Source: Parelaphostrongylus tenuis
Taxonomy: Eukaryota; Nematoda; Chromadorea; Rhabditida; Metastrongylidae
Length of the DNA: 64,000 nucleotides
Assembly (NCBI GenBank): GCA_019055375.1
Contig: JAHQIW010007157.1
Span: 1 to 64,000, forward strand
Reading direction: 5' to 3'
Notes under the pieces: model-generated
Seen by the model: the letters and a program-made list of their open reading frames with translations, nothing else
Database searches by the model: none
Told to the model about the DNA's origin: nothing
Shown here: positions 1 to 64,000 of the stretch, piece after piece
Layout of the letters: each line of letters begins with the position of its first letter
Position numbering within the stretch: position 1 is the stretch's first letter
Made by a program: the position numbers and the translations under genes

Positions 1-1283
1 GTAGATTCTTTTGTGTGTTGAGTATCCGGTTGAAATTCATTTAGATCTTTGTCCTTTTCTATGTTTTTTCGTTAATCTATTTCATGTCTTTCAGTACAGG
101 AGGATGTTTTATTATCTTCTCCCATTCAAGTCGTGGCGGATACTGTTTTGACTTAGAGGTGTTTTAATCTGATTTGCCTGTCGTAGCGTTTGCTTTTTTG
201 GAGGTCTGATGTACTTCGCTCACCCTGGTATACCTTCCGCATATTCATGTCAATTCCTCGACTTTGGGGTGAGGGTTTTGTTGATTTTGATGGCTGTGAG
301 CTCGAATAAGAATTCTGCTTGTGATGAAATGACCTCACTACATCACTGCGCATCATCCAGTCGTCCCCAGTCTCTTCCTCTCTCTCCTTTTTTTCCTACT
401 GTCCAGAGACTGCGGAAGAGCCTTTCCAGAAATAGTGAACTAATTAGAACAAGCGATACCTTCCTTCATAAATCTTCTTCAACTTTCGCGATGGTTTATT
501 GTGAAATTCTCTACCCAGCAAAGAACTGCTTGGACCTCGTACTTAGCATGATGGGGTCGAAGTGCAGGAGGCGTGTTTCGGAGAATTGGATCAGAACTCA
601 TCAGTGAAGTTCCTTGTTGGTTTTCTTTTCGTCAAACTGTTCCATCGAAAACTCGATGAGCGGTTATCTTAGTTTTGACGAAGTCTTGGTATGCACTACT
701 GGTGCTCATTCACGAACTTCCGTCCCTTTGAAAACTAGTGCAAGTCTTCTATGCTTGTGGTTTTTTGAATGCTTGGAGATTACAGCTGCTTGTTGCTTTC
801 TCAAGGTCTTCAGGAACACACGTTTTCTCGATAATATTCAATTTCTATAGAGGTGCAATGGTTCGAATTGTCGCATTTCATTCTGCGTAATTTCCGAATG
901 CAATCAAATTTTTTTGTTCGTTTTTTTACTCATCAGTTTTGAGTTGGACGTCCGTATATGACTGCACTCTAGGTCATCACGACTACTACTCTGAGAGCAA
1001 CGGCAGTACAATAAATGCGACGAGGATCGCGAAGAGGCCGTTATGTTTTTGTTGAACTCATTGAATAAATTCTTGAGTTTAAATTCTTCATTCGCATTTT
1101 GAAATTCGTGTGTGGCTTCACAGACTTTGGCCAATTATGTCCGGTCCCATGTATTTGCGGTCCATATGAAATGGATATACAGCAAAACAGTTGGTGCACG
1201 GTTCGTTTTTATTGTTGATTTATAATAAACATCTAATGCGACCCTAGTTTTGGCAATCATCTTTTACTTGACAGGTCCCTTAG
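1..1283. other. No confident gene
   Basis: Open frames exist on both strands (132 codons plus at 209-607; minus pieces such as 904-1134 reading EFQNANEEFKLKNLFNEF), but none has matched splice signals or a recognised domain. Minus-strand exons of a gene running off the left edge are possible. Confidence 0.3.
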
Positions 1284-1325
1284 AAGAATCCGCGTGTGGA
1301 CAGAAACGATGATGGCTGGAATGAC
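1284..1325 (+). CDS. Candidate internal exon, hydrophilic Asn/Asp/Arg-rich protein
   Basis: A 42-nt open stretch lies between a CCCTTAG acceptor and a GTGAGT donor. It encodes 14 residues, KNPRVDRNDDGWND, in phase 0. The composition is the same charged Arg/Asp/Asn type as the exons at 7.1-8.9 kb, so it may be an upstream exon of that gene. The phases do not join directly (this exon ends in phase 0, the exon at 7095 needs one preceding base), so at least one exon would be missing between them. The join is inference; the splice sites and composition are what the sequence shows. Confidence 0.35.
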
Positions 1326-2269
1326 GTGAGTTTTTTTCTCAACAATCAACAACGTCAGACTATACTACATCTCTAAGATGAATGTCTTCTTTTTACTTTC
1401 TTCTCATAATCTTTAGTGAGACACCTTTCATGTTTGATTGATTTTATGCACGTAATTATGAATAGATGTTTGTTGTTTTCACACTCTTAAAAAAAAAAAT
1501 TACACTGACAAACGGCTAGTTTACTCCTCATACTGTCGGATATGCAACTGTCCATGCTTTATTTGTAAAGGGTGTGACAGAAGATAGAAGGGGTTTTTTT
1601 TTTAGATATGATTATCACTCCGCTGGTTAATCATGGCTAATCTGAGCTAATCAACGATAACACGAGGAAGTGGTGTAGAACGTGGGGGCCGTAATCGACC
1701 TTGACACTCGTGCGCGGATACCGTGGTCGGCGAGGGTCCGTGGTTACTTCAACATAAATAGTCCATCGCGATGGTTGTAATTGGCTATTTTGGTTTTCTC
1801 CTATAAAATGAGCTAAGCGGTTTTTGGTGGGCATCGTTTCTCTCATGGGCCCTGCCCTTCTATATTGTCCTATATAAGAATACTATGTCGCGTCATGATA
1901 CTTACTGAACCTCTAGTGGCAAAGTGTTCGAAGTTGGCCTTCATTTAGGGAAAAGTCCGACTGTATATGTGTTGTGTTTCAATGTGTGTAGTCTTGGCTG
2001 TGTGGGGGTGGTGGTTGGTTCACAGGTTGTGTCGTGCAACTGAGTTAACCTCGCCGGGGTTTCAATTAATGTGCAATAGAATCCAGAGGGTGTGTGTACT
2101 ATACAGGGGGATAGGGCGGAACCGTCGATTCGATAATCCCATAAAATAAAAGCAGGTATCAAAGACAAGTGAAAGCTCATCGTGAGTCATTGGAAGATTA
2201 CACTATACACTTATGTGTCATCTAGTGAGCGAATCCTGTTTGTTGTTGAAATTGTAAAAAAAAAAAACT

Positions 2270-2625
2270 TAAAATAAGATAAATTTTATGTGTTTTTACA
2301 TATATATGCTCGTAAAAACATGTAAATATATATAGGTATAACGTAACGCACTTATATACATGAATACACATAGCACATGTTTCTATGTGTACACTTATAC
2401 GTGTATATATGCATGGAGATACACATTCATATGCTGCATTATGTATATTTGTGTATGTGTACATGTATATTATGTATACATGTGTATTGTAGTGTGCGTA
2501 TACGCTCATCGATATATATACATGTACATATGTCTATATATGCATGTAGTATGTATATAATATATTATATATATGTATATAATATATATATATAATATAT
2601 ATATATATATACCTACATATGCTTG
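2270..2625. repeat. AT/GTATAC-rich simple repeat
   Basis: Long runs of TATATA, GTATAT and TGTACATG. Short open frames on both strands here are artefacts of the repeat. Confidence 0.85.
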
Positions 2626-3049
2626 TCCTCCATTGACGAGTTTGTGTGTGGGATACGGTATATGGTACTGACACCTCCGAAACACCTGCTTATCGCACAG
2701 CTCTCTTCGTCCGGTGTTCTGTCAATTCCGTTTAAGATTCAATCCCGGCTGAGGAGTTTATATACGACAGACAGTAGTCAGATTCTGCGATAGTTGCCGA
2801 TGTCGTGACGGTCTCCCTTTCTGAACAACAAGGTCTTTCTGGTCTTTCATTGATTAGGATTTCGAATTTTCACAGGCAACGTGTGAAGAGCCGAGCCAGT
2901 GTATTGATAGAAATGGCTGGAGATTCGTCAATTATCTGCACCTTATGTCTGGACCAGGTATTGTCCCACTGTTCTCCGACAAAATTCAACGTTGGATTTT
3001 GGAAGCTAAACATGTGCAGTGACAGATCCTGGATCTTCTCCGTTCGATG

Positions 3050-4030
3050 CTTGGAATGATGAAAACGATCCTTTAAGCTGGACGAGAACTTTTCTCAAGA
3101 GTGTTAATTATTATTCAAAAACTAAATTCTTTGGCTAGTGCGCTACGTGGCCATTTTTTTTTGGAAAAAAAAACACTTTTATAACGATGTAAAATTCAAG
3201 AAAACGGTGTGAAATCAAGATAAAATTATGTTCTACACTGCCCTCGCGTTTTCACTGTTACTTCGCTGGAAGCACGAAAAGCATATGAAAATGTCGAGGA
3301 AATCTTATACTACTAGATTCATGCGTTTTATCTGAAGTTTCTTTCGAAGCGGAAAACTATTCGTATTTTAACAATAAAAAGAACACTTCACGTGTGCTTT
3401 CCGAAGCGCCATCGATCGATAGCGGGACGCTGAATAGAATCTGCGGCCATCAGACATCCCGATCGTAGAATAGCCTATAAACAAACCCGCCGAATATGTG
3501 AAAGTCGACCCTGCTGCCCTGCAGTGAAAGGGTCTTCCAAAGAAAATAAGCACAGCGTCAGAATCGGTGAATCTTACGCTTTCGAATAATTACTAATAGT
3601 CTAAAGGAAGAGCTCTGTCCTGTGGCGAAATATGCGCTTGTGAAACAGAAATGTTTTCCATTCACTGAAGCCTTATTATGAAACCTTAAAACGGTTACGT
3701 GTCGCACTAGCCAGAGATTTAAGCTTACGAATAATTACTTGTGAAAAGTTCTCATCCAGCGAATGGAATCGTTTCTTCATCCGCTGCCGTCTAACGAAAA
3801 TAATACCCATTCTCTTTTGTTTCATATGACGGGAAGGGTTGTGGCCATTGAAGAGATCGAAGTAGTGATTGTAGATGATTTTCTCCATTCCCTTTCTGGA
3901 ACCTCTAACTGTTCCGTCAGGGTTTCGTACTGCAATAATTTTGGCCTTGCATAGCAAAGCTGCGATGGCTTTAGTGAATGCTCGGTAAGTAACAACCACT
4001 CAACCACGGCCCTAAATTTGTTGATGTTGA
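3050..4030. repeat. Dispersed repeat R1 block
   Basis: Units carry TTATTCAAAAACTAAATTCT, TTGGCTAGTGCGCTACGTGG, TAGCCAGAGATTTAAGCTTA and CTCATCCAGCGAATGGAATC, the R1 pattern (ATTCGA-TAGCTCAAATC ... GCTCTGTCCAGCGAGAAA). No convincing gene. Confidence 0.5.
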
Positions 4031-4077
4031 TCAATCTCTAAGCGACACGCCATGCTTCCGTCATTTAACATTATCTA

Positions 4078-4305
4078 AAGTGACTAAATGCCTATCTGGG
4101 CTTTACAATGACAAACGGTGGCTTAGTTATCTGTTAACTCAGTGTTGCTATCCTCTCAGACAACTCTGGTCTCAGTTCCACCGATCCCGGAGAAATGGAA
4201 AGGCTTACTGAGCCTTGAGCGCGAGATCAAATTATTGAGCATCGATTGATCGCGCGTGAGTGTTGCAGAGCACCCATAACACCATTGCTCCAGACGCGCT
4301 CTGTA
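4078..4305 (-). mobile_element. SINE family A copy, diverged
   Basis: Body (GCCTATCTGGGCTTTACA, CAGTGTTGCTATCCTCTCAG) and head (TGAGCCTTGAGCGCGAGATC) align to the 53.3-kb element. The distal 3' part is missing. Confidence 0.65.
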
Positions 4306-4324
4306 AACATGCGTGCACACATAT

Positions 4325-4415
4325 ATGTTTCTATATCCTTTTGCGGACAGCGCCATTTTCGGCTGGCGGCTGGCTCGGACGGTTGCGAAAAGAGCCGCCA
4401 ATATGCGCCCTATAG
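4325..4415 (+). repeat. GC-rich dispersed repeat R3
   Basis: Block CTTTTGCGGACAGCGCCATT, TTCGGCTGGCGGCTGGCTCG, GACGG. The same block is at 16640-16735 (minus) and, diverged, at 6826-6920 (minus). Confidence 0.55.
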
Positions 4416-4894
4416 AAATAAGGTTCTCTGATGGAAAGATACTTTTTCCGTCGACTTGTGGATTTCTGTGTCAATTAATAATCAGATATGGTAAAACAGA
4501 CCTCAAGAAGGTTATTTGTATTAAAAATTATGTAATTGCTGCATTCATAATCCACGCTTTCAAAGGAAAAAAGCAAGTGTATTGGAAAACAGTGAGTAGT
4601 TTGTCAAAATAGTGCTGCTTGTTGCATGCGATCTCACTCTATCAATAATTCTTTATATTTTTTTGATGATCAGTGCGGTTCAGATTCCCACTTCTCAGAT
4701 CAATACATAATTTCGTTCGAACTCTCCAGTCTTAGCTATGGTATGCAAAGAAGAGATGGAGTTATAGCGGTTCTTTCTCATTCTCTCTACCCTGTTTGAA
4801 CCGTTTACTAGATACGTATAAAACGTCTTAGTAGTCATTCGATAACTACAATCAAGTGAATTTGAACGATGTATTTTATTCCTTGTCAATCTCA

Positions 4895-5400
4895 ACAACC
4901 ACTCTGTCTCTTTTTCATCGATCTCAGGAATGCCTCTTATTCCGTGGAAACAGAAGCGGTGACAGAGGCTTTGGATATCCAAGGCGTCTCTACTCTGTAC
5001 ATAATGATCCTTCGTATAAAAATTTCACGGCCAAAATATCTCCATTCTACAATAATATCACCATTGACGTAAGAAGAAGGGTTCAACAAGGCGTTACAAT
5101 TTCGCCAAAATTATTCACTGCAACCTCCAAGACGTCCTGCGAACATTAGAGTGGGATGATTTGGGAGTGAAAATTGACGGTCGACAATTGAACCATCTTC
5201 GCTTTGCTAATGATATCGTCCTCATAACACCAAGCATCAGCTAAGCGGAACGAATGTTGACCGGTTTCGAAAACGCCTGTGGAATGATTGGCATACAATT
5301 AATACTAACGAAAACGATGTCCATGAGGAACGGATGAGTTTTGAATGTCTCAACGGAACGAAAATCTCCGAATGCCCCAGTTACCTTGAATGTCCTCTTT
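4895..5400 (+). mobile_element. RTE-like LINE fragment (reverse transcriptase domain)
   Basis: In shifting frames the plus strand reads FFIDLRNASYSVETEAVTEA, LDIQGV, then a palm-like part (LRFADDIVLITPSIS with indels) and LTKTMSMRNG. These are RTE-clade reverse transcriptase motifs in the right order. Both ends are truncated and stops are present, so it is dead. Confidence 0.7.
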
Positions 5401-6600
5401 TCTTCGTTTTAACGGTTGAAAAACCATATTTTGTTTCACATTCAAGCATTTCTCGTTGGGCAAAGCTTTTTTCATAAGCAGCTGATAATCTCATCAGGTA
5501 GGGAAAGTTTAGCATTTTCAAAGATTTACTTGATTTTGATAAAGGGCTTCTCAGAGTGTTGTAGTGCGATCAAAAGAAGATGAGATGCCGCATATTTGGA
5601 TCATTTTCAATGTCCGCATCTTGTTTTGCACACCTCTTAGGAAAAAAACTTGTGGTTTTTGTCAGAGTTACTAGTAACCATTCGATAGTTTGAATCTTGG
5701 GAATTTAGATGGTATACTTCAATCTTAGAATGGCTCCCTTAATGCGCCCTAACAGTAAAAAACAAAATATTTTTTCACACTTGAGCATTTCCCACTGAAG
5801 TTAGCTTTTCCGCTGGACTTCTAGTAATTCCTCGATAGCTCAGATCTTCACGGTTTCATAACTTTGTTTTTTCAGAGAATTAAATTTTATTCATTGTATT
5901 ATAGTCGCCAACAGAAGATTACGTTTCGCAGTTAGTTGATGTTTTTCTGAATACACTTCGACTTGAGGTGAATTTTGCGAAGTCTCATTCTTTGGAGTGC
6001 GAAACCCAATCTTCTTTTGACTACCACAGCTCACTAAGGAGTTCTCCTTAAAAATAAACCAGTCTTTGAAATCGCTGAAATTTGCACTATCGAAAGGTTA
6101 TTGATTGTTCATAGAAAAACTTTATTCGGCGAGAAATCCTTAAGTATGAAACAAATTTTTACTTCGACTGTTACCAGCGCAAAAATAAGCCTTTTAAGAA
6201 ACAATTAATACCATTGAAGTTCACTTGATTTCAGCTGTCGAATGAATGCTATTATTTTGGTGGTATAGGTCTTTTTTAGAAAAAGCTGAAGGTTCACGAG
6301 CGCAATCCTTGAAATACGGTTGCATGCGACAGAAGTTTTTTTTTTCCAAAAGTGGGAATTTTCAAGGCGGTTGAGCGTTATTCTCTTTATAAATACGTTC
6401 ATAAAGGTTTTTCAAAGATGATTAAGTTATTTTCAGCATAGGAGTCTCTAGGGTTCAAAATCTAACTCTATAATCCCAAAAAATCCGCTTTCAAGTAGAA
6501 AAATTAGATTGCGATTGCAAAACGTCATGTTTATTTTTCATTGGAAGGTACTGTGGGCTTACTTTTCAAACAACAAGCTTAGTATTAAAGTCAGAATTTT
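5400..6600. repeat. Dispersed repeat R1 block
   Basis: Several degenerate R1 units in a row, for example GTAACCATTCGATAGTTTGA, TTCCTCGATAGCTCAGATC and TTATTCGGCGAGAAATCC. No coding support. Confidence 0.5.
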
Positions 6601-6825
6601 TCAAGCTATCTAATGGCTACAAAAATATTAAGAAGATACAAGAAAATGCTTTTCAACACCTGGGAATATAACCCTTTTCGCAAGTATGTGGCTTTTTCTT
6701 TTGAGAAAGGCGAGGTTTTGGGCTGTGCTATCGTTAATCTTGCCAAAATCATTCATACAGAAGTCTTGTCAGGATATTTCACCGTTTTTGATCGCAATGT
6801 TCCTCTGAGAGCTTTATTAATCCGA

Positions 6826-6920
6826 AGTTCTTTAGAGCGCGCACCACTCATCCTAGCCCGTCCGAGCGGCGCGGCCAGCTGAGGGTCATATTGACTTTCA
6901 TCGTCCGCAAAGGGATATAA
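6826..6920 (-). repeat. GC-rich dispersed repeat R3
   Basis: Minus strand: CCCTTTGCGGACGATGAAAG, CAGCTGGCCGCGCCGCTCGG and GTGCGCGCTCTAAAG. Confidence 0.5.
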
Positions 6921-6924
6921 CAAA

Positions 6925-7020
6925 TACACATATGTATATTGAATGCATATATATCCACACATATAAGTACGTATATATATCATATGCATACATATATGTA
7001 TATATAAACATTTATATACA
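6925..7020. repeat. TATA/CATATG simple repeat
   Basis: Alternating TATATG/CATATA upstream of the exon at 7095. Confidence 0.75.
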
Positions 7021-7094
7021 CACAGTTCGTTTACCTATTCCAAAATTAGTGTTTTTACTGCTTTTTCGTGATAGTATTTCATATTTGAAATTAG

Positions 7095-8939
7095 ATAATC
7101 GGCGTGATATGCAAGAAGGTGACAGAGATCGCGACAGTAATGAGAATAAAGATCACACGGACGGGAACACGTAAGTGACGTTTATGAGAATTAATTACTT
7201 TTTCATTCCACTTTTTCGCTGCCTAAAAGTGTTGTTGCAAAGAAATCGACTTCTTTGTAGGATACTAAGTTCTTTTGTTTGCAGTCGGAACAATGATCGC
7301 GGTTTCTATAGACAAGGCGGAAAAGGTTATGTTAATTGCAAGAGGTGGGAGTGTATATAAATTAGAATTTATGTAAATTCATTCTGCCGAGAGAAAATAT
7401 TTCCTGAAACAGATCATTGAAGACTTTTCTTTGGAATGTTTTGTAATCGTATACTGTTTTCTCTGGTGCAGAGGCACATCGGCTCACATGGTCCTTTTTC
7501 ATCCTTCCACACTTAAATAATCTAGTCTTCAAGCTCAATAGTGGTTTTGCCGGATTTTCTCTGTTTTTGGCGCTTTCAGAAGGTTGTGTGAAAAAACATT
7601 TACTATTCCTTGAAAACATTCATTAGGTCAAGTCTAGACTCCTTTCTTTTCTTACTATATGTACTTTCGTAACCTGTAATTCAAAACGTTTATCACAGGC
7701 TCTTTTGAAATCAAGGGATGGGCTAAGTAGGTGGTAGGAAAATATATTTCGAGTCAAGGTTTCCTTTGTTCAAAGTATGCCTTTGCAGAAGTAGTGTGTT
7801 CACTTTCTGAGTTGATGTAAGGTTTTCATCAGCTTAACCCATTTTAACATAATTTTTTATCATAATTTCGTGTGTTAAATCAAATTAAACATCTTCAGAA
7901 TCTTTCCCTTTATTCATTATCGCTCATATATCACCTATCTAGAACGCATGCCTCGTTCTGTATGAATTACATAAGGGTAATTTCACTCCATGTAAAAAAC
8001 GAAGGGTATGAGCAATAAGAACTTGCAAAAATCTTTCAATTCATGGTCGACGATTTAGGTCTAGAATATGTTCGTTGAAGTGGTTAGAGTATTTAGTTAT
8101 GTGTGCTGCGTGTACTGATACTTCTAATTTACGAGAAATTCATAGTTATTGTTTTGACGACCTCATACTGACTACACTCGACTTGATGAAGAATACAGAG
8201 GTTAATCCGAAGTTGGTTTGGCAACATTTAACTGTTGATCGCTTACCTTGTCCAGTTTATGTATGAGCAAAATATCCACTCAAAGTCCTACCGAAATCAG
8301 TAGTGTCGCAATCCGTATCTTAAATTTGCAACATCTTGAGCGTCTATCATTTCTGTCGTTCTTCTTTCACACCATCTGGGAAACGTGCTTTAACCCGTTG
8401 CACCATCGACGCCTGTTTTGCCGCCACTCTTTTTATCAATGATATATTAAGTAAAAGAGTTAGCCCACGGGAGTCGAATTTTATTTCCTTTCGTTTTTTT
8501 TATAGAAGATTCTTATGATTCTACATATTCAGCATGGACAGCGATCGCGACAAGCATTCAGAGCTCGTATTCTACAATAGCACTAAGTCTCATTACGCAG
8601 GTGTGTTTGATTTGATGGTCAAAGATCTAATCAACAAAATATGTTACATTAATGAGTACAACGTCAAAAATTTTGTGGGCTTTATGAATCTATCAAACCA
8701 ATTTAGTGTTTCATGATATCAAACTATGGAGTGGTGAGAATCTTGATTGGAAATTAATTTTCGAGATATTGCTCATTATTCCAGTCTTTCAATTTCGTCC
8801 TAGAATCGATGTTTTCAGTTTCTTCATACTGTTCGAATTAAGCGGTGAAGAAGTAGAGAATTTAGCTTTGTTAACAATTGTTCGGTATCCTGACTTTACA
8901 GACAGACGACGTCGTGGATCGAACTCGAACTATAATTAA
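7095..8939 (+). CDS. 3' exons of an Arg/Asp/Asn-rich, possibly RNA-associated protein
   Basis: Four exons join with agreeing phases: 7095-7170 (acceptor AATTAG, donor GTAAGT), 7285-7344 (acceptor TTTGCAG), 8533-8600 (acceptor ATTCAG, donor GTGTGT) and 8902-8939 (acceptor TTTACAG), ending at TAA 8937-8939. The protein is highly charged. It contains the run DNRRDMQEGDRDRDSNENKD, then a Gly/Arg patch (GFYRQGGKGYVN), then MDSDRDKHSELVF, and ends RRRRGSNSNYN. Arg-Gly and Arg-Asp rich tails of this kind are common in RNA-binding proteins, but no folded domain is visible, so function is not assigned. The intron at 7345-8532 (about 1.2 kb) holds a tRNA-derived repeat. The donor at 7345 (GTGGGA) is non-consensus and was chosen because it keeps phase. 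The 5' end is unknown; 1284-1325 may belong to it. Confidence 0.5.
8336..8418 (-). repeat. tRNA-like element family C, degenerate
   Basis: The minus strand begins GGCGTCGATGGTGCAACGGG and ends near TGATAGACGC. The B box is lost. It lies in the intron of the Arg/Asp-rich gene. A separate B-box-like piece (plus strand GGGAGTCGAATT) is near 8467. Confidence 0.45.
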
Positions 8940-10582
8940 CATTTTTTGCTTGGATCATATCTTTGATCCTGACGCGTTACAAATGGATGCCAGTTTTTGT
9001 TGTTGTCCACTTTCTCCGCCTTCTTCTTGCATTTCATGTCTTACATCCGTGGAAGTATGACGTTTGTATTTTGTTTTTTCTAATCGTCCTACGTTCACTT
9101 TTTCTGAGCGCTGCTTTCGCTGTACGTGTGATACGTTCTGGCGTTGGTCTTCCTTATGAAAATCCATTTTGAAATTCTCGATGACGAATAGTATCCTTAA
9201 ATGCTTTTCTTCAGCAGCTCGTGTTTATTTTTTATCCTGTCATAATATTTGAGATCGAGTGTAGGAGTGCTGCTCATCCTTATAATTTCAGCCTCATATT
9301 CGATTTCCTTGATTTTGATCATTGTAATCCCTATCGCATTATAATGGTCGTTCTTACTCCTGGTTCATTTCTTTTTTTCTACTTTATGCTGTCTCAATCA
9401 GATGTCAACAAATGCAAGTTAATTCACTATTTCTCGTTTTTCATACCTATAGGATGTGACTGGGGAATAGCACGTTACTGTTTCTCAGTTGTGTCAAAAC
9501 GCCACCTCTCAAGAAATATTCAGTTTTTTTTTTTCATCACCTCGAGAATAATAGGGCGGTATTCACTGATCCCATGGTCTAGAAGCGATAAAAACGTTAA
9601 ACTCTGACAGTGGCACTATGGATTACTGTTCGGGATTTTTGATGAAATCATGTATGCTGTGATTACAAACGTCATCTGCATCGCATTTGACAATTGTCCT
9701 TAGTTCTTAAGACATCATCAGATCGAAAGTGCAAGTGAGACTCTTGAGTGTTCTCGAGAGCGTTTTTCTGCTCTGCAATCACTATGGATTTTTGTACTTC
9801 AATTGCAACATCGGTTTGAGACACGAAAGCTTTCTACTTTCCTCAATATATGTTTATATCTAGGTCTACGCTTTCACGTGAGCGAAACTTATTCAACTGA
9901 TTAGATAGTAGTAGAACTATGTCAGGTTGTAGGCCTCATTGTTACCGCTTTTTGTCTTTTGCCCCATCCAAGGATTTGTTTATGAAATGGGGTAAAATTT
10001 AGATCGTTGAGAAAGTAACAATGCTCTCTATATGTGTTCAGCAGACATCGGGACTTCATAATTAGATAGTCACTATTTATGTTCTGAGATACCAACTGCT
10101 CTCTTCAATAAAAGTCATTTGAATAGGAAAAGCAAGTTTGTTAAATATCCAAAATGTATGTCAAGCACTGTTTATCTCGCTGAATAGCAATGTGTTGTTT
10201 TGAAAGTGTGCCAATTTCTTTTATCTCAGTTTTTTTTTGTTTCCTAATTCATCGTTGAAAAAACGATCAGTTGTTATCATAGATCCTCCAATCAGTTCTC
10301 TGGCACTCTTTCACTAGATAATCGTTCCCCAGTTAAGGGTTCTACGTATTTTTTATTGTCATATAACTTCATTGGATCACTTTCATTATATTTATATAAC
10401 AACTGAAATAAAAGAGTTTTTTTTTCTGTCATCCTATATCATAGATCCACCTGATATACTGGCGTGTGACTACGCGTACTGCTCGTCATTTTTAGTGATT
10501 TTGTTGAATGTGAAGTATTAGAAACAAGACGATGAGTGGTTGATTCTTGCATTTTAGACAGTTTACTGAGTAACGTTCTCAG
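8940..10582. other. Intergenic, no recognised feature
   Basis: T-rich sequence between two plus-strand gene ends. A 128-codon Phe-rich open frame (9221-9607) follows from the T richness and has no domain. Confidence 0.3.
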
Positions 10583-10810
10583 ATAAGCATGACTAGTAGA
10601 GTTGCCGATTCAGCTCCGTCGTCTTCGTCAATTTCTGGGCTTAAATACGTATCTATTTCTGATGGTAGAACAAGAACGATTCCAACGGTGAGACAGTCTA
10701 TGAGTCAATACTTAGTGGGAATGGGGTACGTCCCAGAAGTCGCTTTTCAAAACAGTGCACTTCGACACATTTTGGATAGTCAATTACAACACTATATGAC
10801 CCGAAATTAG
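10583..10810 (+). CDS. Terminal exon of an unrecognised protein
   Basis: An open frame follows a TTCTCAG acceptor and runs 75 codons to TAG at 10808-10810. It contains a Ser-rich stretch (SAPSSSSIS) and then a well-formed segment, GLKYVSISDGRTRTIP, followed by VRQSMSQYLVGMGYVPEV and RHILDSQLQHYMTRN at the C-terminus. An internal Met at 10589 could also act as a start, making a 73-residue protein. It lies 1.6 kb downstream of the end of the Arg/Asp-rich gene on the same strand, and its phase does not continue that gene. No family was recognised. The amino-acid composition and the splice acceptor support coding; function is unknown. Confidence 0.4.
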   Translation: MSMTSRVADSAPSSSSISGLKYVSISDGRTRTIPTVRQSMSQYLVGMGYVPEVAFQNSALRHILDSQLQHYMTRN

Positions 10811-10939
10811 TCTACATTTTCTGTGTCCCTCCCTTCCCTCCCCCCCGTTATACACACCGTATACGAAAGGAACACATTTTCTGATTTTTTTTCAAGAGCT
10901 TTGCTATTGTCTTTCAATGGCTAAAATCTCGAAAATTTT

Positions 10940-11570
10940 GGTGTACTTCATTTTTTTTGAAACTCGTCTTCAACTCGCGCTTCCGATCATTCTCATCTGC
11001 ATACCGGAGCAAAGAATTCGCGACGAGTGCGAAACCCAATATTTTTTTTTACCCTATAGCACAATAAGCTGTTTTTTTTCAAAAAGTAGGTATTTGGTTG
11101 CAATTTTCAAAATTTAGGCTATTGAATGATTGCTAAAAATCTTAAGAAAAAGTTTTGTCCAGCGAGAAACGCTTGAGTGTGAAACATGACTTTATTTTGG
11201 CTATTTCAGCCAAATAAAATGGCCATCACAAAATCAAATAGATTTTCAAAATCTTCGAGACTTAAGTCATCCAATGCCTATTAACACTCCATGAATTCGA
11301 AAAACGAGTTTACCCATGAGCTCGAATCAGAGTGCGGAAAGTGAAATTGATCCAGATTTGCGAAGACAAATGCTCATTCGACTGCCACAGCGCAATGACA
11401 AGTTCTTTTGAACAACCAATTAATCCTTGAATTAGCCGAGGTTTAGCTATAGAATAGGTAATAAATTTCTTAGGAAAAGCTCTGTTCAGCGAAAAGTGCT
11501 GAACTAAGGAATATAACCTCACTTTTACTATAACGCAGTAAATAGAATATTTTGAGAATAATATATATCA
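10940..11570. repeat. Dispersed repeat R1 block
   Basis: Units with TTTTGTCCAGCGAGAAACGC, TTGAGTGTGAAACATGAC and TTGAACAACCAATTAATCC. Confidence 0.5.
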
Positions 11571-11579
11571 CTGCTAGAA

Positions 11580-12930
11580 CATTGAGCCTAATTAGGAAAC
11601 GCATTTCTTCCAAGGCGTCGAAACAGTGCGGATTACGGAAATGATCCTTAATTTCCTATATCAGGAGCAAATCACGTAGGTGATAAAGCGAATTATGCTC
11701 ACATGCAAGGAGTCAAGCAACTCATATTCTCAACTTCCCAAATATGCACCTTTCTGGGAAGTACAAATGTTCGAGCTTTCCTTTCAACGAAATCTGCTTT
11801 TAGAACTCATTCCAGCATTCTTCAATCTTTTCCTAAGAATAAAGAATTCTTAAAATCCAAACTTCACTTTATATATTGAACAAGGTCTGCATGGAGTTGG
11901 AATTTTTGGGGGATGCACCATGCAATTTCTTCAAATCATATTTTCGTTTGAGGTGATTGAATGCATATTTGGCCTTTACAGTGACTGGTGATGTACCGAT
12001 AAGTCGAGTCAGTGTTGCTTATCCTCCCAGACAAATTTGACACAAATTTTCTGACCCCGAAAGCTTCGTGAGCCATGAGTGGGAGATCAAACCAATGAGC
12101 TCGTATGCGATGAAGAGCACCACTGACAACTGTGCCACATGCGCTTTTGAATACAAAGTCGTCTTTTTTTTCTTGTTAACAAAACTTACTATGAAGGTCT
12201 CCTCACTTATTAGGTTCATTACCAAATTTTCTAGTTTTCAAGCTGTCGAAGGACTACTAATAGATTGATGAAAAAGCTGTGCTAAGTGAAAAGGATTGAA
12301 AATACGAACACATTTCACAAGATGCAACTACATTTAGCTCAGTTCGTGAGGAATAGTGAGCTTTTCAAAAAAGCTGGACGTCTCCGCGCTAAAAATATGT
12401 TTTCATGTGTTCCTTTATAATAATCCATGTAAACTATCCAGAATTTCACCACATGAAACCAAATATCACTTGTGAAATTCGAAAAATTGCTACCATTGCA
12501 AACGTTTTAGTTTAATGGTTATTGAAATGTATCATGAAGGTGCAACCACAAACCAAACATAGTTCCTAAATCGGCATTTCTTAAACCATCAAACGACTAT
12601 AGCAACATAGACTAGAAAAAAGGAACAAATGTTAAGTAACGATTGGAAATGTGCTCGTTTTGAGGAAGGTGTATTTTTCTTGTTGAAAAATAGTTCATTT
12701 CCTGACTAGTGGTCGTTCTTTCAATTAAAAAATGCACAAAAGCCTTCACAGGAATCTTTTAGAGATAATTCATTATTGGATAATGATAATGTTCTCTTGG
12801 AACCCTAATTTACCAAATAGTCTCTCCCACATTTCCACTTTTTATGCGTGCGCCGTAGAAAACTCTGCTTCGCGAAATGCCCGATGTGTATATGACCTTT
12901 CCGATCTGACGTTGCGTGTCTAAGCGGTTA
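11580..12930 (+). repeat. 1.3-kb repeat, copy 1
   Basis: Collinear with 24490-25770. Shared blocks include TCTTCCAAGG, ATTATGCTCACATGCAAGGA, the SINE, GATGAAAAAGCT, TTCGTGAGGAATAGTG and TGCGTGCGCCGTA, all in order. Confidence 0.75.
11880..12160 (-). mobile_element. SINE family A copy
   Basis: Contains GATGCACCATGCAATTTC, TTGAATGCATATTTGGCC, TGTTGCTTATCCTCCCAGAC and the A-box complement region AGCACCACTGACAACTGTG. It lies within the 1.3-kb repeat shared with 24.5-25.8 kb. Confidence 0.7.
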
Positions 12931-13257
12931 AACAGTCGTTCCATTTTCTACTTACTATAACTTTTTGAGGACCATGTGGGACGTTTCGTCCCACACCGCA
13001 CAACGTGAAATCCTCCAAGCTGCTGTAATGGCGGCGCTGCGCCCCGTCAGATGGGTGGAGCACCTCGTGAGAAGACAGACGCTAGGCAGCATGTTCGATG
13101 CGAGGAGACGAACCCAGGTTCTGAAGGGGCGTCTTCATTCATCCAGCGATGGAGTTTCATTGAAAAAGCTTTTGCAAAGATAATATCATTAAAAACGAAC
13201 ATCTATATCTGCCGCATTCGATCTACATTCCTTACTTTTCGCGAGAAAACTACATCG

Positions 13258-13610
13258 ATGAATGATAATGATAATCATTATGATAGTGATGATAATTATC
13301 ACTGTTTTGAGCTGCTTGTGAGGTCTAATAAGGGCACTTATACGCTGTTAGACATTGCAGTGACCATCAGTCGAACAACTTGTAGCTGATACAATGAATC
13401 ATACTTTCATTCGGTAATGATTGTGATAATGATAATGGTAGTGATAAATATAATGATGATAGTGCTAGTGATGACAAAGATAATGATGATAGTGATGATA
13501 ATGATAAAGATAGTGATAATGATAATGATGTTAGTGGTAATGATAATGTGAGTGATAGTGATAATGTTGATGATAGTGATGGTAGTGATAAGAATAATAA
13601 TAACAATTTA
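13258..13610 (+). repeat. GATAAT/GATAGT microsatellite
   Basis: About 350 bp of imperfect (GATAAT/AGTGAT) units. It resumes at 13861-13935 beyond the hammerhead element. Confidence 0.9.
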
Positions 13611-13855
13611 ATCTGATAAAGCTATGACATGTTTTGAGCCGATAGGTCTAGTGCTATATAGGCGCCTATTTCGTCCTACTGGGACTCATCAGTAGCACCC
13701 TCCCTCGGTTCCGTCGATCCCTTGAGGTTAAATAATCCTCTAAAGGAATCGACGCCGAGTAAAAACTAAGCACCGCAAGTCGGATGATGGTATTACCTGA
13801 CTTTGTGGTGACCGGCAGTCGAGCTTGCGGCTTTTAAAAATATAGCAGAGGAATA
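13611..13855 (-). mobile_element. Hammerhead-bearing structured element (retrozyme-like)
   Basis: About 245 bp of non-repetitive sequence interrupts a GATAAT/AGTGAT microsatellite, which lies on both sides (13258-13610 and 13861-13935). Besides the ribozyme it holds a long hairpin at 13704-13759 (CTCGG/CCGAG, CGTCGAT/ATCGACG, CCTT/AAGG and AGG/CCT arms) and a second with CCGCAAG (13773-13779) pairing CTTGCGG (13824-13830). A compact set of ribozyme plus hairpins without an ORF is the organisation of retrozymes. Exact ends and a target duplication were not found. Confidence 0.55.
13651..13698 (-). ncRNA. Hammerhead ribozyme, type I, intact
   Basis: Read on the minus strand: helix I GUGCUA/UAGCAC (6 bp), core CUGAUGA, helix II GUCC/GGAC with a CAGUA loop, core GAAA, helix III AUAGG/CCUAU closed by two bases, and an AUA cleavage triplet. 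Every invariant hammerhead core base is present. Cleavage is predicted between plus-strand positions 13657 and 13656. The 48-nt motif lies beside two long hairpins. Confidence 0.88.
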
Positions 13856-13860
13856 ATTAT

Positions 13861-13935
13861 AGCGGCAGTGACAATGCTAATGATAACGATGCCAGTGACA
13901 ATGAAGATGATCGTGACAGTGATGATATGACAAAG
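13861..13935 (+). repeat. AGTGACAATGATGA microsatellite, right part
   Basis: Imperfect continuation of the array at 13258-13610, with GACAAT variants. Confidence 0.7.
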
Positions 13936-14194
13936 AAGCAGCAGTGAATATTCATAGATCAGATCGATCAAAAAATTCTATTGGATTGCAAAATGCAAAA
14001 TCATTTCAACAAACAAGGTTTGTTTTGTAATTGTTTTCGCATAATCTTCTCGAGCGTATTCTCTGACTTTGTCACTCTCAATTTTCTCGCGGTCTCTATC
14101 ATTTACAGTGACGGTTACGTCTCGTATCGTGAGAATGAAGGCGCTCATGGCAACGCAAACGCAGGAAGCACAACATTCTCGCACAGAGACACAG

Positions 14195-14330
14195 ATGCCT
14201 CGCCCTCCGACTGCCGCGCAAGCGACGGCGCGACTGCGCTAGCCTGTCAACGGTGGTCATCAAAGGGATAACCTTTTGCAGACGATGAGGGCCATTATAA
14301 CCAACAGCTGGGCGCATCATTCGCATGGTC
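14195..14330. repeat. GC-rich dispersed repeat R3, rearranged
   Basis: Contains AACCTTTTGCAGACGATGAG and CAACAGCTGGGCGC (plus) beside a GC-rich stretch (GCCGCGCAAGCGACGGCGCG). Confidence 0.4.
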
Positions 14331-14879
14331 ACAAAGTTGGTGCGTGCCCGAAAAGAAATTCGGTCTACGTTTACAGAGAAACGTTATAAAATGCCATAAA
14401 GTGCCACTGATGAGACCCCTGTTCAAATAATTTTAGCAAGATTAACGCTATGCTTCCCATAATCTTGCCTTTTTCAAATGAAAAAACCACATCCTCTTGG
14501 AAATTAATGTAATTTCAGCTGTTATCAAACTATCCATAAAATCGACTGTTTTTAAAACCTCGTAATGAACATTCAAAATAATTAAAAAAAAGAATGTTAT
14601 GAAACTGTTCTCTTATCTTTTTAATGTCTTTGTAGTCAGTCTACAGCTAGAAGAGTTTTGTTTTTGATATTAAGCTTGCTTTGTGAAAAAGATTTCCGTA
14701 GTGCGCTCTACTAATAAATAAAAGATAACGTTTTCCGATCGCATTTCATTTTTCTAATTCATAAAGGATTTTTTGGGGTCGTATAATCAGATTTCGATTC
14801 CTGTAAATTTCTTTGGCACAAAAAAGTTAAAATTTCATTAAAAGGACTTTTGTAAGCGTATTCTCTAAAAGAATAACGC

Positions 14880-15980
14880 CCTGCTGTCTTGAAAATCTTT
14901 ACTTTTGAATAGTTTTCGCGCGATGCAGTTGCATTCCAAGGATTGCAATCGTGAGCTCTTGGTTTTTTTACAAAAAGACTTATTTCACTAGATTATCAGT
15001 ATTCATTCGATAACTAAAATCAAGTGAACTCAAACGGTGTATTTTATATCTCAAATGGTTTGTTTTTTGCGCTGTAACAGCCGAAATAAATTTTGTTTCA
15101 CATTTAGTGGATTTCTCGCCAGATAAAGTTTTTTTTTCACTAAACAATTAATAACTCTTCAATAGCGCAAATCTGAACCAATCCAAAGACGTAGTTGAAT
15201 TTTGGAGAGGATTTTTTTAGAGCGCTGCCACACTCAAAAGAAGATTGGGTTTCTCACTACAAACGTGGGATTTTGCTACATTGGCCCCAAGTCACCGCCC
15301 TTTTTGCAACTGCAAAACGCAATCTTCTTTTACTGCTACAGTATAACAAAGAGTACTTTATAAAAACAAAACTACTATGGGAATCACAGAGATCTAAGCT
15401 ATCAAACAATTAATTATCAAAGGTTTAGCGGAAAAGCTTTGTTCAACGGGAAATGTTTGAGTGTAAAAGATATTTTTGTTTTCACTTTTAGAGCGTATAA
15501 GGGAAGCCATTTTGAAAATGAAGTATGCCTTCAAAAGTTTCCAGATTTCAGCTATCGAATGGTTTTTGAGAGCTCTTACAAGTTCTTCCGAAGATTTGAA
15601 AACAGGCTGCGACATTGAAAGAGATCAGAATTTGCAAAATCTAGTATTCTTTGTTTAGAGATCTAAGCAGTCCTTTCAAAGAACGATGCACCGTTAAAAG
15701 TTTTCAAATTTGTCCTATCAAATAATTATTAAGTGCTCACAAAAGAAATTTTATCCGGCGAGAAATGCTTAAATGTGGAATAGAATCTTATTTCAATTGT
15801 CACAGCGCTATAAAAATGGGCTATTCAATATATAGAGTACGCCATTCAAGTTCATTTGATTTTTGATACCAAATGGTCGTCAAAAAGTTCCATAAAAGTA
15901 AAAAATACGTCTTTACCAAAGAGCTTGAGCAGAGTGGGGATAACGGAGAAGATCCATATCCCTTTATGTTTTCTCATAGC
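14880..15980. repeat. Dispersed repeat R1 block
   Basis: Units with TATTCATTCGATAACTAAAA, TTTCTCGCCAGATAAAGTT and TATCCGGCGAGAAATGCTTA, in both orientations. Confidence 0.5.
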
Positions 15981-16194
15981 ATAGCTACGAATAAGCAATT
16001 CGAACAAAATTACGCATTGATCCAAGAAGTGGGAATCTGAAGTGCACTAATAATCAAAAACAAATTGAAAATTTTCTATGAACTGTGATCGCATGCAATA
16101 AGCAGCGCTACAATTGACGATCGATTCCTTGTTTTTCAATTCTCAGCTAGAATGTTGAATTTTATTTACTTCACACGATACACAATAACACGAA

Positions 16195-16345
16195 AAGGTT
16201 AAAAGGAAGATATGATGCTCAACGAATCTCTAGAACGATGAGGACCCACTGGGCTACTCGTGCACGCGATAGGTAAAATGGATGTGTTGCTGGTGCCTGC
16301 TCAAGTCACTCGACATTCGACGGAGCGATAGGTGACAGCTGGCAG
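16195..16345 (+). mobile_element. RTE-like LINE 3' end fragment
   Basis: Matches the C-terminal codons and 3' end seen at 40.74-40.89 and 45.4-45.53 kb: GAAGATATGATGCTCA, then CCCACTGGGCTACTCG, ACTCGACATTCGACGG and GGTGACAG. 5'-truncated, as is usual for LINEs. Confidence 0.6.
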
Positions 16346-16639
16346 GTGGTACACAATGAATTACATAAAAACCAAAAGAAATAAAAGATAAATTTTATTG
16401 AATTGTCGGCAAGTATAGATAAAATATGATAGAAATGTTCTGTAATGTTCTAAATATAGCCTTTTCGTAAATGCTTGATTATTCGCTCTAGAAGTGTGGA
16501 TTATAAATGGCGTAAATACGTTAATTCTCATAAAAATTACCTTACTGAAGTCTGTTTTATCTTATTTGACCATTTACTGGCACAGAAATCCCATTTTTTA
16601 ACGAAAAGTATAACTTTTACTAGAAAATTACCACCGTAG

Positions 16640-16735
16640 CATTAGAGCGCGCAGCGGCAGCCTCTCTTCATACCCGTCCGAACCGTCCGCCAGCCGAAGA
16701 TGGTGCCGTACGCAAAGAGATAAACAAAAGAAGGC
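16640..16735 (-). repeat. GC-rich dispersed repeat R3
   Basis: Minus strand: CTCTTTGCGTACGGCACCAT, CTTCGGCTGGCGGACGGTTC and GGCTGCCGCTGCGCGCTCTA. Confidence 0.55.
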
Positions 16736-17384
16736 AAAGGACGGAAAATTCATGGCAGAGAAAGTTAACCAACTGGAGCATTTTGAGGACTGTCCAACCT
16801 TATATGGACGCTGTAGTGTCTATAAGGTCCGGTTCACTAGACGATGTGCATCATATACATGCCTCGTAGACGATTTCGGTACATGTGTCACTCTCCAGTT
16901 GCCTGTAAAGAATGTGTTGAAGTGCAAAATTTTGAAAACGATTCTTGGCACATTCAATGTTATAGAAGATTCACTAAGTAGTGAATTTGTACACAATAAT
17001 CCTTATCTCGCTAACTCTTTCGGAACCGTGGACTTATGGCCTCTGCACCTATAGCTGGTAACTCTGGTTGGTCCGTCTCACCTCCCATCTCTAACCCCCA
17101 GTGTGCCATTTTTAGATCCAGCAGCATGCTGTTGTCAGACGCAGCAGCGTATCATTGTTTTACGCAGCAGCTTGCCCTCGTTAGACACAGCACGTTGGGA
17201 ATGAGAGATGCAGAGGACGTTAAGCAGTCCGTTTAGAGTTGTGATTTACAGATGCAGTGGGCCATGGGTCCATGCTCCCGAAAGGGACATCTCTGTTGAA
17301 GTTTTTGAGTTGTCGACATTGAGTCGTAATTTTGAAAATCTGTTTTAACATCCAGCCACGATGAAGAATGTTGGGTGATATTTG

Positions 17385-17470
17385 AAACATTCGACCCCAG
17401 GCGGGAGTTGAACCTGCATCTCATCTTCCTAGAGGCGTGTACTAATCAGTTGCAGTGCCGAATCTTCTGT
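17385..17470 (-). mobile_element. tRNA-like repeat (family B-like)
   Basis: The plus strand CCAGGCGGGAGTTGAACCTG is a B-box complement; TACTAATCAGTTGCAGTGCC lies in the A-box position. Degenerate. Confidence 0.4.
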
Positions 17471-17943
17471 CTGCTATTGCTTTTTCTGCGATACAAGGTG
17501 TTCCGATCTGTCAGCAATCAACCTTTAATCGATTCAGTCTAGTAAACAAATATTGGCATTATACCCAAATGTACTCACCTTTCTGAATATGTATAATGTA
17601 GAAGAATTCTTTGGTTTACTGCTTTTCCTCAGTGCCACAATGTTCTGAGCATACATTTAAAATTACGAGCAGCAGGGTAGTGTATGAACAAAATGAGTAG
17701 CGGCAAAGCTTTGGCCTTGGTAGTGTAGTGACAGCACTCACCTCCGGTTTGAATATCACACGGCTTCAGCTCCTGCTTGTAATCGAATGTTTTGTATATC
17801 ACTGAACATTCTCAATGTATAATCAGAACATCATAACACTAAAGAGCCGTAAAAATGAAGAATTCTCAGCGATCGTTATACCACATTTACAAGCACTTTG
17901 TAGTTGTGGAAATTGGTTCCAAATTGTGAGGAACAGACATATA

Positions 17944-17946
<3 letters not shown>

Positions 17947-17974
<28 letters not shown>

Positions 17975-18005
17975 TGTATGTATATATATATATATGTATA
18001 TGTGT
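17947..18005. repeat. (AT)n simple repeat
   Basis: TATATATA runs with GTATGT interruptions, 210 bp before the first CDK10 exon seen. Confidence 0.8.
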
Positions 18006-18216
18006 ACTGTGTTTTGCACATGAAAGTTTACAGTTCAATGATATTTGACTTGTACAAGAGCACTATGATAGTGAAAGAGTGATCGATCACAGCAGGAGCG
18101 ATCAGAGTTAGGATTTTTTTATTGACCTTTATATTCAGTAAGATCCTGAAATTTAGAAGTCCTACAAGTACTATTCGATTACTTCCAGAAAGTTTCTAAC
18201 ATACCGTTATTTTTAG

Positions 18217-21200
18217 GAAAAGCTTGGTTATGGGGCATGCCGATCGGTCAATGAATTCCAGAAGTTGCATCGTATTGGGGAAGGGACTTATGGAATTGTA
18301 TATTGTGCAAAGGATTCAAAGAATGGTCAAGTGGTAAGTGGGAATACAAAATTGATAAGCTTTGTCTTTAACAACAGTTTTAGTCTGACGTTGTTTGATT
18401 TCGTTAGAGTTGCACGATCTACGTTTGCTTATATTTTTATGATGGCTATATAGCCGTTCACAGTTTCTATCATTGATTCCCAATTTCCTGAACATAACTT
18501 TATTGAAAGTGATTAATTCCATATTACGCAGATGTGGAAGATTGAACATTCCAACCTACGTTGATGTATGAGGATTGAAGACAGGCATACTCAAAAATAT
18601 TGAAAATAAGTTGAAGCAGATCAATTTTCATTCTAGCGACAACTGTTGGAGAAAAGTTATCATCGATTTTATTACAAGGGATATTCAGTGCACGTCGGAA
18701 ACACCATCGCCCGTTGGCTAGATTTTCAGCAAGATCTCAAAAATTCAGCAATTTGTTCTCTCATGAGCAACCATTCACTCACAGATGTTGGGAGGATCAA
18801 ATTTTCAGTGTCTCCTTATCCCCTTGAAGGCCAACGGAAGTGTAGGTGGTTCAGCTGAAACGGTTTACGAAATAACGGTTATCCGCGTTATCGTATAAGT
18901 TTTTATCATAAAACTAGCAGAATTTTTCGGATTTATGGTGTAATATTCCTGTGACAAAGTTTGTGTACAAAAACCTGTTATTAAAATCTATTTCTAACTG
19001 TCACTGGTCACTATTGGAGGTTGAAACACATATCTTTTCTAGGTAGCACTGAAAAAGGTACGTGTCGATAGCAAAATGAGTGCTCAAATGGGCATCTCAG
19101 ACTCAGGCACTTAGAGAAATTGTGCTTTTGAAAAGATTACGGCATGAAAACATCGTTGAGTTGAAGGAAGTTGCAGTGTCTCGTGATCCACAAGGAATGT
19201 TTCTTGTTATGGAGTACTGTGAGCAGGTACGTAAAAAAAAGGGTAACAGCTCTCTTGTATTTTTGGAAATCTGTTCAGATTACCTCATTCAATCTTGCCA
19301 GCATGGAAACTGGACGCAAAATTTATTTTAAATTACGCAGAAAAATGGATTTGCGGAGTGAAAGTTACGTTGAAAGGGAGCAGGCCTATATAAACATCAT
19401 CGGAGTGCTCAGTGTGACATTCGTGTCGCAGCGGGAACAGTGAAGAACTAGGCGTGAACGTGTAGGCAAGGGGCCTGGGATCAGGCGTCGTTTCAAAATC
19501 TCAAATATAGTGTGCAATAGTATTTGTAAGACGGACAGAACGGCTCATCTTATAGGATCTCGCCAAACTTTTGGATGAGATGGTACATCCATTCACAGAG
19601 CCACAGGTGAAATGTTTGATGCAACAATTATTTCGAGCATTGAACTACATGCACTCACATTATGTGCTTCATCGCGATCTGAAGGTGTGCTGTGATTGTT
19701 TGTTTTCCACTTTTCCCAGTAATTTTAAACCAACCAAGCTTTTTTGTTTGAAAAAATTCGCATAATTTCCCTTTATTCCACTCCCTATTTCCACCTCTTG
19801 GCTTTTTCTGCTCAGGTTGACGGTTTTATTAGTCATTAGATAGTTTAAAGTACGAGGATTTCAACGGTGTACTTCATTTCTAAAAGGCCTTTTTCCCGTT
19901 GTTGAATTAGAAATCAAAAGTTGTTTCACACTTGGAGCACTATACTCTGGTGAGAGCTGTTTTTCTCTAACTTCTAGTAATCATTCGATAGCTCAAACCT
20001 CACAATTTAATCATATATCTGGTTTTCGAAATAGTACTTCTTAGTGCGCTGTAACTATCAAAAGAATGTTGGGTTTTGCAAATAACCGTTAAATTGCAGA
20101 AGGCGCGGTGGCTTTGTGCCACTGTTGCAAAACCTCCGTCCACATATCGGAACAAAGAGTGCTCCCCAATTGCAAAGCCCAATCTTCATTTGACTGTCTA
20201 CAGTGTAATAAGAAATCTTTTACAAGAACCAAGTAACCGTTGAATTCGTCGGATATTTAAGCTATCGAATGAGTGCTAAAATTCTAGGAAAATAATTTTG
20301 TCTAGCGAGAAAAGCCCGGGTATCAATCATAGCTTTATTTTTACTGTTACAGCGTAACAAAAAAAGTCCTTTAGGAATTGAAATACACCGTTGAAATTTC
20401 CGTGATTTGCTACCGAATGACTATTAAAATAAAGATCAGAACCGTGATTTTTCAAAGGGTCGGAACAGGTGGCGGATAACGGAGAAGTATCAAAGTCCGC
20501 TATTTTAATTGGCCTTGGATCTTTTAGTTTAGTATAGAATGTTCGATTTTAGGTGTCGAACCTTCTTCTCACGAGTCATGGTATTTTGAAGGTTGCGGAT
20601 TTCGGGTTGGCACGTGTTTTCGGTGAGCCTGACATGAGCATGACACCTAGAGTGATAACGCTTTGGTGAGCTTTTCGATCACTGCTGAATAATTTGCGGT
20701 TAGGAGGGGTGAGTTTCTGAATTCATTAGGCATGAGCCCTTCGCTGTCTATATCTTCTATAGGAATGCATAAACACAGAGGTTCCTTCGAGTTTCTGGTG
20801 ACATATACTCAGATGAGAAAGTTGTAATAAGGCAGGATATCGTGTTAGTCATCTTCTACACTGTGTAGGTATCGATGTCCTGAGCTGTTATTTGGCAGCA
20901 AAACGCAAACAACAGGTATTGACCAATGGGCAGCCGGATGCATACTGGGTGAACTGCTTCTGCATCGCCCGCTTCTGCCAGGAAAAAGTGATGTTGAACA
21001 GGTTGACCTGATTTAGACAAATCGTATATTTTCTAAATGCTTTATTGTCATTGTTTATCAAATGTTTAATATAAGAAGACTTCATAATGAAGTCATCTTG
21101 TGAGCAAACTATTCTAGTGATTACAGATTGACAAAATTATCAGTCTTCTTGGTACACCAACAACCAAAAATCTGGGCCGAATTAGAAACATTGCCTCTAC

Positions 21201-24140
21201 TAGAGAATTTCACTCTAAAGACACAGCCGTTCAACAATGTGAAGGTAGTTACGTCCCATCATGCGTAAATCTTAGATTCTTGTTCGATATTCTGTGATCC
21301 TCACTCATCAGCTTGTGCTGCACATGTAGCGTAGTGGTGAGAGTGATGTGCACAGTGTTATATAATAAACAATATGATTGTTGGTTTGTTCCCCCATGGC
21401 AAATCAATCCCTCCATTCCGTTACCATTGGCGTTCTAGTACCAAATTTGACTGAGAGTATTAGAACAGTTCTCCAATTCTACCAAGCCACGCCTATTGTA
21501 ATTCTACCAATAGCCAAAAGAATAAAAACAAAGCATCCTTAGAGGATTAATCGAGTACCTTATTTGTTTTCATAATCATCATCTCGTAGTCTGTTAATTT
21601 TGTATTGATAATCTCATCTTGTTCTTCTTCTTATTGTCTAAAATGAGCTGTATGGCTTTCTATTGAACGGATTTCCAGGTAGTTTTTGAATCAGCGTCTT
21701 CGTCAGCAATCGACCTTTTGAATGCACTTTTTATGTATGATCCAAAGAAGCGGATAAGCGCAGCAGGTGCCTTGGCACATCCGTTCTTTACAGTACGTGA
21801 AACTACTTGTCTCATTCAATTTTACTACAATACAATGCGCCCTGAATATGTGTATTCAATGACTGTAAGAAGTAGGCGATAAAAAAATAACGAAAATTTC
21901 TTTGAAATCTAATCCCACTCTTGGGAAGAAAAGTTCTTTTCATCTCTTGGGTATGGTTATATATCTGCCTCTTATTTTCTTCCTACTATTCACCATTCCA
22001 GTATATGGTTTTATGTTAATCTTAATCCAAAGATATTTCCACGAAAAACATCTTGATGAACAGTTGGTTCTTTCCGGTTTTAAGGGGACGATTCAATATC
22101 CGACATCATTTGCTGGACAGGAACTTTTCTCAGGGGTGTCAGTAATCATTCGAAAGCCTGAATCACTGGTTAAAGCCCGTGGCCGGTTTTCGAAAATGCC
22201 TTTCTTGACGTTGTTACAGAAAGCCCTCGTGTTACATACACGCATTTTTCTCGCAAGACAGAGCTCTTTTTTTGGATTATTAGTAATCATTCGATATCAT
22301 AATGTTTGCTGATTCCAAAGCTGGGCGTATATTCTGAGAAGACCGTTTCTCTGCAACGTAACAGGAAGGATAGAATTAATTCACATGCGCGAGCAAGGTG
22401 TCTTTGGCCAATGCACCGGCAGCTTTTTGAGGTAGCAATGGGATTGCGCAATTATCGATGGATTCTCGAGCATATGAACGTATTGAGAAAATCTCTTAGT
22501 CTCTGAATGTCTTCGAGTCACTATTGGAACCAATTAGGAAGTTCTGGCCTCCTGAATTTCATCAAAATGATCATAATGAGTATTGGTTTATCCGTATTCA
22601 TAGCTCCTAATGTTTTTCATGACTGCATTTCTCGCAGTGGTATGATGTTTCCAATACACCTAACAGAATTGAGTGGTGAGTGAAAATACGACCTTAAACG
22701 GGAGTCGAACCCATGTTTCATCCATACTGAGGACGCGTGCTACCACTACACCACTGATATCCTTTGGGCCACCAGGTCGTGTTTGTGCGTGTTTGTGTCG
22801 TATCTGAAGTCGTATTTTGCTCACCTTTCAATTCTGTCAGGTGTATTGAAAAAATCATACCACTGAGAAAAATGCAGTCAAAAAACAGAATTTATAAGTA
22901 TTACATTATCACAGTTGCTGTCAGCTCAACTGGTTTTATAAAGCGAAATAGCACATACAACCAAACCTGTTAGAGATTGGTGGCTGATAGCTAACATAGA
23001 GATTTTGAAGAATGAGTGGTGGCGCAAATGTACCTCGATGGTATGGTGGTGTAGTGCTAGCAGGCGTCCCGGGTATGGATGAAACACGGGTTCGACTCCC
23101 GTCTGAGGTCGTATTTTTGCTCGCCACTCAAGTCTGTTAGGCATATTCGTAGCAACATAAAAGTATCTAAACCCTTTTTGTAGCAGAGTCATACGTTTTA
23201 TCTGGAGTTTCTCTTTCAAAGCCAAGAAACAAATTTTAGTTTTATAACAAAGATAGCACTAGCATAAGATCGGTCGCAAATCGATCGGTAATTGCGCAAC
23301 CCCTTTGCTACCTCACCGAGCGGCCTGTAATTGAACAAAGACAACCTTGCTTGTACTTGTAATTAATCTTATTTTCCGTGCTGTGTTGCAGGGAAGCGGT
23401 CTTTTCAGGTTGTAAGCACAACGTTGGAATCAACACACATTAGCTATCAGTAGTTTTTCCGGTTGAGCAGTTCCGAGGTGTCAAATATAGTATAATATAA
23501 TATATTGCGAGTATGCATTACTTCACTGTATTATTGTATTGCATCACTAATGATTCAATTGATACTATATTTAGCACCTCGCAACTGCTCAACAGAAAAA
23601 CTAGTGATCTACTCCCACTATGCCGAGGTTAGTCGATAGTTCTTGGGAATTACGCTGTCGAATGAGTCCAAAAAGGAGCTTTGTCTGGCGAGAAATATGT
23701 GCGTCTGAGACATATTTTTATTTTGGATTTTACTGTGTCATAAAAGGGGCCTTTTAAATTTGGCCTCGTAGGGCTTTAGCCAGAAATTTAGGCCTTTGAA
23801 TGTTTTTAACACTCCTATGAAAAGTTCGTGTTCAGCGAATGAGGTCGAATGTTCATTTGTCCCTTTGTAAACGAAAAGAACCGAGTAGTGTTTTTTTACT
23901 TTCATCAAGTTTTGTTGTTTATTCGTTTTCTACGCATAGTAAAGTCTTAAATGTGGAAGTAATATGCTTGAAAAAGGCTGTGGATTATTGTTCGTGTATT
24001 TCATTAAGAAGATATGGAATTATTAACTCTTGAAAAGTATTATTTAGGAACGACCATTTCCTTGTGATCCAGTTCTGATTCCATCATTGCCACCAAACTA
24101 CGGGAAGAAACGAAAACGTGATGATCTGCCACAAAAATAA
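18217..24140 (+). CDS. cdk10: Cyclin-dependent kinase 10 (CDK10/PISSLRE-type), 8 exons, two frameshifts
   Basis: This is a CMGC Ser/Thr kinase of the CDK10 type; in other animals CDK10 pairs with cyclin M. Exons: 18217-18333 (Gly-rich loop GEGTYGIVY), 19043-19226 (VALKK with the catalytic Lys, then [20 protein letters not shown] and hinge MEYCEQ), 19556-19684 (HRDLK catalytic loop), 20553-20665 (DFGLAR, then MTPRVITLW of the T-loop), 20869-21001 ([21 protein letters not shown]), 21127-21244 (LLGTP, then TQPFNNVK in a shifted frame), 21679-21792 ([13 protein letters not shown]) and 24048-24140 (basic tail [14 protein letters not shown] 24138-24140). AATAAA follows at 24142. Exons 2 and 6 are each 3n+1 nt between phase-0 borders, and in each the homologous reading frame switches once, so each carries one extra base. 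The upstream exon with the start codon was not found; the first exon seen begins [14 protein letters not shown]. Kinase identity is firm. Whether the copy is functional depends on the two indels. Confidence 0.9.
19810..20480. repeat. Dispersed repeat R1 block in a CDK10 intron
   Basis: Fills most of the intron 19685-20552: GTCATTAGATAGTTTAAAG, AATCATTCGATAGCTCAAAC, TTTTGTCTAGCGAGAAAAGC. Confidence 0.5.
22090..22520. repeat. Dispersed repeat R1 block in the last CDK10 intron
   Basis: GTAATCATTCGAAAGCCTGA, ACACGCATTTTTCTCGCAAG and AATCATTCGATATCATAATG; the same arrangement recurs near 37.72-38.13 and 50.13-50.5 kb. Confidence 0.5.
22650..22860 (-). mobile_element. Family B element: inverted-repeat ends around a tRNA-like core
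   Basis: Ends are inverted: CACCTAACAGAATTGAGTGG (about 22661-22680) against TCAATTCTGTCAGGTGTATT (about 22827-22848). The middle, minus strand, reads GGTGTAGTGGTAGCACGCG and GGGTTCGACTCCCG, tRNA A- and B-box like. Confidence 0.6.
22920..23165 (+). mobile_element. Family B element with tRNA-like core
   Basis: The core at about 23034-23110 folds partly as a tRNA: acceptor-like ACCTC/GAGGT, box A GGTGTAGTGCTAGC, and a perfect T-arm ACGGG/CCCGT around TTCGACT. The anticodon arm is not standard, so it is not a tRNA gene. The left flank AGCTCAACTGGTTTTATAAA is shared with 55.91 kb. Confidence 0.6.
23448..23612. mobile_element. MITE with about 45-bp terminal inverted repeats
   Basis: The left arm (AGTTTTTCCGGTTGAGCAGT, TCCGAGGTGTCAAATATAGT) is inverted at the right (ATACTATATTTAGCACCTCG, AACTGCTCAACAGAAAAACT). 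The centre is AT-rich. Fragments of the same arm occur near 30.6, 46.4 and 52.98 kb. Confidence 0.7.
23620..23860. repeat. Dispersed repeat R1 unit
   Basis: Contains GCTTTGTCTGGCGAGAAATA and AAAGTTCGTGTTCAGCGAAT. In the last CDK10 intron. Confidence 0.45.
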
Positions 24141-24141
24141 G

Positions 24142-24147
24142 AATAAA
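24142..24147 (+). terminator. Polyadenylation signal AATAAA
   Basis: AATAAA begins two bases after the CDK10 stop codon. This is very close to the stop but compatible with the short 3' UTRs of nematodes; another AATAAA-like site is near 24465. Confidence 0.4.
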
Positions 24148-24489
24148 TTGTCGAATTCGTGAAGGCTCAACATCTATTTGCCAACTTTGATTGTTGCGCC
24201 TGATGGTGATATCGTTTCTAATCCAAGCGAAAAGTGTTGTTTAAAAATTCCACAAGTCGATCTCCAGTTGAGCGTGTCAGCATTGATCAGAAAGTTGTTG
24301 TATTTCAGCGAGCAGTTTTTGATAGACAGATGCAAGAAGTGAATACAAACGTTTGCAAGTTGACAATGACTAACGTTTTGACGGTTATCGCAAATGAAAC
24401 TCTGCTTAACCGCCTAGGTTCGACATTGAAATTGTGCGCGGCAGGCACAGGCTATTTAAAAAATAAAGTATTATGAAATTCCCGTAATT

Positions 24490-25770
24490 TTCGCTACCGA
24501 ATAACTTCTAGAACTGTAAGCTTAATCACGAAGTATTTCTTCCAAGGGATCGAAGCAGAGTGCGCATTACGAAAATGATCTTCCATTTCCTATGTCAAGA
24601 GGAAACGGGTGATAAAGCGACATTATGCTCACATGCAAGGAGCCACGCAAATATATTCTCAACTTCTCCAAATATGCAGCTTTCTGGTGCAAATCGTTCG
24701 GGACTTGGGCTTTCTTTTCGGAGATAATTCGCTCAAGAAACTCGTTTCGAGAAATATTCAATCTTTCCGTAATGATGAAGTATGCTCAGAAGCCTAATTC
24801 TATTTTATAATATTAACGAGGTCTGTGTGGAGTTGAAACAACACATTCCTACGGCAAAAAATCAGAAAGATAAAGCTCTTGGAGTTGAAGAATCTTTGAG
24901 GGATGCGCCATGCAATCGTCTTCAAATTATATTTTCGTTTCAGGTGATTGAATGCATATCTGGCCTTTACAGTGACTCGCGTGGTCTACCGATGTATCGA
25001 GTTAGTGTTGCTTATCCTCCTAGACAAGTTTGGCATAAATTTTTCGACTCCGAAGGGATGTGAGGCTTGGCGAGCCATAAGGGCATCAATGACCTCGTAT
25101 GCGATGCAGAGTTTTCTAACCGCTGCGCCAGATGCGCTCTTGAGCGCAAAGTCATCTTTTGTTTTGTTAAACAAAATATACTATGGAGGTCTTCTCACCA
25201 ATTGGGCTCAGTACTGTATTTTCCAGTTTTCGAGCTGTTGAATGATTACTAATAGTTCGATGAAAAAGCTCTGCTGAGGCAAAAAGAAAAAATACGAGAA
25301 CAATTTACACAATGCGACTACATTCCACTCGATTCGTGAGGAATAGTGGACTTTTTCAAGAAGCTGGGCGGTCTTTCCACTAAAAATACGTCTTCATGTG
25401 TCCCTCCAGTAATATTTTGTCTAATCTAATCCAGAATGTCACTATATAACATTGAAAATTTCCCTGCGAATTTCAAAAAATGGAATTAACGGTTGGAAAT
25501 GTGCTCGCTGGGAGGATGTGGTTTTTTTTTGTTCAAGAATAGTTCACTTTCTAACACATGTGCGTTCCTTCATTTGAAAAAAAAACCATAAAAAACTTTC
25601 ACAAGAATTTCTTTAGTTATTTAATCAATGGTAGTGATGTTCTCGTAAGGCCTTAATTTACCAAGTAATCTCCCTCGCATTTCTACTTCTTATGCGTGCG
25701 CCGTAAAAAATCCTGGCACCCAAAATGCCGTGGTCTTTATGACCCTAATGATTTCCAAGCGGTTAATGAA
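24490..25770 (+). repeat. 1.3-kb repeat, copy 2
   Basis: Direct copy of 11580-12930. It begins about 350 bp after the CDK10 stop codon; copy 1 ends 5.3 kb before the first CDK10 exon seen. Confidence 0.75.
24815..25160 (-). mobile_element. SINE family A copy
   Basis: Contains GGGATGCGCCATGCAATCG, ATTGAATGCATATCTGGCC, TGTTGCTTATCCTCCTAGAC and TCTAACCGCTGCGCCAGATG (A-box complement). It is the counterpart of the copy at 11.9-12.16 kb. Confidence 0.7.
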
Positions 25771-26260
25771 AAAATTTCTAACGCTAGTGAAAACTCAGGG
25801 CGTGTCTACTGGAGCACTTACTAGTGCCTTGCGATACAAAATGAAAAGTTGTTTATTCGATTCCGTGTCCAGACTCACCAAGCTTCCTGTCCATTGGCGC
25901 ATCATTAACATACTTGTCTGGAAGAATAGCAGCACTTACATGAGACATCGCCATACATCCCGAGTTACTTTATGTAGTCACTCCAAACAATGCTTGATGA
26001 AGTTGAATGCGCTGCACATGCCTCAGAAATCAATCGTCTCCAAAAGCTATGTACTTTGGCTATTAAGTCGTTCACTGATCTCTAATGTCAAGCTTCTCAA
26101 ACCAGTTAATTGCTGGTCTATTCGATGCATCAGCCTGGTGAAAGACAAGGAATAACTCGCCAAAGCGACTGGGTTTACGTGCAGGTGGAAGACAGAGGTG
26201 TTCTCTCGAGTTCTTGCATAATTTTTTCCCTAATTTTTTGTGGATATTCGTGTGTACCTG
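25725..26260 (+). pseudogene. Broken coding-like stretch, possible retroelement gag relic
   Basis: One frame interrupted by several stops contains coherent pieces: GLYDPNDFQAVNEKISNASE, then LQTMLDEVECAAHASEINRL and QKLCTLAIKSFTDL. A different frame is open for 141 codons over 25730-26155 but reads less naturally. The interrupted frame looks like an old charged, helical protein such as an LTR-retroelement gag (inference). Its beginning overlaps the end of the 1.3-kb repeat shared with 12.9 kb. Confidence 0.25.
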
Positions 26261-27285
26261 TGTGGTAGATGCATGGAGACTCCTTTAGATAAAAAAATCT
26301 GAGACGCAGTAGCTGGTTTATGATGATATCAGTCATTTCGGATCTTGTAAATGATACATTTGTCCGAAGAGTATGAATACTAGTTTTTTTAAAACTCATC
26401 GTAAACCAATCAATATCATATACGTGTGCACAATACGGAAGTTGGTCTCACCTAGTAAAAAGTGAGGACAACAGTCATTGCAATTGGAAATACGAAAATG
26501 TTATTATTCACAAGAATTCACAGCACTTTCACAATAACAATAATTCTATATAACATTGCAAGAAAAATTTCACCGTTTTATTGCGCTTGTGTTGGTTTGT
26601 TTTCCACATAGGGTATCCATGATTGTCTAAAAAGTTCCAATAATGAATATTAAAAAAATCCTCTAAAAACCTAAATTATCGTTGTTTTTTTTCACCAGTT
26701 ACTAGATTTCATGTTGTCATTACTTCAAAATCAAAATATATACCAACATTGCATTATCAAGGAGTTTTGCTAGAACTGTATTATGATCCTTTACAGTCTT
26801 CTTTAGCGATGTCACTTTTGTTATGGGATACTTAAGAGATCGAAATAAAAATCAATTTGGTTTGATTCGAAAAGATAATTATTTCACCTATAAACGTTGT
26901 TAATACTATGTCTTCACCTTGATCGCTACAACAACAGGATGACTAACAGTTTCTAGTTTCGTAGATTACCCTTCTCTCACCCGAAAAACAGACTGCGAGT
27001 GAAGAGGTGCCACTTGTAAGGCTATTAATTGAGCTTGCCATAGATGCGGCCCCGTTCTGAGTTATAGGAGGACAGGAACAATGACATGATGAGAGCCAGA
27101 TATGCGTTAGATTGCTTCTAATGATTCTTGAGGAGGTAGAATGCATTTTACCTCTTCAGGAATTGAATAACACCGTGTGTCTTATCCTTTATCCGTTCAA
27201 ACTGCTAGCATATCAATGACGACAAGAATACGCTAGAATACGCCAAGAGGGATGGGGAAAGGTCTAAGTCATGAGCTTTTGTATA
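25775..27285. other. Intergenic, mostly unrecognised
   Basis: Apart from the broken coding-like stretch at 25.73-26.26 kb, nothing supported is seen up to the mariner MITE. Confidence 0.3.
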
Positions 27286-27287
27286 TA

Positions 27288-27422
27288 TTAGGTTGGTGGA
27301 AAGGTAATTGCGATCTCACATCTTAGATTTTGCCGTATTATCCGCTTTTTTATAATGTATTCCAATTTCATATGGCGAATTTCAACAGTGCATGAACCTC
27401 CGTTGCTGCTGCACCAACCTAG
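27288..27422 (+). mobile_element. Mariner-type MITE with TA duplication
   Basis: The 135-bp element starts TTAGGTTGGTGGAAAGGTAA and ends GCTGCACCAACCTAG, giving imperfect terminal inverted repeats, and is flanked by TA on both sides (27286-27287, 27423-27424). The end sequence is that of mariner-derived MITEs. No ORF. Confidence 0.8.
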
Positions 27423-27783
27423 TAATGAAGCGTAAAATAATAGATATAATGTACGCACTTTACTCTCTGTGTTTCATTTCCGATTCTTCAATTTAAAGAA
27501 CTGAAGCGTGGTTGAAATAAATGCAGAGGACCTCAAGGTAAAGTGCGTACCACGCTCAGGCCAGGTAATCGCGAGTTCGAAACCACGACGACTTCTACGT
27601 TCTGTTTGTATGTCAGGATTTTTTTGGTTGTATTTTACGTCGTATCCCGTATGAAATGAAAAATTAAGACGGCAAATAAAGTTCGAATTCCATAAGACAC
27701 TTCGTCGTAAACGGACTAGCTGAGATGATATAAGACTCGATGGCATCACCTAAGAAGACCGTGTAGAAAAAAGGTTCACTCAC

Positions 27784-30700
27784 AGGTAAAGATGCCTTTC
27801 GTCTAATTGTTTTGGTCTCAAATAGTAGACAATATTTGGCCCAGCAAAAAAGCCAATCCAGAATCCGTGTATGGATTGAGTTTTCGTTAATAGTACAGCT
27901 TTACACACTCGTTTAACTACGTATAGATCCATAGCCTGAGTGAAATGTTTCACGTGCACCTGAATCAAGCATGAAGCATCTCACTGAGATTCATTGTTAA
28001 CAGAAGAGTATGTTAGAGCGTATGGTGTAAAAATTGTGGAGTAAATCAGAGTTACTATGTAAGAAAAAATTTGGGAGATTCTGTGTTTTGGCCTTACAAA
28101 AGCCGTCAACGACACCATTGAAATTTCATCTTGAACTCTTATTATCGTTATCATCTCAACCATTCTTACCATCAGTATAATGAACTGATAGACACTATTT
28201 TTTCATGACGCCTCTTGATTTAGAAAGCGATAAAATGTTCACAAAAATAATTCTGCTCACATTTCGTTGCCAGTTGTTATAGCCAATAAGGAGCTGTTCG
28301 ATAGCATAAGAAAAACTTGCATCGTCGGTGAAAATGTAAAACTCTTCCAAATTCTAAAATGAAAAACAATAAGAGATAAAGCTATTGGCGTGATCAATTT
28401 CTGAAGGACCAATCATTCGTCTTCGACTTTTAGCTTTGTTTGCTTGAAGTGGTTAAAATCTGACCTTTACAATGATCCTCGGAGGCCTACCGATGTATCA
28501 AATCAGTGTTGTCTATCAGACAAGTCTGGTACCAGTTCACCATTCCCGGAGGAATAGAAGGCTTGGTGAGCCTTGAGCGCGAGATCGAACCATCGACCAC
28601 CTATTGACAAGGAAACGAATCGAATACGAGAAGTATTGCGACTCGCGCAGTAGTCTGTAATGACGATCTTGTGAAAAATTTGTTGCTTATCTGTTCTTTG
28701 ACAAGGATTTCGAAGGAACCTCTTTCAGTTGCCAAGGACAAATTGTATTTATTTTTGGTACTTGTCCATTGCGAGGCGACAAATGAGAAATCGATATGAC
28801 CGGTTGAACAGGAATAATCAATAGAAGTGTTAGTAATCATTCGAAAGCTTAGATCTTGGCTGGGACTCCACGTGGCCGGCTTTTGAAATGACTTCTTTAT
28901 AATGCGTAGAATCCAAAGAAAACTTTTTCTTAGACGCGCATTTTCTCTCGGACGAAGCTCTTTCTAGATCATCAGTAATAGTTCGATAACGTGATCTTTG
29001 CTAATTCGAACGATCTGCTTAATCTCAGGAAAGACCGTTTCTCCGCAACGTAACAGGGAAAAGAGGTTGAATTCATACACGCGAGCAAAGTGGTCTTTGG
29101 CCAATTTACGCGCCAGTGGGTGAGGTGGCAACTTATTTTCTTTATTACGTTGCAGAGAAGCGGTCATTTCAGGACATAAGCATCGCGTTGAAATTAGCAA
29201 ACATTAAGCTGCCGAATGATTGCTAAAAGTGCGAAGAAAGAGCTCTGTATTGCGAGAAATATGCACATCTGAAACGCAATGAGTTTCCTTGTATAACAGC
29301 GCCAAATAGTCTTTATTTTCAGTGCCACAGCGATGTAAGAAGGATTTTTCAAAAAATAAGGATATTCTGAATTCTCCGAAGCTGTCGAGCAGTTTATGAA
29401 AGTCCTGTGAAAATGTTTCTTTAGCGGAATTTATTTCAATTTTCTTCTCTGATAAGAGAAGTGCAGAAAGTTCCATTACTTTTGAAACTTTGAAATGTTT
29501 CTATGAAAAATCTACGAGAGTTGCCAAGAGTTTATGTTCGTTCTTCTCTTTTATATACTTTCTTCTTCTCTTGTTTTTCTTTCATCAATCAATTTTAGCT
29601 GAATAATACTTACCATTTTTATGGCAATCGCACGTGCTGCCATCACGATATCATGCATATTCGCGTCGCTATCATTTTCCTTTAGTTGTAGTTTATTTCC
29701 AATGTGTACGCACATAGCCGAATGATTTTCTAGAGTTCTGTAACTGTGCTCACAGTCACTGAACGGAACGTAATTTGTGGAACCGCCCAGTTGAATGTTT
29801 TTGAACGCTTAAAATGAAAAGCGTTGAATTAACTTTACTCTTTGCCTACTTAACTTGAAACGTCATAAGAAGAGGAGAACAGAAGAAAATTAAGACCTTA
29901 TAATAATAATCATATAGGTAATACTAGATCTTGAATGAAGAAATGAGGAAAACTGCTAACTCAGATGGGTTTCTAATCCGCGACTACCTTTTGCTACAGT
30001 TCATACGATATCGACCGCAGAAATCGAAGCTCTTGTCTTGGCTTTCTTCCAGCTTTCTTTCAACTATCGATGCTATTGAAATGTTCTTAACGTTATGTAT
30101 TGAAAAGCTTCCATCCAAAATAAGCATTAAATCTTGGAAGTCAATGCTTCTTCTTAAAATCTTGATACATACAATTGGCTTCATTCACACGATAGCAAGA
30201 GCGAAAATTTCTCAAACGTGACCAAAATAAAGATGTTAAAAGATAATTTTAATGAAAAAATTGAAGAAGAAAGTTTAAGAAATCACTGAACTGCAATTAT
30301 TAGGTAAGTATTCAATCGCTTACATATTGAGTTTATTAAGTGTACGTTTTCCAAGCTCTTGCATACTTGGAGGGAATTGCAGTAGATGACGGATGTAGTC
30401 TTCATTTTTTTGTAGTATCACCGTATCAAGGGCATAATGTGAGTCAAGCACTAGTGAGTTTATGTGGTTATTCATGATGCTGAAGACAAAAAAAGTTCGT
30501 TCACATGAAAACAAGATATCCATGATTTTTCAAAAGTTCTACTAAGTTAATAATGATCGTATTACTTGAGGACTGATTAAAAACCACAGTGTTACTACAA
30601 CTGCTCAACCTCGCGCGAAATATCTACTCCACATTTCCATATAATTGCTATATAGATATGATATACTGGATATACTAGCCATGAGCAATCGAGTGTACAA

Positions 30701-33700
30701 CACTCGTGCTCGGTAATAATTTCACTGGAGATAGAGTGTAGAACGTTCGTCGTCGCTGACTCTTAGTATGATTTCCATATAATTGATCGTGAGTCACCGG
30801 AGCACCCACACAGGATTTGCAAAAGACGAGAAAGGGTGACTGCTCGAGCGACGAGACTGCAAGGTCGATACACGTGCATCGGGCTCTATAAGTCAGCACT
30901 TCTTAACAGGCCACATGACATGGCGTGGCTCAAAAATGACTATTTGACATCTTGAAATTTGAGCTGTGGTCTCAAGAAATCACTCGGGACGAAAGAAATG
31001 TTAATCGCTACATAGTTCCTTCTATAGAGATTTCTCCTTAAGAATTGTGGTTACCACTTGGGAAGTTTATAATTTTTACCACAGATGTGGCCGACCCACC
31101 TTGACCTGAGATTCATCGCCTTACGACAATATTGCTAAAAGGATGACAGCGACTCCTACTATTGCTTTAGTATTAGAGGGCATCGAGTAACAAAAGAAAA
31201 AGATGCGATGCTCAGAGTTGCCCCAAAGCGAGGAGGCCTACTGACATTCCTATGCACGCCAGAGCTAAAAATGGAAGTTTTACTAATGCCCGTTCGAGTG
31301 ATTCGACGATCAACGAGACGACAGGTGATATAGCTGATAAATGAAGTTAACGCCATCTGTTACCGTTCCAGATGTTATTTCAAGCCGAGACATTCAAACT
31401 GGTATTTTTATACTCTATGAAATATTCGCGACACCGTGGCCAAGTGGTTGTGATGCTCATCACGGCCAGCGTGGGGCCGAGCTCCACCTCCAACGCTCTC
31501 CGGCAGTCAACAAGAACGCCCTGTGGAACGTCCTGTGGAACGCCACAGATAGGCTATCGTCGAGATTGCAAGGAGATTTTCTCGACCAGTGTTCTACGAC
31601 GTTTAAGAAGAAAACGGAACAACGAATCGAATGTTAGAACTACTGGAATCCGTACTATTGAAACGCGTAATGACGGGTCGTGTAAGTAAATTCAATAATA
31701 TTATATTCAGGTTAATTACGCCCGCACTAATCGGCGACTAAGGATTCTGTTCAACGGCGAAAACAACCAATGACGAAGAGTGCAGGTATCGATAATTGAA
31801 ATTAAGTGTGCTAGTGTTATTTCTTCTTATTTAATTAATTTATAGAGCCTAAGACTAAAGAAAATTCCAGCAATTCCAAAACAACAGTAAAAGATAAACT
31901 AAAGTTCTGCAGAACACATAACCACATTTCTATAATACACATACCAGCTTTTCTAACACTCTATTCGCTTGCTCTCATTTATCGTCCCAAGATCTTTGAA
32001 CATTTCGCGAGTTATTTGGCTGCTGCGTGAGGAGTTTTTCTTCCCCACTAATGTCGTAGAAAGCTAAGGCTACGATAGTCGAGCTAAAGCGCTCAAACGT
32101 GATTGCAGAAGGACTTATCACCATGCTTCCTTATAGCCTACATTCCTGACCACTCTGCCACCAAACTTTCACTGCTTGCTGATATTGTGGTATTCTTGAA
32201 TTGTTTTGTATCATCACTTTTTAAACAAAGAATAAATAATTATCACACCTTTCAAAATCCTCCTTTATACTCAAATTATATGGTATGAACGCATGCGAGA
32301 TAATATCCTGAAATAAAATATTTTATTGTTAGCGTGAAAATCAGTTGTGCCTTCTTTGCAGTCGAGGATTGAAAAATTGATAACTTACAGCTGAATATAT
32401 CATTTGTGGTTGAAGTAACGGAAACAATTTCGAAATTTTGTACAGTTGCCAATCTGCTTCTGGCGATCGTGGCTCACTTAGTAGATAGAACCGTTGGCCG
32501 AAGGTCTTCGCTATAGCTATGCCGGCACACAATTCGAACAACTGCAATGTCAGTTGATGATATTCTTCATGGCTCCCATAAAAAGACGGCAAACATCCGG
32601 TGTTTACTTCATATTTGGCTGTCTTTTAATTGGATTTTGTCAGTTTTTTTCTGGTTTCCTTCTCAATTATTTAATCAATGTGTTTGAGCAATGGAGTGTT
32701 GGTAATACCGTCAGACTTCAATTCGACCCTGCACTGAACCCATCAAGCCTCTCATTGAGGATTGATGTTGAGCCTGTCTGGAAAAAGCTCACTTTCTGCA
32801 ATGCAGTTAGGACCGCTCGAGCTCGATTAATCCATGATATAAGTGAGTCGACGTGCTCAATCTTCAGTGACATTCGTTGAGAAGACAGAACAATCTCAAA
32901 CATTAGCTGAAGCCATAAACAAAACAGCACACTCGAATGCTTATGCGTATTCTGTATACGGGGAAACATGAATAGAAAAATGATGTAACCCTTGCAGTAG
33001 TTGTGAATACGGGCCATGCAATCAAATATGAGGCTTATTTGGTTTCTTCAATCAACCTTATTGTAAATATTATGCAAATCCCAATAATTCTTGCAATCTA
33101 TACGTTTCCAAGCTTCCATCAGTTGTAAACCTTTTTAATTTCCGTATAGGTTTACTTGAAGAATGTCTTCCTAACGAATGTTACTGAATATTGGTCATAT
33201 TCATTCTTTCTGGAACTCGGGAGCACTTGTGGTGGAGCGCTTATATGTACAAACATAAGCAAGCAATTGTCGAACTTTGTGGTTAAGGCGGAGCTCATTT
33301 ATTGAGAATTCTAGTGTCATTTTGTCGGCCTCGGAGTGATAGAATCGTTGATGGTAGTGGTGAGGAGTGAAGCAGTGCTTTACTGATATTGAACGACATC
33401 TCTACGCTTTCCTCGTTCCACCTCTCTTTTATCAAAGCTTACAAGGCATAAGGTTTTAACCAACTTCCGTGTGATGTGTCATGCTTTAATATCACTGAGC
33501 ATCGTTAGGTGTCATAAGATGCATATCTGGCTATTTAGTGACTCGATGTAAAGTATATATTTATCAAATCAGTGCTGCTATTATCTCAGGGAAGTCTACT
33601 GGAGTGGAAGGCCTGATGAGTCTACGCTGCGGGTTGAACCAATGACCAGATATGTATTGTAAGATGCCCTTCACCAATATACTGTGCGCACCCAGACCCC

Positions 33701-34370
33701 TTCCCTTACTTTTTGACTTCACGATATTTCATTTCTGCTCACTTTCGTGAATATGTGTGCCAATCACCTAACCATCTACGTCATTATTTGCCTCCTCATC
33801 TGCATGTATATTCTTTTCCAGCCTTTTATGTTTCTTTTTAACCCTTGCATTTTTGTTTTCAACAGTCAGTGTCTGTGCCTTTTTTTCCTATTCACTAACT
33901 ATGATTGAACGGTTTTCATTCTGTTTTTCTTTGAAAACATCGCATTTGATCAACGACGCGCTTGTCGCTGTGTCCAGCTATGGCGTTGCACATCAGTAAT
34001 TTCTCCAAATTTTTTCAAAGTTTATCGAATTGGGATTTGTGCTATTACTAAGCATGAAGTAATTTACCTGATCGCTAAACTTACTGTGAGCCAGCTTGAA
34101 AGTGATGAGTTTTTCTCCGCGACCAGCAGATCGTCTAATAAGGAGTTTATAGGTTAAAGTAGATATAAGCAAGAGTAAGAAGATCCTTTTGCAAATTAGC
34201 CACAGTCCACTGACTTGGAAAGAGAATCCAGAACGATTCTTAATTTTGGAGGGAATATAATTCAGCTTTAGAAACTGCTTCGCTTCTAACATAGATCGAT
34301 TCTTATAACTCTGATCTGGAACGTATCCTGCGCATACAGTCATTCCTTCCAGTGCTCTTTGCTTAATGAT
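27784..34370 (-). CDS. GT11 family alpha-1,2-fucosyltransferase-like, nematode type, partial
   Basis: Exons on the minus strand: 34068-34370 (may extend to a Met at 34424; hydrophobic anchor IFLLLLISTLTYKLLI, ending KFSDQ), 32389-32541 (LFELCAGIAIAKTFGQRFYL), 30324-30479 (LVLDSHYALD, IRHLLQFPPSMQELGKR), 29614-29807 (SDCEHSYRTLENHSAMCVHI), 28261-28353 (FYIFTDDASFSYAIEQLL) and 27784-27959 (HGFWIGFFAG, VYYLRP). The order of motifs (LFEL, LVLD, CVH, F/DD, GFWIGFF) matches the nematode GT11 fucosyltransferase family, Golgi type-II enzymes that transfer fucose from GDP-fucose. Phases agree for exons 1-2, 4-5 and 5-6; between exons 2-3 and 3-4 an exon or alternative splice site is missing. The final exon after 27784 was not found. 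The motif that is normally His-x-Arg-x-(Gly)-Asp reads CVHIGNKL here, so catalytic competence is doubtful. Introns contain an RTE 3' fragment, a hammerhead relic and a SINE. Confidence 0.7.
28440..28620 (-). mobile_element. SINE family A copy, partial
   Basis: Contains ATCTGACCTTTACAATGA, CAGTGTTGTCTATCAGACAA and the B-box complement GAGATCGAACCATCGACC. Lies in a GT11 intron. Confidence 0.6.
28820..29480. repeat. Dispersed repeat R1 block in a GT11 intron
   Basis: GTTAGTAATCATTCGAAAGC, AGTAATAGTTCGATAACGTG and TCTGTATTGCGAGAAATATG. Confidence 0.5.
30843..30883 (+). ncRNA. Degenerate hammerhead motif (class b)
   Basis: Helix I CUCGA/UCGGG is kept. The core reads GCGACGAG instead of CUGACGAG, helix II has a GCAA-type loop, and GAUA replaces GAAA. 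The CACGUG of helix III is present. It lies antisense in the intron between GT11 exons 32389 and 30479. The downstream block AACAGGCCACATGAC is shared with the copies near 40.2 and 51.7 kb. Confidence 0.5.
31150..31335 (+). mobile_element. RTE-like LINE 3' end fragment, degenerate
   Basis: Contains AAAGATGCGATGCTCAGA, then GTGATTCGACGATCAACGAG and ACGACAGGTGATA, the shared 3' end of the RTE copies, strongly mutated. It lies in a GT11 intron on the opposite strand. Confidence 0.5.
31380..31553 (-). CDS. GC-rich open frame inside a GT11 intron, possible exon
   Basis: After an acceptor-like GATAG, 57 codons are open on the minus strand to TGA at 31380-31382. The frame includes CGVPQDVPQGVLVDCRRALE and VELGPTLAVMSITTTWPRC. 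GC content is clearly higher than in the flanks. The first codon is in phase 0, as needed after the GT11 exon at 32389-32541, but no donor restores the phase needed for 30479, and it does not resemble GT11. The plus strand is also open here (98 and 105 codons), and an 11-bp unit CCTGTGGAACG is tandemly repeated. It may be a repeat fragment, a cassette exon or a captured sequence. No family was recognised. Confidence 0.25.
   Translation of the reverse strand, partial: PICGVPQDVPQGVLVDCRRALEVELGPTLAVMSITTTWPRCREYFIEYKNTSLNVSA
33500..33690 (-). mobile_element. SINE family A copy, partial
   Basis: Contains GATGCATATCTGGCTATTT, CAGTGCTGCTATTATCTCAG and GGGTTGAACCAATGACC (B-box complement). Diverged and shortened; lies in GT11 intron 1. 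Confidence 0.55.
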
Positions 34371-34429
34371 CTGAAAATAACGAATGCGAATAATTTTTCT
34401 AACGTTTTTCTCAAAATATTTCATTTATT

Positions 34430-36200
34430 TAGCTGCGTAATCGAGTAGCTTATTTTCATGAAAATGATTTATGATAGTCAACACAATTAGTGATCAACCA
34501 CTATTCGTTTGGTAAGAGCTTTCTCCTTGATCCTCGAAAAAGAACTTTTCCACGACATTTCCAAAACCTCATCACCACTGATGATCTTTGTTTACTGCGA
34601 GTTTCGGTAGTATCCTTGAAGAGAAATAAGGTTCCAGACATGGATTTACTCTTAGGTAATCATCCGAATCGGACTGCTGAACTCGTTCTTTGTTTGGGTG
34701 GTCCTCTAGCCTAAGGGATGTGAACCGTAGCATTAAAGAATGTTGTTTTTTCCACTGTGCAGATCCAGTACTTCTAGCATTGAGTTTGTTTTTCGTCTTT
34801 TTCTTGAATGTCGTCGAATGGTGTTTAAGACGTCGCCATGCATTCTCGGGGAAGCGTGGCTGTGGCGTTTCACAGGAATGTTATTTATTATACATATCAT
34901 ATAATGAGCGTCAAATCTGATGTCGCATAAGTTCGATAACCTTTTCAACAGCTAAAATGTGATTCGCTAACTTCTCCTTAATTGACATAACTCACTTCAC
35001 TTAGCAACGGATTTGAAACCCCTGAAGCTGACGCTTGAGGGTTTTCACGTAAACGGCGATAGCATCATAACCATCGAGGAGACTCTAAGATTTGATACTA
35101 CTTTTTTTTCTTTTCATATTCTGTATGCTTCACATGAAGAATCGCTAGAAAATCCAGTCCATGAAAAAACTAATGGTGCAATATGAACAAATCGAACTGG
35201 ATGGTTCTCCGATTACGGCGACCACCTTGTAATTTATAACTCACCTTTTTCGCGTGAATGCGTAAATTTTGGTTAGAATACACATTTCGCAACATAAACC
35301 ACTCGAAATGGTGTACACAAAAAGAAGAAACAAAATCCACTACACGGTTTCGTTACTATCAATAGTGACTTCTGACTTTTATTTTACTAATGATGACCGA
35401 CGAAAAGCAAGTAATGACCGTAATCTAACAGGATTGATTTCGAGTTTTGCAAAGACAAAACAGTATTATTTTTCGCAACTGAGATTATCTCCATATCCGA
35501 GTTCAATCTACAACGCTAGAATCCATCACCTAGCATGGCTTACTAAGCTGGCGGAATTTCGACACTTTCAGTTGGAAGATCAGTGAGGAATAAGCGAAAA
35601 CCACAAACTGCCATTCAAGCACTAAAATGACAACCAGGTGGCGATCGCTGGCAACTTACTGAAGCACTATCGCTGTTTCCAAGACTCCAAGAGAAGATAA
35701 TCTTCTTGGAGCAAGATAATATTAGATAGAGGAAATTTCGTTGCAATCTGAACAACTCTTCGTGATTAAGATATCCAAGTGATAATGACATGGTTGTTGA
35801 TATTGATTATTATCACTGTTCATTAATTGAATCGTCACTGATTAATAGTGTAATCGACTCATAAATTATCAATATTTATTGCCAATTGACATTATTCCTA
35901 TCCCTGTCATAAAGTTAATTATTTCATATTAATCAAATGTTATAGTTGTTAATCATTACTATTGTTACTAGTGTTGCCATCATTGATATTACATAATCAT
36001 TTATGTTAAATAAACTAACTAATAAGCAGATTGATGTTATTAGAACATTTCTCTTTTGATTTACTTGCTAAAAAAAGAAATGTATTTCTTATCTAAATTT
36101 TTCATTTTCAACTGTAGTGTGCGATGTAAAGTGTAATTAGAAGAATGTGGATGCTGTGAGCAAAGCCTGAAACCCGATGAATTTGTGCTACTGACTAGAA
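34430..36200. other. Intergenic, AT-rich
   Basis: Contains an imperfect palindrome at about 35685-35711 (CTCCAA...TTGGAG), a TAAT/GATTATT-rich tract at 35.77-36.01 kb, and a 105-codon plus frame at 35269-35586 with no known domain. Confidence 0.35.
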
Positions 36201-36207
36201 CTTCCTT

Positions 36208-36417
36208 CTATGCCTTTTCGAAGCAGCGCGTGCTCTCACAATACTTTGGAAACTCCTGCTCCATCTTTCTCATCCGTTTTTTACACCTTCGGGTACAACA
36301 GAAATATTTCGCCAGCCGCTTTTCGCCGCCCTCTGCGAGCACTCGGTAGTACCTCACGTGGTCCGTGATGCCGCACGGCGATGGGGGTGACGGCGCGTCC
36401 CTGCCGTCCCCAGAGGG
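36208..36417 (-). CDS. Terminal exon of a cysteine-rich basic peptide
   Basis: An open frame of 69 codons ends at TAG 36208-36210, bounded upstream by an in-frame TAA at 36418-36420. The first part is Pro/Gly/Ser-rich. From residue 15 there are six cysteines spaced C-x24-CC-x3-C-x14-C-x4-C, with the cluster YFCCTRRCKKRMRKME. The cysteine spacing and basic charge suggest the end of a secreted disulphide-bonded peptide. The 210-bp stretch has markedly higher GC than its surroundings, which argues for real coding sequence. No convincing acceptor or signal-peptide exon was found upstream. Family not recognised. Confidence 0.4.
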   Translation of the reverse strand, partial: PSGDGRDAPSPPSPCGITDHVRYYRVLAEGGEKRLAKYFCCTRRCKKRMRKMEQEFPKYCESTRCFEKA

Positions 36418-36774
36418 TTAATTTACTTAGTAACTCTCAGCATCAGCTCTTCAGGGGAGTTGAGAGAAGCACAAATAATATATATTAAGTGTACTAGTAC
36501 GACTCTGCCGTTTTTTTTGCTGGAGTAATAGTAATAAAAAGAAGATTACAAAGTCTTTCTTTTGTTTGGAAGTCCGTTAAAAACGATATTTATTAGATGT
36601 GTTTTCATACAAAATGTTCTATATAATAGCTTTTATGGAATTTTAAAGATAGCAACTTTTGTACCGAAAAAAGCCATTTTTTCAAAACTTGCTGAGTAGA
36701 GAATGAAACTGGTAATTTCAACTGGTAATTTAACTGTGCATTGTCGAGGAAGTGAAGCGAGTAAGATAAAACGT

Positions 36775-37465
36775 ACGAAACACTTTCCCTATCAGCTCTA
36801 CTATAATGTTTTTAACGGGCGTTTACAACACGGAATCGAGAGTTATCATGCAACAAAATTGCAAAGTTCGTGCGCTTTGGGTTTCTAATATGATATTTGC
36901 ATTTAAGAAATTGCACAACGTCGGTGTCGTTCAATTGCGCATCTTCTTTCAAACATTTTAGTATACAACATACCTGCATTTGCTTAAAATAGAGCCCGCT
37001 TCAAGCTCTTTTCAGTCGCGCAAATGCCGACCCAAACAATCGCAGAGGGTGGAAAATGACAGCAGCCCATGGCTTTTGCTACTGCAGATTTCATCTAATT
37101 TTTCTTATAAAATTCAAGTCGATTCTAGCGGTTGTAGGATTGTTGTACCGTGAATTTCTTAATCCGTCAAAAGCACTTGCGACGAACGAGCACGACCAAA
37201 CGAATATTTAGGCAAGCCTTTCAAGCTCTTCTTCTTTCATCTTTTTGTCTAAAAAGTGAATAAGCGATTTCGTTGCTGCGCGACTTGCCTTATTTTTGAC
37301 AATGTTTCGGCACTACGCTCGCTAATCCCGAGCTTCCTGAGCCGTTTTGCGCATTGAACGAAACAGATTTCGTTAAACTTGGCAACGGATCTTACGAATG
37401 TGTTCTGGATTAGGTGAAGCACTTGAACGACCCTTTTGAGGACGGTCCTCATTCCCTCCAATTTC
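36775..37465 (-). pseudogene. Degenerate Tc1/mariner-superfamily transposase
   Basis: Pieces of a transposase appear in order on the minus strand but in shifting frames with stops. They are a helix-turn-helix-like stretch (FRSMRKTAQE, LGISERS, near 37.3 kb), IKKFTVQQSYNRQN in the position of the first catalytic Asp motif, VWVGICATEK near 37.03 kb, and LLHDNSR near 36.84 kb in the position of the second Asp motif. These correspond to the usual Tc1/mariner order (R-rich DNA-binding part, FTDEK-like, VWGGICATG-like, HDNARPH-like). The element is clearly dead. Its terminal inverted repeats were not located. Confidence 0.6.
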
Positions 37466-37719
37466 TTCGAAACATTTCATGGCTCTATATACACTCGCGT
37501 GTTTGAAACTAGCCGTTTCTAACAATGTCGGCCGTTTTCAATCCCGTCTTGTGCAACTCAATTACTGCGATACGTTAATTTTTACCATCCATGACTTGAA
37601 CACACTTGAAGTTAGACAAATAAACAAAACAGATTGTAGACCTACAAGACAAAAAATTCAGTAAAAGGTTACCGTCCATTATAAGGCGACAAAGAAAAAC
37701 CTATCCCATTCGTTGCACA

Positions 37720-38130
37720 TGAACGTTTCATAGGAGTGCCAATAATCATTCGAAAGCTTAAATCTTTGGCCACAGCTCCACATTGTCGGTTTTTGTAAAA
37801 AATCTTTTTGACGTCGTTACAGAAGGAAAGCTCTTGTATTCCGTACACGCATATCTCTCGCAAGACAGAGCTCTTTTTTGGACTATTAGTATTCATTCGA
37901 TATCATAATGTTTTCTGATTTCAATACTATGCTTATATCCTGGTAAGACAGTTTTTCTGCAGCGCAACAAGGAAAATAAGAATGATTAACATGCTCGAAC
38001 AAATGGCCTTTGGCCAATTCACGGACCGCTGAGTGAGACAGCAAGGTGGGATGAGGTGACGATCAATGGATCTTTGAGCATATGAACGATAGAGAAAATC
38101 TCGTAGCATCTGAATGCTTGCGAGTCAGCG
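37720..38130. repeat. Dispersed repeat R1 block
   Basis: AATAATCATTCGAAAGCTTA, GTATTCATTCGATATCATAA and GGCCTTTGGCCAATTC; collinear with 22.13-22.5 kb. Confidence 0.5.
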
Positions 38131-38272
38131 TTGGAAGTATTTAAGACGTTATGGCCTCCTGAATTCCATCAAACTTATGGCAATCATGATCGATTATCCG
38201 TATCCGTATATATTTCATTTATGTTTAGACGATATACTCTCCTACAAGGAATTGGCTGAACCGAGAGGCACC

Positions 38273-38314
38273 GTGCTCTGATGAAGCCAGAAGACCGAAA
38301 AGTACGTTTAGCAC
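38273..38314 (+). ncRNA. Degenerate hammerhead motif (class a)
   Basis: Helix I GUGCU/AGCAC is perfect and the core CUGAUGA and GAAA are intact. Helix II (AGCCAGAAGACC) is damaged. The upstream block AGGCACCGTGC and downstream ATCTCATGAAAGGC match the copy at 59.5 kb. Confidence 0.55.
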
Positions 38315-38399
38315 TATAAGTGCTATATCAGATCTCATGAAAGGCCCAAGATATGTTAACAGATTGCATTGTTATAAGTGAAGTTTCAAAAAAAAGTTG

Positions 38400-40090
38400 A
38401 ATATCAAGGGGCAATGTGAAAAATTTTGATGAAAAGTCGACATCTTCGCACAAGAATTCAAAACATCTGTACGAAAAATCCCTGAAACCTTATGGATAAA
38501 TGTTAAAATTCTAAAAATAAACATGAAGAATTCTCACGAACAAGCATGCCCGCGCAGCAAATCTCACCTTGATTTTTTCTTACTTCAAAAAGCATTCCTA
38601 CCCTACCCAAGACCCTTTGCGGCTTGTTTCCAATAAATAATTGGTACATTTCAGGTTAACAAATTGGTTAATGTTTATTCAAAAAGAAGCTCTTTACTGT
38701 GGAAGTGAGAATTTGTTTATAACTTTTTCCTGCTGAGGTTATGAAGGTGCTTGAGAAAATTGCATGTCAATTGGAATTTTCAGGGCCGATGAAGGCGAAA
38801 CCGCCAAGACGTCAGCTCTTTTGAATCAAAATTGTTGTAACAACCATGTCTTTGTTCACAAGAAACCAGTGCATTATCTCAGAGCAATAGGAGTTATGAA
38901 AGCTATTAGGTCTTTATCTTTTTAGATGACCACAGAAATTTAGAAGAAGGTGATGTCTTAATGTCCTATCAAGATTTTTTCAGTACTGAGAGTAGAAAAA
39001 ATATTGAGAATGAATGCAAATAGATATAAAAAACCATGAAAATGAAACGAGTTGTTTTTTGGTAAAAAAAAAATATGTGGGAAATTTGCTTCTAACTGGG
39101 TATCATCTCAAAAAAATAGCCCAATAGATGTGGATACAGCGAAGAGATACTGTAGTTGGTGGGCCATTAAGGAACTGTTATGCAAAAAATTGTCGGTAAT
39201 TTTCTTAGCACTTGTCAGTTATCGGCCTCCAACGTTAGTTTGATAAATAATAGGTGTGGAAAAGTATTTCGAATAAGTCTTGTTGGTAACATTTGAATTT
39301 TAGCGAACATCGAAACTGACAATGGCATAGAATTCAATCAGTGACGATCAATAGTCAACGCCGCCAGTTCTTATCATTGTTACGATTATTATTAATATTT
39401 AGGTCCCACCTCCACTGGAAGTGTCATTATGTGTTTTCTAATCTAAAATTTTGTTGTACACCTGAACACCTGGTGTCATCCTTCTGATTCCAAGTCATCC
39501 AGTATCTGAAAATTTGGCATCACTCATAAAACAACCGAATAAAAGTATTGTAGTGTAGAATAGTAAAACGGATCAAATAGGGACTACTTATCCATAATCG
39601 GAAGAAAAAATAATGTTATACCGAAATGCTAACGATCTCCTCCTGGTTGAGTGACGGAAGCTCAGTGGGAAGCCCCAGTGTTTGCTGGAAGCGTAAGACC
39701 TTACTGGCTTCGGATCGAATCACTTAATGACTTGTGGAACTATGGCATTATTATTATCACTAACCCTACTTTTGCCGTGATCGGTGACCAGTAGACAATA
39801 TGATCGGTAACCTGTTCTTTCCTCTATTTTTTAGAAAGTGTAGCTCAGATGTTGGAGGTGCATTGTAATCCACAAGTGATGGTTGGTACGATCCGACGAC
39901 TCGTGATTATCGAGAGTTCTCCTGCTCTAGAACCACTTTAGACCTAGCAAAATGCAACCAGAATTGCCTGGTAGAATACGACACCGATTTGATACATCTC
40001 GAGTTGACCAGATATGCATTGAATCAATTCTAACTCGACAAAAATGCATAAATCCTACAGTTGTCGACTAACTCCAGAACATTATTCTTT
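38400..40090. other. Intergenic, no gene seen
   Basis: Holds a weak hammerhead-like motif at 38786-38818 and otherwise unassigned AT-rich sequence. Confidence 0.3.
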
Positions 40091-40202
40091 TATATATCTT
40101 TTATTTCAAGTATTTATTAAGATCATGCTCAAAATTCCATATATCTCATAAATATCATTTAAGCTAACATGTCATGTGGGCCTGTTGATGGCTCTCGTAC
40201 AG

Positions 40203-40241
40203 CTTGACACGTATTTCAACCTTGCAGTTTTGTCAGTCGGG
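40203..40241 (-). ncRNA. Degenerate hammerhead motif (class b)
   Basis: On the minus strand: CCCGA, CUGACAA, an ACUGCAAGGUU helix II region, GAAA, UACGUG and UCAAG. It is the same layout as 51694-51735 with one core change (CUGACGA to CUGACAA), and the tail CAGGCCCACATGAC is shared. Confidence 0.45.
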
Positions 40242-40425
40242 CAGGCCTTTCGTCTTTAGCCAGTCCTTTCGGGAGCTCCTACTATCCCCTATGAGAGGTA
40301 GGCGACGGCGAACGATTTACACAATCGCCGTTCAGTGAAAAATCACAAGAACGGCTTGACACTCGATTGCCCTTAGCTGGTATTTTTGTCATATTATACC
40401 TTTTGCAATTATCCCTGCCCTAAGT

Positions 40426-40900
40426 ATGCAGCAGAAACCTGGTCGCTGGCGTGGGCAGGATGGATCACTTTGCGTTATTAAACGCGCCGTCAAAAGGTTA
40501 ATGCTAAGAGTATCCTGTATCTCGCTAATAAGAGAGAAGATTCAAAATTCCGACCTACGCCAACGATTGAAGGTCAAAGACGCTGTTTTACACTCCAGGG
40601 TATCAAAAATAACGTGAACTGGACACGTGATGCGCTTCAACGGCAAGCGCTGGACGAGAGCCGCTACCGATTGGATTCCTCGCAACATCAAGCGCTCTTC
40701 AGAAAGACCACCGACCCGATGGTCCGATTTCTTTACGATAGGCATAGAAGAAAGATATGATGCTCAGCAAATCCCTAGAGCGAGAAGGACTCACTGGGCT
40801 ATTTCTTGCGCGCGATAGGGAAAAATGGTAATGTTGGTGGTACCCACCTGAGTCACTCAACAATCAACGGGACGACAGGTGACACAGGTGATACCTCTTT
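40426..40900 (+). mobile_element. RTE-like LINE C-terminal and 3' fragment
   Basis: Codes for GHVMRFNGKRWTRAATDWIP, KRSSERPPTRWSDFF and RIPRARRTHWAI in frames broken by indels, and ends ...ATCAACGGGACGACAGGTG. This is the typical C-terminus of RTE ORFs in nematodes. Confidence 0.75.
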
Positions 40901-41165
40901 TATTACAGATGCCTCTTGTTTTTATTAAGACCACGCTCAAATTTTGGTATGCCGCATAATTGATACTTAACATTACTCTTTTACCTTATACTGGTAATTT
41001 TGTCCTTGAAAGGATAGCACTGTATGAATGCCAATCAACATAAATAAGCATGTCCGAACTATGTTCTTTTTCAACATATCAGAAGTGCACAGCACAATAA
41101 CGAATTAGTGATTAATACAACATGACAACATAATTTGAGCATTCAATGAGATCTTTTATGGGTAC

Positions 41166-41215
41166 TTATGCAAGGCAATACACGTGTTTCAACCTTGCGG
41201 GCATTGTACTGTAAA
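41166..41215 (-). ncRNA. Hammerhead fragment (class a/b)
   Basis: The minus strand reads GCAAGGUUGAAACACGUGUA, the 3' half of the motif with an intact GAAA and a palindromic ACACGUGU. The CUGANGA half is not recognisable. On the plus strand just beyond, GCAGACCTCATGAAAGGCTT matches the tail of other copies, so the locus is rearranged. Confidence 0.3.
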
Positions 41216-41689
41216 AGTGCTCATAGCAGACCTCATGAAAGGCTTATAATATGTTGTCAGGATATATTAATTTTGAGCGAGATCTTAAAAACAGTCGACT
41301 ATGCCGGGGCTAGTGATTGTTTGATCGCGCGTTTTGCTATCCGATTGATATAAATATACGTAGGATTTTACCTTGAGTTGGATGGTAGTATTTGAGTCGA
41401 AAAAACTCCGACATTACATAATATGGAGAACATTATGTGAGCTGTAGTTGTGGACAGTGTTTTTGGCCTATTTTTACATGTCCCGATATGCCGAACTGTG
41501 TCAATTCTAAAGCTTCTTAAATCTGATCTAATTCCACACATCAATCGACAGAACAAATAGAGAGAACGATGCAGACCTATAGTTGTTACGTCAAATACAG
41601 TATGAAAGCAATTTCCTATCAGAAAAAAAGAATATGAAACTTTTTCTGGTAATTTTATTACAGCACACTCATAATGTCGGATTGACACT

Positions 41690-43250
41690 GCCGATTCGGC
41701 CAGCCAATTGTGATGATTTGATGATTACCTTGTGTCTCATCGCAAAACATCTCGTCTCACAAAATCTGTTCTAAATCAGCCCGGAATTGATGCCAATCAG
41801 TTGATAAAGATGTCGAGAATCTTTGTGAAAGCATTAAATGGTAGTCATTTTTTTATTTCTGGTGAAAGCATTGTGATAACCATGAACCTGTTTTTTTCGG
41901 ACTCTACTTATTTGCTCGTCTTTACTTAGTTAGATATCTCTTTCATTAGTAGTGTGGACTCTCAACACCTTCCATTTGAATTTTCATCGCCCAGATGTTC
42001 CTATAGTGATAGTCTACGCGACAACTGGCATGACATACTTGAACCTTTACTAGTTCTTGTTCTAGTGAAGTTATTTGAATTCTTTATTGGATGCTCGAAT
42101 GGCCTGCACAATTGTCGTCCATGGTGGTGGTGGTCTGCTTCTACTACGTGACTAGCTACGTGAGGCCTATTCCGCTGTCCTGAACTGTAAATGCGGATGG
42201 TTGACGTTAACTACAAACACGCCCATCTCTTAGATGATCGTCCAAAAGCACTCATGCATTCTTTTGGTCCCGACTCTCCTGCTCATTTTATCCATTTGCT
42301 ATCTGTTCTTCTTGCTATGTGATCGACTCATGTGTGATTCGCTATCAGTGCATAATTTAAGGATTCCCAAAATGTGATAAGTTTTAAAATATCAGCCGGT
42401 AAAGAGGTAGAGCGCTGTGAATGTCTTTTATATTTCAGAAGAATTTTCAAGCGCTCTGTGAGTTTCCCCCCTGATATGACGTGACCACAGTATCATCCCA
42501 CGTCTCTGCTGCATAACAAAACTCTAGGACTGCTGATTTGACAGGTGAGCACACAGTTTGGAGTCGTTACTGGATCGGTAGTGAGTGGGATTGACTCTGA
42601 GTAGTTGTGCCTGAACGTAGAACACAATCCTTTCATGTAAATTTCTTCAATAAAAGTACCGAGAAAGAAGCAGATTATAGGAACGAAAAATGGCGCATCG
42701 CCGTTGAAAGGATTCTGCTGCCGTGGTATTGCTGGCTTTCATACGGGTTGACAATGTCTGGTAGTACACTATTTTACCTACAGAAATCTGACTAATGTCT
42801 GCTTGGATTGAAAGGAAAGTATTAATGGAAGCCTGCTGACTAAAAATTGTGTCTAACAGCGTACTATTTTGTTTTAGTCAATCTGAATCATATGCCATTG
42901 GATGTACATGTGGGTGTTAACATATGCAGATGTTTTGGTAAGAATAGAAATGTGTTAATGGCAGATGTTAGATTAGTCACGATTAGGAACCTCATATTCT
43001 ATACAGTAACAGAGATGTACAATTACAGAAATCATATTCTGTACAACGAAAAAGATTACTCATTCAAAAGGCTTGAATGCGATTCATGCTGCTTTCTATC
43101 TTCTCTTCACTTCTTCCATCATACTGTTCTCCATGCCCACTGAACGTCCAAGGTCGCGTTCAAGGTGGAACTCGTAATCAAGTAACCATCCAGTTCGATT
43201 TTCGCGCTTTGTAATATTTCATGAACAGAGTCTTCATCCAGTTTATGAGC
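41690..43250. other. Intergenic, no confident gene
   Basis: Short plus frames only. One stretch near 41.73-41.83 kb (PGIDANQLIKMSRIFVKALN before a GTAGTC donor) reads like protein but stands alone. Confidence 0.25.
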
Positions 43251-43343
43251 AAACTATTCTCTATAATCGACTGTTTTTGGAGACCTCGCTTAGAATTAAT
43301 ACATTCTGACAGCATATTTTAAGCCTTTCAAGACGCCTGTTAT

Positions 43344-43386
43344 GGTACAGACATGTGTTTCGTCCTTTCCTCATCAGTAAGTAGCC
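43344..43386 (-). ncRNA. Hammerhead motif with intact core, weak helices
   Basis: The minus strand reads CUGAUGAG, a short GAAAGGA, CGAAA and ACAUGUC. All catalytic core bases are present. Helix I (GGCUAC with GUACC) needs bulges and helix II is poorly paired. The tail GGCTTAAAATATGCTGTC is shared with the 59.5-kb copy. Confidence 0.5.
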
Positions 43387-43662
43387 TTATCACTAGCGCG
43401 GTGCTTTTCGTGAGAACCAATCTCTTGTACTGAAATATCCCCCTATATACCAAAGAATAAAGGACGAACAATAACACTGTATGTGTGATATGTAAAAATC
43501 ACCCGACGTTGCAATGATTAACAGCCGATTGCTTATGGCTGGTAAAATTCATAATACCCTGATATTCGATTGTATTTTCGGACCCCACTTACATCAGTAT
43601 TTCTTGACAGCGTATTTAAGCATATTAACACTTTGCTTAGAAATGGTAGGCCCTGACAGCAT

Positions 43663-43702
43663 GTACTGATGAGCCTGAAAGGTCGGAACACGTATCTAGT
43701 AC
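43663..43702 (+). ncRNA. Degenerate hammerhead motif (class a)
   Basis: Plus strand: CUGAUGAG, CCUGAAAGGUC as helix II, then GGAA in place of GAAA, and CACGUAUC. Helix I (GUA/UAC) is interrupted. It lies 280 bp from, and in opposite orientation to, the motif at 43344-43386. Confidence 0.45.
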
Positions 43703-43754
43703 TTCATAACTTCCATAAGAGACGAGTTGCAACGTAGAAAGAGAGGTGTGCAAA

Positions 43755-43835
43755 ACGAGCGTCGGTAGTGCAAAGGTTCAGCACGTGCTCCCGGAAAGAG
43801 TGAAGTGTGGGTTCGAGCTCCAACTGACGCAAACT
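43755..43835 (+). repeat. tRNA-like element family C
   Basis: A 7-bp acceptor-type stem GCGTCGG/CTGACGC encloses an A box (GGTAGTGCAAAGGTTCAGC) and B box (GGGTTCGAGCTCC). There is no proper anticodon arm. Same family as 63.88 and 8.34 kb. Confidence 0.55.
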
Positions 43836-44676
43836 TTTATACGCCACTCTACATCATTGGATTTATTATACATCATAGCACCACAATTGGCGATCAAATG
43901 AAACGATTTCTGATTGCCATAAAAGACCTCGTGAAAGACTCAAAATATGCTGCAAGGACTGGTCTGATTTTTTTCCTCGCTTCGCTGAATTCACTGGTAT
44001 AGTCGCTGCTTCACAAAAGCTTTCTAAAAGATGACGATATCACCCACAAAACAAATGTTTGATAATATCTTTCTTTCATTGCGTATGCTCCTCTTGTCCC
44101 AGTCGAGAGCCTTCTTTTCACTGCGGTGCGACGGTGAACAGCTATGGCGATATCGAGAAGCGCCTTGTCGAATACTTTTTGCGATGGCTGTGACAGAGGC
44201 GAATGAAAAACTGCGCTTCGCAGTGCTGTTACGCTAACAATATGATAGAGATCTCATAAACAACGGATCCACTCTTTAGTTGAAGAGTGCTGATTGAATT
44301 TCGTCCGTTCCAATGATATCATACATTTTTTCATCGTAAGCAAAAGTCAGTACTCAGGTCAGGTGGCATTACCGACAGTCTTCTATGACCATCGACACGG
44401 TGTGGGTAAGTCGTAAAGTAATCGCTCCTGATTGACTCCCTGTGCCTCACCTAGGATCTCCGATATACACAGAAGTATGGTCTTCGTGAAAAGATTGTAG
44501 TATACACTTAACAGACATAATGGGCGATAGTGCAAAAGGCTCTTCCGTCAGCCTTAGGCTGGATGATTGCGTGCGAAGTCCTCCATCGCCCTGGGACATT
44601 TCTGCAGGCATGATGTCATGTATCTTGCGTGAAGGTGTGTACATTGTGGCCACCAGCTCCAAAGAAATCAATAAGG

Positions 44677-44907
44677 ATGCTATCTGCTCTTGGAGCCGTT
44701 CCTCTCTTCATACTTTGTATCACAACTCAAACTTCAGATGCCAGAATCCTGAGTGCTTTTTTCATCAGTGGGTGGGAATTTTGGGGTACGCAACGGTGGT
44801 TGTGGAACGGAAAAGATCGGTTGAAAACATTTCCATTATCAATTCCATATTGTGGCGGGTGTCGCCATGAACCTTATTCATGCATTAGGGCGGACATCGG
44901 TTCATAA
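44677..44907 (+). CDS. Small putative secreted protein (weak)
   Basis: A 76-codon frame begins MLSALGAVPLFILCITTQTS, which reads as a signal peptide with a possible cleavage after SDA. A Trp-rich stretch (SGWEFWGTQRWLWNGKDR) follows, then a short Cys-containing end (PYCGGCRHEPYSC), and the frame stops at TAA 44905-44907. The frame is also open upstream to a Met at 44629. Both strands carry open frames here and repeats are close by, so this could be chance. No family was recognised. Confidence 0.25.
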   Translation: MLSALGAVPLFILCITTQTSDARILSAFFISGWEFWGTQRWLWNGKDRLKTFPLSIPYCGGCRHEPYSCIRADIGS

Positions 44908-45319
44908 AAATACACGGATTCCGACGGCAATGTTCAGACTGAATCTTGGTTGTGGTGCTTCTAATAACTTATTCTGCATCTACCGATATAAATTCGTCTG
45001 CAAAAATTTTTCGCACATGGAATTCATTATCATCCTTTTCGGATAGGTTGTAGTAGGGTCAAGCCTCATTTCCTATCTCTTTTTCAGCAAATTCTTGGTT
45101 GTAGTGGAGATGCGATCTGAATATTTTGTTTTAGAAACTGATGTTAGTTTGGCACAGGCCTTAAATTCACCGACGAGCAACTCGTACTCTTCAATTGAGT
45201 CCTACTTTATCTGCTAGTCATAGGAGGGAATAGAATCTTCTCACGTAAAAGGCGATGATCAGGTCCCGTACAGAATCCAGGTAGCACTGAGTTGTCGAAA
45301 AGGCGCCATTTTCTGTACG

Positions 45320-45545
45320 TATGCAAATGATCATCATCAAGCGCTCTAAAGGAAGACCACTGACCCGTTGGTCCTATTTCTTCACGAAAGCGATGGAAGA
45401 AAGATATGATGCTCAGCGAATCCCTAGAGCGAGAAGAACCCACTGGGCTACTCTTGCACGCGATAGGGAAAAATGGGAGAGTTGCTGGTAGCCGCTCGAG
45501 TCACTCGACGATCAACGGGACGACAGGTGATACAGGTGATGCAAA
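45320..45545 (+). mobile_element. RTE-like LINE 3' fragment
   Basis: Begins AAGCGCTCTAAAGGAAGACC, continues GATATGATGCTCAGCGAATC and ends CAACGGGACGACAGGTGATA, nearly identical to the copy at 40.68-40.89 kb. It is the best-preserved 3' end in the window. Confidence 0.7.
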
Positions 45546-45749
45546 TGATCGATCTCCGCATAAATCGTTCCGTTGGGATATTCCCATGTCCATCAATGAA
45601 TTTCTGTTTTTACAGGATAAGAGTTTCCGCAAAAAAAACACGTATGGAATTGGAAACCTACCAGATGGTCTCCGTACTCGTGTTTTCACACTTTCCCTGC
45701 CCTGTATTTATTTTTAATAGCCATCCCTTATCTGGCATTGAAGTCCAAT

Positions 45750-47320
45750 GAAGTTGTAGAAAAACTTTTGCTTTGCTTCTTTTAACTTTTGAAACGCGTT
45801 CAAACCACTCATGTGAGCACTTCAAGTTAGTGAGTAATGGTCAATGATGCCGACTGTCTTTGACACGGACATTGGAAACGAAGAGCAGTCAAGTGCTGTG
45901 ATAGGATTTCGTGCAAAATGACTAGATGGGGACATATGAGTGTACGAGTTATGAGTTATAAATGATATAAGCAATGCTGCTCCAACGTAACCTGCAACCT
46001 ACTGCACGCATGAAATCCATGTACGCCTTGTTGTAATTAGTAATTTCTGTGAGCTGTGTTGTTTGGATATTGTACACCAGGAAATTTTTGCCTAATACTC
46101 TCTTCTACATCGTCCAGAAAAGCTTAAGTCTTTAGCAAAAATATTATGTTCAGTTGCTTGAGTTTGATTGAACGTCATGACAAGTATTGTGTAGATCGTT
46201 ACAAATGTCGTTGAATGTAGGTCCCCTTTTAAGTCACGGTATGCTATGACAAACTCAGTAATTCAACCTGTTTCAGTAATGAAATTGTTTGCCTGAGTAG
46301 ATCTGATATTAATTTGATTCTCCCAGGTTCTGAAGAAGGAGAAGTCACCGAAACAGTGGCCGCTCATATTGCATTGTATCGCATAGATTGTGTTATTAAC
46401 AACTTCTCAATGTCGAGGTTAATCGATACTCGCTTCCGAAAATCTTTTTTGAATCATCGCTAATGACGTTGTGTTGTCATAAAATTCACAATTTCATCAT
46501 TGACCGACGATAAGTGTGATGAGAGCGCTAAGTCTTGAACGACGTATTTTTTATTGTAGGGGCACTGTTAAACTGTGCGACACTTCGATAAACAAGTCTA
46601 TCATGAATTTTTTAAACATTTATTTTCCTGTTATTCTTTCTCATAGTACGGTTGCAGTGTAAAAGCAATCACAGGACACTTTGAAAACCAACTTTCTTTG
46701 AACCTCGGTATGACAATCAATAATAGTTTTTTCTATGTTTAGTACATAAGACGGGATTTTACTCGGCTAGCGCTTCGATAGTCTTCTTCAAAGTCAATGA
46801 TTCAAGTGGATTGCCTACAGTATTTCGGCCTCGTTGTGATTAAGAACGACAAAGGATGCGAAACCACAACGAGAACGGACGAGTGTGGGAAATCGAATCG
46901 AATAATCGTCTTTAGAAAAGACGAAATGCGTCGAAGTTCTAGCCGAATGAAACTTGCATGACAACCTTCTGGTATATATATATACTAGATCATACAAGGA
47001 GCAATGACAAAAGTGCTGAGATATGAGCAAGTTTGAAACCTAAAGTGGCTTCGAACTTGCAGTTACCTTTCAAACGAGCTCACATATTAGACACTGGACC
47101 ACCACAATTCTCGTCCTACTTTCAGAGCGCAATGTGAGCTTCCGGAAAAGTCGAGGAAAGCAGCCACTACCCTTCCGAAGTTTTGCGCGTATCCTGCATT
47201 TTTGTAGCACTATATCAATCACATTATAAAATGCCTAGTGTATAAATTCCTTAGCGATTAAAACCGACTGAACAGCATACCTGTTACAAAGTCCAATCAT
47301 TTTACGTGTATAACATATAA
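45750..47320. other. Intergenic, no gene seen
   Basis: Contains the CTGAAGAAGG...CACCGAAAC motif at 46330-46361 and fragments of the 23.45-kb MITE arm near 46.4 kb. Confidence 0.3.
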
Positions 47321-47324
47321 CTAA

Positions 47325-47665
47325 GGAGCGCATGTGGCGCAGTGGTTAGAGGTGCTTTGCGTCGCCACACAAGGTCATATGTGTGTCGATTTCGCACTCA
47401 TGGCACATCAAGCCATTCGTCTCTCCGGGGTTGGTAAATTGATATCAGACTAGTCGCAGACTTGTTTGGGAGGATAAGCAGCATTGAATCGATACAGCGG
47501 GAGGCCACGGCGAGTCACTGTAAAGGCCACATATGCATTCAATCACTTCAAACGAAGTTCAAAATTGAAAACGAATGCATGGCGCATCCCTCAGGGACTG
47601 ATCAAAGCCGAGAGCTTCATTCTTTACCCTGTTTACAATATGACTTGCAGACTGGATATCCAACG
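47325..47665 (+). mobile_element. SINE family A copy, nearly full length
   Basis: Starts GGAGCGCATGTGGCGCAGTG (A box), has a GTGTCGATTTCGC B-box relic, then GGGAGGATAAGCAGCATTG, GTCACTGTAAAGGCCACATA, GCATGGCGCATCCCTCAGGG and AGCTTCATTCTTTACCCTG. Confidence 0.75.
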
Positions 47666-47699
47666 CATTAGAAGACTGAGAATTGATAAGGATAAAAAA

Positions 47700-49030
47700 G
47701 CAGAATTGTGACGCCATTCGGATCATCGGTTAACACACTAGTCAATGATGGACAACGGCGTCACACCTCTGGACAAAATCACTTGGTGTAGTTTATTAAT
47801 AGCCAAAAAATAACAAAGACGCTGGAAAATGAATAAAATTGTGAAGGCTCAAAGAATCATATCCCTTTATCAAACTCACTGATATTCATAGCGATCTCGT
47901 TTCCCTTCTTGTGCTTAGGACATTTTGAACTGTCTTGAAGGAACGCGCGACTGAATAATTATGTATACCAAAATTAGTCTATATTTCTTGTACACCTAGT
48001 GAGTTTTGCTGAGCAGGGATTTGTAGTAATGTCAAACCATTAGGTATGTAATATCCTATAGTTTTGAGTAACATGCAAAACTTTGAACTTCGGGACGCTG
48101 TTGTATCCGTGCATCAGCCTTTGGGAGGGGCGTTCCACAAAAAAAAATCAAAAAAGTACAAAAGGGACACACGGAGGGCACAAGAATATTGATTTATGCA
48201 GCTCCTATAGACATTCACTACTATGATTTTACTATCACAAATAAAGTTATTTTCAACGAAAGCCGCTCATGTTGACCACTTGTTGTTATATTCGCCGTCA
48301 TTGAGCATGATTCAAATAAGGAGGAAATGAGTGGAACGATTATCCCCAACTGTTTGATGAAGGCAACGTATCCTGCAGGAACTTGATGAGATTGAAAAAG
48401 ATTCACGTATTGCCAAAAAGATGCAAGTTATGTGTGAGATCTGAAATACAGAGTATCTAGAAGCAAAATGGGTATGAGGGGTTTTATGATGCCAAGCCCA
48501 CTAATGGTCATGATCGTATCCAATTTTTACAAGCAAGAAAATCTGTGATTCCAGTCTGCAAGTCGTAAATCTTAACATCTGCGATTTATTGAAAAATGTT
48601 ATTTGTTTCAGTTCCACAACACATCGCTCTCGGACTTCTTTCCTATTTAATATTCAAGCATACCCTTTCATATAGTTGTCGCGCTGTCCATATTCAAGTG
48701 CTTCCTATACTTTGTTTTTTTACATCCTCTTTATTTTTCTTATATTTACTTTCTATGACCACAGTCACTTCTTATGGTATCTCTTACCGAGTGGTTAGTG
48801 ATGCTCGACGCGAGTCGATGCTGGGTTGATCACTCACTCCTCAACACTTTCGGCAATTAATAACAAACAATCCAACCTGGCTACCCTTGAGTTTGCATGG
48901 AGGCGTTTTCAACCGATAAGCGCGATGAGATGAATTGACTGCCAGAAGTGCTGTGAGCCACACAGTGAAAGAAAAGAAATAAGGTTCATCTTGGCTATCA
49001 GCGGACAAATGGATATTCGACCTCAATTGC
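47700..49030. other. Intergenic, no gene seen
   Basis: Only short frames, for example 48596-48829 (hydrophobic, 77 codons), without splice or domain support. Confidence 0.25.
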
Positions 49031-49860
49031 TGGGAAGAAATTATCATAGGATTATTAGTAATCATTCGAAAACTCAATTCTCTGGCTACAGCGCTACCGT
49101 TTTTCGAAAGGGCCCTTAGACAATACTGTAGCATACAAAATAAAATTATGTTCCACACCCACCGCATGCCTTCATTTTATCACGCGTATAATCCGCTGGA
49201 AGCACGAAAAGCATATGAACGTGTAGAGAAAATCTCTTAGTATCTGAGTAAATTGTTCTATGTATAGCTTTTCTCAAAGAAGAGAAAAATCCTTAATCGA
49301 GTAATAAATTTCACGCCACATGTCTAGCATCATGAGGGCGCCGATAGATCGCTCCGTCCTCTCCCCATGCCCGTAGATTAGCCGGTAAGCAAGCCGCCAA
49401 ATATCTGAAGCTCGATCTCATCGTTCCTGTGGCATTGCAGTGAAACGGTCTCTCCAGAAAACAAGCACAGCAATGGAATCATTGAAACTTTCATTATTGT
49501 ATGATTTCTAATAGTCTAAAAAAGGAACTTGTCTGGCAAGATTTAAATGTTTTCCTTTTCCTACAGCGCCATCAAAAAAGCTTTCCCAAAAAGCAAACAC
49601 ATTACCGAGTTTTTTGAGACTTGTGTTGTCGAAAAAGTACTAGCACTCTGAGGTAGGAGTCTTGTCCAGCGAACTATAAGAGAGATAAAAAACGCGTGGT
49701 CGTGTGAAATACAATTTTATTTCGAATATTACAGCGTCATGAAAGGGAATTTTGAAAAACATGCTACGTGCCGCGCTAGCTAGAGATTGAGGCTTTCTAA
49801 TGATCACCAACATCATATGGAAAATCCTTGTCCAGCAGATGAAGTCGAATACTCATTTGT
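49030..49860. repeat. Dispersed repeat R1 block
   Basis: AGTAATCATTCGAAAACTCA, GTCTTGTCCAGCGAACTATA and AAATCCTTGTCCAGCAGATG; the first part parallels 3.1-3.6 kb. Confidence 0.5.
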
Positions 49861-50099
49861 CCGTGGATATCCGAAAAAAACCGAAGTGAAACTGTAATAC
49901 AAGTCAAATAACGTGATAAAAAGAAATTCACTTCTCTTTCTTTATGTATTGTAATTGGTCGATAGCTCAATGCAAAGAGATGACCGCGCTTTTCGCGCTG
50001 GTAGTTGTTAAACATTTTCAGAATTAGTAAATTTATTCAATGTATAATTGGGAGAATTATTCAGGTGCTTTTCAATTATGGGAAAATTAATATCCGACT

Positions 50100-51070
50100 T
50101 CTTTTGCAGGACAGGAAACATAGAAGCATCAGTAATCATTCGAATGCTCAAATCACTGGCTAGAACCCTACGTAACCGGTTTACAAAGACCTTACTGACG
50201 TCATCACAAAAGGAAATACGTTGTGTTCCACATGCGCGTGCTTCTTGCCGGACAGAGATCTTTCTTCTGATTATCAGTAATCAATCGTTACCGTAATGTT
50301 TGCTGATTCCAGCAATGTGCTCATATCCTAGAAAGATCGTTTCTCTGCAACGCAGCAGGATGGTGGAATTGATTACACATGCGCGAACAAAATGCTCTTT
50401 GGCCAATTCGCCGGCCGCTTTTTGAGACAGCAATAGGGTTGCGCAATTATTAAACGATTTTTAAGCATATGAACGTGAAGAGAAAATTTCGCAGTAGTTG
50501 AATGTTTTCGAGCCAGTGTTGGGAGCAATTAGGGTCTTCTGGCCTCCTGTTCCATCATGATCATAATGATGATTGACTTATCCGTTTTCATGGTGAAACA
50601 AAAGTATATGAAGTCTTTTTGTAGCAGAGTCATACTTTTTATCCGCAGACTTTCTTCACAATCAAAGAAACAAGTGGTCAAAAATAGATCGGTAATTGCT
50701 CAACCCTCATTGCTGCCTTACCCCGTGAATTGGCCATAGTCCACATTGCTTGCCCATGTGAATCAGTCTTATTTTCTCCGCTGAGTTGCAGAAAAACTGC
50801 CTTTTTAGGGTATAAACATAGCATTGAAATCAGCAAGCATTACGCTGTAGAACGATTGCCAATAGTCCAAAAAACGAGCTCTGTCCGGCGAGAAATATGC
50901 GCGCGAAAATATAGTTTTATTTGGATTTTACAGCGTAATAGAAGGATCTTTTCGAAAACCGAACGGCTCGAGTCAGTTTTCCAAGATTTCGAATCATTAC
51001 TAACACTCCTATGAAAAGCTCCCGTCCAGCGAATAGGGTCTGATATTTTTATTTGTCCTTTTATAACAGA
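50100..51070. repeat. Dispersed repeat R1 block
   Basis: AGTAATCATTCGAATGCTCA, CTCTGTCCGGCGAGAAATAT and AGCTCCCGTCCAGCGAATAG. It ends about 70 bp beyond the stop codon of the methyltransferase-like gene. Confidence 0.5.
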
Positions 51071-51136
51071 AATAATCATTATTGGCTATTTAATTTTTTG
51101 AACACTTTTGCACACTTTTTTTTGTTTCAAATGTAA

Positions 51137-54100
51137 TTATTTTTTCTCAAACACTAGATCATAACGAGGTAGATTGACATTAGCAAATCGCATAGTGTAG
51201 TTGTAGTTTTTCATTTGTCGTAGATTCCAGTAAATCCAACGGAAATTTTCATTCTCTTCGGACCATATGCTGAAAATTACTAGGAAGTCGCTAGTCTTGC
51301 TACGGATCAGATACTGTAACGACGACTTACTGTCCGCGGAGAGCAAGTTGGCGAAAACGAGACCCTTTGGCCAATCGAAGCAATTCCTCGTAAACATCCA
51401 CTTCCCCACCATTCATATCCATTAGTAGCAAATCAACAATTGAATTGTGGTAGATGTCACTCAACAAGTCTTCTGTAGAGACTAAAAATTTATGAGGAGA
51501 CAAAAATAATTTTTTGCCGTTTGTTCCGAGTATTTTCTTAAGACCACGCTCATATTTCAGCATATCTCATATTTATTATTTTCCTTGATGGCAGTTCTGT
51601 GAATGATTCGTCGCCGTTTACTTTCAGTAGGAGGCTAGGAGATTCTCCCACCCTCCCCCTTCCTCGGTGGGCTAGCTAAAGACAAAGGGCCTGCTCGACT
51701 GACGAGGCTGTCAAGGCCAAAACACGTGTATCGGGTTGCACAAAAGCCCAATAATAGACCACATGACGTGTTGGCTCAAGTGATAATTGTGAGATATTTT
51801 TTTGCTCCATATGGCTTACTGATTCCTCGATACTTCGTTCTCGGGTCCAAGGGTATGGATTAACTGCACGATAGCGCTAACACCCGCTTTATTTCTTTTC
51901 TTTTAGGGATGCATTCATGCTAATTGTTGAGAGTAACGTAAGCATGTGAGGAACAAAAAGAAAATTACTACGTTTCTTTTCAAGGCAAAACCCTTCCCAG
52001 CTAGGATGGCCTAACTGAACTGATGAATCAGTCATTGTGGAATGCAACTCAGTTCGCTTGTAAATACACCTTAGGCAACCATAAAACGATAGGTCAATGG
52101 TAATAAGAGGATATAGTTTAGCAAGAAAAAGGAAAATAATTCGAAATCCGACGTGCTATTTCGTTGGTAAGGAGCTGAACAACACCTACTCCATACATGT
52201 GTTGAACATCTGAAAAACCTTCCGCTAGTCATCAATACACTGACTTGGTTCACAAATTATCTGTCACACGAGAGGGTGTAACAATGGAAATTCAGCCAGA
52301 CCTTATACTTGTTCCAAAAGGGAACCGTCGTAGAATCAGCAACTATCGTTTAACCTGCATGCTGGTAGTCGTTTACAAATTCTTCACTCAAGTCACCTTA
52401 AATCCATTGATAGAACACTGGACGAACGACATCCTTGCGAACAAGTAGGGTTTCGCAAGTGTTCTAACATATCCACAATATAATAAGACTCATTGGAGTT
52501 TCAAGAGAGTACAAGAAACCGCTCTGCCTAATTTTCATCGATTTGATGAAGGCCTTTGATTTTTCCACCAAAGACAGCCATACTGGAAAGCCAAGGAGCC
52601 CCTATCTAGCACACAATGATTATGAAGACTTTGAAAAAATTCACCTTTCTATAACGATGTTGCTATCAAAGTAAAAAAGAAGTTCCGCAAGGCGACGCAA
52701 TTTCGGCAAAATTATCTGCTGTCATCCTCCAAAACGTCATGCCAACATCAGAATGGGACATCATAGGAGTGAGAATCTATAGTCAACACATGCATCATTT
52801 TCATTTCGAGGACGACATCATTCTTATAATACCAGAAGGAGCCGAGCGAAGCGAATGTTAATCTTTCACAATAGGATTTGTGAATAGTAGGTCTCCGTCT
52901 GATTCTCATGAAACTCCCAGGACTGACAATCTATTAACCTCGGCATTGTTTGAATAAATAAGTATTTTCCTTTGTTCAGCCGTTCCGAGGTGTTATTGAT
53001 ATTATTTAATGAATATTAGCGAAGCAATGACACCTCATGAAAATGATGCCCATATAGAACAAGCCGATTTTTGATGCCCCAGTCACGTTCAATGGAATTA
53101 ATATTCCCGAAAACTCCAATTACATCTGTCTAGGTCGAATAGTCAATATGTGCACAAACTTAGCTCCAGAGCTGAACATAAGGAAGCGAAACGTTGGAGA
53201 GCATTCAAAAATAGCGAGGATGTTGTGAATAAAACAAAGAACACCCGGCATTCTACCCAACTTGAGAGTTAACAATTAACCGCTAAGGTTTGTCACAACC
53301 TCAGAATATAAAGATAAAGGATAGAGCTCTCGGCGTTGATCAATCCATAAAGGGTGCACCATGCATTCGCCTTCATTATTAACTTCGTTTGAGGTGATTC
53401 AATGCATATCTGGCCTCTACAATGACTCGCGTTGGCCTCCTGCTGTACCGAGTCAGTGCTGCTTATCCTCCCAGACAAGTCTGAGACCATTCTCGTACCA
53501 ATTTCCTGACCCCAGAGGGCCGGATGGCTTGGTGAGCCATTAGCGTGAGATCGAACCATTGACCTCGCGACGTGTGCGACGCAGAGCACCACTAACCACT
53601 GCGCCGCATGCGCTGTTATCTCAGAATATGTACCAGAAATTTGATCGCTACATAATAGGATGAAATCTGTAGGTTCTGTAAGATCTAGCATTCTGAAAAG
53701 TAAGGCGTTTCAAGTGGACGAGAGTCATTACCGCAGGATTCCCTTGCGATGTCAAACATACAACGGAAAGACACCCGACTCGATGACCCGATTTCTATAA
53801 GAAAAGCTTAAAAAAGTTATGCTGCTCAACGAATTTCTAGATCAAAGAGAACCTACTAGACTTATCTTGCACTTGATTGGTATGAATGAAATGTTACTGG
53901 TGCGAGCCACTCAACGATCAACGTGAGGGCAGATAATACACCGATGAATTACAGGCAAACTGTTCAAAAGGTTGAATGACACTTAAATGTTGCAATCGTA
54001 GAAGATCAGTGACGGCATTTTTTTTGTAAGTACCATCTTGGTAATTCTGGTGAAGTGGTTGCCTACCGAGAGTGCTTAATTTCCATTCGCCATCTACGGT

Positions 54101-55341
54101 TTCGTTCATATAGGCTGATCCAATGCCGACGCGATGAACATTTGTTCCCAGGCTTAAATAGAAACAAAATTATCAAAATCGATATGATACTGCTTCTGTG
54201 ACTACTATGAATCTCAAACTATATCTGTTTTTTTTTGAGTTTGATCAGTTTACCGAGTTAAAGAATGTACAAAAAACAAGCAGGTAGAACCGCTTCGTAA
54301 TTTGAATATAACGCCTCTCTAAATTTACCTTTCGGAGGATTTAATCGGTGTGATTACATGAAAGTTGGGCAAATGATAGAATGACAACGGAATGTCGTCC
54401 GCACTCAGGTCTCGATAGCTGAAACTGATAATTGGTTGCTAATGACAAAGATAGAGAGAGCGTAATTATTTTAGTGCCTAGATGTCTAATCTTTGAATTA
54501 ATTTGCCGTCTGAATGAAAACTGTACTAGAATATAGATACCTTGCATGAACTTTTAATTGTTGATTCACTCTAAACCTCTCTATCCTATGAGATCTCAAT
54601 AGATTCCGCGCTGCTTTTGGATACATTGCGCAGCATGGAATTGTAATACATGGTCTTCCCTTCAAAAGCGATTATTTCGACAGCTAGAAATATTCCTGCG
54701 ATCTCACAAGTAAATCCAACGAGTTAGCCATGGTTGCTATAGATTATGAAGCTAGATCTTGTGTACCAGGAACGCATAGAAATTACTAATACCCTCTCGC
54801 GTATGTGAGTGATAGGCGAAATCACATAATACAAGCGATTTGTTCCACAATAAAGAAATTAAAGATCACCTTATTAATAGCACGTTACTATTTTGATCGA
54901 AATCTTCTGAGCAATAGAAAGGTAAATTTCTTCTAGATAAAATATGACATTCGGAATGTGTTCGCAAGTAATTGGTAAGACGATTCCGTTCTTCCTTCGG
55001 TGATCCTTAATGGACCAAAATTCGAGTCAATGAAGTATATGGTTACAGAAGTAGTAGAACAGCAAACTTCTTTGTAAGATGCATGAAAAGTCAAAGTAAA
55101 TAGAATAGACTGTTCATCGGTAGTATGCATCAGGATAAGGTAGATCTCACTCACCTAGGCCAAAGACGGGAGCTATTGCTCGAGAAAGGAGTTCATTGGA
55201 GTCCAAGCGCTTCAAACTGACTTGATACTTGCAATTTTGGTTCCTATATCCACAAAAACCCGAGGATGTGGCACCGATCAATGCGTATCCTTTAGAGAAG
55301 AACAGCCAATAAAGTAATTGGTACCTGGCGAATTGTTTCAT
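51137..55341 (-). CDS. FkbM/METTL24-like methyltransferase domain exons (3' part of gene)
   Basis: Six exons join on the minus strand with agreeing phases: about 55155-55341 (or starting after the TATAG acceptor near 55.25 kb; LKRLDSNELLSRAIAPVFGL), 54870-55005 (SPKEERNRLTNYLRTHSECH), 54329-54418 (YRDLSADDIPLSFYHLPNFH), 54034-54152 (HRVGIGSAYMNETVDGEWKL, STLG), 51331-51472 (SIVDLLLMDMNGGEVDVYEE, LLRLAKG) and 51137-51269 (IWSEENENFRWIYWNLRQMK, ending YDLVFEKK and a stop). The pattern GEWKLSTLG, then VDLLLMDMNGGEVDVYEELL, then a Phe/Trp-rich end matches SAM-dependent methyltransferases of the FkbM/Methyltransf_22 (METTL24-like) group (family call moderate). The last intron is 61 nt with GTAAGT and TTTTCAG. 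The 2.56-kb intron 51473-54033 holds an RTE copy with a nested SINE. The exons at 57.1-60.1 kb may be the 5' half of the same gene. Confidence 0.6.
51694..51735 (+). ncRNA. Hammerhead motif, class b, one core change
   Basis: Helix I CUCGA/UCGGG, core CUGACGA, helix II GGCU/AGGCC with a one-base insertion, AAAA where GAAA is expected, and the palindrome ACACGUGU before a GUA cleavage triplet. It is antisense to, and just upstream of, the methyltransferase-like exon at 51472. Confidence 0.55.
52245..53299 (+). mobile_element. RTE-like LINE, reverse transcriptase part
   Basis: Reads LILVPKGNRRRISNYRLTCM, KFFTQVTLNPLIEHWTNDIL, then in other frames GFRKCSN, LCLIFIDLMKAFDF and NIRMGHH. These are RTE reverse transcriptase blocks in order with many frameshifts. 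A MITE fragment (about 52955-53035) interrupts it, and a SINE (53310-53619) separates it from its 3' end at 53690. It lies antisense in an intron of the methyltransferase-like gene. Confidence 0.7.
53310..53619 (-). mobile_element. Full-length tRNA-derived SINE (family A) with TSD
   Basis: The 310-bp element is flanked by CTCAGAATAT at 53300-53309 and 53620-53629. On the minus strand it starts GCATGCGGCGCAGTGGTTAG (A box), has GGTTCGATCTCACGC (B box) about 55 bp later, then a unique body, and ends TATCTTTATATT. Pol III boxes, length and target duplication define a SINE. It is inserted in an RTE copy. Confidence 0.85.
53690..53945 (+). mobile_element. RTE-like LINE 3' end, continuation of the 52.2-kb copy
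   Basis: Has the same 3' block (GATGACCCGATTTCTATA, GTTATGCTGCTCAACGAA, CACTCAACGATCAACG) and continues the 52.2-kb copy across the inserted SINE. Confidence 0.6.
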
Positions 55342-56122
55342 AAATTGTAAATTAACCAGTATTTTTAGACATTATGTCGCTTAGATACTCTTGCACTTTA
55401 TAGCACTTTACAGCACAAAATAATAGGAACTTAAATAAATTTGCATTTATTCACTTATAGAGAAGTGCAAATACTTTTACATAAACTCCACCCTGTTCCA
55501 CCTTTTTAGTGAAGCGTGTCTTTTGCTACTGCTCGAAGTATTAGTGATTGTTTGATAGCGTACGAGAGGATTTAATTTTAACTAAAAAAAACTAAAACTA
55601 AACTAAAAACTTAACTTAACTTTTTTTCCAAACAGCCTTTTTGTTGCGCTCTGACAGTAAAAATGGATTTTATTTTACACTTAGGCAATTTTCGTTGGAC
55701 AAGTTTCTCCTTCAAAGTTTTAATAACCACTCGAGAGCACAAAATTGGGCAAATTCAATAATGTACGTGGTTATTAAAAAGGACCCCTCATTGTGCTGTA
55801 ACACTCAAATGAAGATTGGTTTCGCAATTTGAATTATTTCCATGTACCTAAGAGAATTGAGTGGTTAGCATTTAGTAAAAAGTAAGAGTATTAGTAATTA
55901 GAATAGCTGTCAGCTCAACTGGGTTTATAAAGCGAAATCGCATACCCGACCAAACCTGTCAAAGGTTGGTGGCTGATAGCTAACATTGAGATGTTGAAGA
56001 ATGAGTGGTCGGGCAAATGTTCCTCAGTGGTGTAGTGGTAGAGCACGCGTCCCCGGATTGGATGAAACGTGGGTTCGATTCGCGCCTAAGACCGCGTTTT
56101 TGCTCACCACTCAATTCTCTTA

Positions 56123-56409
56123 TAATTCCAAAAAAGAATGATTTAAACTGAAAAACGAGGTTGTTACGCCAGGGTCATACACCGGTGTTTCGGAGGTACG
56201 TCCTCCTCGTCAGTGACCCCCGCCCCACATTCAGCCCTGCATTGAAGCAAGGAGGGAGGCGTATGTGGTGATGGAACAGTGTACAATGACACTGGTCCAT
56301 CACCACCCCTCAGTCGATGGATTTTTGCTGTTAGATCAAAACTAAATCAAAAGATCGACTGTTTTTGAAACCCCGAAAAAAACATTTAATATAATTCCAA
56401 AAAAGAATG
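56123..56409 (-). mobile_element. 287-bp hammerhead retroelement with TSD and terminal direct repeats
   Basis: The element is flanked by a 9-bp direct repeat, ATTCTCTTA, at 56114-56122 and 56410-56418. The insertion splits an inverted-repeat end whose intact partner is at 55843-55865, which proves the empty-site sequence. The element starts and ends with the same 18 bp (56123-56140 and 56392-56409, TAATTCCAAAAAAGAATG). Inside are the hammerhead at 56172-56219 and a hairpin at 56265-56306 with an 11-bp outer stem (GTGGTGATGGA) and a 6-bp inner stem (CAGTGT). There is no ORF. A segment ATCGACTGTTTTTGAAACC near 56355 recurs near 14540 and 43267. Confidence 0.8.
56172..56219 (-). ncRNA. Hammerhead ribozyme, type I, intact
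   Basis: Read on the minus strand: helix I GGGUCA/UGACCC (6 bp), core CUGACGA (position 7 is the one variable core base), helix II GGAGG/CCUCC with an ACGUA loop, GAAA, then ACACC/GGUGU, and a GUA cleavage triplet. Cleavage is predicted between plus positions 56178 and 56177. Helix III has no loop, so the active form may be a dimer, as proposed for minimal hammerheads in Penelope-like elements and retrozymes. Confidence 0.9.
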
Positions 56410-56424
56410 ATTCTCTTAGGTACA

Positions 56425-56960
56425 TAGAACACATCATAACAATGCGAAATGCATTGAAAAAAATACTATTAATGTTGAATTATTTCCCTTATCCGCACAC
56501 TGTTTCGACTTTCGACCCCTTGAGGAGAACGTGTTTTCTGATTTCTTCTAGAGTTTTTGGTAATCATTGATAGCTTAGCTCTGGGAAATTTCGAAAATGT
56601 GCTTTATTTTTGAAACGGATCTTTGATGCATTGCAACACTAAGAATATTATTATGTTTCTTCACGAGCTTTGCTCGAGGACAGGGCTTTTCGCCAGACTG
56701 TTAGTAACCATTCGACACAACAAATTTCAAATATTCTGATAGCGCCTTTGATTTTCGAAAGAATGTCTTAGTGCGCTCTAGTTGCCAAAAGAGAGTTAGG
56801 TTTCGCGCCGCACGACAATGGCACCAAGCTTGCCTGTCAAAAAATGCTTGAATGTGAAACGAAATTTTATGTTCACTTCAATAACGCAGTAAGCAATCAG
56901 TTACAAAAATAAAGTAAACTGTTATAATTCTCGTGATTTGAGCTATCAAATTACTACTGA
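56425..56960. repeat. Dispersed repeat R1 block
   Basis: GGTAATCATTGATAGCTTAG, AGTAACCATTCGACACAACA and TGCTTGAATGTGAAACGAAA. Intronic in the 51-60 kb gene region. Confidence 0.45.
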
Positions 56961-57110
56961 AACCTAAGCGAATTGGGTGCTGAGCAAAACACCGCCCAGG
57001 TGGGAGTCGCATCCGCGTTTCATCCATACCGGGGACGCCTGGTATTACTACACCACTGAGGCACATTCGCCTGTGTTTTTGCTCACCACTCAATTCGTAC
57101 ATGTGAAGCA
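56960..57110 (-). mobile_element. Family B element, short copy
   Basis: The minus strand carries ACCACTGAGGC-complement A-box and GGATGCGACTCCCACC-like B-box sequence, with ends AATTGGGTGCTGAGCAAAAC and TTGCTCACCACTCAATTCGT inverted. Confidence 0.55.
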
Positions 57111-57140
57111 TCGTAACACTGCGAAAAAGCGGTGAAAATA

Positions 57141-60065
57141 CTAGAATTCTCGAGTACTACTCAATTTTTGAAAAAAAGGAGGGAACACGTTTTTGCTAAT
57201 GAGGCCGAAAGAGGATGGAGATAAGGTGAAAGTTTCAAAAGGTACTGAAATAACGTTTTCGCTTTTTCTTAGCTGATTTTTCAAGTACAACTCAGTGTCT
57301 TTCAAAACTAACCATTCGCCAATCACACGAGTAGCATCGTAACTGGCAACTGATTCCACGATTTATAGTCAATGCTAAGTAATGCGCTGTCGTATTCTGA
57401 AATGAGCATGACTAGCCCCTTTATGACGAACCAATTACAGCATGGCTAGTGATCGTATTGAAGTCAATAATTATTAGATAATCAGTAATCAAAGATGACG
57501 CGGCTGACTATTTTCTTGATGATGTAGCTTTTACTTTTTCGGTTCACAGAACAAGAAAAGAGGAACAAAAGAGCTTAAGGAGCTTTGTAACAAGTGGTTT
57601 CAGAATGCCATTCTGACAGGAACATATGTATAAAAGAGTGCACACATTGCTATGAGAGGGTGGCAACTTGAAAAAAATTTGTGAATAATGTCACATTACG
57701 AGCAACAAAAACATAAACCTAACTCTACTAATTGGCGAACGACATGAGGTTGATCGAAGCTCCGGAATTGGGAAGCATAAAGATCCAATCTAGCAATGTC
57801 ATAGGTCCTACCACGAATAGCATACTCAATGTCCCATGTCATCCAGCGATTCCATTCGCTGAGTTCGGTAAAATAGTGTACCTCGACGTCACCTAGGATT
57901 AGATTGTAAGAGCAACGGGATATTAATTGCTCAAAGACTTAAGTTGTCTTCCTATTGATTGACAGAAAGAAAATACTTGAACGTTGCATACCTCCCAAGT
58001 GCTCAATAAGATCACTTCCTTCCGGTAAGAAAAACCGTCCACTTTTCTGCCTTTATATCTCGTTCAAACTTACCCAGTGATACACGATTTCCGGTAACAA
58101 TCAACACTCGACTTAAAAAGCGTTACAAACTTATCTGTAATGTATTTCTTCTAGTTGATAGTTCATCCAAGTAACTTACTCAATCGGTCCGCTTTCCCCA
58201 CATACCGTAAATAATTCGGATGCGTCACCATAATGTAGACTCTGATTGCATCTAAATCACTGATGGCATGAACGGAGCTGCTATAAAAGGAAAGTGTAGC
58301 GGTAATGTATGACCTAGGCTTTGTCTGGCCAAGCTCCGGCCAAAATATAATTAGATATACAATAGTAAAAAGAGCATTCACTTTGTAATTAGGTACAAAT
58401 GGAATGCCTTGACTTAGCACGGACTTAGTGATTAAGTAAAAGAAAGGAAGAAGTGGAAAAGTGAACTGAGTGCAGGAAAACAAGCAGTAATAAAATGAAA
58501 TTGTGAAACCATAGCATAACGTCTTTAGCGCGTTTCTAGGAAAAAGTGAGAAATCGTCGAAGCAACCCTTACTTGTACTGTTGTACCGCCAGCAATTCAT
58601 TTAATCGTAGTCGCTCGGCAAGCCAATCGTTGATGAGTGGCGGTGCCTCAACATCGATCACATTCCATTCGATCAACGGAATTAACGCCAGCGGCGATGA
58701 TGAGCTATAAACCACACGATAACGTTTATAAATCAGCATGAGCCAGCATGAGTGTATGAAAAGGAAAGCCGTTCTAAGACGGATATTTTGTCAATGATTA
58801 AAAAGTGACCAGGTTTCCTGATGAACAGATATGAGGTTGGTAACTAAGAAATTTATCTGACACGTTAGCGTACAAAATTAATGACTAATTCGGCAATTTC
58901 GCATTCTTCAGCTTACTATTCCCCTCCAAAGGATACGCCATTCATTGGATTACAATGAGATTTCTTTGACGTGCACTTCTGCACCTGTGCATACATATTG
59001 CCCTGCTTGCATTGAAGAGGAGCTCCGATCAATCACATTTCGATATTCAGTATTTAGTGGTAGTTCCTTGATATGGCTCACAATTCGTGTGGTCGTTCTT
59101 GTTCGTGCAGTTCGGAATGATTTGATGTTTCAAGCAGCGACAAAGTGTAAGGATCGTTTGAGTGACTTAGAGAATCTTTAGCCTTACCTAAATCCAATAC
59201 ATCAATAGATACATCCAATAATGTTGAGTGCTATGCAAAACTCTGGATTTGGAGCGGGATAACCTGTGCTCCACCTTTCAAGGGCACATACTAAATATCC
59301 CGTCGCGTAAGGTGAAAAAATCACTTCACATTGCAGAAATAACAAATCACTGCATGTCCAGTGATAAAACCACATAGCATTGTAGGGGTACAGTCAATTC
59401 CTCATGACTTTTATTGAATAATACCTTCAAATTCGCCAATTATTTTATATGTAGAGGGTATATCCCTTTACAAGGTATTGGCTCAAACGAAAAGCACCGT
59501 GCGACTAATGAGGCTGAAAGGTCGAAACACGTATCTTGCACTTTAGAAGTCCGGCAACAGACCTCATGTAAGGCTTAAAATACGTTATCAGATTATATAG
59601 GGTTATCTCATGTTTTTCAATAGAATCAGCGACATTTATGACTTAGGCCTAGTTCTCACGCGAAGCACGCAAATCCGAAGACCCTTGTAAATAATGGGTG
59701 CAAACAAAGACAATCAGCATAATGAAAGCTCTGAGAACTGCTATGCTCTAAGAGATATGTAAAAACAGCCGTATAAATGATAAAGAGAGTAAATTAATGA
59801 ATGCAACCCGTCTTTCCAAAATCTGCTTTACGTTTGAGCCAAGCCGTGTATTATCACTTAAAAATTGATAAAATTAAAATGAAGTACAACTCATCTAGAT
59901 CTATTTACATTATGTTGAGTTAAGATCTACATCAAAAATGACGTACGCTGCAGAACTGAAGAATGTTCCGGTATAAATCACTTCGTGACATTTGCGAATT
60001 AGCGCTACGATGAGGCCTATCAACAGTAGCCGCAAGGCCAACAATGTGTTAAGGCGACGGCACAT
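57141..60065 (-). CDS. Type-II membrane protein, 5' exons (possibly same gene as 51-55 kb)
   Basis: Exons on the minus strand, all phase-consistent: 59947-60065 (start ATG at 60063-60065; MCRRLNTLLALRLLLIGLIV, a signal anchor), 58573-58704 (LALIPLIEWNVIDVEAPPLI), 58180-58280 (DLDAIRVYIMVTHPNYLRYV), 57719-57892 (DVEVHYFTELSEWNRWMTWD, AIRGRTYDIARLDLYASQFR) and one starting at 57349 (SYDATRVIGEWLVLKDTELY) whose 3' end is unresolved; it is open to 57141. The codon counts of the first four exons match their lengths exactly. A short N-terminal cytoplasmic part plus one hydrophobic helix predicts a Golgi/ER lumenal protein. The lumenal domain was not recognised. The strand, spacing and anchor suggest it supplies the N-terminus of the methyltransferase-like protein downstream, but the join to 55.3 kb was not resolved. 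Confidence 0.55.
59499..59541 (+). ncRNA. Hammerhead motif, class a, one core change
   Basis: Helix I GUGCGA/UUGCAC (6 bp with a wobble), CUAAUGA (one change from CUGAUGA), helix II GGCU-GAAA-GGUC, an intact GAAA, and CACGUAUC. It is antisense in the intron between exons 59947 and 58704. Flanks match those of the 38.27-kb copy. Confidence 0.6.
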
Positions 60066-60179
60066 CGTTCATTTGAAACAGCGGACCTGTCATCAAAGAA
60101 TGTCAAGCAAAACGGCAGCCAGTTTGCTGAAGCACGATTCTTTGAAGATAATTTCGATTTATTATGGCACAAAGACTAA

Positions 60180-60430
60180 GGAGAGCGTATGGCACAATGG
60201 TTAGAGGCCCTGGAACACGTGTATAGTCGCTGACTCGCTCCCACACCGCAATAAACAAGCCTTTTCTTACTATGGTGTCGACAGTTTGTCGCCAAACTTG
60301 TACAAAGGGATTGAAAAATTGCCTAAATACATCAGTGGGCTCACCTAAGCTGAGATATAGGCCAAATAATTATTCAATCACCTTTACGAAGTTGTGGATA
60401 GATTTCATTGCATGACACAAAAACTGATCA
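60180..60430 (+). mobile_element. SINE family A copy, diverged
   Basis: The head GAGAGCGTATGGCACAATGG and TTAGAGGCCCTGG match the A-box region, followed by a degenerate body. Located just upstream of the membrane-protein start codon at 60065. Confidence 0.5.
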
Positions 60431-60946
60431 ACAGTGCAAAATTGTAAATTTGGCTTTGAAACAATTCCAAAACGCAGGTCTGATAATTTGAGTTTTTGTT
60501 GTCGCACGAATCAAGTCCTGACCCCTCAAAATCACAGGATTTGACTGTTCTGAGTCTAAGGTCGAAGAAGTTACACTTCAGTTTCCTCCAAGAAGATCGA
60601 ATGGCAATATCTGCAGCAGTAAATCATATAAGCACGTCCAAACAAACAAAATCATAGTATTAGGGCAAAATCAAAAAACACTTACGCTTATGAGAAAGGT
60701 AAGTGCTTATTTTGAGTCAAAGTTCGGTGCTGAGTGTAATTCAGATTAAAATGAACAGTTACTTTTTGTGGGATTCTTTTCCCAAATATCGTCGTCATGC
60801 AGTTGCTGCAGATGGCTCTTAGATAAAATGTTTGTCAACCAAGGGACAAATTGGAAAAAAAGTCCTCAAATATTTTGTAATTAGTTAAGTTTGTGCACTA
60901 AATAGGGATACATATTATTCATAAAAGCATAAATACTAACCTGAAA

Positions 60947-61005
60947 CATATATATATATATATATATTTATTTATATATATTTATATATATATATATGCA
61001 CATGT
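60947..61005. repeat. (AT)n simple repeat
   Basis: TATATATA/TTTATATA runs. Confidence 0.8.
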
Positions 61006-61573
61006 ATATAATGTATATAGCATGTTGCATGTATGCAATACTTAAAGTACTTGTGTACTCATGCTACGGCGCAACTACTAAAAAACGTGGTGAGAAATAC
61101 GGTAAAGAAGTGTGGAAAGGCGAGCAGTATCAAGTATACGTTGAAGTGGAATGGATTAATACGGCAGTAGTTATCGGCGAGCTCGACCTTGAACCTGTCA
61201 GCCGCTCAATAACAATGTCAACTATTCTTGGTCGTCTCATAATCGGTGCCTTTCTCGCTTATCAAAGACAGAAAAACTACGGAAAAAGATTGCTAACATT
61301 ACTCTTCTTAGTCTGTTCTACAGGGTTAGTAAGTGGAAGCACACATAGTTACAAAAATTCCAATGAATATGGGAATAATTGCTTGTGAAGTTGTATTGGC
61401 ACGTCCACAGTCAACGAAGAACTGCTTATCAGAAAGCATATAGACAAAACTTTGCAATAACTGAATTGAGTTACTACTGGAAGAGTGAGCTGAGAAACCA
61501 CGTCCTATTGATAAACTACAAGTCCTACATTGACATAGTCCATTAGCTTATCAAGAAGCAGGCCTGTCCTTAC

Positions 61574-61947
61574 GTCAGAATTGCAGTAAGCTATGTGCGG
61601 ATGCTCTTTTAAGCAGAGCCAGTAAGAAATCTTGAGGAGGCTTGGGGCGAGAAATGTTTTTTCATACTTCTTTATCAAACCGTACAACAGCGGTCGACCT
61701 ATGATGGTTATGTATGAAAGCTATATCTATGTCTGCTACACTACGCTACTCGATTACAGTTGATTACAAGGGCGAGTAAATCAATCAAAAATATTATGCA
61801 AAAAGGTTCAAATCTCGTAGCCTTGGTAGTATTGAGTTGAAGGCTGTCTGATTGAGCACAGTGGTTTCCAGAACTCGATCCAACTCCATCACACTGACGT
61901 CGATGAATTGGCAGCCGAGTGCTTTGTGATTGACGCTTATCCAAAGT
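61574..61947 (-). CDS. Exons of an unrecognised protein (CNSD motif)
   Basis: Two candidate exons. 61574-61698 runs from a CATCATAG acceptor to a GTAAGG donor and encodes 41 residues ending LKEHPHIAYCNSD; a Tyr-x-Asn-x-Asp motif of this kind occurs in GT-A-like glycosyltransferases of nematodes, so a glycosyltransferase is possible (weak). 61794-61947 follows a CTAAGCAG acceptor and encodes GCQFIDVSVMELDRVLETTV and NSILPRLRDLNLF before TAA. The phase from the second exon to the first works only with a poor internal donor (GTGTGA). The gene lies just upstream of the membrane-protein start at 60065 on the same strand. Confidence 0.35.
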
Positions 61948-62452
61948 CTGCTTAGTTGTTCCACTAATGCTTAATATTTTGTGACACTGAAATTCGGAGA
62001 AGAAAACTCGTGAGCTTTACAATATGACGAGGTTGTCATATTCTATATTCCGTCAAGTTCACCATGAGCATCCACTCACCATCATGTTGCCACTGTAAAG
62101 GACGTTCTTTCCACAATAAGTAAAAGCATTGTGTTATCCCATTTAAAATTAGTAAACTGAATCATCCTTCACAAAAAGCGGACAGTTGGGTGACCTAATT
62201 GCATAGCTATTTACAAACAGAGATTAGTCTACTACAAAGTAACGCAAATTTTACAGTGAGTGGGCTACCCATCTATTATTTCTTGAGTAAAAGTTCATTT
62301 ACATCATTTCTGGTGTCTATACTTACCTATGAAAACTCATGAATTAGTATGCACTGATCTTGCATATGATGCTACATCATTATTGAAGGCTAGATCTTGA
62401 GTTGTGTAGAGGATCGACGAATAGAATACCATGTTTTCTCACCCTAGTAATG

Positions 62453-62590
62453 TCATGTCATGTCACCAAATGTTGCTACGCATTCCAACTTATACCACCG
62501 ACACTCAAATGTTCTTGGACAATCTACACGGCGTGTCTCTCCAATAGCGCGCACGTGATGGAGTCCTTCGACGTAATTGCCTATAAAGGT
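62453..62590 (-). CDS. Candidate exon, Cys-containing
   Basis: After a CTTTATAG acceptor the minus strand is open for about 42 codons (NYVEGLHHVRAIGETRRVDC, then PRTFECRWYKLECVATFGDM) up to TGA at 62453. A GTGACA donor within the last codons could end it earlier. A further short candidate, YCGKNVLYSGNMM with a GTGAGT donor, lies near 62.06-62.11 kb. They are probably upstream exons of the gene with exons at 61.57-61.95 kb, but the phases were not reconciled. Confidence 0.3.
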   Translation of the reverse strand, partial: TFIGNYVEGLHHVRAIGETRRVDCPRTFECRWYKLECVATFGDMT

Positions 62591-63883
62591 AACCTGTCGA
62601 ATGACTTGATACTGTAAACCATCCACGAGCTTGTACAACACCGAAGAGAATCAAACATGTGCAGCTTGTCGATTCAGCAGCTCATGGCTGTTTTGAATGA
62701 ATACCTGAGTTGCTCAATTAATAGGTAGTCCGGAAACAATATCACACAGATGAAAGTGTTTACAGTGGGACAGCGGATGGCTCCAAGTCTTGCTACTGCC
62801 TTCATGCCGAAAGTGGGAGCTTCAGTAATTAATCTTCCACACATCAATCTGATGCAGATATGTTAATAATTACGCTACCTCCTGCACTCAAAAGATGACG
62901 GGCAGATGTTTCAGGTCATTGATCGAACACTCAGAGTATGCAAAATCCACCTATGAGATACTGAAAGAAAGCTTGTTTCCAATTTTCTGGAATCCAAATT
63001 ATTAGACAATCCGATTGCGTAAACATTATTTGCACCACAAACCAACTGATAGAAGTATACTAGTACATTACCTCTCCTCTCACCCTTCACGTACAAAACA
63101 GACGCTCGTTAAAGGCTTGTTCGAAACTGACGCTAGTCTATGTGCGGGAGGATAGTAGAAAGTAAATTCTCTAAAATTGGCCGAGCAAATAGCCCACCAC
63201 TAATTACGAAAATGTAGCTCTTTGAGAGTTTAGGGAAAATAATGCGGCCTAAAACCGCAATTCCACAGAAAGCAAGTTCTCTTTAATCTACTCTTGTCCT
63301 AAACGAAATAAGTATAGCTATAAAACTATGTTTCAAATGGATAGCCTCAAAGAAAACGGTCATAATGATTGAAATACCGCAGAATACTCTAAAGCGCCAG
63401 CTTGCTCGCAGTCGCTTATATGACCATCTATGTACAACATAAGTGTGCGTAACATAATCTAACGGTAAGATTGCATGAAAACGGCTACAGTTTACCTAAT
63501 TTCCTATATAGCATGTGGCGATAAGTAAACTAGCAAAAAGGGTAGACCACTCTGTGTTTGCATAAAAAAACACCTATGGGCTAGCTCAAGGCTAAACTGC
63601 ATATTCTACTAGGTTCGCATTAGACTCATGCACATAACAGGGCGCATCGATGAGGTAAAGTTGTAAACAATCTGATCCTTCTAGGCTCTGAGGAAGGCGA
63701 AATTGCCGTAACTCAGCTATTCGAAAAATTGCATTACAACAGCGTTGTGTTTGACTTAGGAAAAAAACTTGTGAATTCTACAATAGTTTTGATATTCAAG
63801 CAGAATTTTATTTAATGACGCCTTCGGAGGTGGTATGATGTTACAATAAGCTCATTGATGTACTGTGATGTACAAAAACTTCT

Positions 63884-63960
63884 GCGTCAGTCGGGACTCG
63901 AATTCACATTCGAAATCATCCGGGGACGTGTGCTCAACCGTTGCACTATCGACGCCCGTT
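63884..63960 (-). repeat. tRNA-like element family C
   Basis: The minus strand has GCGTCGA/CTGACGC ends, GTGCAACGGTTGAGCAC (A box) and GAATTCGAGTCCC (B box). About 74 nt between paired ends. Confidence 0.55.
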
Positions 63961-64000
63961 TTGACACAACACTTTCTACACTGCAACGCATCTATCTGAC

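Follow-up and report, generated by a model that had tools for sequence, protein, structure and literature searches.

A family of 269-nt hammerhead retrozymes in the nematode Parelaphostrongylus tenuis, with insertion ends resembling those of Penelope-like elements

We examined a 64,000-nt stretch of the Parelaphostrongylus tenuis genome (the window) and characterised a 287-bp insert at 56123-56409, whose RNA sense is the minus strand and which is bordered on both sides by the 9-bp target duplication ATTCTCTTA (56114-56122 and 56410-56418). Positions on the circle (cut+n) were numbered in RNA sense from the predicted ribozyme cut; A and B denote the two preferred sites of RNA 3' ends, and PLE stands for Penelope-like element. 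The features of the insert, with the basis for each, are the following:

56114..56122, unstranded: left target duplication, ATTCTCTTA (sequence)
56123..56409, minus strand: retrozyme copy, 269-nt monomer plus 18 nt (sequence and genome search)
56123..56140, minus strand: 18-nt end repeat at the RNA 3' end, cut+55, class A (circle position worked out)
56142..56167, minus strand: block common with a PLE 3' region, reading GTAACAACCTCG... on the RNA strand and covering cut+11 to +36 (measured on copy L010 and placed by sequence)
56171..56220, minus strand: type I hammerhead, predicted cut between 56178 and 56177 (descriptor)
56265..56306, unstranded: 42-nt hairpin with stems of 11 and 6 bp (sequence)
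56351..56375, minus strand: tail motif CGGGGTTTCAAAAACAGTCGATCTT, between sites A and B (partly common to the PLE tail and an older hammerhead family)
56392..56409, minus strand: 18-nt end repeat at the RNA 5' end, circle position 38 (sequence)
56410..56418, unstranded: right target duplication (sequence)

The insert corresponds to one round of a 269-nt monomer (GC 0.446) plus 18 nt, in a single orientation and with its RNA 3' end at cut+55, in class A. An earlier note on this DNA, made from the sequence alone, had described a 287-bp insert with a 9-bp target duplication and 18-bp terminal direct repeats. The insert, the duplication and the identity of the two 18-bp ends are all present, but the ends are not the terminal repeats of a fixed element: the direct repeat measures 23 bp when the overlap with the target duplication is counted, its spacing is 269, and the 18 identical base pairs are the overlap that arises from reading the 269-nt unit for more than one round. 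LTR-like fixed terminal repeats were thus ruled out, the end identity being this overlap only. The same note had reported the 42-nt hairpin with its two stems, which we recovered, and the lack of an ORF, which agrees with our finding that both overlapping stop-to-stop frames (of at least 62 aa) run past the insert borders. When the closed 269-nt circle was folded in silico, its circular minimum free energy gave z = -4.2 against 150 shuffles, with 62% of the bases predicted to be paired; retrozyme RNAs are described as highly self-paired, above 70% (PMC4918200).

The insert interrupts one arm of an inverted-repeat host, as had been proposed, and the partner arm lies at 55838-55870. The host element spans 55838-56429 and has a related stretch at 22610-23139. 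A tRNA-like sequence in the host scored 21.6 bits, below the gathering score, and a tRNA match above the gathering score was found at 22690-22760, in the related stretch. Elsewhere in the window, exon-like frames at 18217-21879 (plus strand), judged by eye, resemble a CDK10-type protein kinase, and a Pfam search of ten window frames gave nothing above cut-off.

The hammerhead at 56171-56220 (minus strand) is of type I, with a stem I of 7 bp, a stem II of 5 bp and a palindromic stem III. We searched for such motifs with our own descriptor (CUGANGA, GAAA and UH, with stems I, II and III of at least 5, 4 and 2 bp), which found two sites in the 64-kb window, 56171-56220 and 13650-13699, both on the minus strand. 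The earlier claim of an intact-core hammerhead on this strand is thereby supported, and the core is kept across the family, with CTGANGA in 145 and GAAA in 152 out of 154 hammerhead units (units with up to 8 substitutions, counted over all 39 fetched loci without removing duplicates); the sole frequent change among these units lies in loop II (76 units). The possibility that the motif scores no better than shuffled sequence was answered differently by the two methods: our descriptor found zero sites in 100 dinucleotide shuffles, whereas the Rfam models, which had been suggested as a check, returned no hammerhead match for 55800-56500 at E up to 10, leaving nothing at or above the gathering threshold of RF00163. 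Another hammerhead element, unlike the first in sequence, lies at 13592-13857 (minus strand) inside a GAT-rich repeat; it reached 24.8 bits with Hammerhead_1 (RF00163; gathering score 34), carries GAATAAT on both sides and, on reading, has its RNA 3' end at about cut+55, in class A. It is perhaps another retrozyme family.

The insert is one of many copies. Searching the assembly (481.5 Mb, 5105 contigs) gave at least 344 matches from the 40 out of 2229 candidate regions that were scored, a sample biased to large, recent arrays. Most retrozyme copies among the matches listed were 95-99% identical, and many repeated with a period near 270. The check that the earlier note had proposed, a BLASTN-type search for further copies, thus yielded tandem copies and target site duplications (TSDs), and the outcome of no other copy did not occur. 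We fetched 39 loci around matches. Target site and structure showed seven of them to be duplicates of two others, and 32 non-redundant loci were kept. Substitutions amounted to about 0.2-1.6% per site depending on the region (measured on a single complete unit from each of the 27 loci, out of 32, that have one). The insert is thus a member of a family of very small mobile elements that is young and present in many copies. Loci L015, L016, L030 and L034 share an identical insertion and target site, and so do L023-L026 and L036; these insertions were either carried in a larger repeat or are assembly duplicates. The window also contains, at 14512-14596, a 79% match to the tail portion of the retrozyme inside a repeat related to 6455-6918; this is an older truncated retrozyme relative.

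The 32 non-redundant loci comprised 21 head-to-head inverted and 11 single-orientation loci, and a tail-to-tail arrangement was found in none of them. Each head-to-head locus carries its left part in minus and its right part in plus orientation, with the RNA 3' ends facing outward. Sides ranged from 0.14 to 16.8 units in length (alignments below 85% identity, among them older copies in L041 and L047, were dropped from the junction mapping). TSDs of at least 8 bp were present in 22/31 loci and absent in 9/31, compared with 10/420 mismatched border pairs drawn from different loci, and TSDs of at least 11 bp in 17/31 loci compared with 4/420; L021, which reaches the contig end, was left out of these counts. 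The TSDs flank whole composites. The RNA 3' ends formed two classes, with limits chosen once the ends had been seen: class A (n = 26, median 59.5, 41-72) and class B (n = 24, median 105.5, 89-128), while a single end, in L018, lay outside both, at position 8. One A end was combined with one B end in 17 of the 20 double-ended loci (label permutation, p = 5.5e-4), including L045, with a B end at 89; the other three were A/A (L012 and L037) and other/B (L018).

Arrays that are tandem and palindrome-like could in principle be satellite DNA or fold-back artefacts of the assembly. We find this scarcely credible, since the TSDs enclose whole composites in 22/31 loci and only one of the 21 head-to-head loci (L022) has its paired 5' junctions no more than 10 nt apart, unlike what fold-back reads or self-primed hairpins would give. 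The unequal junctions of the other 20 loci speak against hairpin self-priming as well, and fold-back or self-priming at palindromes was accordingly disfavoured.

We then compared 39 RNA 3' ends with their target sites, using the 22 non-redundant loci in which a target duplication was present. On average 2.26 nt of the target matched the RNA, against 0.52 with the sites of other loci, and at least 2 matching bases were found at 64% of the ends against 11% of the controls, a contrast somewhat inflated because the register was fitted for the own site and unfitted for the control; the observed mean was unreached in 20000 permutations. The two sides of one locus resembled each other more than permuted sides (mean difference 0.0132 vs 0.0191, p = 2e-4), although in only 6/20 loci was the second side of that locus the nearest one, ties included. 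Among rare alleles, 5 were fixed on both sides of a locus and 26 were on one side, and in 25 of the 26 one-sided cases at least one side had a single unit, and these cases may have arisen by later mutation. Taken together, the comparisons favour, without proving, an origin of both sides of a head-to-head locus from one template molecule.

Similar ends were found in an older hammerhead family, of which 43256-43345 in the window is a member (40 of 683 candidates scored; 81-93% identity in the other copies). The fragments at 41222-41302 and 43256-43345 belong to this large family and end in the retrozyme tail motif. Its hammerheads are mostly decayed: allowing one core mismatch we obtained 7 matches in 6/32 loci, with an intact CTGACGA in L065 and L067. 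In a sample of 30 loci, selected via the B end and with two duplicates removed, 18 head-to-head neighbour pairs comprised 15 A/B, 2 B/B and 1 other (L052 and L057, which share a flank and are probably one insertion, were both kept and scored B/B and B/A), and no tail-to-tail pair was found. The similarity between this family and the retrozyme tail is strong (0/3000 shuffles), while that between the family and the PLE alone is not significant (323/3000 shuffles).

The genome also contains PLEs. Scoring covered 150 of the 1723 first-look candidates from a GIY-YIG profile search; those listed were all above cut-off and included open frames of up to 902 aa. Neighbouring matches less than 5 kb apart on opposite strands formed at least 20 pairs, and all 20 counted by hand were minus-then-plus, that is, head-to-head. 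The 608-aa frame of L098 combines RVT_1 and GIY-YIG domains; among the best 120 of its 288 relatives we found Ancylostoma, Necator, Haemonchus, Nippostrongylus, Heligmosomoides and Angiostrongylus, the last with 78% identity over 51% of the query, and the best match was 74%. The nematode setting pointed out in the earlier note accords with these relatives, the named ones among the best 120 of 288 being mostly strongylid nematodes. An ORF with RT and GIY-YIG is absent from the 269-nt unit and present in these separate elements.

By eye, we assigned a candidate minimal hammerhead 3' of the PLE stop codon (CTGAAGA...GAAACGTC), which resembles that of a published PLE as described (PMC11167929); our own descriptor found no site in the 30 PLE loci, and the PLE cut position rests on this assignment and likeness. 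Downstream of the candidate hammerhead the PLEs have two alternative ends. We aligned 34 ends from 27 of the 30 loci L080-L109 (none from L093, L097 and L103): 23 were of class A, 20 of them at cut+56-66, 8 were of class B (cut+101-105) and 3 lay elsewhere, taking 50-75 as the limits of A, with one B end at a locus edge, with copies counted without de-duplication, and with B ends past +105 unreadable as the PLE template, from L096, ended at cut+105. The common PLE sequence ends within a few bases of that position. In L092, L096 and L102 the PLEs are head-to-head, each locus with one A and one B end. The two preferred retrozyme 3' ends, at about cut+60 and cut+105, are therefore near those of the PLEs of the same genome.

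Retrozyme and PLE also have short sequences in common. The block GTAACACCTCG...GCTTAAA lies at cut+21-44 in PLE L108 and at cut+11-36 in the retrozyme copy L010, with a score reached by 1/3000 shuffles, and ACAGTCGRTCTT lies at cut+89-100 in PLE L096 and at cut+86-97 in the retrozyme, the shuffle test applying to the L108 pair alone. The aligned blocks comprise only about 27 and 12 columns. A candidate stem, whose upstream strand falls within the block at 56142-56167, reads AACCUCG/CGGGGUU in the retrozyme; its counterparts are ACCUCG/CGAGGU in PLE L092 and L108 and AGACCUC/GAGGUCU in the older family. The two strands sit at similar distances from the cut in the three families, and the changes between families are one A-U to G-C and one U-G to U-A. 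The upstream strand is absent from PLE L097, two L069 rows and the window copy at 14512, and is broken in PLE L091, so the stem is a candidate only. Besides these blocks, retrozyme-like sequence was found beside PLE copies in two of the 30 PLE loci (L095, 2536-2699, 76%; L097, 758-794, 92%), and represents either insertion or shared origin.

The short blocks, the common end positions and the retrozyme-like sequence near two of the 30 PLE loci (L095 and L097) would all be expected if the retrozyme were a fragment or solo repeat of a PLE and not a separate element. We consider this quite improbable, because the 269-nt monomer forms a closed repeating unit that lacks a PLE ORF, and because its hammerhead and hairpin are unlike the sequence that follows the PLE ORF; alignment is confined to the two blocks of about 27 and 12 columns. 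The earlier description of the insert as a retrozyme or a minimal Penelope-derived element fits a sequence that is multicopy and tandem, has TSDs and PLE-like ends, and has short blocks in common with PLEs.

LINEs also give twin priming and inverted 5' ends, and the window itself holds at 3679-3999 (minus strand) a frame, recognised by eye, that resembles what we take to be a fragment of a nematode LINE endonuclease-RT. Mobilisation of the retrozyme by a LINE, e.g. an RTE element, and not by a PLE would therefore account for the inversions, but it would leave aside the two fixed internal 3' ends at PLE-like distances (ends having been compared with those of PLEs only) and the common tail motif, and we regard it as very improbable.

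In our judgement the element is likely to be a non-autonomous non-LTR retrozyme, probably with a circular RNA, that relies on PLE machinery for its copying and is primed by both nicked strands of the target; circularity, self-cleavage and the action of the PLE protein on the retrozyme are what we infer from sequence. Its transcripts would cleave themselves, perhaps via paired hammerheads, which we propose because stem III is a palindrome, and a host ligase would close the 269-nt circle. The PLE RT/GIY-YIG protein would recognise the tail module and then cut both target strands, and each target 3' end would prime by short annealing, one at A and the other at B, probably on the same RNA. Reverse transcription more than once round the circle would give tandem units, and joining of the two cDNA ends would give the inverted junction. 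In the window copy, one side only would have been extended, from site A, for 287 nt.

The template of the PLE-driven insertion could instead have been linear, multimeric RNA transcribed from an array already in the genome. Multimeric transcripts could arise from the arrays that exist, and in a published PLE assay insertion is described as independent of ribozyme cleavage (PMC11167929). Sides reaching 16.8 units argue the other way, as a linear template cannot exceed the unit number of its source array, and so do published animal retrozymes of such size, described as circular (PMC7229834). Neither point is decisive, and we leave a linear template a small but real chance.

Beyond the retrozyme, we see an even chance that the retrozyme circles and the PLEs share one mode of integration, in which the PLE complex would hold a single RNA and each nicked strand would prime at its own site, A or B. 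Head-to-head inversion and the one-sided tail would then both reflect double-ended priming on one template, and not self-priming on antisense RNA, and a circular template would give inverted rolling-circle arrays.

Several of these features have precedents in the literature. Animal retrozymes are described as tandem, circular and 170-400 nt long, and PLEs as strong candidates for mobilising them (Cervera and de la Pena 2020, PMC7229834); a 2024 review keeps both LINEs and PLEs as candidate mobilisers and suggests that retrozymes are reduced PLEs (PMC11722881). For the PLE protein of a lizard (Poseidon of Anolis), reverse transcription is reported to start at two adjacent internal RNA sites that are not homologous to the cut DNA, with both target strands extended and the interval between the start sites forming the genomic 'tail' (PMC11167929). 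In bdelloid Penelope elements the repeats are described as head-to-head, one of them with an optional 31-bp tail, and self-priming on antisense RNA was proposed to explain the arrangement (PMC3846280). The two-site ends of the retrozyme resemble the 'tail' signature that the lizard work, as described, ascribes in vitro to the PLE RT (PMC11167929). In the literature searched (titles and the starts of abstracts), we found no earlier report of PLE-type ends on a retrozyme. The accounts cited above leave the mobiliser between LINEs and PLEs (PMC7229834, PMC11722881); the insertion ends reported here point to a PLE, quantitatively and within the same genome. The pairing of A and B at most double-ended loci offers a testable answer to the origin of the head-to-head arrangement of PLEs, and a nematode, most likely a strongylid, joins the available systems with a candidate circle of small size.

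Like the metazoan non-LTR retrozymes as described in PMC7229834, the nematode element has a type I hammerhead, a monomer within 170-400 nt, a GC content below 50%, tandem copies, no ORF and TSDs. It differs from them in its head-to-head inverted arrays and two fixed 3' ends, nematodes are not among the phyla named in the available text of that paper, and its hammerhead is uncalled by Rfam. The weak palindromic stem III, which suggests dimeric cleavage, is reminiscent of the amphibian satellite hammerheads and axolotl retrozymes, a likeness drawn from their description, whereas insertion ends of the A/B kind are undescribed for these in the same available text (PMC7229834). With PLEs, as described in PMC11167929 and PMC3846280, the retrozyme shares two adjacent RT start sites, copies with and without the tail, head-to-head arrangement, TSDs and a hammerhead upstream of the starts; it differs from PLEs in its 269-nt length, in the lack of an RT/endonuclease ORF and in the fuller stems of its hammerhead. 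The element would thus be a retrozyme by anatomy whose insertions carry a PLE-like signature, and it appears to behave as a substrate of PLEs and not as a PLE.
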